From positions 62,001 to 126,000 of the forward strand of contig JALCQR010000005.1 in assembly GCA_022651385.1 (NCBI GenBank): a stretch of 64,000 nucleotides of DNA, read 5' to 3'. How positions within the stretch are numbered: position 1 is the stretch's first letter; each line of letters starts with the position of its first letter. Of this stretch, positions 1 through 64,000 are shown in pieces. Source of the DNA: Clostridia bacterium. GTDB taxonomy: Bacteria > Bacillota > Clostridia > Lachnospirales > Anaerotignaceae. The notes under the pieces are model-generated. The model saw only the letters and a program-made list of their open reading frames with translations. It was not told the origin of the DNA and searched no databases. The translations under genes were made by a program, and so were the position numbers.

Positions 1-69
1 CCCTTCCTTATAAATATCGGAACTGCATTCCTACAGCTCCGATACAAACACTTGATTTATAATTTGATT

Positions 70-1005
70 TTATTTTTTCATGTATTCAGATTCTGTAAGA
101 AGATCAGCGGCTTTTGTTGAGCCAAGAACATCCTTAGCAATTTCAGCAAGTTTTCCGCTCTGGGCAAGTTCCTTTGTATCCTTGTCTAATTTTGCCGCAA
201 GCTCATGACCTCTGTCATTGTTTGCGTATACAAACCAAATAGGAGTACCTTCCGTAACATATCCGCCAAGTTCAATATTTGTAAGGTTGTCGTCTTTTGC
301 CTTTGATAATGCAACAGCTCCGTCGTTTATGGTACAGTCCACACGTCCGTTTGCAATGTCCTCAAGAACGGCCGGAAGCTCGGAATCGTAATATTTTGTC
401 TGGAATGCGTTTGGATGTTTGTCGAGATAATCTTCAACATAGTTGGTAAAGTTGCTTCCGACAATACATGCCACAGTTCCGTGAGCAGCCGCTATATCGT
501 CAAATGATTTCCAGCTGCTGTGTTCCGGAGTAGTGATTATAGCTCCGCCGGCATCATAACAGTAAGGCATTTGTCCGAAATAATACATTTGTTCTCTTTC
601 ATCAGTTTTGCCAAGCTGGTATGCACAAAGGTCATATCTTCCGGCGTCAAGTCCAGGAAGCATTGCAGACCAGTCGCATGTCTCAAATTTAATGCTGATA
701 CTGTCGTCTAAGTCATCAATTGCCTTTAAAACGTCTACATCAAACCCTTGATATTCATTGTTTTTGTCCAAATAACAAAACGGTGCATACGAATTTGCAG
801 TAACAACTGTAACCGTGTCAACGTCGCCTGTCTTTTCAGCCGATGTTGAACCTGAAGCCGATGACGCACTTGACGCTGCTGTTGAGCTTGACGCTGCCGA
901 GCTCGTATTTGCGGAATTGCTTGATGTCTTAGATGAGCCGCATCCCGTAAATACCGTTGCCATTAAGGCAGTAACTGTAATAAATGCTAAAATTCTTCTT
1001 TTCAT
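70..1005 (-). CDS. Amino-acid ABC transporter substrate-binding lipoprotein (SBP family 3)
   Basis: Extracellular solute-binding lipoprotein (311 aa) of a polar amino-acid importer; it captures the ligand outside the membrane and hands it to a permease/ATPase complex. What shows this: a basic MKRR start, a hydrophobic signal and a lipobox ending VFTGC, with Cys22 as the lipid-anchored residue; residues 24-60 are a Ser/Ala-rich tether; the remainder is a family 3 binding fold including GFDVDVLKAI. It lies 212 nt downstream of the ATPase gene on the same strand. No permease gene is in the window; it may lie left of base 1. The ligand cannot be read from the sequence. Confidence 0.9.
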   Translation of the reverse strand: MKRRILAFITVTALMATVFTGCGSSKTSSNSANTSSAASSSTAASSASSASGSTSAEKTGDVDTVTVVTANSYAPFCYLDKNNEYQGFDVDVLKAIDDLDDSISIKFETCDWSAMLPGLDAGRYDLCAYQLGKTDEREQMYYFGQMPYCYDAGGAIITTPEHSSWKSFDDIAAAHGTVACIVGSNFTNYVEDYLDKHPNAFQTKYYDSELPAVLEDIANGRVDCTINDGAVALSKAKDDNLTNIELGGYVTEGTPIWFVYANNDRGHELAAKLDKDTKELAQSGKLAEIAKDVLGSTKAADLLTESEYMKK

Positions 1006-1093
1006 GTTGATTCCCCCTCCATAAGTGAAAAAATATATATTTTAGTATGCCGGTAATTACAAATCAAAAATAAATTTGCATAAATTAATTTCC

Positions 1094-1139
1094 GTGCTTA
1101 ATAATTTGCAAGAAGCACCCCTTCTCTTAAAAAGTGCTT
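1094..1139 (-). promoter_or_regulatory. Mutually exclusive hairpins in ATPase-SBP spacer
   Basis: The 212-nt spacer between the ATPase and binding-protein genes has one AAGCAC segment (1113-1118, plus-strand reading) that can pair with GTGCTT at 1094-1099 or with GTGCTT at 1134-1139, but not both. A further small hairpin (TCTGTT/AACAGA) lies near 1165-1181. Such structures could terminate or stabilise the transcript and let the binding protein be made in excess. No good T-tract or promoter was recognised, so the function is inference. Confidence 0.3.
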
Positions 1140-1217
1140 GTAAACAAATTGATGTCATAAGGGCTTCTGTTAAGCAAACAGAATAAATTATTTTTTTCCG
1201 GCAAAATGTTATTTAAT

Positions 1218-1985
1218 TTATTTTTCCGATATCAGATTCAAGAACTTTTTTGTTTTTTCGTTCTGCGGATTGTCGATTACCTGAGAAGGCGGTCCCTGCT
1301 CCACAATGTTTCCGTCGGCCATAAATATAACTTTTGTGGCAACATTTCTTGCAAAGCTTATTTCATGAGTCACAACCATCATCGTAATGCCGGTATCGGC
1401 AATATTTTTCATTGTATTAAGAACTTCTCCTACAAGCTCCGGGTCGAGAGCGGATGTAGGCTCGTCAAAAAGAATAACGCTTGGATTAAGCATCAAAGCT
1501 CTTACAATGCCGCCTCTTTGCTGCTGGCCTCCGGAAAGCTGTGACGGATAGTAATCTTCCTTATCACCAAGGCCGACTTTTGCCAAAAGCTTTTTGCTGT
1601 CTATCTCCACTTCTTCACGGCATCTTTTTTGTACTGTAATCGGACCCTCCATTACATTTTTTAAAAGCGTCATGTTTTTAAAAAGGTTGTAATTCTGAAA
1701 AACCATTGCTGTTTTTTTTCTTAGCTCCGTTACTTTTTTCTTCCTGCCCACTCCCTTTTCGGCGCAGTCGATTTCAATATCATCTATTTTTATTTTTCCT
1801 TTCTGAGCCGACTCAAGGAAATTCAAGCAGCGAAGAAATGTTGTTTTTCCACTCCCGCTTGGGCCGAGAATTACTATTACTTCGCCCTTTTTGACCTCCA
1901 TGCTTACTCCTTTTATAACATCAAGGTTTCCGAAAGACTTATGAAGGTCTGTAATTTTTAGTACAGTCGTTTTCTCGTCTATCAT
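1218..1985 (-). CDS. Amino-acid ABC transporter ATP-binding protein
   Basis: Cytoplasmic ATPase (255 aa) of the GlnQ/HisP class that powers uptake of a polar amino acid together with the binding lipoprotein encoded next. Walker A is GPSGSGKTT at about residues 41-49, the ABC signature LSGGQQQR at about 150-157 and Walker B ILFDEP at about 171-176. The residues after the signature read GGIVRAL where most relatives have VAIARAL, a mild divergence. A strong Shine-Dalgarno (TAGGAGGGG) precedes the ATG. Just upstream is a leader with three tandem attenuator hairpins, so expression is probably set by transcription termination. The gene order ATPase then binding protein, without an intervening permease, is unusual. 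Confidence 0.93.
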   Translation of the reverse strand: MIDEKTTVLKITDLHKSFGNLDVIKGVSMEVKKGEVIVILGPSGSGKTTFLRCLNFLESAQKGKIKIDDIEIDCAEKGVGRKKKVTELRKKTAMVFQNYNLFKNMTLLKNVMEGPITVQKRCREEVEIDSKKLLAKVGLGDKEDYYPSQLSGGQQQRGGIVRALMLNPSVILFDEPTSALDPELVGEVLNTMKNIADTGITMMVVTHEISFARNVATKVIFMADGNIVEQGPPSQVIDNPQNEKTKKFLNLISEK

Positions 1986-2005
1986 TTTTCTTTCCCCTCC
2001 TAAAG

Positions 2006-2045
2006 AAAAAAGGCGCTTTGAGAATTTCTCAAACGCCTTTGTTTG
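2006..2045 (-). terminator. Attenuator unit 3 (gene-proximal) of ABC transporter leader
   Basis: On the minus strand a GGCG-TTTGAGA stem (plus positions 2012-2023 with 2027-2037, one bulge) is followed by six T and then directly by the Shine-Dalgarno of the ATPase gene. The 5' arm can instead form a short hairpin with the preceding CAAAC (2041-2045 with 2030-2034) that closes a six-base loop AAAGGC. The two structures exclude each other, as in a terminator/antiterminator switch. Confidence 0.7.
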
Positions 2046-2067
2046 ATAGTATAAAAATTATTTGCAT

Positions 2068-2106
2068 TAAAAAAGCGTTCGGAATTAATCCAAACGCCAT
2101 TGTCTG
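2068..2106 (-). terminator. Attenuator unit 2 of ABC transporter leader
   Basis: Minus-strand terminator stem (plus 2075-2083 with 2089-2097) followed by six T (2069-2074). The alternative small hairpin CAGAC/GTTTG (2102-2106 with 2091-2095) closes the six-base loop AATGGC. Same layout as units 1 and 3. Confidence 0.7.
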
Positions 2107-2112
2107 CAAAAA

Positions 2113-2153
2113 TAAAAAAACGTCTGGAAATAAATTCCAAACGCCATTGTTTG
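2113..2153 (-). terminator. Attenuator unit 1 (promoter-proximal) of ABC transporter leader
   Basis: Minus-strand terminator stem (plus 2120-2129 with 2135-2144, ten pairs with two G-U) followed by a seven-T run (2114-2120). The alternative hairpin CAAAC/GTTTG (2149-2153 with 2138-2142) closes the six-base loop AATGGC. It is the first of three near-identical units downstream of the promoter. Confidence 0.7.
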
Positions 2154-2184
2154 TATAAGATATGCACTGTTGATTCATGTAAGG

Positions 2185-2213
2185 ATTATAATATCAAAAA
2201 TAAAATTTGTCAA
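2185..2213 (-). promoter_or_regulatory. Consensus sigma-A promoter for amino-acid ABC importer
   Basis: Exact TTGACA (plus 2208-2213) and exact TATAAT (2185-2190) separated by 17 nt on the minus strand. The expected start near 2178 gives a roughly 190-nt untranslated leader that contains the three attenuator units before the ATPase ATG at 1985. A perfect-consensus promoter followed by three terminators implies high constitutive initiation with control at elongation. Confidence 0.85.
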
Positions 2214-2277
2214 TGCTTTTTAAATTAATTTATTTTTTTCAATAAGATATTTAAAAATAAGATAAATTGCATGTATC

Positions 2278-3423
2278 TTACTTTTCCGATACTGCTTTAA
2301 TAAGCCTAAATATTTGTTCTGATGTGTTTTTAATGTTTTTTTCCGCATTTTTTTTGCACATTGCCTCCTCAAGAGTCATCGGTTTTTGCAGAATCGCAAA
2401 AAACGCATCCATACCCATATCGTTGCATTTTAGGGCATCATCGGTTGCACATCCCGCAATGCCAATTACTAAGGCGCCGTATTTTTTTGCCAGTGCCGTT
2501 ACTCCAGACGGTGCTTTTCCCATAGATGTCTGAAAATCAAGCCTGCCCTCGCCTGTTACAACATAATCAGCATTTTTAATCTCGTCTTCAAGTTTAATTT
2601 CCTTTATTACAATATCTATTCCGGATTTCATTTTAGATTTAAAAAACACCGAAAAACAGTATCCAAGCCCTCCGGCTGCTCCGGCACCCGGCATATTTTC
2701 ATTGTCTATGCCGTATTTTTTCTTAACACACTGCGCAAAGTGCCTGCAGCCGTCATCAAGTATTTTTACCGTTTTGTCATCAGCGCCTTTTTGGAATCCG
2801 AAAACATAGCTTGCGCCATTTTTTCCGCAAAGAGGATTGGTTACATCGCATGCAATCTCAAAAACACACTCATCAAGCTCTTTAATTTTGTCTGAATCGT
2901 CAATATCGCTTATTTTTGAAAGGTTTCGGCCGTTTCCCTCAACTAAATTTCCGCCTGAATCAAGAAATTTGTATCCCAGAGCCTCAAGCATACCTGTTCC
3001 GCAGTCATTTGTAACACTTCCGCCAAGACCTATTATAAAATTTCTTGCTCCTCTTTGAACAGCTTTCTTAATATTTTCGCCTACTCCGTATGACGAGGCT
3101 TTAAGCGGATTTTTTTCGCTGTCGGGGACCAAGTTAATTCCGGCACTTTGAGCGACTTCAATTACGGCTGTATTGCTTTTTTGGATATATCCGTAAACAC
3201 ACACTGCTCTTTCCTTCATAGGCCCTGTTACAAATATTTTCACCAATTCTCCGCCCATGCCCATAGTAAGAGCTTCAACTGTCCCCTCACCGCCGTCAGC
3301 AAGCGGACATACTTTTACATCGGCGTCTGACCAAGCTTTTAGTATACCGCTTTTAATTGCTTCTCCGGCTTCAAGCGATGACAGGCTTCCTTTTAAAGAA
3401 TCAATGGCGACTACGGTTTTCAT
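2278..3423 (-). CDS. glxK: Glycerate kinase (GlxK/GarK family)
   Basis: Phosphorylates D-glycerate with ATP, feeding glycerate from sugar-acid, glyoxylate or serine breakdown into glycolysis. The 381-aa length is normal for the type 2 glycerate kinase family. Recognisable blocks are DSLKGSLSSLEAGEAI near the N terminus, PLADGGEGTVEAL at about 41-53, GLGGSVTNDCGTGML in the middle, GAGAAGGLGY, and VTGEGRLDFQTSMGKAP in the C-terminal half. The ATG is preceded by AGGAGGC. It diverges from a FadR-type regulator (3628) that is its most likely controller. Whether the product is 2- or 3-phosphoglycerate cannot be decided here. Confidence 0.9.
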   Translation of the reverse strand: MKTVVAIDSLKGSLSSLEAGEAIKSGILKAWSDADVKVCPLADGGEGTVEALTMGMGGELVKIFVTGPMKERAVCVYGYIQKSNTAVIEVAQSAGINLVPDSEKNPLKASSYGVGENIKKAVQRGARNFIIGLGGSVTNDCGTGMLEALGYKFLDSGGNLVEGNGRNLSKISDIDDSDKIKELDECVFEIACDVTNPLCGKNGASYVFGFQKGADDKTVKILDDGCRHFAQCVKKKYGIDNENMPGAGAAGGLGYCFSVFFKSKMKSGIDIVIKEIKLEDEIKNADYVVTGEGRLDFQTSMGKAPSGVTALAKKYGALVIGIAGCATDDALKCNDMGMDAFFAILQKPMTLEEAMCKKNAEKNIKNTSEQIFRLIKAVSEK

Positions 3424-3522
3424 TTTTTTTTGCCTCCTAAACTAATTTACATAAGTTTTTCTTTTTATTATAATATCAAAATAAATTCGCATATTTTTAA
3501 TTATATTTTACTATGTTTTAAA

Positions 3523-3533
3523 TTAGTAACTAA
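3523..3533. promoter_or_regulatory. Candidate FadR/GntR operator
   Basis: The inverted repeat TTAGT-A-ACTAA sits in the 204-nt divergent region between glycerate kinase and the FadR-type regulator. Its GT-N-AC core fits the general half-site pattern of GntR-superfamily operators. A loose promoter (TTGAAC at 3564, TATAAC at 3585, 15-nt spacing) for the regulator lies just downstream. Confidence 0.35.
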
Positions 3534-3627
3534 AAAATTCCCATAAATTATACAAATCGACACTTGAACTAATGCTTTTTTTATTATAACATATACATTA
3601 TGATAATAATTTGAAAGGATTGATAAA

Positions 3628-4335
3628 ATGACTTCTTTATTCCAGCCGAGAAAAAAAGAATCCGCGGTTGATATAGTTGTAAACAGTATTCGTTCCCTTA
3701 TTTTTCAGAAAAAATTAACCCCCGGAGACAAACTCCCAATAGAAACAGAAATAGCAGAAGGACTTAACGTAAGCCGAAGTTCTGTGCGTGAGGCAATGAA
3801 GATACTTTCCGCCCTTGGGCTTATTGAAGTCAAGGTAGGAAACGGCACATATGTCTCGGAAAAGATGAACAGCAATGTTTATGACTCATTTTTGTTCTCG
3901 CTCCTTATATCAAACCCAGATTTAAAGGAAATAGTGGAATTCAGAACGATAATGGAAAACGATATAATAGAGCTTATAATAAAGCACTATGATGAAAACG
4001 AAAGTGAGAGAGATGAGCTTCATAAAAATCTGGACGAGCTTATTTCGCTTATGGATACCGACTGCTCAAGTGATGTACTTGCCGAAAACGACATTAATTT
4101 TCATAAGTTATTAAGCGTAGCTTCCTGCAATCTGCTTTCCGAGAGAATTTATAATTTTGTAATAGATTTATTTGAGATATCAATAAAATCAACTCATAAG
4201 ACGCAGCACGGCAAATTATCGTTTAAGACTCATAAGGCCATAATGGATGCCATAGACTCAAAAGACATTCAAAAAGCCAAAAAAGCCGTTGCCGATTCCG
4301 TAATCACATGGTCAAATCTCATTGATGACGATTAA
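3628..4335 (+). CDS. FadR/GntR-family transcriptional regulator with FCD domain
   Basis: DNA-binding repressor or activator (235 aa). Residues about 10-75 are a GntR winged helix-turn-helix with GDKLPIETEIAEGLNVSRSS, VREAMKILSALGLIEVK and the wing GNGTYVSE. Residues about 90-225 form the all-helical FCD ligand domain, with the family's metal/ligand residues suggested by NDINFHKLL and THKAIMDAI. FCD-type regulators usually sense organic or sugar acids. The divergent glycerate kinase is the obvious target, with glycerate or a related acid as inferred effector. Shine-Dalgarno GAAAGGA precedes the ATG; a terminator follows the stop. Confidence 0.88.
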   Translation: MTSLFQPRKKESAVDIVVNSIRSLIFQKKLTPGDKLPIETEIAEGLNVSRSSVREAMKILSALGLIEVKVGNGTYVSEKMNSNVYDSFLFSLLISNPDLKEIVEFRTIMENDIIELIIKHYDENESERDELHKNLDELISLMDTDCSSDVLAENDINFHKLLSVASCNLLSERIYNFVIDLFEISIKSTHKTQHGKLSFKTHKAIMDAIDSKDIQKAKKAVADSVITWSNLIDDD

Positions 4336-4342
4336 TTGTAAA

Positions 4343-4384
4343 TCGGGGTGTTTTTCGGCTTAAAAAGCACTCCGAATCTTTTTT
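4343..4384 (+). terminator. Intrinsic terminator of FadR-type regulator
   Basis: A stem from TCGGGGTGTTTTT to AAAAAGCACTCCGA (small internal mismatch) is followed by a T-run on the plus strand, just after the regulator stop codon. Confidence 0.7.
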
Positions 4385-4403
4385 AATTCTCCGGTTATTT
4401 ATA

Positions 4404-5321
4404 TTAAAAAGACTCAGCAAAACCGCAACATATTTTATCAATCAAATCTTTTTTAGCAAGTTTTTTTATCCATTTTTCCGGTATGTTTTCAATTCCGTAA
4501 TACAATCCCGCAGCTCCTCCGGCAATTGCTGCTATTGTATCGGTATCCCCTCCGAGATTAACCGCTTTAAGCACACATGAGCTGTAATCCGACGTATTTA
4601 AAAGGCACCAAAACGCAGCCTCAATAGTATCAACAACATATCCCGTACTTTTTATTTCATTTTCACTTAAGTTTTTTAAATTCTTAATCAATCTATTATA
4701 ATTGGCAAGCTCTTTGCTTTCTTCGTTTTTATAATACGCAAACAAAAATTTAACGGCGTTTTCAAAAGCGTTTTCAATACTTTTACCTTTTAGTATATGT
4801 ATGATAAAATCAGTATACAGCATACAGGCCATAATGCTTCTTATATGCCTGTGTGTAAGAGAAGAAAAATTTTTAATGTTTTCGATATTTTCACCTTTAT
4901 AAAAATCGTACAATGCGGCAGGCAGTATTCTCATAAGAGAACCGTTGCCGTTATCCATTTCACCATTTCCGCCGCATATAAGGGCCGGGGTACCGTTTCT
5001 ATATCTGCCTATGGCCTCTTTTGTAGCCATTCCTATATCAAATGCAGTGCCGTAAGGTGTAAAATATCCCTCATACATCCACTTTTTAAAATTTTTCATA
5101 ATGTTTTCATAATCAATGCCGTACTTAAGGCTGTCCATTGTCGCCAAAGTCATACTTGTATCGTCCGACCATGTGCCTTCCGGCTGATTATAAGTGCCAA
5201 AGCCAACCATATCGCAAATAGGAACCTTAGCTCTTTCTTGTCTGCTTTTAAACTCCATCGGAACACCCAGCGCATCACCTACTGCAAACCCAAAAACAGC
5301 ACCTTTAATTTTTCTAAGCAT
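4404..5321 (-). CDS. ADP-ribosylglycohydrolase family protein
   Basis: Mg-dependent hydrolase of the ARH/DraG family (305 aa), expected to remove ADP-ribose from proteins, nucleic acids or small molecules. Motifs: GDALGVPMEF near the N terminus, TWSDDTSMTLATMDSL (metal-binding Ser-Asp-Asp-Thr), DNGNGSLMRILP, HRHIRSIMAC and the C-terminal GGDTDTIAAIAGGAAGLYYG (second metal-binding Asp-x-Asp). The start is set at 5321 (MLRKIKG), after AAGGGTG. An in-frame ATG at 5357 lies inside the terminator stem of the ribosomal operon and is unlikely. No ADP-ribosyltransferase is nearby, so the substrate is unknown. Confidence 0.88.
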   Translation of the reverse strand: MLRKIKGAVFGFAVGDALGVPMEFKSRQERAKVPICDMVGFGTYNQPEGTWSDDTSMTLATMDSLKYGIDYENIMKNFKKWMYEGYFTPYGTAFDIGMATKEAIGRYRNGTPALICGGNGEMDNGNGSLMRILPAALYDFYKGENIENIKNFSSLTHRHIRSIMACMLYTDFIIHILKGKSIENAFENAVKFLFAYYKNEESKELANYNRLIKNLKNLSENEIKSTGYVVDTIEAAFWCLLNTSDYSSCVLKAVNLGGDTDTIAAIAGGAAGLYYGIENIPEKWIKKLAKKDLIDKICCGFAESF

Positions 5322-5343
5322 AACCAACACACCCTTATTATTA

Positions 5344-5375
5344 CAAAAAACCGCCACTGCATGTGCAATGGCGGT
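5344..5375 (-). terminator. Terminator of rpsF-ssb-rpsR operon
   Basis: ACCGCCA/TGGCGGT arms (5350-5356 and 5369-5375) with an extendable TGCA core form a hairpin that is followed on the minus strand by a T-run (5345-5350), 38 nt after the rpsR stop. Confidence 0.8.
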
Positions 5376-5413
5376 AACTTGTTTGTTTTTTGTGCCTAAA
5401 CCGTGTAAATGGC

Positions 5414-5644
5414 TTAGTCCTGTGTATAAGGCATTAAAGCAAGATGTCTTGCTCTCTTGATAGCTGTTGTTAAAGCTCTCTGATGCTTTGCACAGTTACC
5501 TGTAATTCTTCTTGGAAGAATTTTGCCTCTTTCTGATACGTATCTCTTTAATTTATTAACTTCCTTGTAATCAATTACAGTTACTTTATCAACACAAGCC
5601 TGGCATACACGTTTTTTTCTGCGGCCACGTTTTCTCTGAATCAT
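5414..5644 (-). CDS. rpsR: 30S ribosomal protein S18
   Basis: Small-subunit ribosomal protein (76 aa) that binds 16S rRNA as a pair with S6. The sequence has the basic start [14 protein letters not shown], the conserved [19 protein letters not shown] core and [20 protein letters not shown]. It has a CQAC pair typical of Cys-containing (zinc-type) S18 paralogs, though only two cysteines plus one later Cys are seen. Last gene of rpsF-ssb-rpsR, followed by a terminator. Confidence 0.97.
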
Positions 5645-5672
5645 TTTCAGTACCTCCTATCTGAAATCGTAA

Positions 5673-6146
5673 TCAAAACGGTAAATCGTCGTCCTCGATA
5701 CTTTCATCTATAGGATAAAAACCATCTGTCTGTGACGGAGCACTTTTGGAAGTCTGACTTGGAGCTGGATTTTGAGCAGGAGCTTTCTGACGGCTTTCCG
5801 CATATGAGCTTCTGTTTTCAAAAGAGTTCTTGCTCTCGGCAAAATAATGTTCTTCCGTTATAACTTCAGTAGACCATCTTTTGTTGCCGTCCTTGTCATC
5901 CCATGAACGAACCTGTATTCTTCCTACAACGCTTACCAACTGTCCTTTTTTAAAAAATTTTTCTACAAATTCTCCGCCCTTGCCAAAAGCTACGCAAGGA
6001 ATAAAATCAGCGCTTGGCTCGCCTTCTCTTTTAAAGCGACGGTCAACCGCAAGCGTATAACGGGCTACCGCTACAGGATTTGCCCCTTGTGAGTATCTAA
6101 CTTCGGGGTCTCTTGTAAGTCTGCCCATGAGTATTACCTTGTTCAT
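5673..6146 (-). CDS. ssb: Single-stranded DNA-binding protein
   Basis: Binds and protects single-stranded DNA in replication, repair and recombination. The 157-aa protein has an N-terminal OB fold (MNKVILMGRLTRDPEVRY, then QLVSVVGRIQVRSWDDKDG) over residues 1-110, a low-complexity Pro/Gln/Ser linker, and the acidic tail ending DDDLPF that docks partner proteins. It is the central gene of the rpsF-ssb-rpsR operon, 18 nt after rpsF, with a clear Shine-Dalgarno. Confidence 0.96.
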   Translation of the reverse strand: MNKVILMGRLTRDPEVRYSQGANPVAVARYTLAVDRRFKREGEPSADFIPCVAFGKGGEFVEKFFKKGQLVSVVGRIQVRSWDDKDGNKRWSTEVITEEHYFAESKNSFENRSSYAESRQKAPAQNPAPSQTSKSAPSQTDGFYPIDESIEDDDLPF

Positions 6147-6164
6147 TTTCTAAGACCTCCTAAA

Positions 6165-6452
6165 TCAGCCTTCTACACGAACGATGAGGTAACGGAGAAC
6201 ATTTTCCATAATACGGACACGGCTTTCGATTTCAGCTGGAGTGCTGCTCTTTGCAGTGAAAGTAATAAAAGTATAGAAGCCCTCGTTAACTTTCTGAATT
6301 TCATAAGCAAGTCTTCTCTTGCCCCAGTCATCAACCTTTTCTACAGTACCTTCGAATCTTGCAATAAGATCCTGTACTTTCTGAAGTTCTGCTGTTTTAG
6401 TTTCCTCATCAAGGTCAGGTCTGAGTACTAATGCTAATTCATACTTATTCAT
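6165..6452 (-). CDS. rpsF: 30S ribosomal protein S6
   Basis: Small-subunit protein (95 aa) that pairs with S18. Features are MNKYELALVLRPDLDEETK, a central GKRRLAYEIQKVNEGFYTF and VLRYLIVR at the end. The start at 6452 is chosen because GAAGGAGG sits nine bases upstream and the product begins exactly as the family does; upstream in-frame ATGs at 6572 and elsewhere are in the leader. First gene of the operon with ssb and rpsR. Confidence 0.95.
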   Translation of the reverse strand: MNKYELALVLRPDLDEETKTAELQKVQDLIARFEGTVEKVDDWGKRRLAYEIQKVNEGFYTFITFTAKSSTPAEIESRVRIMENVLRYLIVRVEG

Positions 6453-6481
6453 ATTAAAATACACCTCCTTCTGGACTAATG

Positions 6482-6502
6482 GCCCATGCTTTAAGCACGA
6501 GC
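6482..6502 (-). promoter_or_regulatory. rpsF leader hairpin (possible S6:S18 autoregulatory site)
   Basis: The roughly 110-nt leader of rpsF contains an eight-pair hairpin GCTCGTGC/GCATGGGC (minus strand) with a five-base loop, about 30 nt upstream of the ATG. Bacterial rpsF leaders often carry a structured S6:S18 binding site. The conserved CCG bulge of that motif was not clearly identified, so the assignment is tentative. A TATAAT -10 box lies at 6562-6567 with a weak -35. Confidence 0.35.
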
Positions 6503-6642
6503 AAGGATTTCGTTTACAAGGAAACATTCTAACACATATATTCATATATTTCAAGATTTTTATTATATGCACACAAAATATTTTACAACCAATTCAATAT
6601 TTGTTACAATTAAGCAAAATAAATATGACAGGAGGAAACGCA

Positions 6643-7557
6643 ATGAAAATAGCTGTGCTCGGAATAGGAGGCATAGGCGGAGTAGTAGGCGCCGGCCTTT
6701 CAAGAAAATTTGACGACATAAATCTTATAGCAAGAGGCAAAGCTCTTGAGGCAATAAAAAAGAACGGTCTTACGCTTAAATCAGACCGTTTGGGTACATT
6801 TACGGTACACCCTAAAACAGTAACCGACAATGTAAACGAAATAGGTGTTGTTGACGCTTTAATTATAGCCACAAAAAGTTATGGCCTTGAGGGCGCCTGC
6901 AGACAGTGTCTTCCTATAATAGGAGATGAAACATTGGTTGTTCCGCTTTTAAACGGTGTAGCCGTTTCCGAGGATGTTAAAAAATACACAGGAGGAAAAG
7001 GACAGACAGCCGACGGGTGTATATATGCTTTTTCAAACATTATTAAGCCGGGAGTGATAGCACATATAGGCGAGCTGTGCCATATAGATATAGGATTTAA
7101 GGACGGACGCAAAAACGCAAAAGGACTAATGCTTGCCGAAATGCTTACAAAATCAGGTATAGAGACAGTATATTCTGACGACATAATGGTTCCTGTGTGG
7201 GAAAAATATATAATGATGTGCGGAAACTCATGTATATTCGCATATAATGACTGTGCCGCCGGAGAGATTCACAAATCACCGGAGAAAATGAAGTTTGTAA
7301 AAGACGTGTATACAGAGCTTTATAAATTGGCTGTTGCCGAAGGCGTAAATGTTTCTGCAAACATTGTGGACAAATATATCAATGTATTTTCAAGACTTCC
7401 TGAAAATGCCATAACATCTCTTTACAGGGATTTAAAAGAACCTGGAAAGAAAACGGAATTTGACGCAATAATCGGCAAAGCAGCAAGACTTGCAGAAAAA
7501 CATAAAATATCTGCTCCATGCATAAAAGGCACTTATGAAAAGTATAAAGGCAGATAA
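6643..7557 (+). CDS. 2-dehydropantoate 2-reductase family protein
   Basis: NADPH-dependent reductase of the PanE/ApbA fold (304 aa). True PanE reduces ketopantoate to pantoate for coenzyme A synthesis, but paralogs act on other 2-oxo acids. The N terminus has the Rossmann fingerprint GIGGIGGVVGAGL; the middle has ATKSYGLE and PLLNGV; the C-terminal domain has WEKYIMMCG and TSLYRDLKEPGKKTEFDAI, which hold the family's catalytic Lys and substrate residues. The start at 6643 follows AGGAGGAAACGCA; an in-frame ATG at 6601 lacks a binding site. It stands alone, without pan genes, so the substrate is uncertain. Confidence 0.85.
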   Translation: MKIAVLGIGGIGGVVGAGLSRKFDDINLIARGKALEAIKKNGLTLKSDRLGTFTVHPKTVTDNVNEIGVVDALIIATKSYGLEGACRQCLPIIGDETLVVPLLNGVAVSEDVKKYTGGKGQTADGCIYAFSNIIKPGVIAHIGELCHIDIGFKDGRKNAKGLMLAEMLTKSGIETVYSDDIMVPVWEKYIMMCGNSCIFAYNDCAAGEIHKSPEKMKFVKDVYTELYKLAVAEGVNVSANIVDKYINVFSRLPENAITSLYRDLKEPGKKTEFDAIIGKAARLAEKHKISAPCIKGTYEKYKGR

Positions 7558-7642
7558 TTATATAAATAAACTGCCTATTTCTCAATGGATTAAAGTTGGA
7601 ACCTTTGTTTCCCAATAGTATACACAACAAATGGAAACGTAT

Positions 7643-7673
7643 GTAAGAGCGGATACCCCACCACCGCTCTTAC
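7643..7673. terminator. Hairpin between convergent genes
   Basis: A perfect ten-pair inverted repeat GTAAGAGCGG/CCGCTCTTAC (7643-7652 and 7664-7673) lies after the reductase and overlaps the last bases of the convergent DUF3788 gene. Neither strand has a strong T-run next to the stem, so it may be a weak or factor-assisted terminator. Confidence 0.4.
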
Positions 7674-8107
7674 TTAATTATAGATTTTTTTCTAATATTA
7701 ATTAGTTTGAAAATATCGGTTAATTCTTCATCGGCCAATACTCGATAATGAAGCCATCCGCCATGCTTACCGCAAGGATAACGGTCTTTCCAAAGTTCCT
7801 GTGTTTTAGGCAATAAGGAAGGAAGGACATCCTCAACAAGCTGGGCTTGCTTATCACCGATTTGGATTGTAACAGTAAAAGCACCCTTTTCAAAAAAGGC
7901 ATAGCATAGATGACTGGATTTGTGGCTGTATTTATAACCCCAGCCATAGCTGTTTCCAAACGGGAATCTAATCTCTTTAACAAGTTGATAATGTGTATTC
8001 AGGTATTCTTCCATCACATTAAGACGGCCATAGCTTAGACAGCCAAGATATTCCTGAATTTGTGTGTCGGTAGGCTTTGAGTTTTTATCAAGCATACGCT
8101 CATACAT
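7670..8107 (-). CDS. DUF3788 family protein
   Basis: Cytoplasmic 145-aa protein of unknown function. The opening MLDKNSKPTDTQIQEYLG, the middle GWGYKYSHKSSHLCYAFFE and the later TVTIQIGDKQAQLV match my memory of the DUF3788 family, which is found as single genes in many Firmicutes and Bacteroidetes and is thought to bind a small ligand. No catalytic motif, signal peptide or membrane segment is visible. It is a lone gene, converging with the reductase gene. Confidence 0.7.
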   Translation of the reverse strand: MYERMLDKNSKPTDTQIQEYLGCLSYGRLNVMEEYLNTHYQLVKEIRFPFGNSYGWGYKYSHKSSHLCYAFFEKGAFTVTIQIGDKQAQLVEDVLPSLLPKTQELWKDRYPCGKHGGWLHYRVLADEELTDIFKLINIRKKSIIK

Positions 8108-8284
8108 TTGACTTCACCACCCACAATACGAAAAATAAAAGAGTGCGACACTTAAAAAGTGTAATTTATTAAACCGAATTTGCTCCAATTATGCACAAAA
8201 TACGTAATAAATATAGCACTAACAGTAAATTTATTCAATGCGGAGTTTAATATATTTGAATGGTACTGGACAATATAGGCACAA

Positions 8285-8328
8285 AAAAAGTGAGTTTCAA
8301 GCATTTGTGCCACTGGAACTCACTTTTT
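8285..8328 (-). terminator. Terminator downstream of rubrerythrin
   Basis: AAAAAGTGAGTTTC and GGAACTCACTTTTT form a long stem with A- and T-runs at both ends, so it can work in both directions. It sits 36 nt after the rubrerythrin stop on the minus strand. The rest of the 256-nt gap to the DUF3788 gene shows nothing else recognisable. Confidence 0.75.
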
Positions 8329-8363
8329 ATACATACAGTGCTTATTAACTGCCTTTTTAATCA

Positions 8364-8903
8364 TTAATAATTTTCTGCTTTAATTTCAAAATATGACTTT
8401 GGATGATTACATACAGGACAGATTTCAGGAGCAAATTTGCCAATTACAATATGTCCGCAGTTTCTGCATTTCCAAATTCTGTCATCTTCACTTGAAAATA
8501 CCACTCCGTCTTCAATATTTTTAAGAAGTTTTAAATATCTTTGTTCATGTTCCTTTTCGATTTTGCCAACTTCGCTGAAAAGATACGCAATATGGTCAAA
8601 TCCTTCTTCTTTTGCTTCCTTTGCCATTTTCACATACATATCTGTCCACTCATAGTTTTCGCCGCCGGCCCCGTCTTTAAGATTTGTAACTGTGTCCGGC
8701 ACATCGCCGTCATGGAGAAGCTTGAACCAAATTTTAGCATGTTCTTTTTCATTGTCAGCCGTTTCAGTAAAAAGTGCAGCTATCTGCTCATAACCATCTT
8801 TTTTTGCCTTGCTTGCATAATAAGTGTATTTGTTTCTTGCCTGAGATTCTCCGGCAAATGCAGCAAGAAGGTTAGCTTCTGTTTTGCTTCCTTTTAATTC
8901 CAT
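8364..8903 (-). CDS. rbr: Rubrerythrin
   Basis: Cytoplasmic non-heme iron peroxidase (179 aa) that reduces hydrogen peroxide in anaerobes. Residues 1-135 are a ferritin-like four-helix bundle with diiron ligands in [32 protein letters not shown] and [15 protein letters not shown]. Residues about 142-176 are a rubredoxin-like domain with two CxxC pairs (CRNCGH and CPVCNHP) for the electron-relay iron. Length and domain order are standard for classical rubrerythrin. A strong AAGGAG precedes the ATG; it is followed by its own terminator. Confidence 0.96.
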
Positions 8904-8932
8904 TTCAAAACATCTCCTTTTCGATAAATAAA

Positions 8933-9982
8933 CTATTGGTTATTATGCTCTTCTTTGTTTTTTCTTCTGTGATTGAAGAAATAAATAAGAAAACTCAAAA
9001 CTATAATAGTTAATAATATAACAACAAGCACTTTGGCATTTTTAATCGCAAGCAATATCGCAATAACACCGCAGATTGTGCTTATGCCATAAAGAATCAT
9101 TACCGCCTGTTTTTGAGAAAATCCCCTGTCTATAAGTTTGTGGTGCAGATGTCCTCTGTCGGCCTGCATAATAGGCTGACGTCTTGCCAACCGCCTTATA
9201 ATAGCAAACAGAGTATCAAATATAGGAAAACCAAGACACAGCATTGAAACAACAAGCGCAAGCATGGCATAACCTTTAAAAACGCCAAGTATACTTGTTA
9301 CAGCAAGCGTATATCCAAGAAAAGTAGCTCCTGTATCTCCCATAAATATCTGAGCAGGATTAAAGTTTCTGGGAAGAAATCCAAGGCATGAGCCCGCAAG
9401 AGCCGCTGTAAGAACAACGGCAGTTTCATCCCCGGTAAGTATACATAAAACCATAAGGCATATAGCCGCGATAGACGATACTCCGGCCGCAAGACCGTCT
9501 AAACCGTCAATTAAATTCACGGCATTGGTAACGCCAACTATCCATAAAAGCGTAATAGGTCCGCTTAATGTAAGTAAAACATGTGTTACCGGCCACATTA
9601 CCACGTGTATTCTTATACCGCTGAAAATAGCGACAAGCGCCGCCAGTATCTGTACAAAAAACTTAAGCTTTGCCGGAAGGTCGCATACATCATCAAACAT
9701 TCCTAAAACAACAATTATTGACGCACCTATCATAAAGCCGATAAGTTTTCTGGTCTCACCGTATTGAACAAATCGGTATAATAAAAACACCGTAAGCATA
9801 AAGCCTAAGTAAATTGCAAGACCGCCCATTCTCGGCATAGGCTTGTTGTGCATTCCTCTTGCCTTCGGCTGGTCAATGGCGCCAAGTTTTATAGACACCT
9901 TCATTGCAACGGGCGTCATTACATTAGAAATAGCAAATGCTGTAGAAAAAGCAGCAATATATAAAACCCAATCGTGAACCAA
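8933..9982 (-). CDS. Undecaprenyl-phosphate glycosyl-1-phosphate transferase (TagO/WecA type)
   Basis: Integral membrane enzyme (349 aa, about ten or eleven helices) that transfers a sugar-1-phosphate, usually GlcNAc-1-P, from its UDP form to undecaprenyl phosphate, starting teichoic-acid or other envelope polysaccharide synthesis. Motifs: [13 protein letters not shown], the central [29 protein letters not shown] and the cytoplasmic [18 protein letters not shown] loop. The reading starts with TTG at 9982 after GGAGAG. Downstream of upp on the same strand with a 42-nt gap. MraY is less likely because the C-terminal His motif is of the WecA type. Confidence 0.88.
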
Positions 9983-10024
9983 TTCTAATCTCTCCTAAAT
10001 CAGTTGTCAAAACAACCGGGCATA

Positions 10025-11093
<1,069 letters not shown>

Positions 11094-11141
11094 TATTTTT
11101 CCCTCTTTCATTTTTATTTATTTATAACGCACTAAGCGCTG

Positions 11142-11176
11142 AAAAAGGCGATCGTCGAACTCTCGCTATCGCCTTT
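11142..11176 (-). terminator. Terminator after Sua5-type gene
   Basis: AAAGGCGAT/ATCGCCTTT arms (11144-11152, 11168-11176) followed by five T on the minus strand. It separates the Sua5-type gene from rpiB-upp. Confidence 0.75.
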
Positions 11177-11224
11177 CCATATCTTTTCATATTATACCAT
11201 ATAGGTATATTTATATCAATATTT

Positions 11225-12277
11225 TTACACTTGCACACACTCAAAGCCTGCTGCCTTGTTTAATCTGTTCATTATAGCCATGCCTTCTCCGTTATAGCTA
11301 AAAGTCTCAGAAAAAACGACATCCGCTCCAAGTTTATCAAATTCTCTTAAAATATCAAATAAGTTTGCGCCAATCTCTTTCTCGTCGTTTCTGTGGCCAG
11401 CCGAAAGCACAAAGTCTGCATTATACAGTGCCTTTGTTTCTTCCGTTGCCAACACTCCGGTTTTTAGGCCTTTCCCTTTTGCGTCTGCTAAAAGCTCGTT
11501 TATTTTTGCCGTTACTTTGGCACTTTCTCCCTTTACAAGCTTTACGTCAGCGTCCGGTGAATAATGTTTGTACTTCATTCCCGGTGCTTTAGGCGCAAAA
11601 TCTCCAGTAACCTTTTTGTAAACGGCAGCGTCAACATCTATTTCGCCTATTACGTTTTCAATCATTTCTTTTGTAACGGCACCCGGACGCAGGAGAACAG
11701 CTTTTTCACCGCTTAAATCAAGTATCGTGGACTCAAGCCCAAAGTCACAGCTTCCGCCGTCTATTATCATATCAAGCTTTCCGTTTAGGTCATGCAGTAC
11801 ATGCTCGGCCTTAGTAGGCGAAGGCTTACCAGATGTGTTTGCGCTCGGCGCAGCAATAGGAAGCCCTGATTCCCAAACAAGCACACGTGCAATAATATTT
11901 GACGGAAATCTTACGGCCACAGTGCCAAAATGCCCCGATACCGAGTCCGGCACAATATCTTTCTTTTTAAATATTATAGTAATAGGCCCCGGCCAAAACT
12001 CTTTCATTATTTTTTTTGCATTTTCGGGAACCTCTGATACAATCTGTGATAGCTGCTCTATTCTTCCGATATGCAGTATAAGAGGGTTGTCCGACGGACG
12101 GCCCTTTGTCTCATATATTTTTCGGCAGGCGTCGGCGTCAAGGCCGTTTGCCCCAAGACCGTAAACCGTTTCGGTAGGAAATGCCACAAGGCCTCCATTT
12201 TTTAAAATTTTGGCGGCCTCTCTTATTTTTTCCATATCAATATTGTTTTCGTCTATTTTGACAACTTTGGTTATCAT
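11225..12277 (-). CDS. L-threonylcarbamoyladenylate synthase (Sua5 type)
   Basis: Makes threonylcarbamoyl-AMP from threonine, bicarbonate and ATP, the first step of the universal tRNA t6A37 modification. Residues about 10-205 are the YrdC domain, with [45 protein letters not shown] and [18 protein letters not shown]. Residues about 225-350 form the extra Sua5 domain, so this 350-aa form is Sua5 rather than short TsaC. The gene overlaps the end of the upstream SEC-C gene by four bases, implying coupled translation. Confidence 0.95.
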
Positions 12278-12774
12278 TTATCAGCACCACAGCAGTATTT
12301 GTATTTTTTCCCGCTTCCGCAAGGACATGGGTCGTTTCTGCCCACTTTTTTGCCTTTTACAACAGTTCTTGATTTTCTTTGCTGGGCAAAAAGAGCCTTT
12401 TGCTTTGTCTCATCAAAAATATTGTTCCACTGCGGAAGTGAATACAGATGTTCAGCTCTGTACTCAACCATCTTTTTATAGAGGGCCTCAAAATCTATGG
12501 TAATGTCTATCTGAGAATTTTCATCAAGTTTCTTTACGTCATATTTATTAGGAAGTATATCGTTAATTCCGTCTACAAATGCTATTGTATATTCAACACT
12601 CATGTTGAATCTTTTACTGAGTTCTGTAACTGTGCCATGTATTTCTGTAACTTTTTCAGAAAGTATGTATTCATATATCTTCTGCTCAGCCGGAAGATAC
12701 TCGTTCCAGACCTCGTCAACACTTACGCCTTCCTTGGTAAAAGCCTTGGCAAGCCAGTCTTCATAAATACTCAT
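12274..12774 (-). CDS. SEC-C metal-binding domain protein
   Basis: A 166-aa protein whose last 20 or so residues are a SEC-C zinc motif ([19 protein letters not shown]), the same cysteine pattern found at the end of SecA. The rest is mostly helical with no recognised fold; QKKRKS-like basic segments precede the motif. No signal peptide is visible, so it is probably cytoplasmic. It is the first gene of a pair with the Sua5-type synthase (four-base overlap). SEC-C proteins outside SecA have no settled function; an adaptor role is only a guess. Confidence 0.8.
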
Positions 12775-12977
12775 TTCATATTCTCTCCTTTTGTGTTCAA
12801 TACAAAAAATTGTTCTTTTAATGCCTATAATAATATAGAATTTACTTTAATGCAATACAAATTTTTTTTAATGTATATGTGAAAATATGTTATTTTTATA
12901 TTTGCAAGTATGCTTTTTAATGTATAGTTTTCTTTTTAAAGCAAAATTTTAACAGTCCTCAGCTCAACTAGTCCAAA

Positions 12978-13010
12978 TGTAAAGGGGCCTTTCAAACAAG
13001 AAAAGCCCCC
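12978..13010 (-). terminator. Terminator of pyrG
   Basis: GGGGCCTTTC (12984-12993) pairs with GAAAAGCCCCC (13000-13010) and is followed by a short T-rich stretch on the minus strand, just after the pyrG stop. Confidence 0.7.
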
Positions 13011-13021
13011 ATTAATTTATT

Positions 13022-14626
13022 TTACTTTTTATTTTTTATTGCAGCAGCCACAAAATCATTGAAAAGAGGATGTACTCTATTCGGACGTGACTTAAATTCA
13101 GGATGGAACTGAACGCCCACAAACCATGGATGGTCATGTATCTCAATTATTTCAACAAGTCTGTCGTCAGGCGAGACACCGCATATGCTCATTCCCGCAT
13201 CAACGATGGCCTTTTTATACACATTGTTAAATTCATATCTGTGTCTGTGTCTTTCATATATAAGGTCCTGACCATAAGCTTTATAAGCAAATGAGTCTTT
13301 TACAAGTTTGCACGGATATGCTCCAAGACGCATTGTTCCGCCCAGGTCCTCAATATCCTTTTGCTCCGGCATAAGGTCTATAACAGGATGGGTGCTGTCA
13401 GGTTTTACTTCCGATGTAAAGGCGTCTTCATATCCCAAAATATCTCTTGCAAACTCTATTACGGCACACTGCATTCCAAGGCATATGCCGAAAAACGGAA
13501 TCTTGTTTTCCCTTGCATATTTTATTGCCGTTATCATTCCCTCAAGGCCCCTGTCTCCGAAACCGCCGGGTACAAGCACTCCGCCTGCGTCTTTGAGCAT
13601 TTCTTTAACGTTGTCCTCCGTAACATATTCTGCGTTTATCCATTGAATATCCACGTTTATTCCGTTTGAAATTCCCGCATGATGAAGGGATTCAACAATC
13701 GAAAGATATGCGTCATGAAGTTCAACGTATTTTCCTACAAGTGCTATAGTTATGTGTCCTTTTCTGTTTCTTTCTTTTTCAAGCATTTCCATCCAGTCGT
13801 CAAGCATAGGCTTTCTGTCCTCGATGCCGAGCTTGCGGCAGGCTGCTTTTGCAAGGCCTTCTTTTTCAAGCATTATAGGTATCTGATAAAGGCTGTCGGC
13901 GTCGAGATTCTGTATTATGCAGTCGCAGTCAACATTGCAGAAAAGTGAAAGCTTTGCTCTCATTTCCTTGCTTATTTCGTATTCCGTTCTGCAAACTATA
14001 ATATCCGGCTGAATACCTATTGAAAGAAGCTCTTTGACAGAATGCTGAGTTGGCTTTGTTTTCATTTCCCCGCCTTTTGAAAGATAAGGGATTAATGTAA
14101 CATGGATATAAAGGCAGTTTTCACGTCCTATTTCCCTTGCTACCTGCCTTATGGCTTCCATAAAAGGCGTACTTTCAATGTCGCCAACCGTGCCGCCTAT
14201 TTCTGTTATAACTATGTCGGGATTGTCAACTTTGCTTGCTCTGAATATTCTGTCTTTTATCTCGTTTGTAATATGCGGTATAACCTGTACAGTAGCTCCG
14301 AGATATTCGCCTTTTCTTTCTTTATTCAAAACAGACCAGTAAACTTTGCCTGTTGTGGTATTGCTGTTTATATTTAAGTTTTCGTCAATAAATCTCTCAT
14401 AATGTCCAAGGTCAAGGTCGGTTTCGGCACCGTCTTCAGTTACAAAAACCTCCCCGTGCTGATATGGGCTCATTGTACCCGGGTCCACATTGATATATGG
14501 GTCAAATTTCTGTATAGTTACCTTATGTCCTCTTGCTTTAAGCAATCTGCCAAGTGATGCGGCAGTAATGCCTTTCCCAAGGCCAGAAACAACTCCTCCA
14601 GTAACAAAAATATACTTTGTATGCAT
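13022..14626 (-). CDS. pyrG: CTP synthase
   Basis: Converts UTP to CTP using ATP and glutamine. Residues 1-270 are the synthetase domain, beginning [20 protein letters not shown] and including [20 protein letters not shown]. Residues about 290-534 are a class I glutamine amidotransferase with [12 protein letters not shown], the nucleophile Cys in [12 protein letters not shown] and the His-Glu pair in GVQFHPEF. The 534-aa length is standard. Monocistronic, between its own promoter and terminator. The initial transcript does not show the run of G used for pyrG reiterative control in some Gram-positives. Confidence 0.98.
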
Positions 14627-14700
14627 TATTATCCCCCTTAAAAGTCAAAGTCCAGTATGTTTATCCAAAAATTTGCTTTCCCCAAAATTCTTATTTTAAC

Positions 14701-14729
14701 ATACTACCACACATTATCTGTTTTCTCAA
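14701..14729 (-). promoter_or_regulatory. Promoter of pyrG
   Basis: Minus-strand TTGAGA (plus 14724-14729) and TAGTAT (14701-14706) with 17-nt spacing, about 75 nt upstream of the pyrG ATG. Confidence 0.6.
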
Positions 14730-14745
14730 CAACGTTTTGCCTTAT

Positions 14746-14785
14746 CATTAAAATCAGGGGCTGACGTCTCCAGTCCCTGATTTTA
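14746..14785 (-). terminator. Terminator of cyclophilin gene
   Basis: TAAAATCAGGG (14749-14759) pairs with CCCTGATTTTA (14775-14785), followed by a T-rich stretch on the minus strand, 8 nt after the stop codon. Confidence 0.75.
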
Positions 14786-14792
14786 AATAACT

Positions 14793-15689
14793 TTAATATT
14801 CTGTAATTTCGGCCTTTGTTATAGTCACATCTTCAATAGGCTTGTCTTTGTCGCCTGTTTTAACGGCAGCAATGGAGTCAACCACATCCATCCCTTCAAT
14901 AACTTGTCCGAAAATCGTGTATCCGAAATCCAAATCCGGACATCCGCCAAGTTCGTTGTAATGGTCAATAGCAGCCTGAGAGTAATTTACTCTAAATATT
15001 TTGTTTGTTTCTGAGTTATAGAGCAGCTGATTGTCACCGTATTGTTTTTCAGCCGATTTCGTATAATCGAAATACCCTGATGTTATGTCTTTTTTCTGAA
15101 CAATGAAAAATTGGCTTGTGTTTGTGTCGGCGCCTCTGTTTGCCATACAAAGAGCACCTCTGAAAGCGTACATATCGCCGTTAAACTCGTCGGCAAATTC
15201 TTTTCCGAAGGCACTTTCTCCGCCTGTGCCTGTACCAGTAGGGTCGCCGCCCTGTATCATAAAGTTGTTCATTACCCTGTGAAATGTGATTCCGTTATAA
15301 TATCCGTTTTCAATAAGTTTTTCAAAATTCTCACATGCAAGAGGAGCCTGTTCAGGACAAAGCTTAATTTTAATGTCACCCTTGCTTGTATGAAGCACGG
15401 CTATTTTGTCGCCTTTTTCAGGTGTGTCAAGCTGTGGAAATTTTGTTCCGTCTGTAAAACAGTTTTTCTTTAACTCAGCAAGTTTTGCTGCCGCCTGTTC
15501 ATCTGTCATACCGCTTTCATCAGCCGATGAAGATGAGCCATTTTGAGCCGAACTCACAGATGAACCTGCCGATTGTGAGCTTGCAGATGTATTTGACGAG
15601 CCTGCCGATTTTGGGCTTGCTGATGAACCTGATGAGCATCCGGTTAAAACAATTGCGCCAAGCACAACAGCACATAAAAATTTTTTCAT
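14793..15689 (-). CDS. Cyclophilin-type peptidyl-prolyl isomerase lipoprotein
   Basis: Extracytoplasmic folding catalyst (298 aa). The signal ends in a lipobox VLTGC with Cys18 predicted to be lipidated, followed by a Ser/Ala/Gly-rich tether to about residue 60. Residues about 95-298 are a cyclophilin domain: GITFHRVMNNFMIQGGDPTG with the active-site Arg, GALCMANRGADTNTSQFFIV, and GQVIEGMDVVDSIAAV. An insertion of about 35 residues in the second half is longer than in minimal cyclophilins. It has its own terminator. Likely substrates are exported proteins at the membrane surface. Confidence 0.93.
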   Translation of the reverse strand: MKKFLCAVVLGAIVLTGCSSGSSASPKSAGSSNTSASSQSAGSSVSSAQNGSSSSADESGMTDEQAAAKLAELKKNCFTDGTKFPQLDTPEKGDKIAVLHTSKGDIKIKLCPEQAPLACENFEKLIENGYYNGITFHRVMNNFMIQGGDPTGTGTGGESAFGKEFADEFNGDMYAFRGALCMANRGADTNTSQFFIVQKKDITSGYFDYTKSAEKQYGDNQLLYNSETNKIFRVNYSQAAIDHYNELGGCPDLDFGYTIFGQVIEGMDVVDSIAAVKTGDKDKPIEDVTITKAEITEY

Positions 15690-15755
15690 AATGTTTTCAA
15701 CTCCAAATTTGTTTTTTAATCCAAAGCTTAATTGTAAATAAAAAGCACTGTTTTG

Positions 15756-16811
15756 TCAAATATATTTTCTTATAATTTTCATGACATTTTCGACACCGTT
15801 TGAAACAGGGCTTTTTTCCATAGCACTTATAAGCGTATTTTTCTTCATAAACAGTTCTCCTATACCATTTAAAAGACTTTCTTTGTTCATTTCTTCTTCT
15901 TTCAAAACAAGAGCAAACCCTTGTTTTTCAAAGCTTTTCGCATTTAAAATCTGGTCGCCTCTGCTTGCGTTTTCAGAAAGCGGTATTAAAAGCATAGGTT
16001 TTTTCAGCGCCAAAAATTCCGATATGGAGTTTGAGCCTGCACGGGAAATAACACAGTCCGAAGCAGCAAGCACATGAGTTAGGTCTTTAGACAGATACTC
16101 AAATTGTTTGTATCCCAATTTATTTATATTTTCCATGTTTCCTTTTCCGCAGATATGAACAAGCTGATAGTTTTTAAGTATCCCGTCAAGCGATTCCCTT
16201 AATACTTTGTTGATTTTTTGTGAGCCAAGGCTTCCGCCCATCATCATAAGCACAGGTTTGGTGTCTGTAAAACCGCATATTTCAAGGCCCTTTTCCCTGT
16301 CGCCGCAAAAAAGTTCTTCTCTTATGGGACTGCCTGTGTTAATACCTTTTCCTTTTGATATATAATTCACAGTTTCCGGAAATGTTGTGCAGACCTGTTT
16401 AGCAAAAGGCATTGCTATTTTGTTTGCAAGTCCCGGAGTCATGTCGGATTCGTGTGCAATTACCGTAACGCCGTTCATTTTAGCGCCTATAACAACCGGC
16501 ACAGCCACAAATCCGCCTTTTGAAAATACGATGTCGGGTTTTATTTTCTTAATTATTTTTCTTGCTTGGGAAATGCCCTTTAATACTTTAAACATGTCTG
16601 TAAAATTTTCTTTTGACATATATCTTCTAAGCTTTCCCGTAGAAACATAATAATAAGGTATGCCTGTTTTTTCTATAAGTCCTCTTTCCATGCCGTTTTC
16701 GGTGCCGATGTATATTACTCTGTAGCCTTCTTTTTGAAGTTTCGGTATCAGCGCAAGGTTTGGCGTAACATGTCCGGCCGTACCGCCGCCTGTAAGAACT
16801 ATCGTTTTCAA
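15756..16811 (-). CDS. murG: UDP-GlcNAc:undecaprenyl-PP-MurNAc-pentapeptide GlcNAc transferase
   Basis: Peripheral membrane glycosyltransferase (351 aa) that converts lipid I to lipid II in peptidoglycan synthesis. It begins KTIVLTGGGTAGHVTPNLAL, a hallmark of clostridial MurG, and has VFSKGGFVAVPVVIGAKM, GGSLGSQKIN and the UDP-GlcNAc site CVISRAGSNSISEFLALKKP. The start is taken as TTG at 16811: GGAG sits nine bases upstream, while the in-frame ATG at 16820 touches the GGAG. It stands outside any mur/dcw cluster here. Confidence 0.95.
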   Translation of the reverse strand: MKTIVLTGGGTAGHVTPNLALIPKLQKEGYRVIYIGTENGMERGLIEKTGIPYYYVSTGKLRRYMSKENFTDMFKVLKGISQARKIIKKIKPDIVFSKGGFVAVPVVIGAKMNGVTVIAHESDMTPGLANKIAMPFAKQVCTTFPETVNYISKGKGINTGSPIREELFCGDREKGLEICGFTDTKPVLMMMGGSLGSQKINKVLRESLDGILKNYQLVHICGKGNMENINKLGYKQFEYLSKDLTHVLAASDCVISRAGSNSISEFLALKKPMLLIPLSENASRGDQILNAKSFEKQGFALVLKEEEMNKESLLNGIGELFMKKNTLISAMEKSPVSNGVENVMKIIRKYI

Positions 16812-17008
16812 AAATAACATCTCCGATCCATCATAATCAGTTTTTTAACTCATATATTTTTATTATAGATTGCTTATAAATCTTCTCCAAATATAATAGC
16901 AGATTATACAGACATATTCCATAAAAATTTGTCTGACAAGCAATCTTTATAACTATTGCAAATATAATAAATATAATGAAAAAATTAAAGAGGAAGTGTT
17001 TTGAGCAA

Positions 17009-17554
17009 ATGTATCCTTATAACACAAACACAAACGCGAATATGAATACAAACGCCAGCCGTAAAAAAAAGAGTATAAAAGCAACAAGGAAAGATTTTCC
17101 TGAGCCGTTAAATAATAATGACAGCCTGTCTCAGCTTTTCTCAGCCGCAATGCTTGATGAGACAAAAGACGCCGCAAAATACCGCGGCATGATGGAATAT
17201 CTCAGTAAAAACGGCCTTGATAATCTTGCAGAAGTTGCAAAATCCATGTATGCTGATGAATGCAGACATAGGACGCTTCTTAAAAACATGGCTGATGCGG
17301 ACGGAATAGTGTATAATGAGCCGGGAGAAATAACCGATGAGTTTGATTATACGCCGGAAGGCATACTCCAAGATGTTTATGCAGAAGTAGAAGGTGCCAG
17401 ATTCTACCGTGATTTTGCCAGAGTTCTTCAAAACGAGAGCATGGGCGATATTGAGACTTTAGATGAAATAATGAATGATGAACAAAATCATGCTGTTTTA
17501 AACGATTATATATATTTAAACATGTTAAATATGGTAAACGCGCAGTCTAAATAA
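17009..17554 (+). CDS. Ferritin-like (rubrerythrin-fold) protein
   Basis: A 181-aa protein with an Asn/Thr-rich N terminus (NTNTNANMNTN) and then a ferritin-like four-helix bundle. Candidate diiron residues lie in LDETKDAAKYRGMMEYL, YADECRHRTLLKNMAD, AEVEGARFYRDFARV and MNDEQNHAVL, which give the E/D..ExxH pattern twice. There is no rubredoxin domain. An ATG at 16976 is also in frame, but a TATAAT at 16963 would make it leaderless, and AGAGGAAG lies between the two; 17009 is preferred. The role could be peroxide reduction or iron handling; the true activity is unknown. Confidence 0.7.
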   Translation: MYPYNTNTNANMNTNASRKKKSIKATRKDFPEPLNNNDSLSQLFSAAMLDETKDAAKYRGMMEYLSKNGLDNLAEVAKSMYADECRHRTLLKNMADADGIVYNEPGEITDEFDYTPEGILQDVYAEVEGARFYRDFARVLQNESMGDIETLDEIMNDEQNHAVLNDYIYLNMLNMVNAQSK

Positions 17555-17636
17555 TTGCCAAAAAAGCTAAAAAGTGCTATACTTCCTAATAAAAAGCGGC
17601 TTAAAAATAAAGCTGTGTCCTTAGGAGGTATGATAG

Positions 17637-18050
17637 ATGGATGACTGTATTTTTTGTAAAATTATAAAAGGAGAAATTCCTTCGGCAACCGTATATGAAG
17701 ATGATGAATTTAAGGCAATTCTTGATAGATTTCCCGCAAATCAAGGCCATGTGCTTGTAATGCCTAAAAAACATATTCAAAATGTTTTCGAAATTGATCC
17801 TGAAACTGCAGGCAGATTATATACACTTACTACAAAAATAGCAAAAGTTATGAAAGAGACTATAGGTTTTGAGAATATGAATATAGTTCAAAACAATGGT
17901 CCTGTGGCCGGCCAGACAGTACAACATTTTCATGTACATCTTATACCGAGATATGAAAACGACACAGTAAGTGTCACATGGAAACAGCTTGAACTTACAG
18001 ATGAACAGATTGAAGATATGAGAAAAAAACTTTCAAAAGCAATTATTTAA
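17637..18050 (+). CDS. HIT family nucleotide-binding hydrolase
   Basis: Histidine-triad protein (137 aa) of the HinT branch, which hydrolyses nucleoside phosphoramidates such as AMP-lysine. It starts DDCIFCKIIKGEIPSATVYE, continues NQGHVLVMPKKHIQNVF and ends with the active site QTVQHFHVHLIPRYE. Length and motif spacing are normal for HIT proteins. AGGAGG precedes the ATG and a strong terminator follows. It lies 82 nt after the ferritin-like gene and could be cotranscribed with it. Confidence 0.94.
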   Translation: MDDCIFCKIIKGEIPSATVYEDDEFKAILDRFPANQGHVLVMPKKHIQNVFEIDPETAGRLYTLTTKIAKVMKETIGFENMNIVQNNGPVAGQTVQHFHVHLIPRYENDTVSVTWKQLELTDEQIEDMRKKLSKAII

Positions 18051-18061
18051 TTTCGAAACGT

Positions 18062-18099
18062 AAAAAATCCTGATTTAATAAATAAAATCAGGATTTTTT
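18062..18099. terminator. Bidirectional terminator between HIT gene and CarD gene
   Basis: AAAAATCCTGATTT and AAATCAGGATTTTT arms with A- and T-runs at the two ends lie between the convergent HIT and CarD-type genes and can end both transcripts. Confidence 0.85.
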
Positions 18100-18107
18100 A
18101 TTGTCTA

Positions 18108-18608
18108 TTAGGTTAAATTTCTGACACGTTTTTTAATATAGACTTCAACTTCATCTCTTGGCATTCCCAATGAAACCGAAAATTCACCAAAAAGCATATC
18201 TTCTGCCTTTTTCATAAAACGCTCATCTATCTGGCCCATTTTTTTGCCGTTTTGGATAGCGATTTTTCTTTTCTTGTAAATAGACATAAGAAGCTTTATG
18301 AGATTTTTACAGCTGTGTGTCTTCATTATACTTTTATAATGTTCTGTCAGCTCTTGGAAACTTTTAAAATGATAATCCTCGACTTCTACCGACGGTATCA
18401 TATCAATCATGTATTCTGCTTCTTCTTTTGATACGGTAGGCCTCAGACTAACTTTTTTGCTCTCAACAGGCGAATATATAACACCCATATCAAACAGCGG
18501 CTCAAGACAGTAATAAAGTTTTTCACTGTTTCCGTCCAGAGCTTTTATATCAGAAATTTTGCACACACCTGTACTTTCGTAAACTACCATATCACCTTTT
18601 TTAAACAT
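18108..18608 (-). CDS. CarD-family transcriptional regulator
   Basis: RNA-polymerase-binding regulator (166 aa) of the CarD/CdnL/TRCF-interacting-domain family. Residues 1-70 form the Tudor-like RNAP-binding domain (FKKGDMVVYESTGVCKI, then YYCLEPL and SPVESKKVSLRP), and the C-terminal half is helical with basic patches (KKRKIAIQNGKKMG). The start at 18608 is chosen because AAGGGTG lies nine bases upstream; earlier in-frame ATGs at 18686 and 18614 are poorly placed. A TGTTATAAT extended -10 box lies upstream. Such proteins stabilise or tune promoter opening at housekeeping genes. Confidence 0.88.
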   Translation of the reverse strand: MFKKGDMVVYESTGVCKISDIKALDGNSEKLYYCLEPLFDMGVIYSPVESKKVSLRPTVSKEEAEYMIDMIPSVEVEDYHFKSFQELTEHYKSIMKTHSCKNLIKLLMSIYKKRKIAIQNGKKMGQIDERFMKKAEDMLFGEFSVSLGMPRDEVEVYIKKRVRNLT

Positions 18609-18764
18609 TTTCATCACCCTTTTCTTTAAAAAAAGTGCTGTTTCTACAGCCGTGTTCACAAATTGTTCACTTTTATTATAACACAAAACAGGGAAACAAT
18701 GTAAGTGGAAATTTCAAATCCCTCACACAGCTTATTTTATAAAATCTTTAACTCAACAGATTAC

Positions 18765-18813
18765 AAATAAAAAAGAGCACAATAAGAATGTAATCATCTT
18801 AATTGTGCTCTTT
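18765..18813 (-). terminator. Terminator of cbiMQO operon
   Basis: AAAGAGCAC (18772-18780) and GTGCTCTTT (18805-18813), extended inward by AATAAG/CTTAATT pairing, with a strong T-run on the minus strand 31 nt after the cbiO stop. Confidence 0.85.
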
Positions 18814-18843
18814 AAATGTATAAGCTTTTTACAGTGTATCACG

Positions 18844-19605
18844 TCATGATTGCTTATAGGTTATTCGGTGATAATATTCATCAACTAAATTTACTTTCTT
18901 CAACAGGTCTATTTCTGTAAGCAGTTTATCTGTCGGCAAATCCGCAGCAATGCTGTGATCTTCTCCAAATAAAACTGCTCTTTGCGAAATTTCCTGAACT
19001 AACTCTAAATCATGTGTTGATGATATCAATGTTTTGCCGGCTTTGTTCAACCTAATTAAGAATTCCACAAGCCACCTCTGTGTTCTCGGATCAAGTCCGT
19101 TCATAGGCTCATCAAGTACAAGAACTTCCGGATTTAAAGCCAGAACACATGCAATGGCAACCTTTCGTTTTTCTCCGCCGCTCAAATGATAAGGCTGTCT
19201 ATGCTTGAAATCAACGATATTCAAAAGCGTTAAACAGTCATTTACTCTTTTATCAACTTCATTCTCACTCATACCCATTTGCTTTGGGCCGAAGGCAATC
19301 TCATCATAAACATCTGCACAAAACAGCTGAGTGTCAGAATTTTGGAACACAAAACCTACTTTCTGGTGAAATAGTTTTGCAAACTTTGTGTCTTGAAGCT
19401 TACTGTGTGTTATTTCCTCGTTATTAAACTTATAAATACCGCTGTCAGGAGAAATAATACCGTTAATAAGCTTTAAAAATGTTGATTTGCCGCTTCCGTT
19501 GGCACCTAAAAGTGAAACTGCCTCACCTTTATTAATATGCAGATTTATGTTTTTTAAGGCAATATTGCCTGAATATGAATATGTCACATCTGTTAGATCA
19601 ATCAT
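18844..19605 (-). CDS. cbiO: Cobalt/nickel ECF transporter ATP-binding protein
   Basis: ATPase (253 aa) of an energy-coupling-factor importer. Walker A is LGANGSGKSTFLKLING near residue 34, the signature LSGGEKRKVAIACVLAL follows at about 141, and Walker B is VLVLDEPMNGLDPR. The CbiO-type VFQNSDTQLFCADVYDEIAFG Q-loop region identifies the ECF class (the string spans about residues 87-107). It is the last gene of cbiM-cbiQ-cbiO, starting 2 nt after the cbiQ stop, so translation is probably coupled. It energises metal uptake with CbiQ. Confidence 0.93.
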   Translation of the reverse strand: MIDLTDVTYSYSGNIALKNINLHINKGEAVSLLGANGSGKSTFLKLINGIISPDSGIYKFNNEEITHSKLQDTKFAKLFHQKVGFVFQNSDTQLFCADVYDEIAFGPKQMGMSENEVDKRVNDCLTLLNIVDFKHRQPYHLSGGEKRKVAIACVLALNPEVLVLDEPMNGLDPRTQRWLVEFLIRLNKAGKTLISSTHDLELVQEISQRAVLFGEDHSIAADLPTDKLLTEIDLLKKVNLVDEYYHRITYKQS

Positions 19606-19607
19606 TA

Positions 19608-20405
19608 TTAAACCCTTTCCATGTATATAAAAATAAGTATTAATGCTATGTTCATTATTATATATACAAAATCCGGAAAAGTCATTTTATATTTTTTATT
19701 AATAACCTGATATTCTCCTGTAAAACCTCTGCATTCCATAGCTGAGTACATATCCTCAGCCATTTCGTTTGATTTTATAAACATTGTTCCGGCAATACCT
19801 GACAGAGATGTATATTTAGATTTGTTTTTACCTACCGAGCGAAGTTTTAAAGCATAAAACATGTTAAGTGAAAATTCGCCAAGCATAAATATATATTTTA
19901 TTGTAATATCCATAACAAGAATAAAAATATCAGGTACATAAAATCTCTTTAATGCGCTGGTTATAGAGTTCCACCTTGTAGAATGAGACAGCATATTTAC
20001 AGCCGTAACAGTTGCAAAAACCTTTGATGTAATAAATATACTGCTGAACAAATTACCCCAAAATGCTGCCGGAAGAAGTATAACAAATGTAAATGCAGAC
20101 GTTACAATACTTACTTTGAGTATTTTTATTATTTCCTCGCCGTTCATCATGCTTAATACTGCAAGCAAGTATACATTTATTATAATTGTAAATGCAATAC
20201 TTTTCGAAATTGAAATAAGCAATATAAGCACAAACGTAAACGCAACTTTTAAAGCGGCACTTACTTTAAATTTTTTCTCTTTATATACGCTTTGGGCTCT
20301 TATTCTTGAAAGCACGCCTAATAAAGTCATTATACTTTTAGTGATAAATGCATCCTTATCCGATTGCGGAATATAATTTTCGTCTTTTAATAACCACTCA
20401 GGCAT
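19608..20405 (-). CDS. cbiQ: Cobalt/nickel ECF transporter transmembrane component
   Basis: T component (265 aa) that links the ATPase to the metal-binding membrane subunit. Several hydrophobic helices are visible between residues 45 and 180, and the family motif region around residues 180-225 includes YALKLRSVGKNK and SAMECRGFTGEYQ, whose Arg-Gly pairs contact the CbiO ATPases. It lies between cbiM (22-nt gap) and cbiO (2-nt gap). Metal specificity is not set by this subunit. Confidence 0.88.
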   Translation of the reverse strand: MPEWLLKDENYIPQSDKDAFITKSIMTLLGVLSRIRAQSVYKEKKFKVSAALKVAFTFVLILLISISKSIAFTIIINVYLLAVLSMMNGEEIIKILKVSIVTSAFTFVILLPAAFWGNLFSSIFITSKVFATVTAVNMLSHSTRWNSITSALKRFYVPDIFILVMDITIKYIFMLGEFSLNMFYALKLRSVGKNKSKYTSLSGIAGTMFIKSNEMAEDMYSAMECRGFTGEYQVINKKYKMTFPDFVYIIMNIALILIFIYMERV

Positions 20406-20427
20406 CTATAACCATTTCCCCTTAATA

Positions 20428-21429
20428 TCAACCGGAAATATTTCCGGCCTTATTTTTCTTTAAGCTTCCGATAATTTTGAACACTATAAGCAAAATTACA
20501 ACTCCGGCTATTGCCGATAAAATATATCCCGCCGCATCAGGCAGCCCTTTAATTCCGTAATCTGACATAAGGGCACTAAAATTAAAACCGTTTTTCATCC
20601 CTGCAGGCACAAAACCTAAAGCATTGCCGCCGGTTTCCACACTGCTTATTTCATCGGCTCCCCATTCACCCCATGCAGTTCCTGCTGCCAAAAGTCCGAT
20701 AGGTGTAAGGCATATTAAAGCCACAATTAAACCGTATATTGCCTTTGTCTTCTTCTTTGCACCTTCATATATTGTGCCCGGAGATACTTTCTTTATAAAT
20801 GAGAATATGGCTACCGTAAACACAGCCTCAACTACGCCTGCAACAAGCAGATGAGGCAAAGTCATTGCCGGAATTGAAACTGACAGCGGATATGGGCTGT
20901 ATAACGGCTGACCTGCAGCATTTTTAAACAGCAAAGGTTGAATTCCAAATTCTACCGCAGCACAAAAAGCCGCAAAATTTATACCTATGTATGATCCTAT
21001 TATTAATGCCAAATATTCGCCCTTTTCCGAATTAACTCTGTCTTTAATAAACTTATATATAAAATAGCCTAAAAAAGGCAGCACAAACGCCATGTTAAAA
21101 CAGTTTGCCCCAAACGACAGTATTCCTCCGTCACCAAAAAGCAGTGCCTGAATAAGCAGAGCGACCGTAACGGAAATACAGGCCGCAAACGGCCCCAATA
21201 AAACCGCAATTAATGTGCCGCCTACGGCATGAGCCGTTGTACCTCCCGGCACCGGAACATTAAACATCATCATAAGAAAAGAAAAAGAAGCACCTACGCC
21301 AAGTAGCGGCACTTTAACCTTTGATATTTCTTTTTTTACCTTTCTTACTGACACAGCCCATATAGGAACCATAACAGCCCCCATAACAGCACATGTCGAC
21401 GGACTTAAGTAATTATCTGGAATATGCAT
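20428..21429 (-). CDS. cbiM: Nickel/cobalt ECF transporter substrate-binding membrane protein (CbiM/NikM with fused PDGLE domain)
   Basis: S component (333 aa). It begins MHIPDNYLSPST; in CbiM/NikM the N-terminal amine and His2 directly bind the metal, so the start must be the ATG at 21429, which has AAGGGTGG eight bases upstream, not the GTG at 21441. The CbiM body has GGTTAHAVGGTLIAVLLGP and LLFGDGGILSFGAN. The C-terminal part (about 235-325, TPIGLLAAGTAWGEWGADE plus a last helix) is a PDGLE/CbiN-like domain fused to it, as in NikMN. Nickel or cobalt cannot be decided. First gene of the operon, with a perfect palindrome upstream. Confidence 0.92.
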   Translation of the reverse strand: MHIPDNYLSPSTCAVMGAVMVPIWAVSVRKVKKEISKVKVPLLGVGASFSFLMMMFNVPVPGGTTAHAVGGTLIAVLLGPFAACISVTVALLIQALLFGDGGILSFGANCFNMAFVLPFLGYFIYKFIKDRVNSEKGEYLALIIGSYIGINFAAFCAAVEFGIQPLLFKNAAGQPLYSPYPLSVSIPAMTLPHLLVAGVVEAVFTVAIFSFIKKVSPGTIYEGAKKKTKAIYGLIVALICLTPIGLLAAGTAWGEWGADEISSVETGGNALGFVPAGMKNGFNFSALMSDYGIKGLPDAAGYILSAIAGVVILLIVFKIIGSLKKNKAGNISG

Positions 21430-21454
21430 ATATAAGACCACCCTTCTGTTTTAT

Positions 21455-21478
21455 ATACTGATGTAATTACATCAGTAT
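21455..21478. promoter_or_regulatory. 24-bp perfect palindrome, candidate metal-regulator operator
   Basis: A perfect inverted repeat with half-site ATACTGATGTAA (21455-21466) and its exact complement (21467-21478) lies 26 nt upstream of the cbiM start, in the transcribed or promoter region. The position suggests a repressor site controlling metal uptake. It does not resemble the long-spaced NikR site, and no regulator gene is adjacent. Confidence 0.6.
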
Positions 21479-21698
21479 CAGATAATATTTTAATATAGTA
21501 ATATATTATCATATTACTGCTATAATGCAAGCCCATACAGGGGATAAAAAATATTTAATTTTTATATTCTGAAAATGTGCATTTTAATACTATTCAGTGA
21601 TTTCTAACTGCTTATTATTACATGAAATATGCCCCGGATGGGGATACAATGTCATTTACAAAATTATGAGGATGATTCATTTTTAAAATAAATTCCGT
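21479..21698. other. Non-coding stretch between cbiM operator and clpB terminator
   Basis: A+T-rich spacer that must hold the cbiM promoter (several TATTAT/TAAAAT-like boxes near 21485-21500 but no convincing -35). No ORF, repeat or riboswitch was recognised; in particular no cobalamin riboswitch B12 box was seen. Confidence 0.4.
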
Positions 21699-21745
21699 AA
21701 AAAAAGCCCCCTGCCAATAAAAAATCACTGGCAAGGGGTTTTTTT
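21699..21745 (-). terminator. Terminator of clpB
   Basis: AAAAAAGCCCC plus TGCCA pair with TGGCA plus GGGGTTTTTTT; A- and T-runs at both ends make it usable in both directions. It lies 58 nt after the clpB stop on the minus strand. Confidence 0.85.
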
Positions 21746-21802
21746 AATCCAAACAGTTTTAGTCATTTAGAACTGCTTATTATGATTTACCGTTCAGCAT
21801 AA

Positions 21803-24385
21803 TTATTTAATAGCAAGTTTTCCGTTTTCAACATATATGGTAAGTGTGCTTTCAGGCTCCACATCATCGGCAATTATCTTCTTTGCAATAAGAGTTTCCA
21901 CATACTGCTGTATAAATCTCTTAAGCGGTCTTGCGCCGTAAACCATATCATAGCCGTTGTCTATAATAAACTGTTTTGCCTCCGGCGTAACAAAGCATGT
22001 AAGCTGTTTTTGCTCAAGTCTGCGGTTAAGGTCGGCAATAAGCAAATCAACGATTGAGGAAATATTGTCTTTTGTAAGAGGTTTAAACATTACTATTTCG
22101 TCAAGCCTGTTAAGAAATTCAGGTCTGAATGAACGTTTAAGAAGTTCTTTTACCTTGCTTTTGGCCTCGTCGCTTATCTCGCCGTTAGGCTCAATGCCTT
22201 CAAGCAAATCAGCTGAGCCAAGGTTTGAAGTAAGAATTATTATAGTGTTTTTAAAATCGACCGTACGTCCCTGTGAATCGGTAATACGTCCGTCGTCAAG
22301 CACCTGAAGAAGGATATTGAAAACATCCGGATGTGCTTTTTCAACCTCGTCGAAAAGTACAACCGAATACGGATGACGCGCAACCGCATCAGTAAGCTGT
22401 CCGCCTTCCTCATATCCCACATATCCCGGAGGAGCTCCGATAAGTCTTGATACTGAGAATTTCTCCATATATTCAGTCATATCAATACGGATTATATTCT
22501 TTTCATCATCAAAAAGGCTTTCGGCAAGAGCTTTTGCAAGCTCTGTTTTGCCGACACCTGTAGGGCCGAGGAACATAAATGAACCTAAAGGCCTGTTAGG
22601 ATTCTGAATTCCGGCACGGCTTCTTAAAATAGCCTCCGATACCATTCTTACAGCCTCATCCTGGCCTACCACACGTCTGTGAAGTATGTCGTCCATGTGC
22701 AGAAGTTTTTCTCTTTCGCCCTGAACAAGCTTTGCCACAGGTATGCCGGTCCAACGCTCTATAATCTTTGCTATTTCCTCTTCCGTTACTTTGTTTCTCA
22801 AAAGCGTATTGGCCTTTTCTTCCTCGCCTTTTTCCTCGGCTGCCTCAAGTTCTTTTTGCAGTTTAGGAAGCACACCGTATTTAAGTTCGGCTGCCTTGTT
22901 AAGGTCATATTTTCTTTCAGCAGCTTCTATATCGGCGTTTGTTTTCTCAATCTTTGTCTTTAATTCGTGAACGGAATCTATTGTCTTTTTCTCGTTTTCC
23001 CATTTTGCTTTCAAAGCATTAAACTGCGAACGCATTTCGGCAAGTTCTTTCTGTATTTCCTCAAGATGTTCTTTTGAAAGCTTGTCGTTTTCTTTTTTAA
23101 GAGCTGCTTCCTCAATCTCGTGCTGTATAATTTTTCTTCGTATAACATCAAGTTCTGTAGGCATAGAGTCGATTTCGGTCCTAATCATCGCACATGCTTC
23201 ATCAATAAGGTCTATGGCCTTATCAGGGAGGAAACGGTCTGTTATATAACGGTTTGAAAGTGTTGCAGCCGCAATTATTGCCTGGTCCTGAATTTTCACG
23301 CCGTGGAATACCTCGTATTTCTCTTTAAGTCCACGAAGAATGGCTATTGTGTCCTCAACTGTTGGCTCATTTACAAGCACAGGCTGAAAACGTCTTTCAA
23401 GAGCAGCGTCTTTTTCAATATACTGTTTATACTCATTTAACGTTGTAGCGCCTATACAATGAAGCTCACCTCTTGCAAGCATTGGCTTAAGCAGGTTTCC
23501 GGCGTCCATAGAGCCTTCGGTTTTGCCTGCTCCTACTATTGTGTGAAGCTCATCGATAAAAAGAATTATCTTGCCTTCGCTCTTTTTAACCTCGTTAAGC
23601 ACGGCTTTAAGTCTTTCCTCAAACTCGCCTCTGTATTTGGCACCGGCAATAAGAGAACCCATGTCAAGAGAAAAAATAGTCTTGTTTTTAAGACTGCTCG
23701 GCACGTCCTCGCTTACTATTCTCTGCGCAAGTCCCTCAGCGATAGCTGTTTTGCCGACGCCCGGCTCACCAATAAGCACAGGATTGTTTTTAGTTTTTCT
23801 TGAAAGTATTCTTATTACGTTTCTTATTTCTTCGTCACGGCCGATTACCGGGTCAAGTTTATTGCTTCTTGCCCTTTCAACAAGGTCATAGCCGTATTTG
23901 TTAAGAGCGTCATAAGTATTTTCAGGATTTTCGCTTGTCACTCTCGCATTTCCCCTTACATCTTTAAGTTCTTTCAAAAACTGCTGTTTTGTAATATTGT
24001 TATTGTTAAATATTGTTCTAACAGCGTCGTTAGGTGCTTCAATCATAGAAAGGAATATATGCTCAACCGAAACATAATCGTCTTTCATGTTTTCAGCAAG
24101 CCTCTGGGACATTTCAAGCACTTTATTAAGGTCACCTGAAAGATACGACTGAGTAGGAGATGAACTGTAAGGAAGTGACTCAATACTTTTCTTAGTATCG
24201 TTTAAAACCGTGTTTACATTTACATTCATCTTTATAAGCATCTGCGGTATAAGCCCGTCGCTTTGGGTAAGAAGTGCATGGAGAAGATGCTGCTGTTCAA
24301 TCTGCGTATTATTTCTTTGCGCCGCATCGGACTGTGCCGACTGTAAGGCCTCAAGGGATTTTTGAGTAAATTTCTGCATATCCAT
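21803..24385 (-). CDS. clpB: ATP-dependent disaggregase chaperone ClpB
   Basis: Hexameric AAA+ chaperone (about 860 aa) that with DnaK pulls proteins out of aggregates. Domains in order: N-terminal Clp repeat domain ([18 protein letters not shown]), NBD1 with GEPGVGKTA and [20 protein letters not shown], a coiled-coil middle domain rich in Glu/Lys (about residues 385-520), then NBD2 with GPTGVGKTE and [17 protein letters not shown]. The start is placed at 24385 or the ATG six bases on (24379); GAAAGG lies upstream, and longer in-frame starts run into the promoter. A perfect CIRCE operator overlaps the promoter, so HrcA repression is expected. Confidence 0.97.
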
Positions 24386-24438
24386 AAATATCATCTGCCT
24401 TTCAAAAAAGGAAATATATTCTTTATCAACATGGATAT

Positions 24439-24467
24439 ATAATAGCACTGTTAGCACTCAATGTCAA
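24439..24467 (-). promoter_or_regulatory. Promoter of clpB
   Basis: TTGACA (plus 24462-24467) and TATTAT (24439-24444) spaced 17 nt on the minus strand. The -35 box lies in the CIRCE element's loop, so HrcA binding would block RNA polymerase. Confidence 0.85.
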
Positions 24468-24477
24468 TGAGTGCTAA
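24451..24477. promoter_or_regulatory. CIRCE operator (HrcA binding site)
   Basis: Exact match to the consensus TTAGCACTC-N9-GAGTGCTAA (24451-24459 and 24469-24477). HrcA-controlled CIRCE sites normally precede groE and dnaK operons; here it controls clpB. Confidence 0.97.
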
Positions 24478-24549
24478 CAAAATACTTTCACAAAATTTGT
24501 AAGAAAATTTATGTTTTTTTATGTGTTTTGTATACAATACTACCTTATG

Positions 24550-25269
24550 TTAATTTTCAGTGTCAATAAATGTCTTGTAATAGTTTTCCGCTTTCTCTTT
24601 GTAATATTCAATAAGCGTTTCGTATTTTTCTTCTTTCAAAACATTTCTCCCTTCTTCGGACACACTGTAAACGGCTCTTCCCTCTTTCTTAAACCACCTG
24701 TAATAGTTTTTATAAAGTATGCTGTATGTTTTTTCCTCGTATCCAGCCTTAATGAGGTCGTTTCTTGTAAGCCTTCCCGCTTTGTCGCAAAGGCATAAAA
24801 GCTCAATTGATTTTTCACGGTATGCCGTTACCAATTTTACCCCTGATGTTCCTCCTGTGTTTAAATCCGCTGTTCTTGAAACGGCCTCGTTTTCAACGGC
24901 TTTCTTTTTCCGGCTGTTTGTAATCTTTTTCATTCCGGAAGGCTCAGTCACTATCTGCGCTAATTTAAGGGGACTGTCCAAAGCAACTGTTATAAGCCCT
25001 GCGTCAAGGCGTTTAAGAAGCCTGAGAACATCTGCATTTGCATTTTTTCGGGGTATGCAGGCGTAAACATTTTTGGCAAAAGTCTGACGGTCTATTATCT
25101 GATAAACAAGTTTCATATTAAATAATTTTTTCATCTCAACTATAATTGTTTCGCCGTCTTTTGTAGCAGTTATGTCGCAGTTTTTCACCTCACCCCTTAC
25201 AATGTAGCCCATTTTTTCAAGCATTTTCACAACAGGTTCATACATGTCGCTTTCTTTAAAATCTGACAT
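24550..25269 (-). CDS. DUF2161 (PD-(D/E)XK-like) family protein
   Basis: A 239-aa protein. The N-terminal 100 residues (MYEPVVKMLEKMGYIVRGEV, then CDITATKDGETIIVEMKK) have the Asp...Glu-x-Lys arrangement of a PD-(D/E)XK nuclease-like fold and match my memory of DUF2161. The C-terminal part, with LCDKAGRLTRNDLIKAGYEE and AVYSVSEEGRNVL, looks like a winged helix. Nuclease activity is unproven. It overlaps the upstream aminopeptidase gene by 14 bases, so the two are translationally coupled. Confidence 0.65.
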   Translation of the reverse strand: MSDFKESDMYEPVVKMLEKMGYIVRGEVKNCDITATKDGETIIVEMKKLFNMKLVYQIIDRQTFAKNVYACIPRKNANADVLRLLKRLDAGLITVALDSPLKLAQIVTEPSGMKKITNSRKKKAVENEAVSRTADLNTGGTSGVKLVTAYREKSIELLCLCDKAGRLTRNDLIKAGYEEKTYSILYKNYYRWFKKEGRAVYSVSEEGRNVLKEEKYETLIEYYKEKAENYYKTFIDTEN

Positions 25270-26494
25270 TCTCGTTTTCCTTTGCCATAAAGTTTTCTAT
25301 GTCGTCTACGGTTTTTATCATATCTTTTGTCAGTATTTCGCATCCGTCGTCGGTAACAAGGGCGTCGTCCTCAATTCTTATTCCAATCCCAAGCTCTTTG
25401 ATGTAAAGCCCCGGCTCAACACTTATAACCATGCCTTTTCTAAGTTTCTGGCCTCTGTCTCCTACATCGTGTGTTTCTGCTCCTATAAAATGGCTTACGT
25501 TATGGAAATAATACTCAAAAACGTCTTCCTTGGTTTTTGCAAGGCCAATCTTTTTAAGCTCCTCAAAATAATAGTCCTTGAGCATTTCATTTAAGTCGGG
25601 ATAAAGCACGCCCGGTTTTATGTTGTCAATAACAAGCTGCTGGCCTTTTAAAACAATGTTGTAAATTTCTTTTTGCTTTTCTGTAAACTTGCCGCTTACA
25701 GGAAAAGTCCTTGAAATATCGCCGTTGTACCATTTGTACTGAGCTCCGGCATCAATAAGAATAAGGTCGTTATTGCCGGTTTTACAGTTGTTTTTCATAT
25801 AATGCAGCGTCGTACCATTCATTCCTGAGGCTGCTATTGTCTGAAATGCCTTGTCAGTAACACCGTTTTTCTTAAGAATGTAATCGTAATTTGCCTCTAT
25901 TTCATATTCCATCATTTCAGGCCTGCATTTTTTCATCATTTCTTCTACTCCGAGGCGTGTAATGTCAATTGCTTTTCTTAATCTCTCAATTTCCCAGTCT
26001 TCTTTTATTACACGCATTTCGGAAATAATAGGAAACAGGTCATCAAAAGCAGTGTCTTTGAAAATTTTTCTCATGCCTTCCGGAGTGTATGAAAACTCAA
26101 GGTCTCTTCTTTCACAGTCCAAAAATAGCGTTTTTGTGTTTTTAACACTGTTTTTCATATCCTGTTCAAAATCAGGGATAAATTTTATGTTTTCAATTCC
26201 GCTTATGTCCCTGCACTCGTCAGGAGTAAGCGTTGCCCCAATCCAACGTGCCGCCTGACCGTTATCCGGTTCAATGTAAAGAGTGTCTGAAACATTTCCG
26301 TTTTCTTTTTTGGCTGTGTAAATAATACGTTCCCTCTCAATCCCCGTCATGTAATAAAAATTTCTGTCAGGCGAAAACGGGTATTTTTCATCTCCTCTTT
26401 TAGTAGGGGCTTCTCCGGCAAAAAGAATTGCTAAATCCCCGTTTTCAATTTCATTATAAAGTTTTTTTCTGTTATTTATAAAATATTCTTTCAA
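25256..26494 (-). CDS. pepP: Xaa-Pro aminopeptidase (M24 family)
   Basis: Cleaves the first residue of peptides with proline in position 2. Residues 1-165 are the aminopeptidase P N-terminal domain (ERRDLEFSYTPEG) and 170-412 the pita-bread catalytic domain. The two-metal ligands are visible in LILIDAGAQYKWYNGDISRT (two Asp), VSHFIGAETHDVGDRG (His), VISVEPGLYI (Glu) and GIGIRIEDDALVT (Glu). The start is TTG at 26494: GGGAG lies nine bases upstream, whereas ATG at 26503 is too close and earlier ATGs have no binding site. Length 412 aa is normal. Confidence 0.93.
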   Translation of the reverse strand: MKEYFINNRKKLYNEIENGDLAILFAGEAPTKRGDEKYPFSPDRNFYYMTGIERERIIYTAKKENGNVSDTLYIEPDNGQAARWIGATLTPDECRDISGIENIKFIPDFEQDMKNSVKNTKTLFLDCERRDLEFSYTPEGMRKIFKDTAFDDLFPIISEMRVIKEDWEIERLRKAIDITRLGVEEMMKKCRPEMMEYEIEANYDYILKKNGVTDKAFQTIAASGMNGTTLHYMKNNCKTGNNDLILIDAGAQYKWYNGDISRTFPVSGKFTEKQKEIYNIVLKGQQLVIDNIKPGVLYPDLNEMLKDYYFEELKKIGLAKTKEDVFEYYFHNVSHFIGAETHDVGDRGQKLRKGMVISVEPGLYIKELGIGIRIEDDALVTDDGCEILTKDMIKTVDDIENFMAKENENVRF

Positions 26495-26598
26495 AATTAA
26501 CATCTCCCAAAACATATTCTGCAATTATTTTATCAGCAGTATTTAAAAAAAGCAATCTATGCTATACTAATTATGACTTTAAAAGGAGGAATTAAAAT

Positions 26599-27732
26599 TT
26601 GGTATCTATAGAAAAATGTGAAAACTACGAATATGAAAACGTAAAGAAAGCCGTTAAAAAAAGTATTGAAAATATAGGCGGTCTTGAAAAATATATAAAA
26701 AAGGGTGAAAACGTGCTTTTAAAGGCAAATCTTATATTAAAAAAACACCCCGATGATGCAGCTACCACCCACCCTCAGATTGTAAGAGTGCTTGCAGAAC
26801 TTTTAAAAGAATACGGCGCAAACGTGTTTATAGGTGACTCTCCCGGAGGTCCTTTTAATTTACAGTTATTAAAATCCCTTTATAAGTATACCGGAATGGA
26901 AAAAGCCGCCGCTCTTTCCGGAGCATCTCTTTGCTTGGACACGTCATCGTCTTCCGTAAGTAATCCAGACGGCGAAAAGCTCAAAAAACTTACAGTAACA
27001 AATATGGTGCTGAAGGCCGATAAAGTAATCTCAGTAGGAAAATTTAAGTCTCACAGAATGACAAGTCTTACCGGAGCAGTAAAAAACATGTTCGGCGCTA
27101 TTCCCGGCACCACAAAAGCCGAATACCATTTTTTCTGTCAAAATATAGATGATTTTGCAAACAGTCTTATTGATATATGTCTTTATACAAAACCGGTTTT
27201 GTCTTTTCTGGATGCTGTTTACGGCATGGAGGGAAACGGCCCCACAGCAGGTGATAAGCGTTATATAGGAGCAATAATGGCAAGTGAAAATCCATTTGAG
27301 TTGGACCTTGCAATGACAAAAATGGCCGGCGCAAAACCTGACGACATTCCTATTGTAAAAGAGTCATTGCGTAGAAATCTCTGTTCTTTTGAAAAGCTCA
27401 AAATAATAGGAAATATAAATAATTTTATAATGGATGATTTTAAAATACCTAAGAATAAAAGTCTGCATTTTTTGGGAAATAATCCGCCGAAGTTTTTAAA
27501 CGATTTCGTAAAACTTCATATGAATCCGCGTCCGGTTTTCAATAAAAGTTTATGTATCGGCTGCGGAGACTGTATGAGAAACTGTCCGGCAAAAATAATA
27601 ACTATGAAAAACCATAGGCCGAAAGCAGATTTAAAAAAATGTATACGGTGCTATTGCTGTCAGGAGCTGTGTCCAAAAAAGGCAGTTTCAGTTAAAACAC
27701 CTGTAATACTTAAATTGCTTTCAAAAATGTAA
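26599..27732 (+). CDS. DUF362 protein with 2x[4Fe-4S] ferredoxin domain
   Basis: A 377-aa iron-sulfur protein. The DUF362 domain occupies about residues 30-300 (KGENVLLKANLILKKHPDD, ATTHPQIVRVLAELLKEYG, SVGKFKSHRMTSLTGAVKNM), and a C-terminal ferredoxin has two clusters: CIGCGDCMRNCPAKI and CIRCYCCQELCPKKAV. The start is TTG with AAAGGAGG nine bases upstream. DUF362 proteins are common in anaerobes and presumed to be redox enzymes, but no reaction is established. It is a lone gene diverging from pepP. Confidence 0.85.
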   Translation: MVSIEKCENYEYENVKKAVKKSIENIGGLEKYIKKGENVLLKANLILKKHPDDAATTHPQIVRVLAELLKEYGANVFIGDSPGGPFNLQLLKSLYKYTGMEKAAALSGASLCLDTSSSSVSNPDGEKLKKLTVTNMVLKADKVISVGKFKSHRMTSLTGAVKNMFGAIPGTTKAEYHFFCQNIDDFANSLIDICLYTKPVLSFLDAVYGMEGNGPTAGDKRYIGAIMASENPFELDLAMTKMAGAKPDDIPIVKESLRRNLCSFEKLKIIGNINNFIMDDFKIPKNKSLHFLGNNPPKFLNDFVKLHMNPRPVFNKSLCIGCGDCMRNCPAKIITMKNHRPKADLKKCIRCYCCQELCPKKAVSVKTPVILKLLSKM

Positions 27733-27837
27733 AAGCTATATAAGAATAAAAAATCAGGGATGCTTTTTGTAAATAAGCACCCCCTTAAATTTATCTGTAA
27801 TTAAGTAAACCTTATTGCTAAATTTTCCGAATCTTTC
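27733..27837. other. Spacer after DUF362 ferredoxin gene
   Basis: A+T-rich spacer with one imperfect hairpin (GGGATGCTT with AAGCACCCC, near 27758-27783) that could end the DUF362 transcript, though without a proper T-run. Nothing else is recognised. Confidence 0.3.
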
Positions 27838-27993
27838 AAAATGCGCTTGTAAACAAACTAAGACCGACAGGACTCTGCCCCGTCACTCTGCAAACCTTTT
27901 AGTACCGCAAAGATGTGCGGACGCCGGAGACGGATTTTGCTTGAAAATTACTGAAAGTAAAGGCTTGACCTAAATTATATAATGCCTTCGGCG
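27838..27993. repeat. Dispersed structured repeat, copy A
   Basis: About 150 nt that match 53465-53615 over most of their length, with blocks such as TTTTAGTACCGCAAAGAT, GGATTTTGCTTG and ATTACTGAAAGT. It folds into GAC..GTC-capped and CCGCA/TGCGG hairpins within a longer closing stem (GCAAACCTT region with AAGGCTTGA). It lies between convergent genes (DUF362 ferredoxin and esterase). It has no ORF. It may be a mobile palindromic element or a small RNA. Confidence 0.75.
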
Positions 27994-28089
27994 CTAATAT
28001 TTTTGTTTACCACAAAACTTATGTCTTTGTTTATACATAAAAGGAGGCACATATCCGGAATGCTTCACAAAAATTTATACATGTGAAAA

Positions 28090-29025
28090 TTACAGTCTAA
28101 ATGCTTCTTTTAATTTTGTGCATACTAAATCAAGCGCATCCCGTGCTTCCGGCAAAGTTCTTTGCATATTGAAAAATCCGTGAATAATTCCGTCATATCT
28201 TTTAAGGCATACGTCGGCGCCGGCATCTGATAAGTTCTTTGCATAATGTTCGCCTTCATCTCTTAACGGGTCATATTCCGATGTAATAATACATGCATCA
28301 GGAAGACCTTCAAAATTTTTAGCAAGCAGCGGCGAAGCCATAGGATTTTTAGCTTCACTCAAATCGTTTAAATAATTAGGAACAAAAAATTCGTTATTGT
28401 CTTCTGTTTGAAGCCTGTATCCCTTTGCGTTTTCCACTCTGGATAAAGGTTTTGTTTCTCCAAGTAAATCAAACATTGCATTAACTTCTACCTGATAAGC
28501 AATTGAAAACTCTTTTCTTTCTCTTGCAAGCTGAGTAACTACCGCTGTAATAGTCCCTCCGACACTGTCGCCGCCAATGGCAATTTTATCAGGCTGTATA
28601 TTTAATTCTTCTGCGTTATCGCTTATCCATTTAACAACCTGATAACATTCCTCCACCGGCTCCGGAAACTTATGTTCAGGTGAAAGTCCGTAATCAATTG
28701 ATATTACAGTGCAATTTACTTTGTTTGTTATTTTACGGCAAATCGAATCATAAACCTCAATGCTTCCGAGAACAAAACCGCCGCCGTGAACCCAGATAAA
28801 TACAGGATGAATGCCATCGGTTTCAGGATTATAAATTCTTATTGGTGTATCCCTTTTAGAAGTTTTAACAGTTATGTTTTCTACAGAACCAACTTCAACT
28901 ACATCACCTTTAAAATCATCCCAGCTTTTCATATAATATTCTCTTAATTGTTTAATACTTAGCTTTGAATAAAGGCTGTGGAAATCAGTTTCTAACAATT
29001 TATTAAATATAGGATTTAATGGCAT
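28090..29025 (-). CDS. Alpha/beta hydrolase (Aes/HSL-type esterase)
   Basis: Cytoplasmic carboxylesterase of the hormone-sensitive-lipase group (311 aa). The oxyanion-hole motif HGGGFVLGS is at about residues 79-87, the nucleophile Ser in GGDSVGGTI at about 155, the acid in SEYDPLRDEGEHYAK at about 250 and the catalytic His in GIIHGFFNM at about 282. It follows a MarR regulator gene by one base on the same strand, so the two form an operon and the esterase is probably induced by a MarR ligand. The natural ester is unknown. Confidence 0.9.
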   Translation of the reverse strand: MPLNPIFNKLLETDFHSLYSKLSIKQLREYYMKSWDDFKGDVVEVGSVENITVKTSKRDTPIRIYNPETDGIHPVFIWVHGGGFVLGSIEVYDSICRKITNKVNCTVISIDYGLSPEHKFPEPVEECYQVVKWISDNAEELNIQPDKIAIGGDSVGGTITAVVTQLARERKEFSIAYQVEVNAMFDLLGETKPLSRVENAKGYRLQTEDNNEFFVPNYLNDLSEAKNPMASPLLAKNFEGLPDACIITSEYDPLRDEGEHYAKNLSDAGADVCLKRYDGIIHGFFNMQRTLPEARDALDLVCTKLKEAFRL

Positions 29026-29463
29026 TTATATTTCCTCCTTTTTTATTAATTCAGCAAAATCGGCACTTGCAGATTTTTCCGCCATGGTTTGCAAACCTTT
29101 AAATACTTGGTTTTTCATACTTTGGTTCATCCAATCGGTAGTATAATCCTCCCATTTTTTTAATAATGAGTAAAAATATTCTTTTTGGCTTTTTGCTTTA
29201 TCTGTCAGGAAAAGTTTCTTGAACCTCCTGTCTTCCGCCACTTTTCGTATAACATATCCCTTTTCTTCAAGAGATTTGACTGTTCTGGCAGTTAATGCTT
29301 TATCAATCAGCAGCAAAGAAGATAATTCTTCTTGATTGATTCCCTCGTTTTCATATAAATTCATTAAAATAATGTGTTCCGAAAAATTAATGTCCACGTC
29401 TCTAAACGCGGCTGTGATGTAGGCCTGTGTTTGGCGGTTGAAAATACCAACATACCTTGCCAA
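29026..29463 (-). CDS. MarR-family transcriptional regulator
   Basis: Winged-helix repressor (145 aa), with INQEELSSLLLIDKALTART as recognition region and VIRKVAEDRRFKKLFLTDKA as wing. It is immediately followed by the esterase gene and preceded by an inverted repeat overlapping its own -35 box, which suggests autorepression. The start is uncertain: the reading begins with TTG at 29463, but the only strong Shine-Dalgarno (AGGAGG, plus 29487-29492) is over 20 nt upstream, at correct spacing for an ATA codon in the same frame. Confidence 0.85.
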   Translation of the reverse strand: MARYVGIFNRQTQAYITAAFRDVDINFSEHIILMNLYENEGINQEELSSLLLIDKALTARTVKSLEEKGYVIRKVAEDRRFKKLFLTDKAKSQKEYFYSLLKKWEDYTTDWMNQSMKNQVFKGLQTMAEKSASADFAELIKKEEI

Positions 29464-29507
29464 AGATAATATATTTATACTATTACCTCCTTTCTTAATC
29501 TGACTAT

Positions 29508-29536
29508 ATTATATCCTTAACAGTTGACTTAGTCAA
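29508..29536 (-). promoter_or_regulatory. Promoter of MarR-esterase operon
   Basis: TTGACT (plus 29531-29536) and TATAAT (29508-29513) with 17-nt spacing on the minus strand. Confidence 0.8.
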
Positions 29537-29538
29537 CT
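29522..29538. promoter_or_regulatory. Candidate MarR operator
   Basis: The inverted repeat AGTTGAC-TTA-GTCAACT covers the -35 box of the MarR-esterase promoter. MarR regulators typically bind such short palindromes in their own promoters; bound repressor would exclude RNA polymerase. Confidence 0.7.
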
Positions 29539-29577
29539 ATTATTTTAAATTTGTAATAAAAACATTCTAAGAAATTA

Positions 29578-29618
29578 ATAAATAAAACCCCCATATCACA
29601 ATTTGATACGGAGGTTTT
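29578..29618 (-). terminator. Terminator of cysK
   Basis: AAAACCCCC/GGAGGTTTT arms with inner TATCA/TGATA pairing and a T-rich run (TTTTATTT) on the minus strand, about 100 nt after the cysK stop. Confidence 0.65.
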
Positions 29619-29720
29619 AAGTCTTGGCTTAAACTATATAATTTGCTTTATTTCATTATGCTTAGTAATTCAAATGCTTTTTCTCTTGTAATGCTTAATC
29701 CCAATTTTTCTGTCTCCCGA

Positions 29721-30650
29721 TTATACAAGATAGTCAGGTGTAGAAAGATATCTGTCACCTGTATCCGGAACAAGTGCAATTATGTTTTTACCCTTGTTTT
29801 CAGCTCTTTTTGCAAGCTCTATAGCTGCCCACACAGCGGCTCCGGCTGAAATTCCGGCAAGTATGCCTTCTTTTCTCGCAAGACGTCTTCCTGTTTCATA
29901 TGCGTCCTCGTCTTTTACGGCTATTACTTCATCTACAATTTTTCCGTCATAATTTTTAGGAATAAAGTTTGCTCCTATGCCCTGAAGTTTATGAGCTCCG
30001 GCATAGCCTTTTGAAATCATAGGCGATGACGCCGGCTCAACAGCCACAATTTTAACTTTTGGATTCATTTTCCTTAAATATCTGCCCGTGCCGCTTAGTG
30101 TTCCGCCTGTACCGACGCCCGCTACAAATATGTCAGCCGTTCCGTCGGTATCGTTCCAAATCTCAGGGCCTGTGGTAGCTTCGTGAGCAGCAGGATTTGC
30201 CGGATTGTCAAACTGTCCCGGTATAAAACTTCCCGGTGTGCTTTTAGCAAGTTCCTCTGCTTTTTCAATTGAGCCCTTCATTCCGTCTTTGCCCGGTGTA
30301 AGTACTATTTTGGCGCCGTATGCTTTAAGAAGGTTTTGGCGCTCTACACTCATTGTGTCCGGCATTACAAATATGGATTTGTAGCCTTTTGAGGCACATA
30401 TAGCTGCAAGGCCTATGCCCGTATTTCCGCTTGTAGGCTCTATTATTACGGCCCCGGCTTTTACAACGCCTCTTTTTTCGGCGTCTTCAATCATGCTTTT
30501 TGCAACTCTGTCTTTGGCGCTTCCGGCAGGATTTAAAAACTCAAGTTTACATAAAACTTTAGCCTCAAGTTTTTCTTCTTTTTCAATATTTTGTATTTCC
30601 ACAAGAGGCGTGTTGCCGATTGTCTGAGTTATATCACTGTATATTTTCAC
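29721..30650 (-). CDS. cysK: Cysteine synthase (O-acetylserine sulfhydrylase)
   Basis: PLP enzyme (309 aa) making cysteine from O-acetylserine and sulfide. It starts with IYSDITQTIGNTPLVEI; the PLP Lys is in FLNPAGSAKDRVAK at about residue 46; EPTSGNTGIGLA binds the substrate carboxylate; GVGTGGTLSGTGRYL holds the cofactor phosphate; the C-terminal GILAGISAGAAVWAA completes the site. The start is GTG at 30650. It has its own promoter and is separate from the T-box-controlled cysE, which supplies its substrate. Confidence 0.96.
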   Translation of the reverse strand: MKIYSDITQTIGNTPLVEIQNIEKEEKLEAKVLCKLEFLNPAGSAKDRVAKSMIEDAEKRGVVKAGAVIIEPTSGNTGIGLAAICASKGYKSIFVMPDTMSVERQNLLKAYGAKIVLTPGKDGMKGSIEKAEELAKSTPGSFIPGQFDNPANPAAHEATTGPEIWNDTDGTADIFVAGVGTGGTLSGTGRYLRKMNPKVKIVAVEPASSPMISKGYAGAHKLQGIGANFIPKNYDGKIVDEVIAVKDEDAYETGRRLARKEGILAGISAGAAVWAAIELAKRAENKGKNIIALVPDTGDRYLSTPDYLV

Positions 30651-30685
30651 TCTTTTTATTCCTTCCTTTCCCTTTATTTTATTTG

Positions 30686-30715
30686 ATTATAACACATATA
30701 TTAATTAATTTCCAA
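30686..30715 (-). promoter_or_regulatory. Promoter of cysK
   Basis: TTGGAA (plus 30710-30715) and TATAAT (30686-30691) with 18-nt spacing on the minus strand; the -10 is extended (TGTTATAAT). No T-box or S-box lies between it and the start codon. Confidence 0.65.
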
Positions 30716-30718
30716 AAA

Positions 30719-31111
30719 TTAACTTTTGTCATTTTTTTCTTTTTTAGTAATTTGTGATTCTTTTTTTGTATTCGGCCAGCAGTTATATTTAGCCATATTT
30801 GCAACGCCTTCTTTAAGAGAATAAGTTAGCACAACCCCGATTAACTCTGCAATTACCGTTTTAGAAAGAGAGTCTGCTATTTCCTCTCTGCCGCACCATG
30901 CCAAATAATAGCTGCACCAAACCCACATAGCGGAGTTAGCCAGTATAAATGACACCACGACTTTTGTAAATGTCAGTTTTTTGTTTTTTATCATCCAGCC
31001 AATGCACCAAACAAGAAACACAAGTGTTATTAAAAAAGCGATAATAGCCGCTCTTTTCAAATTAAACATCCCCGAATTTAGGCTTTGCTTATTCTTATTT
31101 GTGAGCGGCAT
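30719..31111 (-). CDS. Small membrane protein, possibly phage-derived
   Basis: A 130-aa protein with two clear hydrophobic helices (about 20-42 and 50-72) and a third amphipathic one (about 85-105), then a Lys/Glu-rich tail. The segment SLSKTVIAELIGVVLTY followed by a KY..WP stretch resembles, from memory, small membrane proteins encoded in clostridial prophages near holin genes; this is a weak recall. The ATG at 31111 has no good binding site; a TTG at 31060 after GGGGATG is an alternative start. It follows a small ORF by 4 nt, so translation may be coupled. Confidence 0.55.
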   Translation of the reverse strand: MPLTNKNKQSLNSGMFNLKRAAIIAFLITLVFLVWCIGWMIKNKKLTFTKVVVSFILANSAMWVWCSYYLAWCGREEIADSLSKTVIAELIGVVLTYSLKEGVANMAKYNCWPNTKKESQITKKEKNDKS

Positions 31112-31115
31112 GTAT

Positions 31116-31253
31116 TTATTCGCCGAAGTCGTTTTCTTTTTCAGATTTTGCTTCCTGCAAAGCTTCGCTTATTCTGATTCCGACTTCCAGATAGTCGCAG
31201 CCAAGTATATTTTTTTCATCTTTTTCATCCTTTCTTATCAATATTTTTTTCAA
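31116..31253 (-). CDS. Putative small protein upstream of membrane protein
   Basis: A 45-aa reading frame beginning with TTG at 31253, with AGAGGTGG eight bases upstream, the same start layout as murG and pepP in this window. The product starts MKKILIRKDEKDEKNILGC and ends ENDFGE; it is highly charged with no membrane segment. It ends 4 nt before the ATG of the membrane-protein gene, suggesting coupled translation. A shorter overlapping frame (ATG at 31216 region) is less convincing. No function is recognised. Confidence 0.4.
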   Translation of the reverse strand: MKKILIRKDEKDEKNILGCDYLEVGIRISEALQEAKSEKENDFGE

Positions 31254-31351
31254 AAATAACCACCTCTGCTTCAATGTAAAAATTCTTTTCTTGAATTTTA
31301 TTTAATACCTTTTATAAATGTTTTGGTTACCCTAAAAAAATTTAACGCCAA

Positions 31352-31385
31352 ATAAAAAAAGGCCGTCTAAATTGACAGTCTTTTT
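31352..31385 (-). terminator. Terminator of methyltransferase gene
   Basis: AAAAAGGCCGTC (31356-31367) pairs with GACAGTCTTTTT (31374-31385) with one mismatch; a T-run follows on the minus strand. Confidence 0.65.
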
Positions 31386-31397
31386 CATAAAATATAC

Positions 31398-32006
31398 TTA
31401 TTTTATACAAAGCAAGCATATCCAGCCATTTTCATTTTTGTTAATTTTAACCTGAGAAAAGCCCGATTGCTCCAATCTCGTTTTCAAATCTTCACCTGTA
31501 TATATTTTCATTCCGTCAATCATATCAGTCCATTTCGTGTCGTTAGGATTGCCTGTTTCGCATACCACCAAAAACTGACCATTCGTTTTCAGCACTCTGA
31601 ATATTTCGCTAAATGCACGTATAAGATTCGGCCAAAAATAAATGGTTTCAAATGCCGTCACTGCATCAAAAGTATCATTTTTAAATGGAATTTTACCAAC
31701 ATCAGCCTGCAGAATCCGGCAGTGCGATTTTTTAATCGCTTCTATATTTTTCTTCTTGCTGAACGCAACACTGTCAGCAGAATAGTCAATACCTGCCACA
31801 AACCCATTATGGCAGGCCGATAATAATTTTTCTATATTTGCTCCGCCTCCGCAGCCAACATCAAGCACATGTGCATTTGGTTTTAAATGTAAATAAGATA
31901 ATCCCCAGCTTGCCAGCTTTGCATGGCCTTTGTTCATACCCTTAAGTATAAGCCATCCCATGGCCCCAATTGGTTTTCTGGTGTTTTGAAATAATTTTTT
32001 TAACAT
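31398..32006 (-). CDS. Class I SAM-dependent methyltransferase
   Basis: Methyltransferase (202 aa) of the Methyltransf_11 type. Motif I is HVLDVGCGGGANIEKLL at about residues 47-63; GIDYSADSVAFSK holds the acidic SAM ribose ligand; VGKIPFKNDTFDAVTAFETI is motif II/III. The acceptor is unknown. The gene is monocistronic and has a 28-bp perfect palindrome just upstream of its start, but no regulator gene beside it. Shine-Dalgarno GAGGTG precedes the ATG. Confidence 0.87.
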   Translation of the reverse strand: MLKKLFQNTRKPIGAMGWLILKGMNKGHAKLASWGLSYLHLKPNAHVLDVGCGGGANIEKLLSACHNGFVAGIDYSADSVAFSKKKNIEAIKKSHCRILQADVGKIPFKNDTFDAVTAFETIYFWPNLIRAFSEIFRVLKTNGQFLVVCETGNPNDTKWTDMIDGMKIYTGEDLKTRLEQSGFSQVKINKNENGWICLLCIK

Positions 32007-32027
32007 ATTTGCACCTCACTTAAGCAA

Positions 32028-32055
32028 ACCATAGTTAGTTATAACTAACTATGGT
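32028..32055. promoter_or_regulatory. 28-bp perfect palindrome, candidate operator
   Basis: A perfect inverted repeat with half-site ACCATAGTTAGTTA (32028-32041) lies 22 nt upstream of the methyltransferase ATG and overlaps a second 12-bp palindrome ATGGTATACCAT (32051-32062) that contains a TATACC -10-like box (TTGTTA lies 17 nt further upstream). The TTAGTTATAACTAA core looks like a TetR- or MarR-type site. The regulator is not adjacent. Confidence 0.6.
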
Positions 32056-32154
32056 ATACCATAAAACTACGTGTTTAACAAGAACAAATTTTTTATCAGA
32101 GCAAAAATCATACTAATATTAATCTGCTTCCAATTGCCTTAATTGCCATTGATT

Positions 32155-32781
32155 TTATTCGGCATTCATCCTCTGCATAAATTTTTCTGTTTTTTTCTTA
32201 ACTCTCTGCAAAGCATTATCAATTGATTTTTCAGGCTTTCCCGTAATCTCAGAAATAGAGCTGTAGCTTTTTCCCTGTAGATAAAGAGATAGAACACGTG
32301 ATTCAAATTTGCTTAGTTCCCTGGCAAAATAGTTTACCATTACGTTTTTGTTTTCCATACCTATAAAAATGGCCTCGGGACTTGTAATTTCCTCCGGCTC
32401 AATAAAGTCCATAAATGTCTCTTCCTCGTCATCCTCATATACTTTTTTATTAAGAGAAATAGAGGAATTAAGAGGTATGTGCTTTTGTCTTGACGCCGCT
32501 TTTATAGCCGAAATCATTTTACGGTTAACACAAAGCTCGGCAAACTTTTTAAAAGCAATTCCTCTTTCCGGCTGAAAATCTCTTACGGCTTTATAAAGCC
32601 CAATCATTCCTTCCTGAATTATGTCCTCGCGGTCGGCACCCATAAGAAAGTACATGCGCGCCTTGCTTTTTACCATACTTTTATATTTGTTCATTACGAA
32701 ATCAAGAGCAAGAGTATCGCCCTTCACAGCTTTTTCAATTAATAGTTCATCACTTAAAGTGCTATATATTTCTTCCTTCAC
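32155..32781 (-). CDS. sigH: RNA polymerase sigma factor SigH (Spo0H)
   Basis: Sigma-70-family factor (208 aa) that directs early-sporulation and transition-phase genes. Region 2 is visible in KYKSMVKSKARMYFLMGADR and DIIQEGMIGLYKAVRDF; region 2.4 includes CVNRKMISAIKAASRQKH; region 4 is LSKFESRVLSLYLQGKSYSS and SIDNALQRVKKKTEKF. Length and the linker with DDEEETFMDFIEPEE match clostridial SigH. Last gene of the T-box-led cysE operon, 18 nt after the NYN gene. Its usual target spoIIE-phase genes include loci elsewhere; spoIIE itself lies 6 kb away. Confidence 0.95.
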   Translation of the reverse strand: MKEEIYSTLSDELLIEKAVKGDTLALDFVMNKYKSMVKSKARMYFLMGADREDIIQEGMIGLYKAVRDFQPERGIAFKKFAELCVNRKMISAIKAASRQKHIPLNSSISLNKKVYEDDEEETFMDFIEPEEITSPEAIFIGMENKNVMVNYFARELSKFESRVLSLYLQGKSYSSISEITGKPEKSIDNALQRVKKKTEKFMQRMNAE

Positions 32782-32799
32782 TTATCATAACTCCATATC

Positions 32800-33324
32800 T
32801 TATTTCTGCCTTCGCATTTTTTCAAGCTGTTTCCTTGTTTTATGATCCAGATTATCCATAAGAAGATTATTTTTAGGCGGTCTGTTTTCAATAAATTCTT
32901 CTCGCATTGCTTTATTGGAAGCTTCCACCTCAAGCTTAAGCTCACGGGCCGAAATTCTTGTAGCGCCGTTTCCGAGAATTATAATCTGTTCAAGACCGTC
33001 GGATGTAGCCACTCTTATTTTAACTTCTTTGGGCATACGTGTTACGGTCTTTTCAATATAATGGTCTGCTGTTTCGGCCTCTTTTGTAAATACCACATAT
33101 ATATTTTCGTATTTTTCTACGCTTCCTATACTTCCTTTTACAAGATATCCGTCAAAAACAACTATTACCGTAACTTTGCTGTTAAAACCCTGATAATTGC
33201 TCATTATATCAAGTAGCTTTTGCCTCGCACTTTCAAGACTTATTTCCGATAGGCTCCAAAGTTCATCCCACGCGTGTATAATATTATACCCGTCCACAAG
33301 AAGATATTCTCTTGCTAAACTCAT
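32800..33324 (-). CDS. NYN-domain ribonuclease (YacP/Rae1 family)
   Basis: A 174-aa PIN/NYN-like protein. The start EYLLVDGYNIIHAWDEL holds the first acidic residue of the active site, VTVIVVFDGYLVKG and VVFTKEAETADHYIE hold further Asp/Glu, and VATSDGLEQIIILGNGA completes the nuclease core. In Bacillus the homologous YacP (Rae1) cuts mRNA on the ribosome. The gene order rlmB-yacP-sigH is conserved in Firmicutes. It overlaps rlmB by four bases. Confidence 0.88.
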   Translation of the reverse strand: MSLAREYLLVDGYNIIHAWDELWSLSEISLESARQKLLDIMSNYQGFNSKVTVIVVFDGYLVKGSIGSVEKYENIYVVFTKEAETADHYIEKTVTRMPKEVKIRVATSDGLEQIIILGNGATRISARELKLEVEASNKAMREEFIENRPPKNNLLMDNLDHKTRKQLEKMRRQK

Positions 33325-34100
33325 TTGTTTCTCCTCTGTCTAACTACTTCGTACATAAAAAGCGCAGCCGCAACAGACGCGTTAAGACTCTGGATGTTTC
33401 CAAGCATAGGTATTGAAACCGTAAAATCGCATTTTTCTTTAACAAGCCTTCCAACACCTTCACCCTCACTTCCTATAACAAGGGCTATAGGTCCCTTAAG
33501 GTCAGTATCAAAATAATTTGTTCCGTCCATATCGGCACATGCAATCCATATGCCTTCTTTCTTAAGCTCATCAATAGTGTTTGCTATGTTTGTAACTTTC
33601 GCCACCGGAACATATTCTATGGCACCTGCCGATGTTTTGGCTACGGTTGCCGTAAGACCAACCGAACGTCTTTTTGATATTATAACACCGTCGGCACCAG
33701 CTGCGTCGGCGGTTCTCAGTATTGCGCCTAAGTTATGAGGGTCCGTTATTTCGTCAAGTATTATAATAAACGGATCCTTTCCTTTTTCTTTTGCCGACGC
33801 AATTATATCCTCAACCTCAACATAGTTATGAGCCGATACAATAGCTATTACTCCCTGATGGTTTTTGGTCTGGCTTATTTCGTCAAGACGTTTTCTTTCA
33901 ACCTGCTGTACAACAACGCCTCTATCAGATGCCATTCCCATTATGCGTCTTATAGTGCCTTCGGTGTTGCCTTTGGCAACCATTATTTTATCAATATCTC
34001 TGCCGCTTTTGAACACCTCAAGTATAGCGTTTCTGCCTTCAACCTGATTTTCATTTAATGGCTTCTCCTGTTTGTCATCCTGTTCTTTTCTTTCGTTCAA
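33321..34100 (-). CDS. rlmB: 23S rRNA (guanosine-2'-O)-methyltransferase RlmB
   Basis: SPOUT-family methyltransferase (259 aa) that methylates the ribose of a guanosine in 23S rRNA. Residues about 20-95 are the RNA substrate-binding domain (VEGRNAILEVFKSGRDIDK) and the rest the knotted catalytic domain: ILDEITDPHNLGAILRTADA, ALVIGSEGEGVGRLV and SIPMLGNIQSLNASVAAALF. The start is TTG at 34100 after AAGGAG. Part of the cysE-cysS-mrnC-rlmB-yacP-sigH operon. Confidence 0.94.
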   Translation of the reverse strand: MNERKEQDDKQEKPLNENQVEGRNAILEVFKSGRDIDKIMVAKGNTEGTIRRIMGMASDRGVVVQQVERKRLDEISQTKNHQGVIAIVSAHNYVEVEDIIASAKEKGKDPFIIILDEITDPHNLGAILRTADAAGADGVIISKRRSVGLTATVAKTSAGAIEYVPVAKVTNIANTIDELKKEGIWIACADMDGTNYFDTDLKGPIALVIGSEGEGVGRLVKEKCDFTVSIPMLGNIQSLNASVAAALFMYEVVRQRRNK

Positions 34101-34103
34101 AGT

Positions 34104-34517
34104 TTATTCTCCTTTATTTTCATCAGCTATGCCTGCCTTAAAAAGCTCAATGGCTCTGTCAAGCCTGTCATGCAGATACAAATATCCAAAAAGTGCTTCA
34201 ACGCCTGTTGCATGCCTGTAATCGGAAATGTCGGCGTTTTTAGGTGATGTAAAACTTTTGGCGTTTCTGCCCTTTTTTAGAATCGACATTTCCTCGTCAC
34301 TAAGCATGTTTTCTATTTTAAAATACATCTCTGCTTGGGATTTTGCTTTTACAATTTGGCTGCTTTTTCTGTGCAGCTTATTTACTGGGGCATTGCCAAA
34401 TGATAAAACAAGCGTTCTTACAATAAGCTCAAACACGGCGTCGCCTATATACGCAAGCACGAGAGGCGAATAATCATTTATATGGCTTTTGTCAAATGCG
34501 TCTAAAATAATACTCAT
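34104..34517 (-). CDS. mrnC: Mini-ribonuclease III
   Basis: Dimeric RNase III-like enzyme (137 aa) without a dsRNA-binding domain; matures 23S rRNA ends in Gram-positives. The catalytic domain starts SPLVLAYIGDAVFELIVRT, with the acidic signature LAYIGDAVFE, and continues FTSPKNADISDYRHATGVEA and LFGYLYLHDRLDRAIELF. It lies 2 nt downstream of cysS and 3 nt upstream of rlmB, its conserved place in Firmicutes. Confidence 0.94.
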   Translation of the reverse strand: MSIILDAFDKSHINDYSPLVLAYIGDAVFELIVRTLVLSFGNAPVNKLHRKSSQIVKAKSQAEMYFKIENMLSDEEMSILKKGRNAKSFTSPKNADISDYRHATGVEALFGYLYLHDRLDRAIELFKAGIADENKGE

Positions 34518-34519
34518 AT

Positions 34520-35929
34520 TTAGCTCCTAAACCATTGTACTCCCTGACGAGTATCTTTTATTGTTATACCCATTTGTGATAATTTATCTCTTATTGCGTC
34601 GGCTTTGGCAAAATCTTTGTTTTTCTTTGCCTCTGTTCTTTGTGCTATAAGAGCCTCTATTTCAGATTTGTCACTGTCTTTAATAGCCTCTTTTTCCTTA
34701 TTAATTCCAAGACATTCGGTAAGGTCGGTAAGTGTTTTCATTTCAAGCTCGGCAAATTCTTTAGACATTTTTCCGTCTTTTATATTTTTGTTTATCGATT
34801 TTACAAGCTCGTAAATTGCCGTAATAGCGTCGGCAGTATTAAAATCATCATCCATAGCATTTTCAAACTGCTTAACGTATTTTTCAGTTTCGGCTTTCAT
34901 TTCGTTTTCAGAATCCGTTATATTTCCTGTGCTGTTTTCAATATAGTGCAAAAGGTCGCTGTTGCAGTTTTTGATACGGTCAAGACCGTTTTGAGAAGCC
35001 TGAAGCAGCTCACGGCTGAAATTAAGAGGGCTTCTGTAATGTCCGTTTAAAATAAAGAACCTTATTACGTCATACGGAAATTCCGCTGCAATTTCTCTTA
35101 CAGTAAAAAAATTTCCGAGGGATTTTGACATTTTAACGTTGTCAACCATAATATACGCGTTATGGAGCCAGTATTTTGAAAATTGCTTTCCTGTAGCAGC
35201 TTCGCTTTGAGCTATTTCATTTTCGTGATGAGGAAAAATAAGGTCCTCGCCTCCGCAGTGAATGTCAATTGTATCGCCGAGATATTTTTTAGCCATTACG
35301 GAACATTCAATATGCCAGCCGGGTCTGCCTTCACCCCAAGGCGACTGCCATTTAGGCTCACCCGGTTTAAAAGGTTTCCATAGCACAAAGTCGGTAGGAT
35401 TTTTTTTGGCTTCGTCAAGCTCAACTCTTTCGCTTGCGCCTTCTATAAGCTCGTCAAGTTTCTTTTTTGAAAGCTTTCCGTAATCTTTAAATTTTTTCGT
35501 GTCATAGTATACTGTTCCGTCATGAACATAAGCATAGCCTTTGTCAATAAGAGTCTGTATCATGTCGATTATACCGTCCATTTCTTCAGTTACTCTCGGA
35601 TGATGAGTTGCTCTTTTTACGTTCAGTCCGTCGGCGTCGGTAAAGGCTTCTGTAATATATCTGTTTGCAATTTTGCTCATGGTTGAGTGCTCTTCATTTG
35701 CCTTCTTAATTATTTTATCGTCAACATCTGTAAAATTCTGAATATATGTCACGTCGTATCCTTTGTATTCCAAATAGCGGCGTACAGTGTCAAATACAAC
35801 ATACGGTCTTGCGTTTCCGATATGGATATAATTATAAACAGTAGGACCGCATACATACATTTTTACTTTTCCGGGCTCAAGAGGTACAAATTCTTCTTTT
35901 TTTCGTGTAAGCGTATTATACAGTTTCAT
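34520..35929 (-). CDS. cysS: Cysteinyl-tRNA synthetase
   Basis: Charges tRNA-Cys with cysteine (469 aa). Class I motifs: [18 protein letters not shown] (HIGH) near residue 37 and the KMSKS loop in [19 protein letters not shown]. Zinc ligands include Cys28 in [10 protein letters not shown] and residues in [15 protein letters not shown] and [20 protein letters not shown]. It overlaps cysE by four bases and is under the cysteine T-box, so it should rise when uncharged tRNA-Cys builds up. Confidence 0.97.
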
Positions 35930-36603
35930 ATTGCTGCCTCCAATTTGTCTTTGCTGTCTTTATTATCGTCCTTATTTACTCCTTTTTCAAGAGCATCAAC
36001 TCTATTTTTAAGATTATCTATTTCGTCTTGAATAACATCCGGTATTTTAAGCTGGTCAAGAGTATCCGAAGGATGTGCGCTTTCTGAATTTTTCTCGTAA
36101 GATGTACTCCATCTTGCAGGCACGCCAACCGCCGTTACGTTATCCGGAACATTTTTAAGCACAACAGAGCCTGAGCCTATTTTTACATTATTTCCTATTT
36201 TTATAGGACCTAAAACCTTGGCACCGGAACCAATCATAACATTGTTTCCTATAGTCGGGTGTCTTTTGCCAACATCTTTGCCGGTGCCGCCAAGCGTTAC
36301 GCCCTGATAAAGCAAAACATTATCTCCAATTTCGCATGTTTCGCCTATTACAACTCCCATACCGTGGTCAATAAAAAAACCTTTTCCTATCTTAGCTCCC
36401 GGATGTATCTCGATTCCAGTAAGGAATCTTGAAATCTGAGAAATAAGCCTTGCAGTAAAATACATTTTTTTCAGATAAAATTTATGTGCAATCTGGTGGC
36501 TAAGTATTGCCCAGAAGCCTGAATAAAGAAATACTTCAACTGTTTTCTTTATAGCCGGATCTTTTTCTTTTACAACTTTTATTTCTTCACTTATAAATGA
36601 CAT
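35926..36603 (-). CDS. cysE: Serine O-acetyltransferase
   Basis: Makes O-acetylserine from serine and acetyl-CoA, the committed step of cysteine synthesis (225 aa). The left-handed beta-helix of hexapeptide repeats is evident in [37 protein letters not shown] and [20 protein letters not shown], with the catalytic His in FIDHGMG. The C-terminal 40 residues form a charged coiled coil ([20 protein letters not shown]). It is the first gene behind the T-box and supplies substrate to CysK. Confidence 0.95.
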
Positions 36604-36629
36604 ATTAAATTCCTCCCAAATTAGCTGTA

Positions 36630-36845
36630 CAAAAAAAACCGCCTCTGAAAAATTTTCAGAGACGGATAGTTTACCGTGGTTCCACTCTAATTACAGCATA
36701 TACGCTGTCACTCGAATCCTTTAACGCAGGTCACGTCCAAACGGAAACTCCAAAAATGCACTTCGCTGACTTCATCACAGACGGCTTTCAGCACTGCACC
36801 GCCCTCTCTGGGAAAATCTGTCAGTTACTCTTTTTTCTTCACAGT
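36630..36845 (-). promoter_or_regulatory. T-box leader (tRNA-Cys sensing) of cysE-cysS operon
   Basis: Minus-strand leader between ispF and cysE. The T-box sequence GAGTGGAACCACGG (plus 36674-36687) pairs with the tRNA acceptor end; it is followed by a terminator (ACCGCCTCTGAA/TTCAGAGACGG arms, plus 36638-36667, T-run 36631-36637). Stem I occupies roughly 36740-36840, and the specifier is read as TGC (Cys, plus 36758-36760) within GAAGTGCAT. High uncharged tRNA-Cys should stabilise the antiterminator and turn on cysE, cysS and the genes behind them. Confidence 0.92.
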
Positions 36846-36847
36846 CT

Positions 36848-37327
36848 TTAAACAATATTTTTTTCTATTAAACATACACAGTTTGCGGCAATGCCTTCTT
36901 CATGTCCCGTAAAACCGAGACCCTCTTCGGTTGTTGCCTTAACATTAACATTATCAATGTCGATTTTAAGACAATCGGCAATGTTTTTTCTCATAGCGTC
37001 GATATGCGGCCGCATTTTCGGTTTCTGAGCTATAATAGTTGCATCAATATTGATAATAGCATACTTTTTCTGATTAATCAAGTAGGAAACTTTTTCTAAA
37101 AGCTTTAAAGATGAAATACCGCTGTATTTTTCATCGGTATCCGGAAAATGTTTGCCTATGTCGCCCAGCGCCGCAGCACCGAGTATCGAGTCCATTACGG
37201 CATGCAAAAGCACGTCTGCATCGGAATGCCCCAAAAGGCCAAATTCGTAATCAATCTTTACACCGCCTAATATAAGTTTTCGGCCTTTTACAAGACGATG
37301 AACATCGTATCCGTAGCCAATCCGCAT
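36848..37327 (-). CDS. ispF: 2-C-methyl-D-erythritol 2,4-cyclodiphosphate synthase
   Basis: MEP-pathway enzyme (159 aa) forming the cyclic diphosphate precursor of isoprenoids. It starts [20 protein letters not shown] with the metal-binding Asp-x-His, has [20 protein letters not shown] and [16 protein letters not shown], and ends [20 protein letters not shown]. Length is standard. No ispD is fused or adjacent. The T-box begins 2 nt after its stop, so ispF transcription may run into the T-box, or the T-box promoter may lie within ispF. Confidence 0.96.
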
Positions 37328-37338
37328 TAATTTTCAAC

Positions 37339-37500
37339 TCACTTATTCATTTTTGACATAAACATAGTCATAACAATCATTAAAGCACATAAAATTATGG
37401 CTATAAAAGGCAGTATACTAAAACCCTTTCTGTACATCCTTACAATAGCAATTATCAGTATTAAAACAAACGGTAAAGACATTATTATTTTAGTTTTCAT
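37339..37500 (-). CDS. Small two-helix membrane protein
   Basis: A 53-aa reading frame with ATG at 37500 and TGA at 37339-37341. The product starts MKTKIIMSLPFVLILIIAIV, has a short polar turn RMYRKGFS, then a second hydrophobic stretch LPFIAIILCALMIVMTMFM and ends SKMNK. Two membrane helices with a tight positive loop fit a real small membrane protein. The binding site is weak (GGTAATGGTAAT upstream). It ends 12 nt before ispF, on the same strand, so the two are probably cotranscribed. No function is recognised. Confidence 0.5.
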   Translation of the reverse strand: MKTKIIMSLPFVLILIIAIVRMYRKGFSILPFIAIILCALMIVMTMFMSKMNK

Positions 37501-37687
37501 ATCATATTACCATTACCGGCATTTTAAGCCGCCCCTTCTCTTTGATAATATAATTATACACTAAAATACAGTCACTGTAAAACATAAATACATATTTCGA
37601 CATATATACATATATGTTTTGATTTGTCTGTCTTAATATAACGCATATATATCATTTAAAAATACATTTCCACATGTATTATTTTTG

Positions 37688-38401
37688 TTAAAGTATGCTC
37701 ATATTAAGACTTTTAATGTCGTTTGAAAAAGCTATTACGGCGTCATGAGACAGCTCATTTAAGTCACGGCCGTAATTTTTAAATTTCGCAAGTACGCTGT
37801 CAGGCACCGTTATGGCGTCCACACCAAGTTTTTCGGCTTCAATTATATTATAAAACTCTCTTGTACTTGCCCATAATACCATAAGATTTTTGTTGTCGCG
37901 GCTCATATCAACTGCTTTTTTTACTATAGGCATAGGGTCTGCGCCTGTATCAGCTATTCTTCCTGCAAAAATTGACAAAAAACAAGGTGTATTAGGATTT
38001 ACGTTTTTTATAAAACTTTCAACTTGACTGTCTGTCATAACCGTAGTTATATTGACTTTTATGCCGTCATCAGTAAGTTTTTTTACAAGAGGAACAGTAG
38101 ATTCATACTTTGTGGTCATAGACGGAATTTTAACAAATACATTTTTTCCAAGGCCGCTTATAACCTTTGCTTCTTTTTCCATTGTATTCAAATCATCGGC
38201 AAAAACCTCAAATGAAATAGGCAAATCAGGTATATTTTCAACAATGTTTTTCGCAAAAGCTTTATAATCTTTAACTCCGGCCTTTTTAATAAGAGACGGA
38301 TTAGTCGTAAAACCGCTTACTATGCCGTCCTTATACTGTGCCTTCATCTTATCGGCTTCGGCGCCGTCAGCAAAAATTTTAATCTTGAAATCATATTTCA
38401 T
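37688..38401 (-). CDS. tal: Transaldolase family protein
   Basis: Schiff-base aldolase/transaldolase (237 aa) of the pentose-phosphate pathway or a related fructose-6-phosphate aldolase. Signs: KIFADGAEADKMKAQY, GIVSGFTTNPSLIKKAG, SFEVFADDL, VFVKIP with the Schiff-base Lys, VNITTVMTDSQVESF and LSIFAGRIADTGADP. It is longer than the minimal 215-aa TalC type by about 20 residues. AGGAGG precedes the ATG. It is a lone gene. Transaldolase or aldolase activity cannot be separated by eye. Confidence 0.9.
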   Translation of the reverse strand: MKYDFKIKIFADGAEADKMKAQYKDGIVSGFTTNPSLIKKAGVKDYKAFAKNIVENIPDLPISFEVFADDLNTMEKEAKVISGLGKNVFVKIPSMTTKYESTVPLVKKLTDDGIKVNITTVMTDSQVESFIKNVNPNTPCFLSIFAGRIADTGADPMPIVKKAVDMSRDNKNLMVLWASTREFYNIIEAEKLGVDAITVPDSVLAKFKNYGRDLNELSHDAVIAFSNDIKSLNMSIL

Positions 38402-38551
38402 TTATGTCTCCTCCATTTTCTGCGGTTTCTAATAATATTACACCTTATGAAAAATAATATCAAGAAAAACGCTGATTTACGTTTATTATGCGCCACATGT
38501 GCGTAAGCTAAGCTTGTCTAACATAAACAGTTAAGTATTAATCTCTTAATT

Positions 38552-40870
38552 TTACACTTTCTCATAAATTTTCATACCTACCGCAAGCATATCATCGCGG
38601 CATTTTCCGTTTTGCAGTGCCTTTGCTCTGTTAACCATTTCAGAACAAATATCCGAGGCAGTTCTTTTTCCGGAATTTAATATGTCTTTTAAAAATTCAG
38701 AGCTGTTTTCAATGCAGTCTGTAATTCCGTCCGTTACAAGTATTATCATATCCCCGCCTTCAACTTCAAATCCGGTAATCTCTGGCTCTGCTTTAGACAG
38801 TACGCCCACAGGAAGCGACGAGCTTTTTATTTCCTCTGTATTTCTGCCGTGTATTATAAAAGCCGATGCTCCGCCGTTTTTTATCACTCTTCCTCTTCCG
38901 GAATGCATGTTAATACAGCATATGTCAAGAGTTGTAAACATTTCGTTGTTGTTTTTGCCAAAAAGTATTGAGTTTAAGGCTTCCGACGCTGTTTCGGCCT
39001 GTACTCCGGCTTCGCAGAACAGTCTTAATATGTCTACGGCTTTTTTACTTTCGTCTCTTGCCTGAGTTCCGGAGCCCATTCCGTCCGCAACTGCCGCGGT
39101 TAGCATGCCGTATTCGTTTTCATATACCAAATAACTGTCGCCTGATACCTCAGAGCCGTCCCTGCGGCATGAGGAATAGGCATATTTGTACCCGAAGATA
39201 TCATTTTCTATAAATGCAAGCATACCATCTTTGGCGTCCGTCTGCTTTATTCTTCTCATACTTCTTCCCGAAACAGAGTTAATAAGAGGCAGAAGTTCCG
39301 ATTGCTTAGGCTTTTTCTTGCCTTCCGTAATTCTTATGTTTAGCCTTCCGGCGTTGTCCAAAAATGTAACTACGCTTTTTGTTTTAAACCCTTTATCCTC
39401 AAGCTTCTTTGAAATGTCCGACGAAATTTTTTCTTCTTTTTCACCAAATATAATATCGCATTTTAAATTTGAGAAAATGTCAGCCGCTGAAAAAAGCTGG
39501 TCACTGATTATATTTTTACTGTTTTCAATTTTTTTGTCAATTTTTTCACCGTTTTTCATATCGGAACATATTTTTTCCAAAAATTTAGAAAGTTTGTTTT
39601 GTTTAACACAGTATTTTGAAAAGTCGCTCGGAATTTCATTAATATTTATGTGTCCCTTTCTCTCATACTGCGAAATCATTTCATAAAACGCATGTCCAGT
39701 GTCTACGCTGCGTGTTTTCCAACAGTAAAGACACATCTGACAGTTGTCACACATCTCTTTGGCTGCCACATCAATAAGTCTGTTTGTCTTTTTGCCGTAT
39801 TCGTCGGCGGGTTCATCATTTGTTTTAAACGCCTTGGCAAGGCTTCTTAAAGCCGTAGAAAACTGCTTAACCTTTTCATCTGCCGTTTCCTTTACATTTT
39901 CAACATAATCTGACGGTCCAGTTTTTACGTCAGATACATAATTTATAATACCGCATATAGTTTTTTCGGGAACAGCCATAAACATAAAAGCTCCTACAAC
40001 TGCGCCAAACGCTATATAAAGGTTTGTGTTTATGCCGGTAAAAAAACCGACCGCCGCACAAGATATTGCAAATACAAGCAGCATTTGAGACCGGCTTTTG
40101 CCGAAAAAAATACAAATTGAAGACGAAAACAAAAGCAAAGGCAAAAGAGTAAAATTGCCTGAAAACGCATATATCGATAAACCTGTAGCAATCGAAAACA
40201 ACAAACTGTAAATCATATCGGCATAATATGAGCATATAAGCTGTATAAAAACCGCTATCGCAATGCATATACCGGCAACGTATTTGCCGTATAAGAAGAG
40301 AGAGCCTTCTGCTGCAGATATGTATAAAAGCCAGCAGGTTAAATCTTGGCTTTTTATTTTTCTTCGGCTGCTTATACTCTTAATACATTCCGCAGCGTTT
40401 AAAAATAATATAGTAATAGGAAACACTAAAAGACATTCAAATAAGCCGTTAAAAAACACTCCGGCATCGCCGCTTATTACGGTATCTGTTAGCGCAGCCG
40501 CAAGTGCACAGCCTGAGGAAGTCAAAGCCATAATTTTGGAATTTTTTATTTTTTTGTTCTCAAATATGTATCCGCATATTAAACATAGTATTATGGCAAA
40601 AGCATGTCCGGCTTTAAATTCCGCCCGAGAAAGCATAAGCCCCGCAAATGCGCATAATCCGGCAGGATAAAACACATATCCAAAACAGCTTACGGCTAAA
40701 AGAGACGGTATGCCAAACGGCATTACGCTTCGGTTATACACTGCCGATTGCAGTATAAAGCATGATATGCATACAGATACTCTGCTCAATATTTCAGCTT
40801 TGTTTAAGTTTATTTTCTTGAAATTTTTTATTGTTTTAATCTCCGCATTCGCTTTTTCTGCTGTATTCAA
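38552..40870 (-). CDS. spoIIE: Stage II sporulation protein E (SpoIIE phosphatase)
   Basis: Membrane-bound PP2C phosphatase (772 aa) that dephosphorylates SpoIIAA and so activates sigma-F in the forespore; it also acts at the polar septum. Residues about 25-330 carry roughly ten membrane helices, 330-540 a regulatory region with the Cys cluster CDNCQMCLYCW, and 550-770 the PP2C domain with SGDSYLVYENEYGMLTAAVA and VADGMGSGTQARDESKKAV, then LVTDGITDC. The start is taken as TTG at 40870 because GAGGTGAT sits at the right distance; GTG at 40879 is an alternative. Confidence 0.96.
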   Translation of the reverse strand: MNTAEKANAEIKTIKNFKKINLNKAEILSRVSVCISCFILQSAVYNRSVMPFGIPSLLAVSCFGYVFYPAGLCAFAGLMLSRAEFKAGHAFAIILCLICGYIFENKKIKNSKIMALTSSGCALAAALTDTVISGDAGVFFNGLFECLLVFPITILFLNAAECIKSISSRRKIKSQDLTCWLLYISAAEGSLFLYGKYVAGICIAIAVFIQLICSYYADMIYSLLFSIATGLSIYAFSGNFTLLPLLLFSSSICIFFGKSRSQMLLVFAISCAAVGFFTGINTNLYIAFGAVVGAFMFMAVPEKTICGIINYVSDVKTGPSDYVENVKETADEKVKQFSTALRSLAKAFKTNDEPADEYGKKTNRLIDVAAKEMCDNCQMCLYCWKTRSVDTGHAFYEMISQYERKGHININEIPSDFSKYCVKQNKLSKFLEKICSDMKNGEKIDKKIENSKNIISDQLFSAADIFSNLKCDIIFGEKEEKISSDISKKLEDKGFKTKSVVTFLDNAGRLNIRITEGKKKPKQSELLPLINSVSGRSMRRIKQTDAKDGMLAFIENDIFGYKYAYSSCRRDGSEVSGDSYLVYENEYGMLTAAVADGMGSGTQARDESKKAVDILRLFCEAGVQAETASEALNSILFGKNNNEMFTTLDICCINMHSGRGRVIKNGGASAFIIHGRNTEEIKSSSLPVGVLSKAEPEITGFEVEGGDMIILVTDGITDCIENSSEFLKDILNSGKRTASDICSEMVNRAKALQNGKCRDDMLAVGMKIYEKV

Positions 40871-40972
40871 CACTATCACCTCACTTGATGATTATAATCC
40901 ACAGTAAATAAATAATATGTCGAAACAGCTACGCACTGGAAAATTTTTATATAGATTTCAGTCATAAGAAAT

Positions 40973-41007
40973 AAAAAAAGACAGCAAATTATACTCATCT
41001 GCTGTCT
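40973..41007 (-). terminator. Terminator of the 61-aa ORF
   Basis: AGACAGCA (40979-40986) and TGCTGTCT (41000-41007) arms, followed on the minus strand by a seven-T run, 31 nt after the small gene's stop. It separates that gene from spoIIE. Confidence 0.8.
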
Positions 41008-41037
41008 AATACTTTTTTACTTCAACAACTATATAAA

Positions 41038-41223
41038 TTAATCGTCATAATCATCAAAATCAACGTTTTTAAATTTGTATACTTTAATATTATCTTCTCT
41101 TTTTCTGCTCTTGCCGCTTTTTTTCTTATTTAACTCACTGTGTTTTCTTTTTTCAGCCTCCGCATCCCTTTCAAGTCTTCTTATTCTATCGTATTTGTCA
41201 CATTCAGACATTTTCTTTGACAC
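41038..41223 (-). CDS. Hypothetical small charged protein
   Basis: A 61-aa protein, unrecognised. It starts with GTG (41223) after AGGGGAGAG; another possible start is the ATG four codons on. The sequence is very basic in the middle (DAEAEKRKHSELNKKKSGKS) and acidic at the end (VDFDDYDD), with no membrane segment. A good terminator directly downstream and a good binding site support a real gene. Such Lys-rich small proteins with an acidic tail may bind nucleic acid, but this is a guess. Confidence 0.55.
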   Translation of the reverse strand: MSKKMSECDKYDRIRRLERDAEAEKRKHSELNKKKSGKSRKREDNIKVYKFKNVDFDDYDD

Positions 41224-41390
41224 TTTACTCTCCCCTTGATATTTGTTTTTGTGCTGAACTTTAATACATTAAAATAAAAACATATTATGGTTTTTATATA
41301 TTTTCACTACTTTCGGCAATATAATAATAAAAAAATCTACTTAATTATTGTTCAAAATAATGAAAATGTCAATAATTTATTCAAAATCTC

Positions 41391-41418
41391 TTGATAAATG
41401 CAAAAAAATGTATATACT
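41391..41418 (+). promoter_or_regulatory. Promoter of PAS/HTH regulator gene
   Basis: TTGATA (41391-41396) and TATACT (41413-41418) spaced 16 nt, about 70 nt before the ATG at 41486. Confidence 0.6.
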
Positions 41419-41485
41419 GAAAATATAACTATCGAATAAAATTTAATTGTATTTTAAATACATTTTATTAAGGGAGGAAGATAAA

Positions 41486-42163
41486 ATGAAGCAGAAGCCG
41501 GTTACATTATCAAAAGCAGATTACGCAATACTAAATTCGTATAAAATTTTAGCTGAGGGCCTTGCGGAATATCTTGGTGAAGGTTGTGAAGTAGTAATAC
41601 ACAGTCTCGGAAATCTTGAGCACTCTGTAATAAAAATAATGAATGGACAGCATACCGGTCGTAAAGAGGGGTCACCAATAACTGATTTAGGTCTGTCTAT
41701 GATAAAAAATCTCAGTGACAGCGAATCCTGTCATCATATGGCGTATTTCAATAAAACATCAGACGGAATTCCTTTAAAAAGTTGTTCTATAGCAATAATG
41801 GGTGAAAAAGGTTACGTTATAGGGCTTTTATGTATTAATTATTATCTTAATACGCCGCTTTCGGAATTTCTTTTAAGATTTGATGCAAATAATAATGATA
41901 CACACTCTACAACATTTGCAGAAAGCTTTGTAGATGATGTTGATGAGCTTCTTAAAATATCGCTTAAAGAAGCATCAGATATTGTTTATAATGACCGTAC
42001 AATTACAACATCAAATAAAAACAAGGAAATTATAGCAATATTAAATGACAAGGGTATTTTCAACTTTAAAGATTCAGTTGTTAAAATTGCCGATATGATG
42101 GGCATTTCAAAAAACACCGTCTATATGCATATAAGAAATATTACGAAAAAAGATAACGATTAA
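41486..42163 (+). CDS. YheO/DauR-type transcriptional regulator (PAS_6 + HTH)
   Basis: DNA-binding protein (225 aa). Residues about 8-120 form a YheO-like PAS domain (LNSYKILAEGLAEYLGEGCE, VIHSLGNLEHSVIKIMNG, EKGYVIGLLCINYYLN), and the C-terminal 60 residues an HTH: IIAILNDKGIFNFKDSVVKI, then ADMMGISKNTVYMHIRN. The start at 41486 follows AAGGGAGGAAGATAAA; an in-frame ATG at 41447 lies before the binding site. Relatives control amino-acid or D-amino-acid catabolism genes. No obvious target gene is adjacent. Followed by a strong terminator. Confidence 0.87.
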   Translation: MKQKPVTLSKADYAILNSYKILAEGLAEYLGEGCEVVIHSLGNLEHSVIKIMNGQHTGRKEGSPITDLGLSMIKNLSDSESCHHMAYFNKTSDGIPLKSCSIAIMGEKGYVIGLLCINYYLNTPLSEFLLRFDANNNDTHSTTFAESFVDDVDELLKISLKEASDIVYNDRTITTSNKNKEIIAILNDKGIFNFKDSVVKIADMMGISKNTVYMHIRNITKKDND

Positions 42164-42208
42164 TAAAGATTAGGCAAATACCAAAAATATTAATTAAGAT
42201 TAAAATGT

Positions 42209-42260
42209 AAAAAACGCAGCTTATTGCTATTAAACATAACAATAATAAAGCTGCGTTTTT
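42209..42260 (+). terminator. Terminator of PAS/HTH regulator
   Basis: AAAAACGCAGCTT and AAAGCTGCGTTTTT arms, extended inward by A/T pairs, with a T-run. The remaining bases to 42490 are A+T-rich with nothing recognised. Confidence 0.8.
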
Positions 42261-42496
42261 GTAAAAATACCGGAAAATCTAAACTTTGCAAATAATTGTT
42301 TTAATTGTTTTTATTTAATGCTTTTTTTGTCATTTTGAGACATGATAATTTTCATGGCTGTTATTTATATATAAAATTAATTTTAGCATTTTATTTATTT
42401 TCCTTTTTGCTCTTAAAATAGGCTTAACAGATATGTAAAAATATATAAAAAACTGTAACACTTTTTCTAAATTATAAATATAAAATTACATCCAAG

Positions 42497-42526
42497 AAAG
42501 CCACAGCGGTAAACGCCTGCAGCTTT
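42497..42526 (-). terminator. Possible terminator of fatty-acid operon
   Basis: AAAGCCACAG (42497-42506) and CTGCAGCTTT (42517-42526) form a ten-pair stem with two G-U pairs, 25 nt after the accA stop. The T-run on the minus strand is poor (CTTTCTT), so efficiency is uncertain. Confidence 0.45.
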
Positions 42527-42551
42527 TTAAAGTTTAAATTTAATCATATTT

Positions 42552-43349
42552 TTATTCTTCAAATTCTCCAAACTTCCTAAATCTCTCGTATCTTTCTTTA
42601 AGAAGCTCATCAATAGGTTTTGCACAAAGCACCTTGAATTCCTCAATAAGGTCCTTTTTTATAAAGTCAGTTGTATATTCAACATTGTTTTCTATTCCTT
42701 CCGGTGCTTCGGGTATGATTTTTTCAATAACACCGTTTGCAAGAAGGTCTGTTGCCGTAATTTTCATAAGCTCGGCAGCCTCACTGCTTCTTGAAGGGTC
42801 ACGCCATAATATCGATGCAAAGCCCTCTGGAGAAAGAACGGCATACATTCCGTTTTCAAGCATCCATACTCTGTCTCCGGCAGCCATTGCAAGAGCTCCG
42901 CCGCTTCCGCCTTCGCCTATAAAAATACTTATTATAGGAGTTTTAATTCCTGCCGATTCAAAAAGGCATCTGGCTATAGCCTCGCCCTGACCGCGTTCCT
43001 CGGCGCCTTTTCCGGGATATGCTCCGGAAGTATTTATAAATTCAACAATAGGACGGTGAAATTTTTCTGCCTGTTTCATAAGCCTTATTACTTTTCTGTA
43101 CCCGTCTGGATTGGGAGAACCAAAACGTCTTGATACATTTTCAGCAACGGTATGGCCTTTTTGTATGCCAACTACCGTAACAGGCATCCCGTCAAGTGAC
43201 GCAATACCACCAACCATTGCACAGTCATCGGCAAAACATCTGTCCCCGTGAAACTCTAAAAAATCATCAAATATTTTTTCTATGCAATCAAGTGAAGAAG
43301 GTCTTGAAACTTTTCTGGAATTAAAAAGTATTTCAGAAGCTCTGCTCAT
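42552..43349 (-). CDS. accA: Acetyl-CoA carboxylase carboxyltransferase alpha subunit
   Basis: Alpha half of the carboxyltransferase (265 aa) that moves CO2 from biotin to acetyl-CoA to give malonyl-CoA. Signs: FLEFHGDRCFADDCAMVGGI, GIQKGHTVAENVSRRFG, EFINTSGAYPGKGAEERGQG and IFIGEGGSGGALAMAAGDRV. The ATG at 43349 has GGAGG nine bases upstream; a TTG nine bases earlier is also in frame. Last gene of the fab/acc operon, one base after accD. Confidence 0.96.
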   Translation of the reverse strand: MSRASEILFNSRKVSRPSSLDCIEKIFDDFLEFHGDRCFADDCAMVGGIASLDGMPVTVVGIQKGHTVAENVSRRFGSPNPDGYRKVIRLMKQAEKFHRPIVEFINTSGAYPGKGAEERGQGEAIARCLFESAGIKTPIISIFIGEGGSGGALAMAAGDRVWMLENGMYAVLSPEGFASILWRDPSRSSEAAELMKITATDLLANGVIEKIIPEAPEGIENNVEYTTDFIKKDLIEEFKVLCAKPIDELLKERYERFRKFGEFEE

Positions 43350-43350
43350 T

Positions 43351-44235
43351 TTAATCAACCTCCTTCGGACAATGAAGCTTTAAAATAGTGACAAGAGTGC
43401 TTTTCATGTTGCGTCTATCTACAATCTTGTCTACAAAACCATGTTCCATCTGAAATTCAGCGCTTTGAAAATCAGGAGGAAGCTTTTCATTTATAGTGCC
43501 TTCAATAACACGTCTTCCGGCAAAACCAAGTATGGATTTAGGTTCGGCAAGTATAATATCGCCTAAATTTGCAAAGCTTGCGCTTACGCCGCCTGTTGTA
43601 GGGTCTGTTATAACCGAAACATATAAAAGCCCTGCATCGCTGTGTTTTCTAACGGCGGCTGATGTTTTGGCCATCTGCATTAAGGATATTATGCCTTCCT
43701 GCATTCTTGCTCCGCCGGATGTGGTAAAAATAATCATAGGCAGTTTCATTTCAGTTGATTTTTCTATTGCTCTTGTAATTTTTTCGCCTACAACCGAACC
43801 CATTGAGCCCATCATAAAATTACTGTCCATTACGGCAATAATAGCCTTATATCCGCCTATGGTACATTTTCCTGTAACCACTCCGTCTTTAAGGCCGCTT
43901 TTTTCTCTTGCTTTTTCAAGCACTTTTTCATAATCCGGATAGCCCATAGGATTTTTTGCCGTCATATCGGCGTCAAATTCTTCAAAGCTTCCCTCATCGC
44001 ATGTAATATTTAGCCTGTCTCTGGCACCTATGCGGAAATGTCCACCGCATTTTGGACATATTTGAAATTCATCCATTTCTTTTTTGTAAATGGTTGATGA
44101 ACAATGTCTGCATTTTACCCATAAACCATTGGGTATTATAGGACTGTCGGAATAATCTTCCTCAGCTCTTGCATGACGATTGTACTGTGCGGTTTTGCCG
44201 AGAGGTATATAATTTTTCTTTTTAAAGAGATTCAT
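43351..44235 (-). CDS. accD: Acetyl-CoA carboxylase carboxyltransferase beta subunit
   Basis: Zinc-containing beta half of the carboxyltransferase (294 aa). The N-terminal zinc ribbon has four Cys (CRHCSSTIYKKEMDEF, then ICPKCGGHFRIG). The crotonase-like core has VMDSNFMMGSMGSVVGEKIT, TTSGGARMQEGIISLMQMAK and DPTTGGVSASFANLGDIILA. Pairs with AccA, encoded directly after it. Confidence 0.97.
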   Translation of the reverse strand: MNLFKKKNYIPLGKTAQYNRHARAEEDYSDSPIIPNGLWVKCRHCSSTIYKKEMDEFQICPKCGGHFRIGARDRLNITCDEGSFEEFDADMTAKNPMGYPDYEKVLEKAREKSGLKDGVVTGKCTIGGYKAIIAVMDSNFMMGSMGSVVGEKITRAIEKSTEMKLPMIIFTTSGGARMQEGIISLMQMAKTSAAVRKHSDAGLLYVSVITDPTTGGVSASFANLGDIILAEPKSILGFAGRRVIEGTINEKLPPDFQSAEFQMEHGFVDKIVDRRNMKSTLVTILKLHCPKEVD

Positions 44236-44249
44236 TTAGATGTCACCTG

Positions 44250-45596
44250 TCATTTAATAATTTCCCTGGCAATAAAGCCTGTATCAAAATTTCCCTCCAG
44301 ATACTTCTCATTTGTAAGTATCTTTTCCTGAAACTCAATATTGGTATCAACGCCTTCTATTACAAATTCGTAAAGACATCTGCGCATCTTTTCAATGGCT
44401 TCCTGCCTTGTCCTTCCGTATGTTATAACCTTAGCTATCATAGAATCATAATACGGCAATATGGAACATCCGGCGTAAACGGCACTGTCAATCCTTACTC
44501 CGAGAGTACCTCCCGGAACAAGAAGATATTCAAGTTTTCCCGGTGAAGGTGCAAAATTTCTGTCAGGATTTTCGGCGTTTATACGGCATTCAATTGCATG
44601 CCCTGTTATTTTTACATCATCCTGAGTAATAGAAAGTTTTTTGCCCTCGGCTATTCTTATTTGCTCTTTTACAATATCAATACCCGTAACCATTTCAGTT
44701 ATAGGATGTTCAACCTGAATACGGGTATTCATTTCCATAAAGTAAAAATTACCGTTTTTGTCATATAAAAACTCTATTGTACCGGCATTTTTGTACCCAA
44801 CCGCTTTTGCAGCACGTACAGCCGCTTCGCCCATTTTTTTTCTTGTTTCTTCGTTAAGCGCCGGTGACGGTGATTCTTCAAGCACCTTTTGGTTTCTTCT
44901 TTGCAGGGAACAGTCTCTTTCCCCCAAATGTATTATGTTGCCGTGCTCATCACAGAGTATCTGTATTTCAATATGTCTTGCGTTTTCGATAAGTTTTTCC
45001 ATATACATGTCATCATCACCGAAAGCAGCTTTGGTTTCTGATTTAGCACTTATAAAGGCATCCTCAAGTTCTTCTTCAGAACGTACTATCCTTATACCCT
45101 TTCCGCCGCCTCCGGCGGAAGCCTTTACCATAACAGGATAGCCAAGCTTTTTTGCCATGTCTTTTGCCTGATGTATGTTTTCTATTACACCGTCGCTTCC
45201 AGGTATAACAGGAACTCCGGCTTTAATCATAATATTTCTTGCATTTGATTTATTACCCATGGCGTTAATTATATCAGCATCCGGGCCTATAAATTTTATG
45301 TTACATTCAGCACACATTCCGGCAAAAATAGCATTTTCCGCAAGAAAACCGAATCCCGGATGTATAGCCTGAGCTTTTGTGGCAACGGCAGCGCTAATTA
45401 TATTTTTCATATTAAGGTAGCTGTCAGCGGCTTTGGCCGGGCCTATACAAATTGCCTCATCGGCAAGCTGAGTATGCAGCGCATCTCTGTCTGGCTCCGA
45501 AAATACCGCAACTGTAGCAATGCCCATTTCACGGCATGCCCTGATAATTCTAACAGCAATTTCCCCTCTGTTTGCAACTAAAATTTTCTGAAACAA
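44250..45596 (-). CDS. accC: Biotin carboxylase
   Basis: ATP-grasp enzyme (448 aa) that carboxylates biotin on AccB. Signs: QKILVANRGEIAVRIIRACR, HPGFGFLAENAIFA, the glycine-rich loop KASAGGGGKGIRIV, EKLIENARHIEIQIL, LGERDCSLQRRNQKVLEESP and FLYDKNGNFYFMEMNTRIQV. The start codon is TTG at 45596 after GAGGTG. It lies between fabZ and accD. Confidence 0.97.
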   Translation of the reverse strand: MFQKILVANRGEIAVRIIRACREMGIATVAVFSEPDRDALHTQLADEAICIGPAKAADSYLNMKNIISAAVATKAQAIHPGFGFLAENAIFAGMCAECNIKFIGPDADIINAMGNKSNARNIMIKAGVPVIPGSDGVIENIHQAKDMAKKLGYPVMVKASAGGGGKGIRIVRSEEELEDAFISAKSETKAAFGDDDMYMEKLIENARHIEIQILCDEHGNIIHLGERDCSLQRRNQKVLEESPSPALNEETRKKMGEAAVRAAKAVGYKNAGTIEFLYDKNGNFYFMEMNTRIQVEHPITEMVTGIDIVKEQIRIAEGKKLSITQDDVKITGHAIECRINAENPDRNFAPSPGKLEYLLVPGGTLGVRIDSAVYAGCSILPYYDSMIAKVITYGRTRQEAIEKMRRCLYEFVIEGVDTNIEFQEKILTNEKYLEGNFDTGFIAREIIK

Positions 45597-45613
45597 TTCA
45601 GTGTCACCTCAAA

Positions 45614-46039
45614 TCATCCTATAAGGAATGTGATTTCAGCCTCACAGGCTTTCTTGCCGTCCACATAAGCAATTCCCTTGCCTATACCGGCATTTAATTT
45701 AAGTTTTATTATTTCCACTTCGATTCTGAGAGTATCTCCCGGAACAACCTGTTTTCTGAATTTTGCTTTGTCAATTCCGCCGAAATAGGCAATTTTCCCC
45801 TTAAACTCATCTTTCGAAAGTACGGCATAAGCACCTGCCTGAGCCATGGCCTCCACTATAAGCACACCAGGCATTATAGGTTTTTGAGGAAAATGTCCCA
45901 CAAAATACGGCTCATTCATTGTAACATTCTTTATGGCAACAACCCTTTTGCCTTCTTCCAATTCTTCAATTCTGTCTATCAGAAGAAACGGCGGTCTATG
46001 AGGCAGCACCTTCATTATATCATTAATATCTGCAATCAT
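45614..46039 (-). CDS. fabZ: 3-hydroxyacyl-ACP dehydratase FabZ
   Basis: Dehydrates 3-hydroxyacyl-ACP to trans-2-enoyl-ACP (141 aa, hot-dog fold). Active-site His and Glu are in [20 protein letters not shown] and AMAQAGAY; the start [20 protein letters not shown] is typical. Only FabZ is present, no FabA, as usual in Firmicutes. Confidence 0.97.
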
Positions 46040-46061
46040 AATAACTGTCCTCTCCGCTTTA

Positions 46062-46526
46062 TCAGCCTATTACAAAAAGCGGCTGTCCGTATTCAACAAG
46101 CTGCTCGTTTTCAACACAAACCTCAAGCACTTCACCGTCAAACTCGCTTACTACTTCGTTCATAATCTTCATAGCCTCAATTATGCAAAGCACATCACCT
46201 TTTTTGACTTTTTTGCCTACAGGTGCGTATACCGGCTTTCCCGGTGCGGCACTGTTGTAAAACGTGCCTACAAGAGGTGCTTTAACAACATTTCCACTTA
46301 TAGTCTTTTTTTCTTCTTCAGCAGTGTCCTCCTGTTCTTCTTTAGAAGACAATGTCGATTCCTGCTTAACAGGAGCGTCATAAGATTCTTTATTTTCCTT
46401 AGGCATGTGATTCAAAGTGCCTGTTTTATTCATTTTAACATTGCAATTATCAAGAGAAAGCTCAAAATTTTTAAGGCTTGACTTATCTATTATTGAGATA
46501 AGTTCTTTAACTTCATTGAAATTCAT
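46062..46526 (-). CDS. accB: Biotin carboxyl carrier protein
   Basis: Carrier subunit of acetyl-CoA carboxylase (154 aa). The N-terminal 35 residues form a helical region ([20 protein letters not shown]), then a Glu/Ser-rich linker, then a biotinyl domain (about 80-154) with the biotin Lys in [12 protein letters not shown]. The ATG at 46526 has GGAGG eight bases upstream; the in-frame ATG at 46541 lies within fabF. It begins 2 nt after the fabF stop. Confidence 0.96.
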
Positions 46527-46528
46527 TT

Positions 46529-47767
46529 TCAGTCCTCCCATTTTTTAAAGCATAAAACGGCATTGTGTCCGCCAAATCCGAGAGAATTTGAAAGAGCATA
46601 TTTAACCTTCATGCTTCTTCCGACATTAGGAACATAATCAAGGTCACATTCCTCGTCAGGTGTTTCGTAGTTAATAGTCGGCGGAACAAAATCACATTGA
46701 ACAGCCTCTATGCATGCTATAGCCTCTATAGCTCCGGCCGCACCAAGAAGATGCCCTGTCATTGACTTTGTACTGCTTATTGCAACTTTTTTCGCATAAT
46801 CCCCCATAGCAAGCTTTATAGCAGCCGTTTCACCGCTGTCGTTTGCCTTTGTGCTTGTTCCGTGGGCATTTATATAATCGACCTCGTCAGGAGTTATGCC
46901 GGCGCTTTCCATTGCCATTTTCATAGCTTTTGCAGCTCCGCTTCCGTCAGGGCATGGAGCCGTAATATGGTATGCGTCGCTTGTCGAGCCGTATCCCACT
47001 ATTTCAGCATATATTTTTGCTCCTCTTTTCTTGGCATGTTCAAGTTCTTCAATAATAAGCATGCCGGCTCCGTCGCCCATTACAAAACCGTCACGGTTTT
47101 TATCAAACGGTCTGCAAGCTTTTTTAGGGTCCGGATTTCTTGAAAGAGCCGTAAGGTTGGTAAATCCGGCTACGCCTATAGGTGAAATTGAGGCTTCTGC
47201 TCCTCCTGCAAACATTATATCCTGATATCCGTCTTTAATTTTCAGATAAGCCTCTCCAATTGAGTTTGTACCAGTAGCACATGCCGATACTACGTTTGCG
47301 CTTATTCCTCTTGTTTTAAATCTTATAGACACGTTTCCTGCCGCCATATTGCTTATTGTCATAGGCACAAAAAGAGGTGAAACCTTTGAAGGTCCCTTGT
47401 TAACTATTTTCATTACCTGCTCGTTCATTGTAAAAAGGCCGCCTATGCCGCTTCCCACTATAGCTCCGAATCTGTCATGATCTATTTCATCCTCTTTTAA
47501 ACCACTCATGTCATATGCCTGCTGTGCAGCAGCTATTGCGAAAAGAGAATACATATCATTTCTTTTTACTTCTTTTCTTGGAACATACATTTCAGGGTCA
47601 AAGTTTTTTACTTCTCCCGCAATTTTCACTTTAAAGTCTGAGGCATCGAATTTAGTAATAAAATCTATGCCGTTTACACCGTTTTTAAGGTTTTCCCAAA
47701 ATTCTTCTGTTGTATTGCCGATAGGCGTCACAGCGCCCATTCCAGTAACTACACATCTTCTTTTCAT
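46529..47767 (-). CDS. fabF: Beta-ketoacyl-ACP synthase II
   Basis: Condensing enzyme (412 aa) that elongates acyl-ACP with malonyl-ACP. The thiolase fold has the catalytic Cys in NVVSACATGTNSIGEAY, His in NAHGTSTKANDSGE and KSMTGHLLGAAGAIEA, and ends GFGGHNAVLCFKKW. It starts RRCVVTGMGAVTPIGN. It lies between fabG and accB in the operon. Confidence 0.97.
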   Translation of the reverse strand: MKRRCVVTGMGAVTPIGNTTEEFWENLKNGVNGIDFITKFDASDFKVKIAGEVKNFDPEMYVPRKEVKRNDMYSLFAIAAAQQAYDMSGLKEDEIDHDRFGAIVGSGIGGLFTMNEQVMKIVNKGPSKVSPLFVPMTISNMAAGNVSIRFKTRGISANVVSACATGTNSIGEAYLKIKDGYQDIMFAGGAEASISPIGVAGFTNLTALSRNPDPKKACRPFDKNRDGFVMGDGAGMLIIEELEHAKKRGAKIYAEIVGYGSTSDAYHITAPCPDGSGAAKAMKMAMESAGITPDEVDYINAHGTSTKANDSGETAAIKLAMGDYAKKVAISSTKSMTGHLLGAAGAIEAIACIEAVQCDFVPPTINYETPDEECDLDYVPNVGRSMKVKYALSNSLGFGGHNAVLCFKKWED

Positions 47768-47784
47768 TATTTAACCCCCATAAG

Positions 47785-48516
47785 TCAGTTCATAACCATT
47801 CCGCCGTCAACGTTGAGCACTTGTCCTGTTATATATCTGTTTTCAGCCAAGAACACAACTGCCGAAGCTACATCCTCCGGCTTTCCGGCAGCCTTTAGAG
47901 GTATATTGTCGGTCATCTTCTTTTTCTGTTCATCATTAAGCACATTTGTCATATCCGTTTCAATAAAGCCCGGAGCAACGGCGTTGCATGTAATGCCTCT
48001 TGAGGCAAGCTCTCTTGCCGTTGACTTTGTAAGACCTATTATGCCGGCTTTTGAAGCAGCATAGTTTGCCTGTCCCGCATTTCCTATCAGTCCCACAACA
48101 GATGATATGTTTATAATAGCGCCTTCTTTTTGCCTGAGCATTATTCCGGCCGCATGTCTCGTGGTATTAAATGCACCCTTAAGATTTGTGTTTATTACAG
48201 AATCAAAATCAGCCTCGCTCATTCTCATAAGCAAACCGTCTTTAGTAATTCCTGCATTGTTTACAAGCACATCAACAGAGCCCATTTCTTTTTTAGCTGT
48301 TTTAACAAGCTCCTCTGCCTCATTAAATTTGCTTACGTCACTTTTTATTGCAAGACATTTTACTCCCAAAGCAGTTATAGTGTCAATTACTTCCTGTTTA
48401 ATGTGGCTTCTGTAATTTATAACAATATTACAGCCTTTTTTTGCTAAAGCCACAGCTATAGCAAAACCAATGCCTTTTGCCGCTCCAGTTATTACGGCAG
48501 TTTTTCCCTTTAACAT
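47785..48516 (-). CDS. fabG: 3-oxoacyl-ACP reductase
   Basis: NADPH-dependent SDR enzyme (243 aa) reducing 3-oxoacyl-ACP. The cofactor fingerprint is VITGAAKGIGFAIAVALAKK, followed by NNAGIT, the catalytic Ser in INISSVVGLIGNAGQ, YAASKAG with Tyr-x3-Lys, and the end YITGQVLNVDGGMVMN. AGGAGG precedes the ATG. Confidence 0.97.
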   Translation of the reverse strand: MLKGKTAVITGAAKGIGFAIAVALAKKGCNIVINYRSHIKQEVIDTITALGVKCLAIKSDVSKFNEAEELVKTAKKEMGSVDVLVNNAGITKDGLLMRMSEADFDSVINTNLKGAFNTTRHAAGIMLRQKEGAIINISSVVGLIGNAGQANYAASKAGIIGLTKSTARELASRGITCNAVAPGFIETDMTNVLNDEQKKKMTDNIPLKAAGKPEDVASAVVFLAENRYITGQVLNVDGGMVMN

Positions 48517-48535
48517 TTATTTTCCTCCTGACTAA

Positions 48536-49468
48536 TCACTTTTTTATATCTCCAAGAGTTCTTTCAAGTGATTTTATGTCCTCCACGTTAAATATTTTAA
48601 CACCTTTTACAGTGCGTTTTACAAATCCGCTTAAAGTTTTTCCCGGACCGACCTCAATAAATGTGTCAACACCATTTTCATAAAGATACCTTACAGTATC
48701 TTCCCATTTTACAGGATTCATAACCTGTTTTACAAGTGTATCTGAGATATCTTCCGTTTTTTCTATAGGCATGCCTGTTACGTTTGTGATTACAGGTATA
48801 CGCATATCATTTATATTTATTTTTTCAAGCTCAAGTGCAAGTTTATCAGCGGCAGGCTTTAAAAGAGCTGTGTGGAAAGGTCCGCTTACTTTTAGTTTTA
48901 CAGTCATTTTGGCTTTTCTTTCTTTTAAAATAGCCGCTGTTTTTTCCACAGCTTCAGCTTCTCCGGCAATTACAATCTGTCCCGGAGCGTTAAAGTTTGC
49001 AGGAGAAACATATCCGAACTTTCTGCCTTCCTCACATGCTTTTATAACCGTTTCCCTGTCAAGTCCAATTATTGCGTACATTGCACCCTTGCCCTCAGGA
49101 ACAGCCTCCGTCATAAATCGGCCTCTTTTTCTTACAAGACGGACAGCATCTTGAAAATCAAAAACACCGGAACATACATCAGCCGAATATTCTCCAAGGC
49201 TTAATCCTGCTGCATAGTCAGGCATTATGCCTTTTTCCTCAAGAACTTTCATGGCCGCTATACTCATTGTAAGTATGGCAGGCTGTGTAAATTCCGTTTT
49301 ATTAAGTTTAGCTTCCTCGTCAACGAAACAAATATCCTTTATAGAAAATCCAAGAGCCTCGTCAGCTTTGTCAAACACTTCTTTTGCACATGCAAAATTA
49401 TCGTAAAGCTCTTTTCCCATTCCTTTGTACTGTGCACCCTGTCCTGCAAAAATAAATGCTGTTTTCAT
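48536..49468 (-). CDS. fabD: Malonyl-CoA:ACP transacylase
   Basis: Loads malonyl groups onto ACP (310 aa). Signs: TAFIFAGQGAQYKGMGKELY, the nucleophile in AAGLSLGEYSADVCSG, RLVRKRGRFMTEAVPEGKGA, VSGPFHTALLKPA with the catalytic His, and IEVGPGKTLSGFVKRT. The ATG at 49468 is preceded by AGGTGGAG; the longer in-frame start at 49492 lies within the end of fabK. Confidence 0.97.
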   Translation of the reverse strand: MKTAFIFAGQGAQYKGMGKELYDNFACAKEVFDKADEALGFSIKDICFVDEEAKLNKTEFTQPAILTMSIAAMKVLEEKGIMPDYAAGLSLGEYSADVCSGVFDFQDAVRLVRKRGRFMTEAVPEGKGAMYAIIGLDRETVIKACEEGRKFGYVSPANFNAPGQIVIAGEAEAVEKTAAILKERKAKMTVKLKVSGPFHTALLKPAADKLALELEKININDMRIPVITNVTGMPIEKTEDISDTLVKQVMNPVKWEDTVRYLYENGVDTFIEVGPGKTLSGFVKRTVKGVKIFNVEDIKSLERTLGDIKK

Positions 49469-49481
49469 GTTTCTCCACCTT

Positions 49482-50417
49482 TTATAATACACTTGCTTTG
49501 CTAAGCACGTCTACATATTCGTTATACATTTCTTTAATTATTTCTTCGGCTGTCTGTTCTTTTTTAACAAGACCTGCTATCTGTCCGCTCATTACAGAGC
49601 CCATTTCCACATCTCCGTCTTTTGCGGCACGCCTTAAAGCCCCCTTGCCTATTGCCTCAAATTCTTCTGAAGGCGCGTTTTTCTTTTCAAGAATTTCAAA
49701 TTGTCTTGCAAGCCTGTTTCTCAAAACTCTTACCGGATGTCCTGTAAGAGCCCCGGTAGTTGTTGTATCAATATCATTTGCTTTAAGTATTTTATCCTTG
49801 TAATTTTGATGAACACTGCATTCTTTGGCAACAAGAAAACGTGTTCCGACCTGTACCATTGACGCTCCCAGCATTCTTGCAGCAGCCATTCCTCTTCCGT
49901 CGGCTATTCCGCCGGCTCCTATAACCGGAATGTTTACAGCATCCACTACCTGAGGTATAAGCGCCATTGTGGTTGTCTTTCCAATATGTCCTCCGGATTC
50001 ACAGCCCTCAGCAATAACTGCGTCGGCACCGTCTTTTTCCATTCTTTTCGCTATTGCAACCGTTGAAACAACAGGAAGCACTTTAATTTTTGCCAAATGA
50101 AAATCATTCATATATATTCCCGGGCTTCCGGCACCTGTTGTCACAACCGGAACTTTTTCCTCGCATACAACTTTTACAATATCCTTTACATATGGCGACA
50201 TAAGCATTATGTTTACGGCAAAAGGCTTGTCCGTCATTTCTCTAATCTTTTTTATTGCCCTGCGGCAGCCGTCCCCGTCAAGGTGCCCCGTTGCAAGCAC
50301 TCCGAGCCCTCCGGCATTTGAAACTGCCGAAACAAGGTTTTCGTCTGAAATCCATGCCATAGCCCCTTGAATTATAGGGTATTTTATTCCGAGCTTTTTA
50401 CAAATATCTGCGTACAT
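49482..50417 (-). CDS. fabK: Enoyl-ACP reductase II (FabK, FMN-dependent)
   Basis: NADH/FMN enoyl-ACP reductase (311 aa) of the TIM-barrel NMO family, which replaces FabI in many Firmicutes. Signs: GIKYPIIQGAMAWISDENLV, AVNIMLMSPYVKD, TTGAGSPGIY, ADAVIAEGCESGGHIGKTTT and AGGIADGRGMAAARMLGASM (FMN phosphate site). Its position between fabH and fabD marks it as the operon's enoyl reductase. FabK enzymes are insensitive to triclosan. Confidence 0.95.
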   Translation of the reverse strand: MYADICKKLGIKYPIIQGAMAWISDENLVSAVSNAGGLGVLATGHLDGDGCRRAIKKIREMTDKPFAVNIMLMSPYVKDIVKVVCEEKVPVVTTGAGSPGIYMNDFHLAKIKVLPVVSTVAIAKRMEKDGADAVIAEGCESGGHIGKTTTMALIPQVVDAVNIPVIGAGGIADGRGMAAARMLGASMVQVGTRFLVAKECSVHQNYKDKILKANDIDTTTTGALTGHPVRVLRNRLARQFEILEKKNAPSEEFEAIGKGALRRAAKDGDVEMGSVMSGQIAGLVKKEQTAEEIIKEMYNEYVDVLSKASVL

Positions 50418-50442
50418 TTTTTACCTGACCTTTTCTTTTATT

Positions 50443-51420
50443 TTAAAATCTTATAAGCATTGAGCCCCATGTAAGACCTGCACCAAATCCGGTAAGCAGT
50501 CCAAGCGAATCTTCTTTTATGAGTCCTTTTTCCATCATTTCGTTTAATGCTATTGGTATACTTGCCGATGAAGTATTGCCGTATTCATACATGTTCAAAT
50601 AAAATTTCTCCATTGGTATCTTAAGTTTTTTGCTTATAATCTGAACTATTCTGCTGTTTGCCTGATGAGCTATTACAAAGTCTATTGTATCACGGTCAGT
50701 TTCCGATTTTTTAAGAAGCGACTCCACTGATTTAGGCACCTGTCTTGTTGCGAAATCAAATATCGCCCTTCCGTCCATTTTAAGGCTTCTGTTTGCTTTT
50801 CCGTCACATTTGCTGAAAGCATTTTTAACAGGTGTGTCTCCGCCTGTAAGGGCATGTCCTTTTGAGCCGTCGCTTCCAATTTCTTCTGCTATTATACCTC
50901 TTTTTTGACTTCTTTGCAAAAGGACTCCTGCAGCTCCGTCTCCGAAAAGCACGCATGTGCCTCTGTCGGTAAAGTCGAGATACTTTGAAAGCACTTCGGC
51001 ACCTATTACAACAACGTTTTTAACAGTTCCGGCTTGAATGTATTTGTTGGCAATAGAAAGCCCGAATATAAATCCAGAACATGCAGCGCCAATATCAAAT
51101 GCGATTGCGTTTTTTGCTCCAACCTTTGCCTGAACAAGACATGCTGTTGAAGGCGTGCTGTAATCCGCCGAAACAGTTGCCACAATAAGAAGGTCTATTT
51201 CCTCAGGAGAAATATTGCTTCTTTCTATAATCATTTTACAGGCCTTTGCAGCAATGTCGGATGTGTTTTCATCCTCAGCTACGGCAAAATGTCTGTTTCT
51301 TATTCCGCTTCTTGATACTATCCATTCATCGTTTGTGTCGACAATCTTTGATAAGTCATCATTTGTTATTACGCTTTCGGGAACATAAGCTCCCGTAGCA
51401 GTTATTTTTGAAAAATACAT
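50443..51420 (-). CDS. fabH: Beta-ketoacyl-ACP synthase III
   Basis: Starts fatty-acid chains by condensing an acyl-CoA with malonyl-ACP (325 aa). Catalytic Cys is in AFDIGAACSGFIFGLSIANK, His in FVIAHQANSRIVQ and Asn in EYGNTSSASIPIALNEM. It starts YFSKITATGAYVPE. The ATG at 51420 is preceded by GGAGATATGAC; an in-frame ATG at 51456 overlaps fabT. Chain-length preference (straight or branched) cannot be read. Confidence 0.97.
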   Translation of the reverse strand: MYFSKITATGAYVPESVITNDDLSKIVDTNDEWIVSRSGIRNRHFAVAEDENTSDIAAKACKMIIERSNISPEEIDLLIVATVSADYSTPSTACLVQAKVGAKNAIAFDIGAACSGFIFGLSIANKYIQAGTVKNVVVIGAEVLSKYLDFTDRGTCVLFGDGAAGVLLQRSQKRGIIAEEIGSDGSKGHALTGGDTPVKNAFSKCDGKANRSLKMDGRAIFDFATRQVPKSVESLLKKSETDRDTIDFVIAHQANSRIVQIISKKLKIPMEKFYLNMYEYGNTSSASIPIALNEMMEKGLIKEDSLGLLTGFGAGLTWGSMLIRF

Positions 51421-51439
51421 GTCATATCTCCATTTCCAC

Positions 51440-51898
51440 TCATTCACTTTTTTCACTAAAATATTTGTTTTTCAAAAAAACATTCAATGACGAAAGCGCT
51501 TTTTCAAGTATGTCAATCTCGTCGTCTGTAAGAATCTGAGTCATACTTTTTACAAGCTCGGCATGGAATTTTGAATGCATCCTGAATATAAGCCGTCCTT
51601 TTTTAGTAAGGCCAAGTTTTACAACGCGTCTGTCGCTCTCGCTGCGGTAACGCTGTGCATAGCCTTTTTTAACAAGGTTATTTGTGGCAACCGTAAGAGT
51701 GCCTACAGTTATGCGCAAAGTTCTTGCTACCTCGCTCATACTTTTCAGCTCAAACATGCCTATTGCCTCAATAGTGTGTACTTCCGTTATTGAGACATCT
51801 TTAAATTGACCAGTCCTAAAGGCTTCACCCTCAATTTTCATTATATCGTTATAAATATCTACGATAAGCTCATTTATAAGATTGGTCCTTTCGTCCAT
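51440..51898 (-). CDS. fabT: MarR-family fatty-acid regulator (FabT-like)
   Basis: Winged-helix repressor (152 aa) at the head of the fatty-acid operon, like FabT of Streptococcus and Clostridium; FabT uses long acyl-ACP as corepressor. Helix-turn-helix: MSEVARTLRITVGTLTVATN, wing: RYRSESDRRVVKLGLTKKG. The ATG at 51898 has GAAGGGAG upstream. A matching palindrome TTTGAT-A-ATCAAA lies directly upstream of it, and the same box precedes the FabK-like gene at 52279. Confidence 0.9.
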   Translation of the reverse strand: MDERTNLINELIVDIYNDIMKIEGEAFRTGQFKDVSITEVHTIEAIGMFELKSMSEVARTLRITVGTLTVATNNLVKKGYAQRYRSESDRRVVKLGLTKKGRLIFRMHSKFHAELVKSMTQILTDDEIDILEKALSSLNVFLKNKYFSEKSE

Positions 51899-51926
51899 AT
51901 ATGCTCCCTTCACACCGAAAACTTAA

Positions 51927-51947
51927 ATACTTTGATAATCAAAGTAT
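51927..51947. promoter_or_regulatory. FabT-type operator upstream of fab operon
   Basis: The perfect palindrome ATACTTTGAT-A-ATCAAAGTAT contains the FabT-like core TTTGATNATCAAA, 29 nt upstream of the fabT ATG, and overlaps a TATACT -10-like box. Binding here would make the fab operon and fabT self-repressed. Confidence 0.85.
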
Positions 51948-52172
51948 ATATTTATCAATTATTAAATCATTTATCGTAAAGATATTAAATATTATAGCAC
52001 ATCTTTTATATTTATTCAGTACCTTTTCTTTATATTTAAAAAAAGATTTAGACATGTTTTTTAAAACCACTTTGTAATCAATTCCCTTTAAAGTCGCAAA
52101 ATATAATTAAATATTGTAAGTTTTGAACAAAATAAATAATGTAAATGTTTTATATATTTTACTTAATCATTA
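51948..52172. other. Non-coding divergent region between fabT and FabK-like gene
   Basis: A+T-rich region holding the upstream promoter elements of the fab operon. No ORF, hairpin or riboswitch was recognised. Confidence 0.4.
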
Positions 52173-52201
52173 TTGACATTAAGCATTCAGTGTAATATAG
52201 T
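52173..52201 (+). promoter_or_regulatory. Promoter of FabK-like gene
   Basis: Exact TTGACA (52173-52178) and TATAGT (52196-52201) with 17-nt spacing. The start near 52208 places the FabT-like box in the leader. Confidence 0.75.
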
Positions 52202-52238
52202 ATTAATTACTACATGGCATTGTATAAATGTAAATTTT

Positions 52239-52251
52239 TTTGATTATCAAA
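52239..52251. promoter_or_regulatory. FabT-type operator upstream of FabK-like gene
   Basis: TTTGATTATCAAA, the same core as the site in front of fabT, lies 28 nt before the ATG of the second FabK-like gene and downstream of its -10 box. It implies the gene belongs to the FabT regulon. Confidence 0.8.
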
Positions 52252-52278
52252 CCTTTATTATAGAAAGGAACTGAACAC

Positions 52279-53340
52279 ATGAAACTAAAACCAGTTAATA
52301 TAGGAGATATAAAACTTGAGGTGCCAATAATACAGGGCGGAATGGGTATAGGCGTAAGTCTTTCAAACCTTGCCGGTGCAGTGGCAAAAGAAGGCGGCAT
52401 GGGAGTAATATCTGCGGCACAGCCGGGGTATAACCTTCCGGAATGGGATACAGACCCACTTGGTGCAAATTTAAAAGCTCTCGGGCAGCATATAAAAAGA
52501 GCGAAAGAAATTTCAAATAACGGCGTTATTGGTGTAAATATAATGCGTGCTTCATGTAATTACGATAAATATGTTAAGTGCTGCGTTGATAACGGTGCCG
52601 ACTGTATAATATCCGGAGCAGGACTTCCTATAGAGCTTCCTATGCTTTTAATGGATACTGACGTAAAATTCGCACCAATAGTGTCATCACAAAAGGCTGT
52701 AAAAGTTCTCTTTTCTCTGTGGGAGAGAAGATATAAAAAAATATCCGATTTTATTGTAATTGAAGGGCCTAAGGCAGGAGGACACCTTGGTTTTAAGCAT
52801 GATGAGGCAATAAATCTCACACAGGAAGACTACGATAAAGAAGTAATAAAGATACTTGAATATGTGCATATATTTGAAGAAAAATATCAAAGAAGCATAC
52901 CGGTGTTTTTTGCCGGGGGCGTATATACAAGAGAGGATATAGACCATTATATGTCCCTCGGATGTGCCGGAGTTCAAATGGCTACAAGATTTGTACCTAC
53001 CGAAGAATGTGATGCTCCAATGAGTTTTAAGCAGGCATATATAAACGCAAAAAAAGAAGATATTGTTATAGTAAAAAGCCCTGTGGGAATGCCCGGACGA
53101 GCTATCAGAAATCCGTATGTAAAAGAACGTGAAAAAGAAAATGAAAAAATAACATATTGCTTTAGATGTCTTGAAAAATGTGATCCGGCAACAACTCCAT
53201 ATTGTATTACAATGGCTCTCATTCGCGCCGTAAGAAGCGAAACAGAGGCCGATAACTCACTAATTTTCTGCGGTGAAAATGCCTATAGGCTTGATAAAAT
53301 GACAACTGTACATGAAATATTTAAGGAATTAAATTCATAA
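52279..53340 (+). CDS. FabK-like flavoprotein (nitronate monooxygenase/enoyl reductase family)
   Basis: FMN TIM-barrel protein (353 aa) of the NMO/FabK family. Signs: LEVPIIQGGMGIGVSLSNLA, GVIGVNIMRASCNYDKYVKC, CIISGAGLPIELP, IVIEGPKAGGHLGF with the His, and FFAGGVYTREDID with the phosphate site. It is about 40 residues longer than FabK and has a C-terminal Cys group C-x2-C-x3-C-x7-C (Cys294, 297, 301, 309) that could hold a metal or Fe-S cluster. Its FabT-like operator ties it to lipid metabolism rather than nitronate detoxification; the reaction is unknown. Confidence 0.85.
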   Translation: MKLKPVNIGDIKLEVPIIQGGMGIGVSLSNLAGAVAKEGGMGVISAAQPGYNLPEWDTDPLGANLKALGQHIKRAKEISNNGVIGVNIMRASCNYDKYVKCCVDNGADCIISGAGLPIELPMLLMDTDVKFAPIVSSQKAVKVLFSLWERRYKKISDFIVIEGPKAGGHLGFKHDEAINLTQEDYDKEVIKILEYVHIFEEKYQRSIPVFFAGGVYTREDIDHYMSLGCAGVQMATRFVPTEECDAPMSFKQAYINAKKEDIVIVKSPVGMPGRAIRNPYVKEREKENEKITYCFRCLEKCDPATTPYCITMALIRAVRSETEADNSLIFCGENAYRLDKMTTVHEIFKELNS

Positions 53341-53464
53341 AACAAAAAAATCCGGTATTATATATCGGATTCAGAGTGTAGAAAAACCTATATCTAAAAA
53401 AATATTGCACAAAAAAATAATTAGGGGAGTTTTTTCACTTGCAAAAAGCTCCCCTAACCCTATA
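53341..53464. other. Spacer with long hairpin after FabK-like gene
   Basis: Contains a weak hairpin AATCCG/CGGATT near 53348-53371 and a strong one with arms TTAGGGGAG (53421-53429) and CTCCCCTAA (53450-53458), extended inward by T/A pairs. The latter may end the FabK-like transcript although no T-run follows on the plus strand. Confidence 0.45.
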
Positions 53465-53615
53465 AAAATGCGCTTAAAAGTAATAAAGACCGGCAGGACT
53501 CTGTCCCGCCAACCCTGCAAGCCTTTTAGTACCGCAAAGATATGCGGACGAGGCGGATTTTGCTTGCAAAATTACTGAAAGTGAAGGCTTGCACTAAACT
53601 TTAATAGGCTTCGCC
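53465..53615. repeat. Dispersed structured repeat, copy B
   Basis: Second copy of the 150-nt element at 27838. Arms: outer stem GCAAGCCTT (53517-53525) with AAGGCTTGC (53584-53592), hairpin CCGCA/TGCGG (53532-53547), hairpin GGC...GCC (53492-53510), and ATTTTG/CAAAAT. The GGC/GCC pair here is GAC/GTC in copy A, a base-pair-preserving change. Lies between the convergent FabK-like and DNA-glycosylase genes. Confidence 0.75.
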
Positions 53616-53644
53616 CAAATAATTATTTTACACTCATACATAAC

Positions 53645-54244
53645 TTACTGTTTAATTTTCTTTATTTTAACTGATATAAATTTATTATCCTTTGCCGTAA
53701 ACCTCCACGGGTAATCATTTGCTTCTTCGGAATACTGCACGTTTATTCTCTTTGAAGTTTCAATTTCCAAATCATCTCTATAGTCTTCCAAGTAAAGTTC
53801 ATCGCCGCATAAATCACAGCCGTAAAGACCTCTGTTTATGCCCATTGCATCACATAGCTTTCCTGGACCGCTTGTCAGCTTCTTTACATCATCGGTTTTG
53901 CGGCGTTTTTTCATTAACTCTATGCCTTCAATCGGCTCCAGAGCTCTGATAAGCACACATTCCGGATTGCCTTTTGTAGATGTCACAATATTAAAACAGC
54001 AGTACATTCCATATATAAGGTAGATATAGGCATATCCGCCTTCTTTATATTGTACTTTTGTCCTCTCGGACTTTCTGTTATTGTAAGAGTGGGCAGCTTT
54101 GTCAAAAGGCCCGATATAGCTTTCAGCCTCAACTATCATGCCTTTTGTTATGCCCTCCGGTGTCTTATGCACTAACATTTTGCCTATTAATTTTTTCGAG
54201 ATTTCAAGCGTGTCGCCTAAATAAAATTCTCTTTTTAGTTTCAT
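53645..54244 (-). CDS. 3-methyladenine DNA glycosylase (AAG/MPG family)
   Basis: Base-excision-repair enzyme (199 aa) that removes alkylated or deaminated purines. Signs: GKMLVHKTPEGITKGMIVEA, ESYIGPFDKAAHSYNNRKSE with the active-site Glu, GGYAYIYLIYGMYCCFNIVT and VLIRALEPIEGIELM, then LTSGPGKLCDAMGI. Typical length for the bacterial family. Lone gene with Shine-Dalgarno GGAG. Confidence 0.93.
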   Translation of the reverse strand: MKLKREFYLGDTLEISKKLIGKMLVHKTPEGITKGMIVEAESYIGPFDKAAHSYNNRKSERTKVQYKEGGYAYIYLIYGMYCCFNIVTSTKGNPECVLIRALEPIEGIELMKKRRKTDDVKKLTSGPGKLCDAMGINRGLYGCDLCGDELYLEDYRDDLEIETSKRINVQYSEEANDYPWRFTAKDNKFISVKIKKIKQ

Positions 54245-54258
54245 ATTAATTCTCCGTT

Positions 54259-54293
54259 ATACAAAAAAGCACTGCGGTAAAAATCCGCAGTGC
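54259..54293 (-). terminator. Terminator of IclR-IlvD operon
   Basis: Perfect arms GCACTGCGG (54269-54277) and CCGCAGTGC (54285-54293) with a six-T run on the minus strand, 13 nt after the dehydratase stop. Confidence 0.88.
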
Positions 54294-54305
54294 CCTTCTT
54301 CAATT

Positions 54306-55979
54306 TTATAAATCAATAATGGCACCTTTGTCGGCAGATGCTGCAACTTTTGCGTAAAGTCTCAGATAGCCTTCCGGAATTTCTTTTTCAGGTTTCTTCC
54401 AATTAGCCAGTCTTCTCTTGATTTCTTCATCGCTTACCTTAAGTTCAAGCTTGCCGTCTATAGCGTCGATATAAATCTCGTCTCCGTCTTCAACTATAGC
54501 GATTGGACCGCCTTCTGCAGCTTCAGGAGAAATATGGCCTACGAAGCAGCCGTTGTTTGTTCCTGAAAAACGTCCGTCTGTAATAAGAGCTGTTGAAAGG
54601 TTAAGTCCCATACCATAAAGGTATTTCATAGCTTTATACATTTCTCTCATTCCAGGTCCGCCTTTAGGTCCCTCGTAACGTATTACTACTACATTGCCCG
54701 GTTTGATTTCTCCGTTAAGTATAGCGGTTTCTGCATCTTCCTCGCAGTCGAATACTTTAGCCTTGCCTGTAAATCTTCTAAGTTCAGGAGCATAGGCACC
54801 AGGTTTTGTAATAGCCGTCTTAGGTGCAAGGTTACCTCTTAAAATTGCAAGTCCGCCTGTTTCACTGTAAGGATTGCTTCTGTCTCTAATAAGATCTTTA
54901 TTTTCCGGATATATAAACTTATACTTGCTAAGTGACTCCCCAAGTGTACAGCCGTTTACTGTCATGACCGATGTGTCAAGAATGTCGCCAAGTTTCTGCA
55001 TTACTCTCGGCATACCGCCTGCAAAGTAGAAATCTTCAAGGCTCCAGTGTGAAGCAGGATTTATTTTAGCAAGCTCAGGCGTTGTCTTGCTAATCTCGTC
55101 AAATGCATCCATAACATTCATGTCCTTAAGTCCGGCTTCAAGAGCAATGGCGCTTATATGAAGAGCTGCGTTTGTTGAGCCGCAGACTGCCATTACACAT
55201 TTAATTGCGTTTCTTACAGAAGCTTCCGTAATAATGTCTCTTGGCTTAATATCTTTCTTGCAAAGCTCAACTATCTTCATACCTGAGTTGTAAGCACATC
55301 TGAGTCTTTCAGCATATACGGCAGGTATTACAGCGCATCCTGTAAGTGACATACCAAGCGCTTCTGCAACACAGCACATTGTATTTGCCGTTCCGAAGAA
55401 TGAACATGAACCGCATCCAGGGCCGCATGCGTCAATAAGATTATCAAGCTCGTCCTGTGTAATTTTGCCGGCTGCAAGCATTCCCTTTGCCTCGTCAGGA
55501 GATGTGCCGTCTGATTTTCTGCCGTCAAAGAATATACCTCCAAGCATTGGTCCGCCGTTTACAAGAATAGCCGGAACATTAAGCCTTGCAGCAGCCATAA
55601 GCATGCCCGGAACAATCTTGTCGCATGAAGCAAGAAGAACAACAGCATCAAGCTGATGAGCCTGAACCATAATTTCAACCGAGTTACATACTATTTCTCT
55701 TGAAGGAAGTATATATTTCATACCTATATGTCCCTGAGCAACACCGTCGCAGGCTGCCATTACACCAAACTCACAGGCAACGCCGCCGGCTGCATAAATA
55801 CCTCTTTTTACATATTCGGCAACTTGTCTAAGATTGTAGTGTCCCGGAACAAGCTGATTCCATGAATTGGCTATACCTATTCTTGGTTTGTGTCCAAGCT
55901 CGTCTTCCGAATAGCCCATAGACTTAAAGTATCCCTTGCATGATAAATTCATAATTTCTTCACTGCGGTATTTTTCCAT
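54306..55979 (-). CDS. ilvD: Dihydroxy-acid dehydratase family protein (IlvD/Edd)
   Basis: Iron-sulfur dehydratase (557 aa). IlvD makes 2-oxo acids for valine, isoleucine and leucine; close paralogs act on sugar acids. Cluster cysteines are expected in ASCDKIVPGMLMAAARL and DACGPGCGSCSFFGTANTM. Other blocks: IGIANSWNQLVPGHYNLRQV, PSREIVCNSVEIMVQAHQLD, GPKGGPGMREMYKAMKYL and TDGRFSGTNNGCFVGHISPE. The N terminus lacks the common RSLLRATG-type opening of canonical IlvD. No other ilv genes are near, but an IclR regulator lies directly upstream, so a sugar-acid dehydratase is a real alternative. Confidence 0.85.
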   Translation of the reverse strand: MEKYRSEEIMNLSCKGYFKSMGYSEDELGHKPRIGIANSWNQLVPGHYNLRQVAEYVKRGIYAAGGVACEFGVMAACDGVAQGHIGMKYILPSREIVCNSVEIMVQAHQLDAVVLLASCDKIVPGMLMAAARLNVPAILVNGGPMLGGIFFDGRKSDGTSPDEAKGMLAAGKITQDELDNLIDACGPGCGSCSFFGTANTMCCVAEALGMSLTGCAVIPAVYAERLRCAYNSGMKIVELCKKDIKPRDIITEASVRNAIKCVMAVCGSTNAALHISAIALEAGLKDMNVMDAFDEISKTTPELAKINPASHWSLEDFYFAGGMPRVMQKLGDILDTSVMTVNGCTLGESLSKYKFIYPENKDLIRDRSNPYSETGGLAILRGNLAPKTAITKPGAYAPELRRFTGKAKVFDCEEDAETAILNGEIKPGNVVVIRYEGPKGGPGMREMYKAMKYLYGMGLNLSTALITDGRFSGTNNGCFVGHISPEAAEGGPIAIVEDGDEIYIDAIDGKLELKVSDEEIKRRLANWKKPEKEIPEGYLRLYAKVAASADKGAIIDL

Positions 55980-56018
55980 TTTGTTTCCTCCTTTAAATAA
56001 TAATACATCTTCGCATAT

Positions 56019-56777
56019 TTAAAGCATTAAGTTTTTGCTGATATTGCCTGCCGCATCTTTTAAAGACTTGACAAGAATATTAAAATCCAATTTTTTAATC
56101 CTGAAAATAGGTCCCGTAAGACTTATTGACGAAATAACGTTTTCGCCTCTGCCAAAAACCGGAACAGCCAAACAGCATATGCCAGTCTCAAATTCTTCAT
56201 CATCGAAAGCAAACCCTTGTTTTTTTACATTTTCAAGTTCAGATTCCAGCAAATCAATGTCTGTTATTGTATTTTCAGTTTTCTTTTCCATAGGTTTAGA
56301 TAATATTTTTTTTCTTTTTTCTTCAGACATATATGCCAAATATACTTTTCCGACACCGGTGCAGTATAATTCCTTTTTTGTTCCTATTCTTGTTTTAAGT
56401 GTAATTGAGCTTGTGGATTCGGTCTTGTCTATATAGACCACATATCCGTTTTCTTCAATTACGCATAAACATGTCTCCTGAAATTTATCGGAAATTTCCT
56501 GCATGAATTTGTGAGATGTTTTGGCAATAATATCATTCTGGCTTACAGCACTGCCCAAAGCAAGCACCTTTGGACCAAGATTATACTTAAGCGTTTCGCT
56601 GTCTTGGCGCAGATATCCAAGGTTATAAAGTGTGTTTATAAGACCAAATACCGTGCTTTTGCTTAGCTGAAGGGCTGCCGAAATTTCTTTAACACTCATC
56701 ATGCTGTTTGTTTCACCGAAAAGCTCCAATATAGCAAAAGCTCTTTCAACTGATTGTATGTTTTTCGTTTTGCCCAA
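56019..56777 (-). CDS. IclR-family transcriptional regulator
   Basis: Regulator (252 aa) with an N-terminal winged helix (SVERAFAILELFGETNSMMS, VKEISAALQLSKSTVFGLIN) and a C-terminal ligand domain (about 80-250, with TRIGTKKELYCTGVGKVYLA and GFAFDDEEFETGICCLAVPV). IclR proteins sense small carboxylates, sugar acids or aromatics. The start is TTG at 56777 after GAGG. It is followed by the dehydratase gene with a 39-nt gap on the same strand, so the pair is probably one operon. Confidence 0.9.
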   Translation of the reverse strand: MGKTKNIQSVERAFAILELFGETNSMMSVKEISAALQLSKSTVFGLINTLYNLGYLRQDSETLKYNLGPKVLALGSAVSQNDIIAKTSHKFMQEISDKFQETCLCVIEENGYVVYIDKTESTSSITLKTRIGTKKELYCTGVGKVYLAYMSEEKRKKILSKPMEKKTENTITDIDLLESELENVKKQGFAFDDEEFETGICCLAVPVFGRGENVISSISLTGPIFRIKKLDFNILVKSLKDAAGNISKNLML

Positions 56778-56892
56778 CTGCCTCAGCTCCGTTTATTCGA
56801 CATTATAGGATTCCGTTTTGAAATCCAGCTACATTCTATCAAAATCATATTGTAATGTCAACAGTATTGTTAAATAATTATCGCTGTTTAGC

Positions 56893-56936
56893 GAAAAAAA
56901 ACTGAACAAAAATACAATATGTATTTTGTTCAGTTT
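56893..56936 (-). terminator. Terminator of DUF445 gene
   Basis: AAACTGAACAAAA (from 56899) and TTTTGTTCAGTTT (to 56936) arms plus ATAC/GTAT, followed by eight T on the minus strand. A second tiny hairpin TCGCT/AGCGA lies at 56881-56894. Confidence 0.88.
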
Positions 56937-56969
56937 GTACTCATAAATATTAACTTTTATATAAACAAA

Positions 56970-58493
56970 TCAAAAAAGGCTTACAATTACCGGTACAAGT
57001 CCTATTACAAAGCCTAAAACACCGCCTATTGCGGTTATGGCCGAAAGCTCTTTTTTGGCAATGGATAAAATAAGTTTTTCCGTAAACTCCATACTGAATG
57101 AGTTTATTTTTTCCTCTACAACTCCGGACACACTAAAGGCCTCAATCATTTTCGGTGCTGCCCTTCTTACTAATGTACAGTAGCCTTTTTTAATTATTTT
57201 TTTAACCGATATAAAGTTATCAAGGCTAAAGTGTGCAGCAGGCACGGAAATTCTCAGCTTAAGCAAAGAGCATATTTTTTCATCAACTTTTTCAGGAGTA
57301 ATAACCTCAAGCAGCTTTGTAAAAATGCTGTCTGTAAGTGAAACACACAGGTCATATATTTTTTTATCAGCCGTCCCGTCAAAGTCTATAATATCAATTA
57401 TGGATTTTTGGGAATTGTCATTTATAAAATTAACTGCTCTCTGTGCAAAAAGTTCTATATTTTCTTCTTTACCCGCTTCGGAAACAATGAAAGACGTAAT
57501 CCTGTTTACCGTATTTTCCCTAATCTGTCCTGATACCATTGTAGCAACTGAGCCGACTGTGTTTTCAATAAATTTGTCAACTGCTTTGCCAATCTGCTCT
57601 TCTATTTCCGGCATGTTTATAGGGTCATTAAAATAATTTGTAATGCCCTCTATCACCTTCACATATACATCGTCAGGCTTAATAAACATCCCTACAAGCG
57701 GTCCTGTAAAGCTTGAAATAACATTTGCTATTTTCCCTTTTAAAAATTCCTCAACTTCCGGGTCATCAGTCATTGAAATCAAAGCATTTGCAGCCTCAGG
57801 AGCTTTTAAAGACAGATAATCCTTCAGTTCGTCAACTGTTGAGCAAGATACTATCTCGCTGATTTTGCGTTCATCTTCTTTAAGTGATGTTATAAAACTC
57901 CATACAGATTTTTCGACTGCACTGTTAACTATGCCTGATTCGGAAATGTCTTTAAAAGACGAAATCAGCATATTTTTTATATATTGCAGTATCTTTTCCA
58001 TAGGAAGGTCTTCTACTTTTTTATCAAGTATTTTTCTTATATTGCTGTTTAATATTTCGGAAACCGCAGTACGGCAGTTTTGAGAAGCCAGAAGCTCAGA
58101 CATTTTTTTACATATGACATCCGATGCCTGATTAGAAATCTCCTGCCATTTTTCACCGAATATTTTTTTTGCCACATCATCAACTTTTAGGTAGCTAAGC
58201 TTAACTTTGTCAAATCCGGCATCCATTAAATTGTCAATGCTTTCAAGCACATTTTCCTTAGTAAGGGATTCAATTATTGTGTCGCTTGTAAGAAGCTGTT
58301 CTCCTACAGCGTTTCCCAAAGCCTTGGCAATTCTGTCCTTTTCTTTAGGAATAAGCCCCGGGGTAAAGGGCAGTTTGCATCCAAATAACTTTTTTTCTTT
58401 ATAAGGCCTAAAAAGCATTTTTATAGCAAGCCAGTTTGTAAAATATCCTATTACAGCTCCGGCAATAGGTGTAATAATAAGTCCTGTATCCAT
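56970..58493 (-). CDS. DUF445 family membrane protein
   Basis: A 507-aa protein related to the YheB/DUF445 group. The N terminus has a hydrophobic helix with GAVIGYFTNWLAIKMLFRPY, then KKLFGCKLPFTPGLIPKEKD, both family hallmarks; residues 60-470 are long amphipathic helices; a last hydrophobic helix (GVLGFVIGLVPVIVSLF) ends the protein. It is probably anchored at both ends with the middle outside or inside the membrane. DUF445 proteins have no assigned reaction; some are linked to spores and septa in Bacillus, which is only suggestive. Confidence 0.85.
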   Translation of the reverse strand: MDTGLIITPIAGAVIGYFTNWLAIKMLFRPYKEKKLFGCKLPFTPGLIPKEKDRIAKALGNAVGEQLLTSDTIIESLTKENVLESIDNLMDAGFDKVKLSYLKVDDVAKKIFGEKWQEISNQASDVICKKMSELLASQNCRTAVSEILNSNIRKILDKKVEDLPMEKILQYIKNMLISSFKDISESGIVNSAVEKSVWSFITSLKEDERKISEIVSCSTVDELKDYLSLKAPEAANALISMTDDPEVEEFLKGKIANVISSFTGPLVGMFIKPDDVYVKVIEGITNYFNDPINMPEIEEQIGKAVDKFIENTVGSVATMVSGQIRENTVNRITSFIVSEAGKEENIELFAQRAVNFINDNSQKSIIDIIDFDGTADKKIYDLCVSLTDSIFTKLLEVITPEKVDEKICSLLKLRISVPAAHFSLDNFISVKKIIKKGYCTLVRRAAPKMIEAFSVSGVVEEKINSFSMEFTEKLILSIAKKELSAITAIGGVLGFVIGLVPVIVSLF

Positions 58494-58513
58494 ATGTCCT
58501 CCGCAAGTAAAAA

Positions 58514-58550
58514 TAAAAAAGCCCGCATTTTCACAAAAAAATACAGACTT
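58514..58550 (-). terminator. Terminator of rex
   Basis: AAGCCCGCATTTT (58519-58531) and AAAATACAGACTT (58538-58550) pair with several G-U pairs; a T-run follows on the minus strand. DUF445 starts at 58493, so the stem separates the two genes. Confidence 0.6.
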
Positions 58551-58559
58551 TCATTTTCC

Positions 58560-59231
58560 TCATTTATTGAAATCTTCGCTTTTGCTTTCATCCATTTCAA
58601 CTTTATTGATTTTATAAAGCAAAGTCATAAGGCTGTCGGTAAGATGTACGTTTTCGACAATAACGTCTTCAGGCATGTTAAGGTCGACATGAGAAAAATT
58701 CCACATTCCTTTAATTCCCCATGAAGCCAAATCGGAAGCAACCTTGCTTGCCTGTGAGCGAGGTAAAGTAAGTATCGCCACATCGACTTTGTTGCTTTTA
58801 ACATATTCTTCCATACGGTCAACATCGTATACCTCAACACCTCTTATTGTCATTCCAATAAGACGAGGGTTGACATCAAAAACCGCAGTAATTACAAAAC
58901 CTCTTTTTTCAAAGTTTGTGTAATTAACAAGTGCTTGTCCGATATTGCCGCCGCCAACAACTATCAGTCTGTAAATTCTGTCAAGTCCCAATATTTTTTT
59001 GATTTCGTTATATAGATACTCCACATTGTATCCATATCCCTGCTGTCCAAATCCGCCGAAATTATTTAAGTCCTGTCTGATTTGTGAAGCGGTTATATTC
59101 ATTTTAGAACTAAGCTCCTTAGAGGAGATTCTTGTTATATCGCTTTCAAGCAAATCGCCAAGGTATCTGTAATATCTCGGAAGCCTGTTTATAACAGCAC
59201 TTGAAATTTTCCTTTCATTATTATTACTCAT
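58560..59231 (-). CDS. rex: Redox-sensing transcriptional repressor Rex
   Basis: Repressor (223 aa) that leaves DNA when NADH/NAD+ rises. Residues 1-80 are a winged helix (VINRLPRYYRYLGDLLESDI and SSKEL...NITASQIRQDLNN FGG in order); residues 85-200 a Rossmann domain with IVVGGGNIGQALVNYTNFEK; the C-terminal helix (MTLLYKINKVEMDE) swaps between subunits. The ATG at 59231 has AAGGGGTGG upstream; the GTG at 59243 overlaps this site. A Rex box lies 2.4 kb away in front of the NuoE-NuoF hydrogenase operon. Confidence 0.96.
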   Translation of the reverse strand: MSNNNERKISSAVINRLPRYYRYLGDLLESDITRISSKELSSKMNITASQIRQDLNNFGGFGQQGYGYNVEYLYNEIKKILGLDRIYRLIVVGGGNIGQALVNYTNFEKRGFVITAVFDVNPRLIGMTIRGVEVYDVDRMEEYVKSNKVDVAILTLPRSQASKVASDLASWGIKGMWNFSHVDLNMPEDVIVENVHLTDSLMTLLYKINKVEMDESKSEDFNK

Positions 59232-59257
59232 TTTGTAAACCACCCCTTAATCAATTA

Positions 59258-59287
59258 AGTATAACACCTAAGTTATTTTTCTGTCAA
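59258..59287 (-). promoter_or_regulatory. Promoter of rex
   Basis: TTGACA (plus 59282-59287) and TATACT (59258-59263) with 18-nt spacing on the minus strand, just upstream of the rex start. Confidence 0.7.
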
Positions 59288-59478
59288 TGTTTAGTCTTTT
59301 AATTGCAGCCGTTTTCTGGTATTATTCTAAATATACAAAAAGCGTCAAAGACGCAAACTTTAAAAATCTACACATTTATATTTATTTTAACACAAAAATC
59401 GCAGATTTGAATGATTTTTTTTACATTTAAAGAAATTTTTAACATATAAAGAAACTTTTTTAATCGGAGGCACAAATT

Positions 59479-61398
59479 ATGATTTTTTCATGCAGTAATA
59501 TTCATAAAAGTTACGGCACAGAGGTGATACTTGAAAAGATCACATTTAATATAGAAGAAAGAGAAAAAGCTGCTATAGTCGGAGTAAACGGCGCCGGAAA
59601 GACAACTCTTTTTAAGATAATAACAGGTGAAATATCATCAGACAGCGGAGAAATATATCTAAAAAAAGGAATAAAGCTTGGATATTTAAGCCAGCATACG
59701 GTTTTTGAAGGAGAATCGACAATATATAACGAAATACTTAAGGTTTTCAGCCCTATTCTTGACATAGAAAAACGTTTGAGGGAAATGGAACAAAAAATGA
59801 GTTCTCTTTCTGGAAATGAGCTTGAAAAACATATGGAAAGCTATTCAAATCTCCAGCATGAGTTTGAGTTAAAAGACGGATATAGTTATAAAAGCCGAAT
59901 AAAAGGCGTTTTAAAAGGCCTTGGATTTTCAGAAAGCGATTATGACCGTCCGATAAAAGAGCTTTCAGGCGGTCAGAAAACACGTGTGTTTTTAGGCCGG
60001 CTTTTGCTTTCAAATCCTGAAATGCTTCTTCTTGACGAGCCGACAAACCACCTTGACATAGAATCCATATCGTGGCTCGAGGATTTCTTGAAAGGCTATA
60101 ACGGTGCAGTGATAATTATATCTCATGATAGATATTTTCTTGACAAAATTGTAACAAAAACAATAGAGATTGAGAACAAAAAATCGTATATTTATGAGGG
60201 AAACTATACATTTTATGCAAAACAAAAAGCTGTAAACCGCCAAATAGAAATGAATCATTTTGAGCAGCAGCAGCGTGAAATAAAACATCAGGAAGAAGTA
60301 ATAGCAAAGCTTCGCTCATTTAACAGAGAAAAATCAATTAAGAGAGCTGAAAGCCGTGAAAAGGCATTGGAAAAAATGGAGATTACAAGCCGTCCTGAAA
60401 ATCTTCCTGAAAAAATGCGCCTTACATTTACGCCAAAGATAACATCCGGAAATGATGTTTTGCATGTCGAAGGGCTTTCAAAGGCATTTACAAATAAACC
60501 TTTGTTTTCAAATGTAGATATTGATATAAAACGCGGTGAAAAAGTTGCTCTCATAGGTCCAAACGGCATAGGCAAAAGTACGCTTTTAAAAATACTTTTG
60601 GGAATTGAACACGCTGACAGCGGCACATACCGCCTCGGAACAAACGTAAATATAGGCTACTATGACCAAGAGCAGCATAATTTTGACGAAACAAAGACAA
60701 TATTTCAGGAAATATCTGACACATATCCTACTCTTACAAACGGCGAGATACGAAATATTCTTGCTGCATTTGTGTTTGAGGGCGACGATGTGTTTAAAGT
60801 AATATCCTCTTTAAGCGGCGGTGAAAGAGGACGTGTATCACTTGCAAAAATATTTTTGTCAAAGTCGAACTTTTTAATACTCGATGAGCCTACAAACCAT
60901 CTTGACATATACTCAAAGGAAATACTTGAGGACGCATTGAATAGATATGAAGGCACTGTTTTTTATATTTCCCATGACAGATATTTTATTAATAAAACTG
61001 CACAGAAAATATATGAATTGTCACCTACCGGAGCTCGGCTTTTTCTCGGAAACTATGACTATTATGTCGAAAAGAAAAATAATGAAGAGCGTGAAAAACA
61101 GCTTTTTGAGCAGCAGGCCGAAACAGAAAAACCGGCACAGTCACCTACCAGTACAAAACTTAGCTGGCAGGCACAAAAAGAGCAGCAGGCAAAGGACCGA
61201 AAACTTAAAAATAAGATAGAAAAAATTGAAAAAGAAATAGAAGAAGCAGACGAAAAAATATCTGGCTTTGATGAGCTTCTTGCAACCAATGAAATCGCAA
61301 CAGATTATACAAAAGCACAGGAAATATTCAAGCAGAAGGAAGAAACCCAAAAATACTTGGAGGAACTTTATGATAAGTGGGAAGAACTGCAAAGCTGA
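59479..61398 (+). CDS. ABC-F family ATPase
   Basis: Soluble protein with two ABC domains (639 aa) and no membrane part, so an ABC-F translation factor that acts on the ribosome E site. Domain 1: VGVNGAGKTTLFKIITG, LSGGQKTRVFLGRLLL, MLLLDEPTNHLD. The inter-domain linker (about 245-310) is rich in Arg, Lys and Gln. Domain 2: IGPNGIGKSTLLKILLG, LSGGERGRVSLAKIFL, FLILDEPTNHLD. Residues about 545-639 form a charged coiled coil like YdiF/Uup. It may be a housekeeping or an antibiotic-resistance ABC-F; sequence alone does not decide. GGAGG precedes the ATG. Confidence 0.93.
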   Translation: MIFSCSNIHKSYGTEVILEKITFNIEEREKAAIVGVNGAGKTTLFKIITGEISSDSGEIYLKKGIKLGYLSQHTVFEGESTIYNEILKVFSPILDIEKRLREMEQKMSSLSGNELEKHMESYSNLQHEFELKDGYSYKSRIKGVLKGLGFSESDYDRPIKELSGGQKTRVFLGRLLLSNPEMLLLDEPTNHLDIESISWLEDFLKGYNGAVIIISHDRYFLDKIVTKTIEIENKKSYIYEGNYTFYAKQKAVNRQIEMNHFEQQQREIKHQEEVIAKLRSFNREKSIKRAESREKALEKMEITSRPENLPEKMRLTFTPKITSGNDVLHVEGLSKAFTNKPLFSNVDIDIKRGEKVALIGPNGIGKSTLLKILLGIEHADSGTYRLGTNVNIGYYDQEQHNFDETKTIFQEISDTYPTLTNGEIRNILAAFVFEGDDVFKVISSLSGGERGRVSLAKIFLSKSNFLILDEPTNHLDIYSKEILEDALNRYEGTVFYISHDRYFINKTAQKIYELSPTGARLFLGNYDYYVEKKNNEEREKQLFEQQAETEKPAQSPTSTKLSWQAQKEQQAKDRKLKNKIEKIEKEIEEADEKISGFDELLATNEIATDYTKAQEIFKQKEETQKYLEELYDKWEELQS

Positions 61399-61601
61399 AA
61401 TAACTTATAACAAAAAAAATTTAATTACGGAAAAGTAACAAAATACAGGATTATAATGAAATTTATTTTATTGTAATCTGTTATATAAGTTTTGGTATAC
61501 ACATCATATGTCCGATTTTGTAAGGAAATCCGACATTAATGCAATAGTATGCAACATATAACATTGTATCAAAAAATGAACATTTTTTCTTTTATCATAC
61601 A
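61399..61601. other. Non-coding stretch upstream of hydrogenase operon promoter
   Basis: A+T-rich sequence after the ABC-F stop. No terminator, ORF or repeat was recognised. Confidence 0.4.
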
Positions 61602-61630
61602 TTGAAATGGTGCGTTTTATATGGTATTAT
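61602..61630 (+). promoter_or_regulatory. Promoter of nuoE-nuoF-type operon
   Basis: TTGAAA (61602-61607) and TATTAT (61625-61630) with 17-nt spacing; the start near 61637 places the Rex box in the initial transcribed region. Confidence 0.75.
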
Positions 61631-61649
61631 CGTATGAGTGGGAATTTAA

Positions 61650-61667
61650 TTGTTAAGGAAATAACAA
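61650..61667. promoter_or_regulatory. Rex operator
   Basis: TTGTTAAGGAAATAACAA matches the Rex consensus TTGTTAAnnnnTTAACAA with one mismatch. It lies just downstream of the promoter of the NADH-linked hydrogenase module, where Rex bound under low NADH would block transcription. Confidence 0.85.
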
Positions 61668-61736
61668 AACATAAACGTTTTTATTTTTAATACTCTGTCC
61701 CAGCTATAGACTTATAATAAAGAAGGAGATGTAAAA

Positions 61737-62267
61737 ATGAGTGAAATCTGCAATTGTGTACAGACTGAATCACAGGCACTTGCAAAAATGGGTATAGATA
61801 CTGCACTTCTTGAACCTATTCTTGAAGAATATGCGCCTGTTAAAGGAAGCCTTATAACTATTCTTCAGCATGCGCAGGATATATACGGTTATCTTCCAAT
61901 TGAGCTTTTAAATTATATTTCTCTTAGAACAGGCATCAAACCTGCAAAAATACTTGGCGTAGCTACATTTTATGCTCAGTTCAGGCTTGAGCCTATAGGC
62001 AAATATCTTGTAATGATATGTCAGGGAACCGCCTGTCACGTAAACGGTTCTGAAGCTATTCAGGCCGCTATATGCGAATATCTTGGTATAAAAGACGGCG
62101 AAACTACTCCGGATGGGCTTTTCACAATAAAAAGCGTTGCATGTCTTGGCTGCTGTTCCCTTTCACCGGTAATGATGATTAACGGCGAAGCATACGGAAC
62201 TCTTACACCAGCAAAGGCAAAAGATATTTTGTCCCAAATTAAGGCAAAGGAGGCTGAGGGCAAATGA
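61737..62267 (+). CDS. NuoE-like [2Fe-2S] subunit of NAD(H)-dependent hydrogenase
   Basis: Thioredoxin-like ferredoxin subunit (176 aa) of a NuoE/HydC type. An N-terminal helical part (SLITILQHAQDIYGYLPIEL, RTGIKPAKILGVATFYAQF) precedes the [2Fe-2S] site with four Cys: MICQGTACHVNGSE and VACLGCCSLSPVM. It relays electrons to the NuoF-like flavoprotein encoded next; the ATG of that gene overlaps this stop (ATGA). AGAAGGAGA precedes the ATG. Confidence 0.95.
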   Translation: MSEICNCVQTESQALAKMGIDTALLEPILEEYAPVKGSLITILQHAQDIYGYLPIELLNYISLRTGIKPAKILGVATFYAQFRLEPIGKYLVMICQGTACHVNGSEAIQAAICEYLGIKDGETTPDGLFTIKSVACLGCCSLSPVMMINGEAYGTLTPAKAKDILSQIKAKEAEGK

Positions 62268-64000
62268 AACTTGTAGTCGGAAAAGGAAGCTGCGGGATTG
62301 CGGCCGGTGCCGATAAAGTGTCTGACGCAGCGGAAAAATATATTGCCGAAAAAGGCCTTAATATTAATGTTACAGTAACAGGCTGCATAGGCATGTGCTA
62401 TCTTGAGCCGATTGTCGATGTTATAAAAGACAGCGGAGAAAAAACAACATATGTAAAGGTTGACACAAACTCAATAACAGAAATAATTGAGTCGGAATTA
62501 GCGGGAAAAACGGCTGAAAAATACCTTATTCCCGAAGAAGATAAAAAATCCCTTGAGGGACAGACTCGTATCGCCCTCAGAAACTGCGGAATTATAAATC
62601 CTGAGGATATAAATGAATATATATCAAGAGGCGGATATAAAGCAATTGAAAAATGCGTAAAAGAGCTTACACCTGAACAGGTAATTGAAATCATAAAGGT
62701 ATCAGGTCTTGCAGGCCGTGGCGGAGCAGGTTTTCCTACTTGGTTTAAATGGCAGGCAGCAAGAAACTCCAAAGGCACAAAAAAATATACCATCTGCAAT
62801 GCCGACGAAGGTGACCCAGGTGCATTTATGGACAGAGCCGTTATTGAAGGCGACCCTAACTCCGTAATAGAAGGTATGCTTGTAGGTGCATACGCTATGG
62901 GCTCTGATGAAGGCATTGTTTATGTGCGTGCCGAATACCCTCTTGCAATAAAAAGACTTACAAACGCAATAAAACAAGCAAGAGAAAAAGGATTACTCGG
63001 AAAAAATATTTTTGGTTCCGATTTTAGCTTTGATATACGTATAAAGGCCGGCGCCGGAGCATTTGTGTGCGGCGAGGAAACAGCTCTCATCGCTTCTCTT
63101 GAAGGTGAAAGAGGTATGCCACGTCTTAAACCCCCTTTCCCTGCTCAAAGAGGTTTTTGGCAGAAACCGTCAAATATAAATAACGTTGAGACATACGCAA
63201 ATGTAGCATGGATAATATTAAACGGCGGAGAAAAATTTGCTGCCATGGGTACTCCTGACAGCAAAGGAACAAAGGTATTTGCCCTTACAGGAAAGATTAA
63301 AAAAGGCGGACTTGTTGAAATTCCTATGGGTGCCACAATAAATCATGTTATTTTTGGTGTAGGCGGAGGAATTAAAAACGATAAAAAGGTAAAAGCAGTA
63401 CAGATGGGCGGTCCTTCCGGCGGATGTATACCTGCCGAGCTTTTCGATACGCTTATAGATTATAAAAAGCTTTCCGCAACTGGAGCAATAATGGGCTCAG
63501 GCGGAATGGTTGTAATGGATGAGACAACATGTATGGTTGATATGGCTCGTTTCTTCCTTGACTTTACTTGTAAGGAATCATGCGGAAAATGCATTCACTG
63601 CCGTGTCGGCACAAAGAGAATGCTTGAAATTCTTACACGTATTACCGAAGGCAAAGGAAAAGACGGAGATATCGAGCTTCTTGAGTCTCTCGCAAACGAG
63701 ATAAAATCATCAGCTTTGTGCGGCCTCGGCCAGACGGCGCCTAACCCTGTTCTTACAACACTTAAATACTTCAGAAATGAATATGAAGACCATATTTATA
63801 AACATAAATGTACAGCGCATCAGTGTAAAAACCTTGTTATGTACTCAATAGACAAAAATAAGTGCGTAGGATGTACAATGTGTGCTAAAAACTGTCCTGC
63901 AGGCGCAATAAGCGGAACAGTAAAAGAGCCTCATGTAATAGACACTGAAAAATGTATAAAGTGCGGAAAATGCGCAACCGTATGTAAATTCGGTGCAGTA
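62264..64000 (+). CDS. NuoF-like FMN/Fe-S subunit of NAD(H)-dependent hydrogenase (partial, 3' end outside window)
   Basis: Flavoprotein of the HydB/NuoF type; 579 codons are present and the frame is open at base 64000. Order: N-terminal thioredoxin-like [2Fe-2S] region (TGCIGMCYLEPIVDV), NADH/FMN-binding barrel from about residue 148 (GLAGRGGAGFPTWFKW, ADEGDPGAFMDRAVIEGDP, GAGAFVCGEETALIASLEGE), SLBB domain, a [4Fe-4S] site at about 438 (ESCGKCIHCRVGTKRM), and two C-terminal ferredoxin clusters (CVGCTMCAKNCPAGAI near 535, CIKCGKCATVCKF near 565). This layout fits an electron-bifurcating or NAD(H)-linked [FeFe] hydrogenase whose catalytic subunit should follow beyond the window. Confidence 0.95.
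   Translation, partial: MKLVVGKGSCGIAAGADKVSDAAEKYIAEKGLNINVTVTGCIGMCYLEPIVDVIKDSGEKTTYVKVDTNSITEIIESELAGKTAEKYLIPEEDKKSLEGQTRIALRNCGIINPEDINEYISRGGYKAIEKCVKELTPEQVIEIIKVSGLAGRGGAGFPTWFKWQAARNSKGTKKYTICNADEGDPGAFMDRAVIEGDPNSVIEGMLVGAYAMGSDEGIVYVRAEYPLAIKRLTNAIKQAREKGLLGKNIFGSDFSFDIRIKAGAGAFVCGEETALIASLEGERGMPRLKPPFPAQRGFWQKPSNINNVETYANVAWIILNGGEKFAAMGTPDSKGTKVFALTGKIKKGGLVEIPMGATINHVIFGVGGGIKNDKKVKAVQMGGPSGGCIPAELFDTLIDYKKLSATGAIMGSGGMVVMDETTCMVDMARFFLDFTCKESCGKCIHCRVGTKRMLEILTRITEGKGKDGDIELLESLANEIKSSALCGLGQTAPNPVLTTLKYFRNEYEDHIYKHKCTAHQCKNLVMYSIDKNKCVGCTMCAKNCPAGAISGTVKEPHVIDTEKCIKCGKCATVCKFGAV

Follow-up and report, generated by a model that had tools for sequence, protein, structure and literature searches.

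Three candidate ANTAR-type attenuators in series ahead of an amino-acid importer operon in a Clostridia bacterium

What might three transcription attenuators, stacked ahead of one amino-acid importer, be responding to, and by what means? The question is raised by a 64,000-nt stretch of contig JALCQR010000005.1 from a member of the Anaerotignaceae (hereafter, the window). An initial annotation of these letters described a consensus promoter followed by three terminator/antiterminator units whose hexaloops carry A at position 1 and G at position 4 (A1/G4), as recognized by ANTAR-domain proteins, and remarked that the usual partner hairpin, P1, was missing. Here, we find that the leader is a single-hexaloop variant, outside the published dual-hexaloop motif because P1 was looked for and is absent. 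We consider it likely that the leader works like an ANTAR attenuator.

The leader and the operon it precedes

The promoter was recovered exactly, on the minus strand, with TTGACA at 2213-2208 and TATAAT at 2190-2185 separated by 17 nt. Three units follow within about 150 nt, and then comes the ATPase gene of the importer (Table 1). In each unit, the 5′ side of the terminator can pair instead with an upstream CAAAC, CAGAC or TCAAAC, forming a hairpin of 5–6 bp. All three units reappear by scanner and folding, and all three hexaloops (in RNA, AAUGGC, AAUGGC and AAAGGC) fit A1/G4 as first described. A generic terminator finder listed units 1 and 2, and unit 3 was added by our own scanner and RNAfold; the generic count, four in 2.7 kb versus 2.3 expected, does not exceed chance when taken alone. 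The leader as a whole folds with z = -5.76. Because the terminators are much stronger than the hexaloop hairpins, they are the default fold, and the competing hairpins need help to form.

Table 1. Features of the leader and its operon (window coordinates, except where a locus is named)
Feature	Position	Strand	Basis
Sigma-70 promoter, TTGACA-17-TATAAT	2185..2213	-	12/12 consensus match
Unit 1 antiterminator hairpin, CAAAC[AATGGC]GTTTG	2138..2153	-	scanner; alone -2.2 kcal/mol
Unit 1 intrinsic terminator with U tract	2110..2145	-	-13.4 kcal/mol
Unit 2 antiterminator hairpin, CAGAC[AATGGC]GTTTG	2091..2106	-	scanner; alone -2.3 kcal/mol
Unit 2 intrinsic terminator with U tract	2066..2098	-	-14.4 kcal/mol
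Unit 3 antiterminator hairpin, TCAAAC[AAAGGC]GTTTGA	2029..2046	-	scanner; alone -4.1 kcal/mol
Unit 3 intrinsic terminator with U tract	2002..2040	-	-15.8 kcal/mol; own scanner and RNAfold
Polar amino-acid-type ABC transporter ATP-binding protein, first gene	1218..1985	-	ORF; PF00005
Family 3 amino-acid binding protein, second gene	70..1005	-	ORF; PF00497
Sarcosine-oxidase-like three-gene set (2Fe-2S protein, NAD(P)/FAD oxidoreductase, DAO-family protein)	L033 890-4322	-	operon end

A scanner that demands an A1/G4 hexaloop on a stem of at least 5 bp, overlapping a terminator, returns exactly the three leader units from both strands of the 64 kb, whereas 60 dinucleotide shuffles contain 0.3 such sites on average and never more than 2. 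With any of the 15 other letter pairs in place of A and G at these two loop positions, the window yields 0–2 matches per pair. Across 17 further loci (L036-L052, 16 of them around ANTAR genes and one a pattern match), A/G yields six matches versus 0–3 for the other letter classes. Genome-wide, the pattern CARACAAWGGCGTTTG is matched exactly three times, each time in the leader. The leader was also considered as a dispersed repeat and rejected: sites with one to three mismatches (49 and 49) are fewer than those of the backward control (69 and 70), and are hence attributable to chance. Among 295 genomes, CARACAAWGGCGTTTG has eight further exact matches, of which three lie on strong terminators (L052, L055, L057) and one on a weak terminator (L054); for the remaining four (L053, L056, L058, L059), the scanner finds no terminator.

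A riboswitch or other known RNA was likewise rejected, as no Rfam family attains its gathering score in the leader. The best sub-threshold match is trpB (36.1 versus 59 bits), and none of the 21 weak Rfam matches in the leader is to an ANTAR family. Elsewhere in the window, a T-box leader lies at 36655-36851 on the minus strand (101.4 bits, over its gathering score).

Beyond the binding-protein gene, the operon continues past the window with a permease gene and then the sarcosine-oxidase-like genes. Among NCBIfam models, the ATPase best matches TcyN (322.7 bits) and GlnQ (283 bits), both under their cut-offs; the two flavoproteins best match sarcosine oxidase alpha and beta, again below cut-off. 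This gene content makes it plausible that the operon takes up an amino acid or N-substituted amino acid and removes its nitrogen, which is the content expected of a nitrogen-scavenging regulon. A divergent GntR-family gene lies upstream of the operon.

The initial annotation had proposed aligning the leaders of orthologous transporters, and no true orthologs of this leader turned up. At E 1e-40, none of 57 other genomes searched in the family contains a match to the binding protein; a search of 390 other genomes of the class brought up no orthologous operon, the best loci (31–32% identity, in three genomes) carrying no element by our scanner. The comparison below was therefore made on the element rather than on the operon.

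The element across genomes and its association with ANTAR proteins

In the same genome, glnA is preceded by GAAC[AAGGGC]GTTC over a terminator. A covariance model, R1, was built from alignment A1, which holds 48 elements: 44 from relatives and four of this genome's own (the three units and the glnA element). Run on the genome, R1 gives six matches at E <0.05 (the E-values being rough), namely the three units, glnA, glnN and gltB. The units score 43.3 bits (unit 1, 2109-2154), 33.7 bits (unit 2, 2066-2107) and 41.4 bits (unit 3, 2002-2046), each being part of the training set; the glnN (C15:11323) and gltB (C1:145436) matches are absent from it. These two elements read GAAC[AAGGGC]GTTC, before a glutamine synthetase III gene, and TAAGAAC[AAGGGT]GTTCTTA, before a glutamate synthase gene, both genes being named from sequence by eye. 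Seven further matches at E ≥0.1 include unit 3 on the reverse strand and five sites where the scanner sees no such hexaloop. A last element, TTTGTC[AATGAG]GACAGA over a terminator, was found by eye only, in the amtB leader inside the glnA operon, and was listed by neither R1 nor the scanner. In this genome, seven elements thus lie before ammonium-assimilation genes and the importer; one of the seven was found by eye, and their five different loops all fit A1/G4.

We surveyed 295 genomes of the order, 202 with and 93 without an ANTAR protein, for the pattern RACAADGGCGTY followed by a T run. Matches occur in 106 of the 295. Among the matches listed, 114 are distinct (this genome's four included) and in 68 of these a terminator folds over the loop (66 in ANTAR-positive and two in ANTAR-negative genomes). 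Counted by genome among the matches listed, terminator-forming elements occur in 53 of 202 ANTAR-positive versus two of 93 ANTAR-negative genomes (one-sided Fisher p = 3.5e-8), and non-folding matches in 30 versus seven (p = 0.054). These p-values are only a guide, since the species are related and not independent. The backward-pattern control also matches many genomes; it is the folding step that carries the signal.

Might an RNA-binding protein other than ANTAR hold the hexaloop hairpins? In its favor, the leader lacks the P1 that the published ANTAR motif requires, and structured elements occur in two ANTAR-negative genomes, a strong one among them in a genome that is 81% complete (G229, -20.8 kcal/mol). 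The association given above speaks against such a protein, as do the weakness of the other exception (G028, -8.5 kcal/mol) and the position of the element at the head of the ANTAR-encoding operon, both in this genome and in several relatives. We regard this alternative as improbable, and the other factor that the initial annotation had offered as one way around the missing P1 is not needed.

The antiterminator stem covaries across relatives. One caveat is that the 12-mer query fixed the loop and the two closing pairs; the conservation of A1/G4 in the survey is largely imposed for this reason, and the free tests are pairs -3 and -4 and the terminator. Of 65 contexts planned, 60 were fetched. 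A first test used all 60, and a second dropped five as weak (L113, L114, L116, L143, L161). In the second, 52 of 55 distinct sequences have a Watson-Crick pair at -4/+4, with four pair types, compared to 15.6 expected on shuffling; with the weak sequences kept, the figure is 53 of 60. The control, in which the same 12-mer lacks a terminator, gives three of 16, i.e., no signal. Pair -3/+3 is Watson-Crick in 52 of 55, pair -5/+5 is weak (p about 0.016), and farther out there is no covariation. In A1, from which five elements that failed the terminator finder (L118-L121, L145) and five near-duplicate or ANTAR-negative ones (L104, L124, L126, L129, L137) were left out, -4/+4 is paired in 47 of 48, with four types and 30 two-sided changes. 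Three of five whole-helix measures in A1 exceed all 500 shuffles; the other two, pairs with two-sided change and further pair types, are not above shuffles. The terminator stem covaries too, which means that the middle strand has been kept complementary to both of its neighbors.

These data also bear on a simpler reading, that the units are plain tandem terminators insulating the operon from the glycerate kinase gene upstream. That gene is on the same strand and ends at 2278, 64 nt ahead of the promoter, as such a reading would have it. Yet a perfect promoter stands between the gene and the terminators, and terminators without a switching role would not keep a 5′ competitor arm that covaries. 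We therefore think it very improbable that insulation explains the leader.

For counts of promoters, P1 and genes, L153 was dropped along with the five weak contexts, leaving 54 (53 with a gene, L135 being too short to hold one). Most of the elements stand ahead of genes for nitrogen assimilation: the 53 downstream proteins include 10 with a GSI N-domain, eight GSIII, 10 asparagine synthases, six glutamate synthases, three ammonium transporters, two ABC ATPases, one NifH and one ornithine cyclodeaminase. These tallies were made per family and may overlap, and because the longest ORF was used a few are probably not the true first gene. The element before nifH (L110, G056 C40:244394) is a single-hexaloop element.

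Closer to home, 13 glnA-ANTAR loci are present in the family, one of which (L042) has no leader because the contig ends. Eight of the remaining 12 have an R1 match at E <0.01 before glnA, and seven of these keep an A1/G4 loop. The eighth (L046 80-124) keeps the terminator and has lost the hexaloop, unlike its close relatives L045 and L047. A terminator kept without its hexaloop is the pattern that the initial annotation had named as contradicting its reading; it occurs in this one case and not in the other seven. Another glnA leader (L043) is weak, at E 0.3 with loop AAGGAC, and three (L039, L041, L044) have no R1 match at E up to 0.5 in the stretch examined. The pinned pattern does not account for all A1/G4 loops: AAGGGT (the gltB element of this genome) and AAGGAC (L043) lie beyond it, as do AAAGAC (L037) and AAAGAA (L038), which were found by a scanner that itself demands A1/G4.

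A search of the genome (2.6 Mb, 99.9% complete) for ANTAR-domain proteins, suggested at the outset, returned one (C1:231035-231193, 62.4 bits versus a cut-off of 27.3). Its gene sits between glnA and amtB. NCBIfam has no family for this protein, and the single sequence matched no solved structure at E 0.001; once ten relatives were combined into a profile, sequence matches to Rv1626, EutV, NasR and AmiR appeared. In an alignment of ten such proteins (A2: L001 1120-1668 and relatives), the receiver-like domain has Gly aligned with the phosphorylatable Asp of Rv1626, within a conserved C-G-x-K stretch; C32, C52, G53 and K55 are invariant in all ten. With Gly in this place, the input signal is probably something other than phosphorylation. 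The ammonium transporter downstream (L032 6409-8127) has a C-terminus that matches PII models, under their cut-offs. An AmtB with a C-terminal PII-like domain directly 3′ of the ANTAR gene is a candidate partner for signal input; that PII, or another partner, is the source of the signal is our guess.

Residues of EutV that contact RNA, R142, K143, K147, K149, E160, Y164 and M172, would correspond, on our reading of the alignment and with an assumed numbering offset of 2, to R, I, R, K, E, H and M here. On this reading, K149, E160 and M172 are identical here and invariant in A2. His replaces Tyr164, as in AmiR; Ile replaces K143; and R136 varies among relatives. In one other genome (G044, locus L071), the ANTAR gene (4752-5300) follows ABC transporter genes, typed by eye, and a single hexaloop-terminator element (11520-11570) lies before another ABC operon about 6 kb away.

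We propose that three ANTAR-type attenuators in series would bring the importer/oxidase operon into the nitrogen-assimilation regulon. In the default state, RNA polymerase would be halted by each terminator as it folds (about -13 to -16 kcal/mol). Upon nitrogen shortage, the sole ANTAR protein, encoded between glnA and the amtB-PII fusion, would become competent for binding and clamp the nascent hexaloop hairpin, itself weak (-2 to -4 kcal/mol), sequestering the 5′ side of the terminator and permitting readthrough. Each hairpin would act without the separate P1 of the EutV system. Expression of the operon would require readthrough three times, and with three successes needed, output should be low and switch-like, the response being presumably non-linear. 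The presence of one ANTAR protein, of the element before core nitrogen genes, of the association in 295 genomes and of the covarying stem all favor the ANTAR reading with which the analysis began.

Single hexaloops, paired hexaloops and units in series

How can these elements operate without P1? In EutV-dependent antitermination, two hexaloop hairpins are required; activity is abolished or strongly lowered when the linker is 3 or 14 nt long or when 20 nt are inserted, the 14-nt linker drastically lowering induction and the extra 20 nt abolishing antitermination (PMC3369931, PMC8934654). In the 2022 structure paper, one hexaloop becomes the minimal binding motif, P1 still being needed for antitermination, and a dimer is shown to read one hexaloop at a time; the authors ask why both are required (PMC8934654). 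In our leader, no A1/G4 hexaloop hairpin of the P1 kind precedes any of the three units, in agreement with the initial annotation. Among the 54 relatives, a P1 search with linkers of 0–25 nt succeeds in three, which is the background level (46 of 756 shifted placements). In 17 of the 54, a promoter (at least 10 of 12 matches) has its -10 box ending no more than 16 nt from the hairpin, compared to nine of 540 in the control. If called correctly, promoters this close leave no room in the RNA for P1 in about a third of the elements. The glnA and gltB elements of this genome are single as well, their hairpins starting 17 and 9 nt past a -10 box.

Dual arrangements exist too. Two-hairpin leaders with the same kind of loop, the first hairpin lacking a terminator, occur in the Nitrospira group (L164, L172, L186, L203), the linker in L164 being 32 nt and the first hairpin of L186 having a mismatch. 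The amtB leader of a Peptococcaceae (L229) has two such hairpins separated by 23 nt. These leaders tie the loop to the published dual motif and indicate that both layouts exist. In all four Nitrospira-group leaders, it is the second hairpin that overlies a terminator; by eye, L164, L172 and L186 precede porin-like proteins.

It is also possible that the same ANTAR switch uses the units as pairs, the hairpin of one unit serving as P1 for the next in a chain of dual-hexaloop elements. The dual leaders just described, with linkers as long as those of L164 and L229, lend this some support, given that the linkers between our units are 31 and 44 nt. However, unit 1 has no upstream partner, EutV tolerates neither a 14-nt linker nor an added 20 nt (PMC3369931, PMC8934654), and the glnA and gltB elements stand alone, close behind their promoters. 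Since those two are single, pairing of units, the other way around the missing P1 suggested initially, is not required, and we regard it as rather unlikely. More generally, and tentatively, at a little under even chances, we suggest that Clostridia-like genomes such as these have a class of P1-independent ANTAR antitermination. Its protein, whose receiver cannot be phosphorylated, would be gated through a partner, for example an AmtB-fused PII, and would act on single hexaloops, often at the 5′ end of the RNA, to control an ammonium-assimilation regulon, with units stacked on scavenging operons to multiply the control.

Repetition of units was sought by a two-unit scan of genome contigs, which is noisy; 80 of the 119 stretches were listed. 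Among those listed, 16 loci have at least one terminator by script, and 12 were accepted: the five dual leaders above and seven tandem ones. The other four (L176, L181, L198, L216) were rejected by eye as repeats or weak. The tandem attenuators lie before amtB-like genes (L180, L228, L230, L207), glutamine synthetase III (L221), a glutamate-synthase-like gene (L199) and an unassigned gene (L193), with genes assigned by eye; in L221 the script did not find the second terminator, in L228 the first is weak and holds N, and in L207 the second has a poor U tract. A strict pattern finds no second unit in any of the 60 fetched contexts, from 250 nt upstream to 900 downstream, and no other leader with three terminator units is present among the stretches listed or the contexts fetched. 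At least 13 attenuators in six transcription units have been described in D. acetoxidans (PMC3369931), so multiplicity as such is not new.

Relation to known antitermination systems

Natural single-hexaloop leaders, about a third of which apparently begin at the transcription start, make the role of P1 directly testable, and they provide a simple reading rule for nitrogen regulons that dual-hairpin search models would miss. The three-unit leader, a natural three-step attenuator, offers a setting in which to measure how termination in series sharpens a response. Within the open-access literature, as distinct from subscription papers, we found nothing on antitermination through a single ANTAR hexaloop, and single-hairpin operation and the three units in series look new. 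Older work reportedly describes a glnA-linked antiterminator-like regulator, NitR, in a solventogenic Clostridium. The same open-access literature yielded no ANTAR control of clostridial glnA beyond general statements in PMC3369931.

ANTAR control of nitrogen genes is already published. Ramesh et al. (2012) predicted ANTAR targets in Desulfotomaculum and Pelobacter before genes for glutamate and glutamine synthase, ammonium transporter and nitrogenase (PMC3369931), much like the targets seen here. Their search model was defined as two hairpins, which places single-hexaloop leaders outside it.

The closest mechanistic parallel is the eut operon of Enterococcus faecalis, with its four regulated terminators controlled by EutV/EutW. 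There, as here, a short-stem A1/G4 hexaloop overlaps an intrinsic terminator (PMC3369931, PMC8934654). In the eut leaders, each terminator has P1 and P2 with a linker of 5–12 nt, and P1 is required, whereas here P2 is alone; and EutV is phosphorylated via EutW, whereas the protein here has Gly at the receiver Asp. NasR-nasF and AmiR-amiE are likewise nitrogen-related ANTAR antitermination systems with A1/G4 hexaloops (PMC3369931), but both carry the dual motif, and each was studied at a single locus. Finally, like T-box and riboswitch attenuators, our leader sets a terminator against an antiterminator and, unlike these, it belongs to no Rfam family at gathering score.
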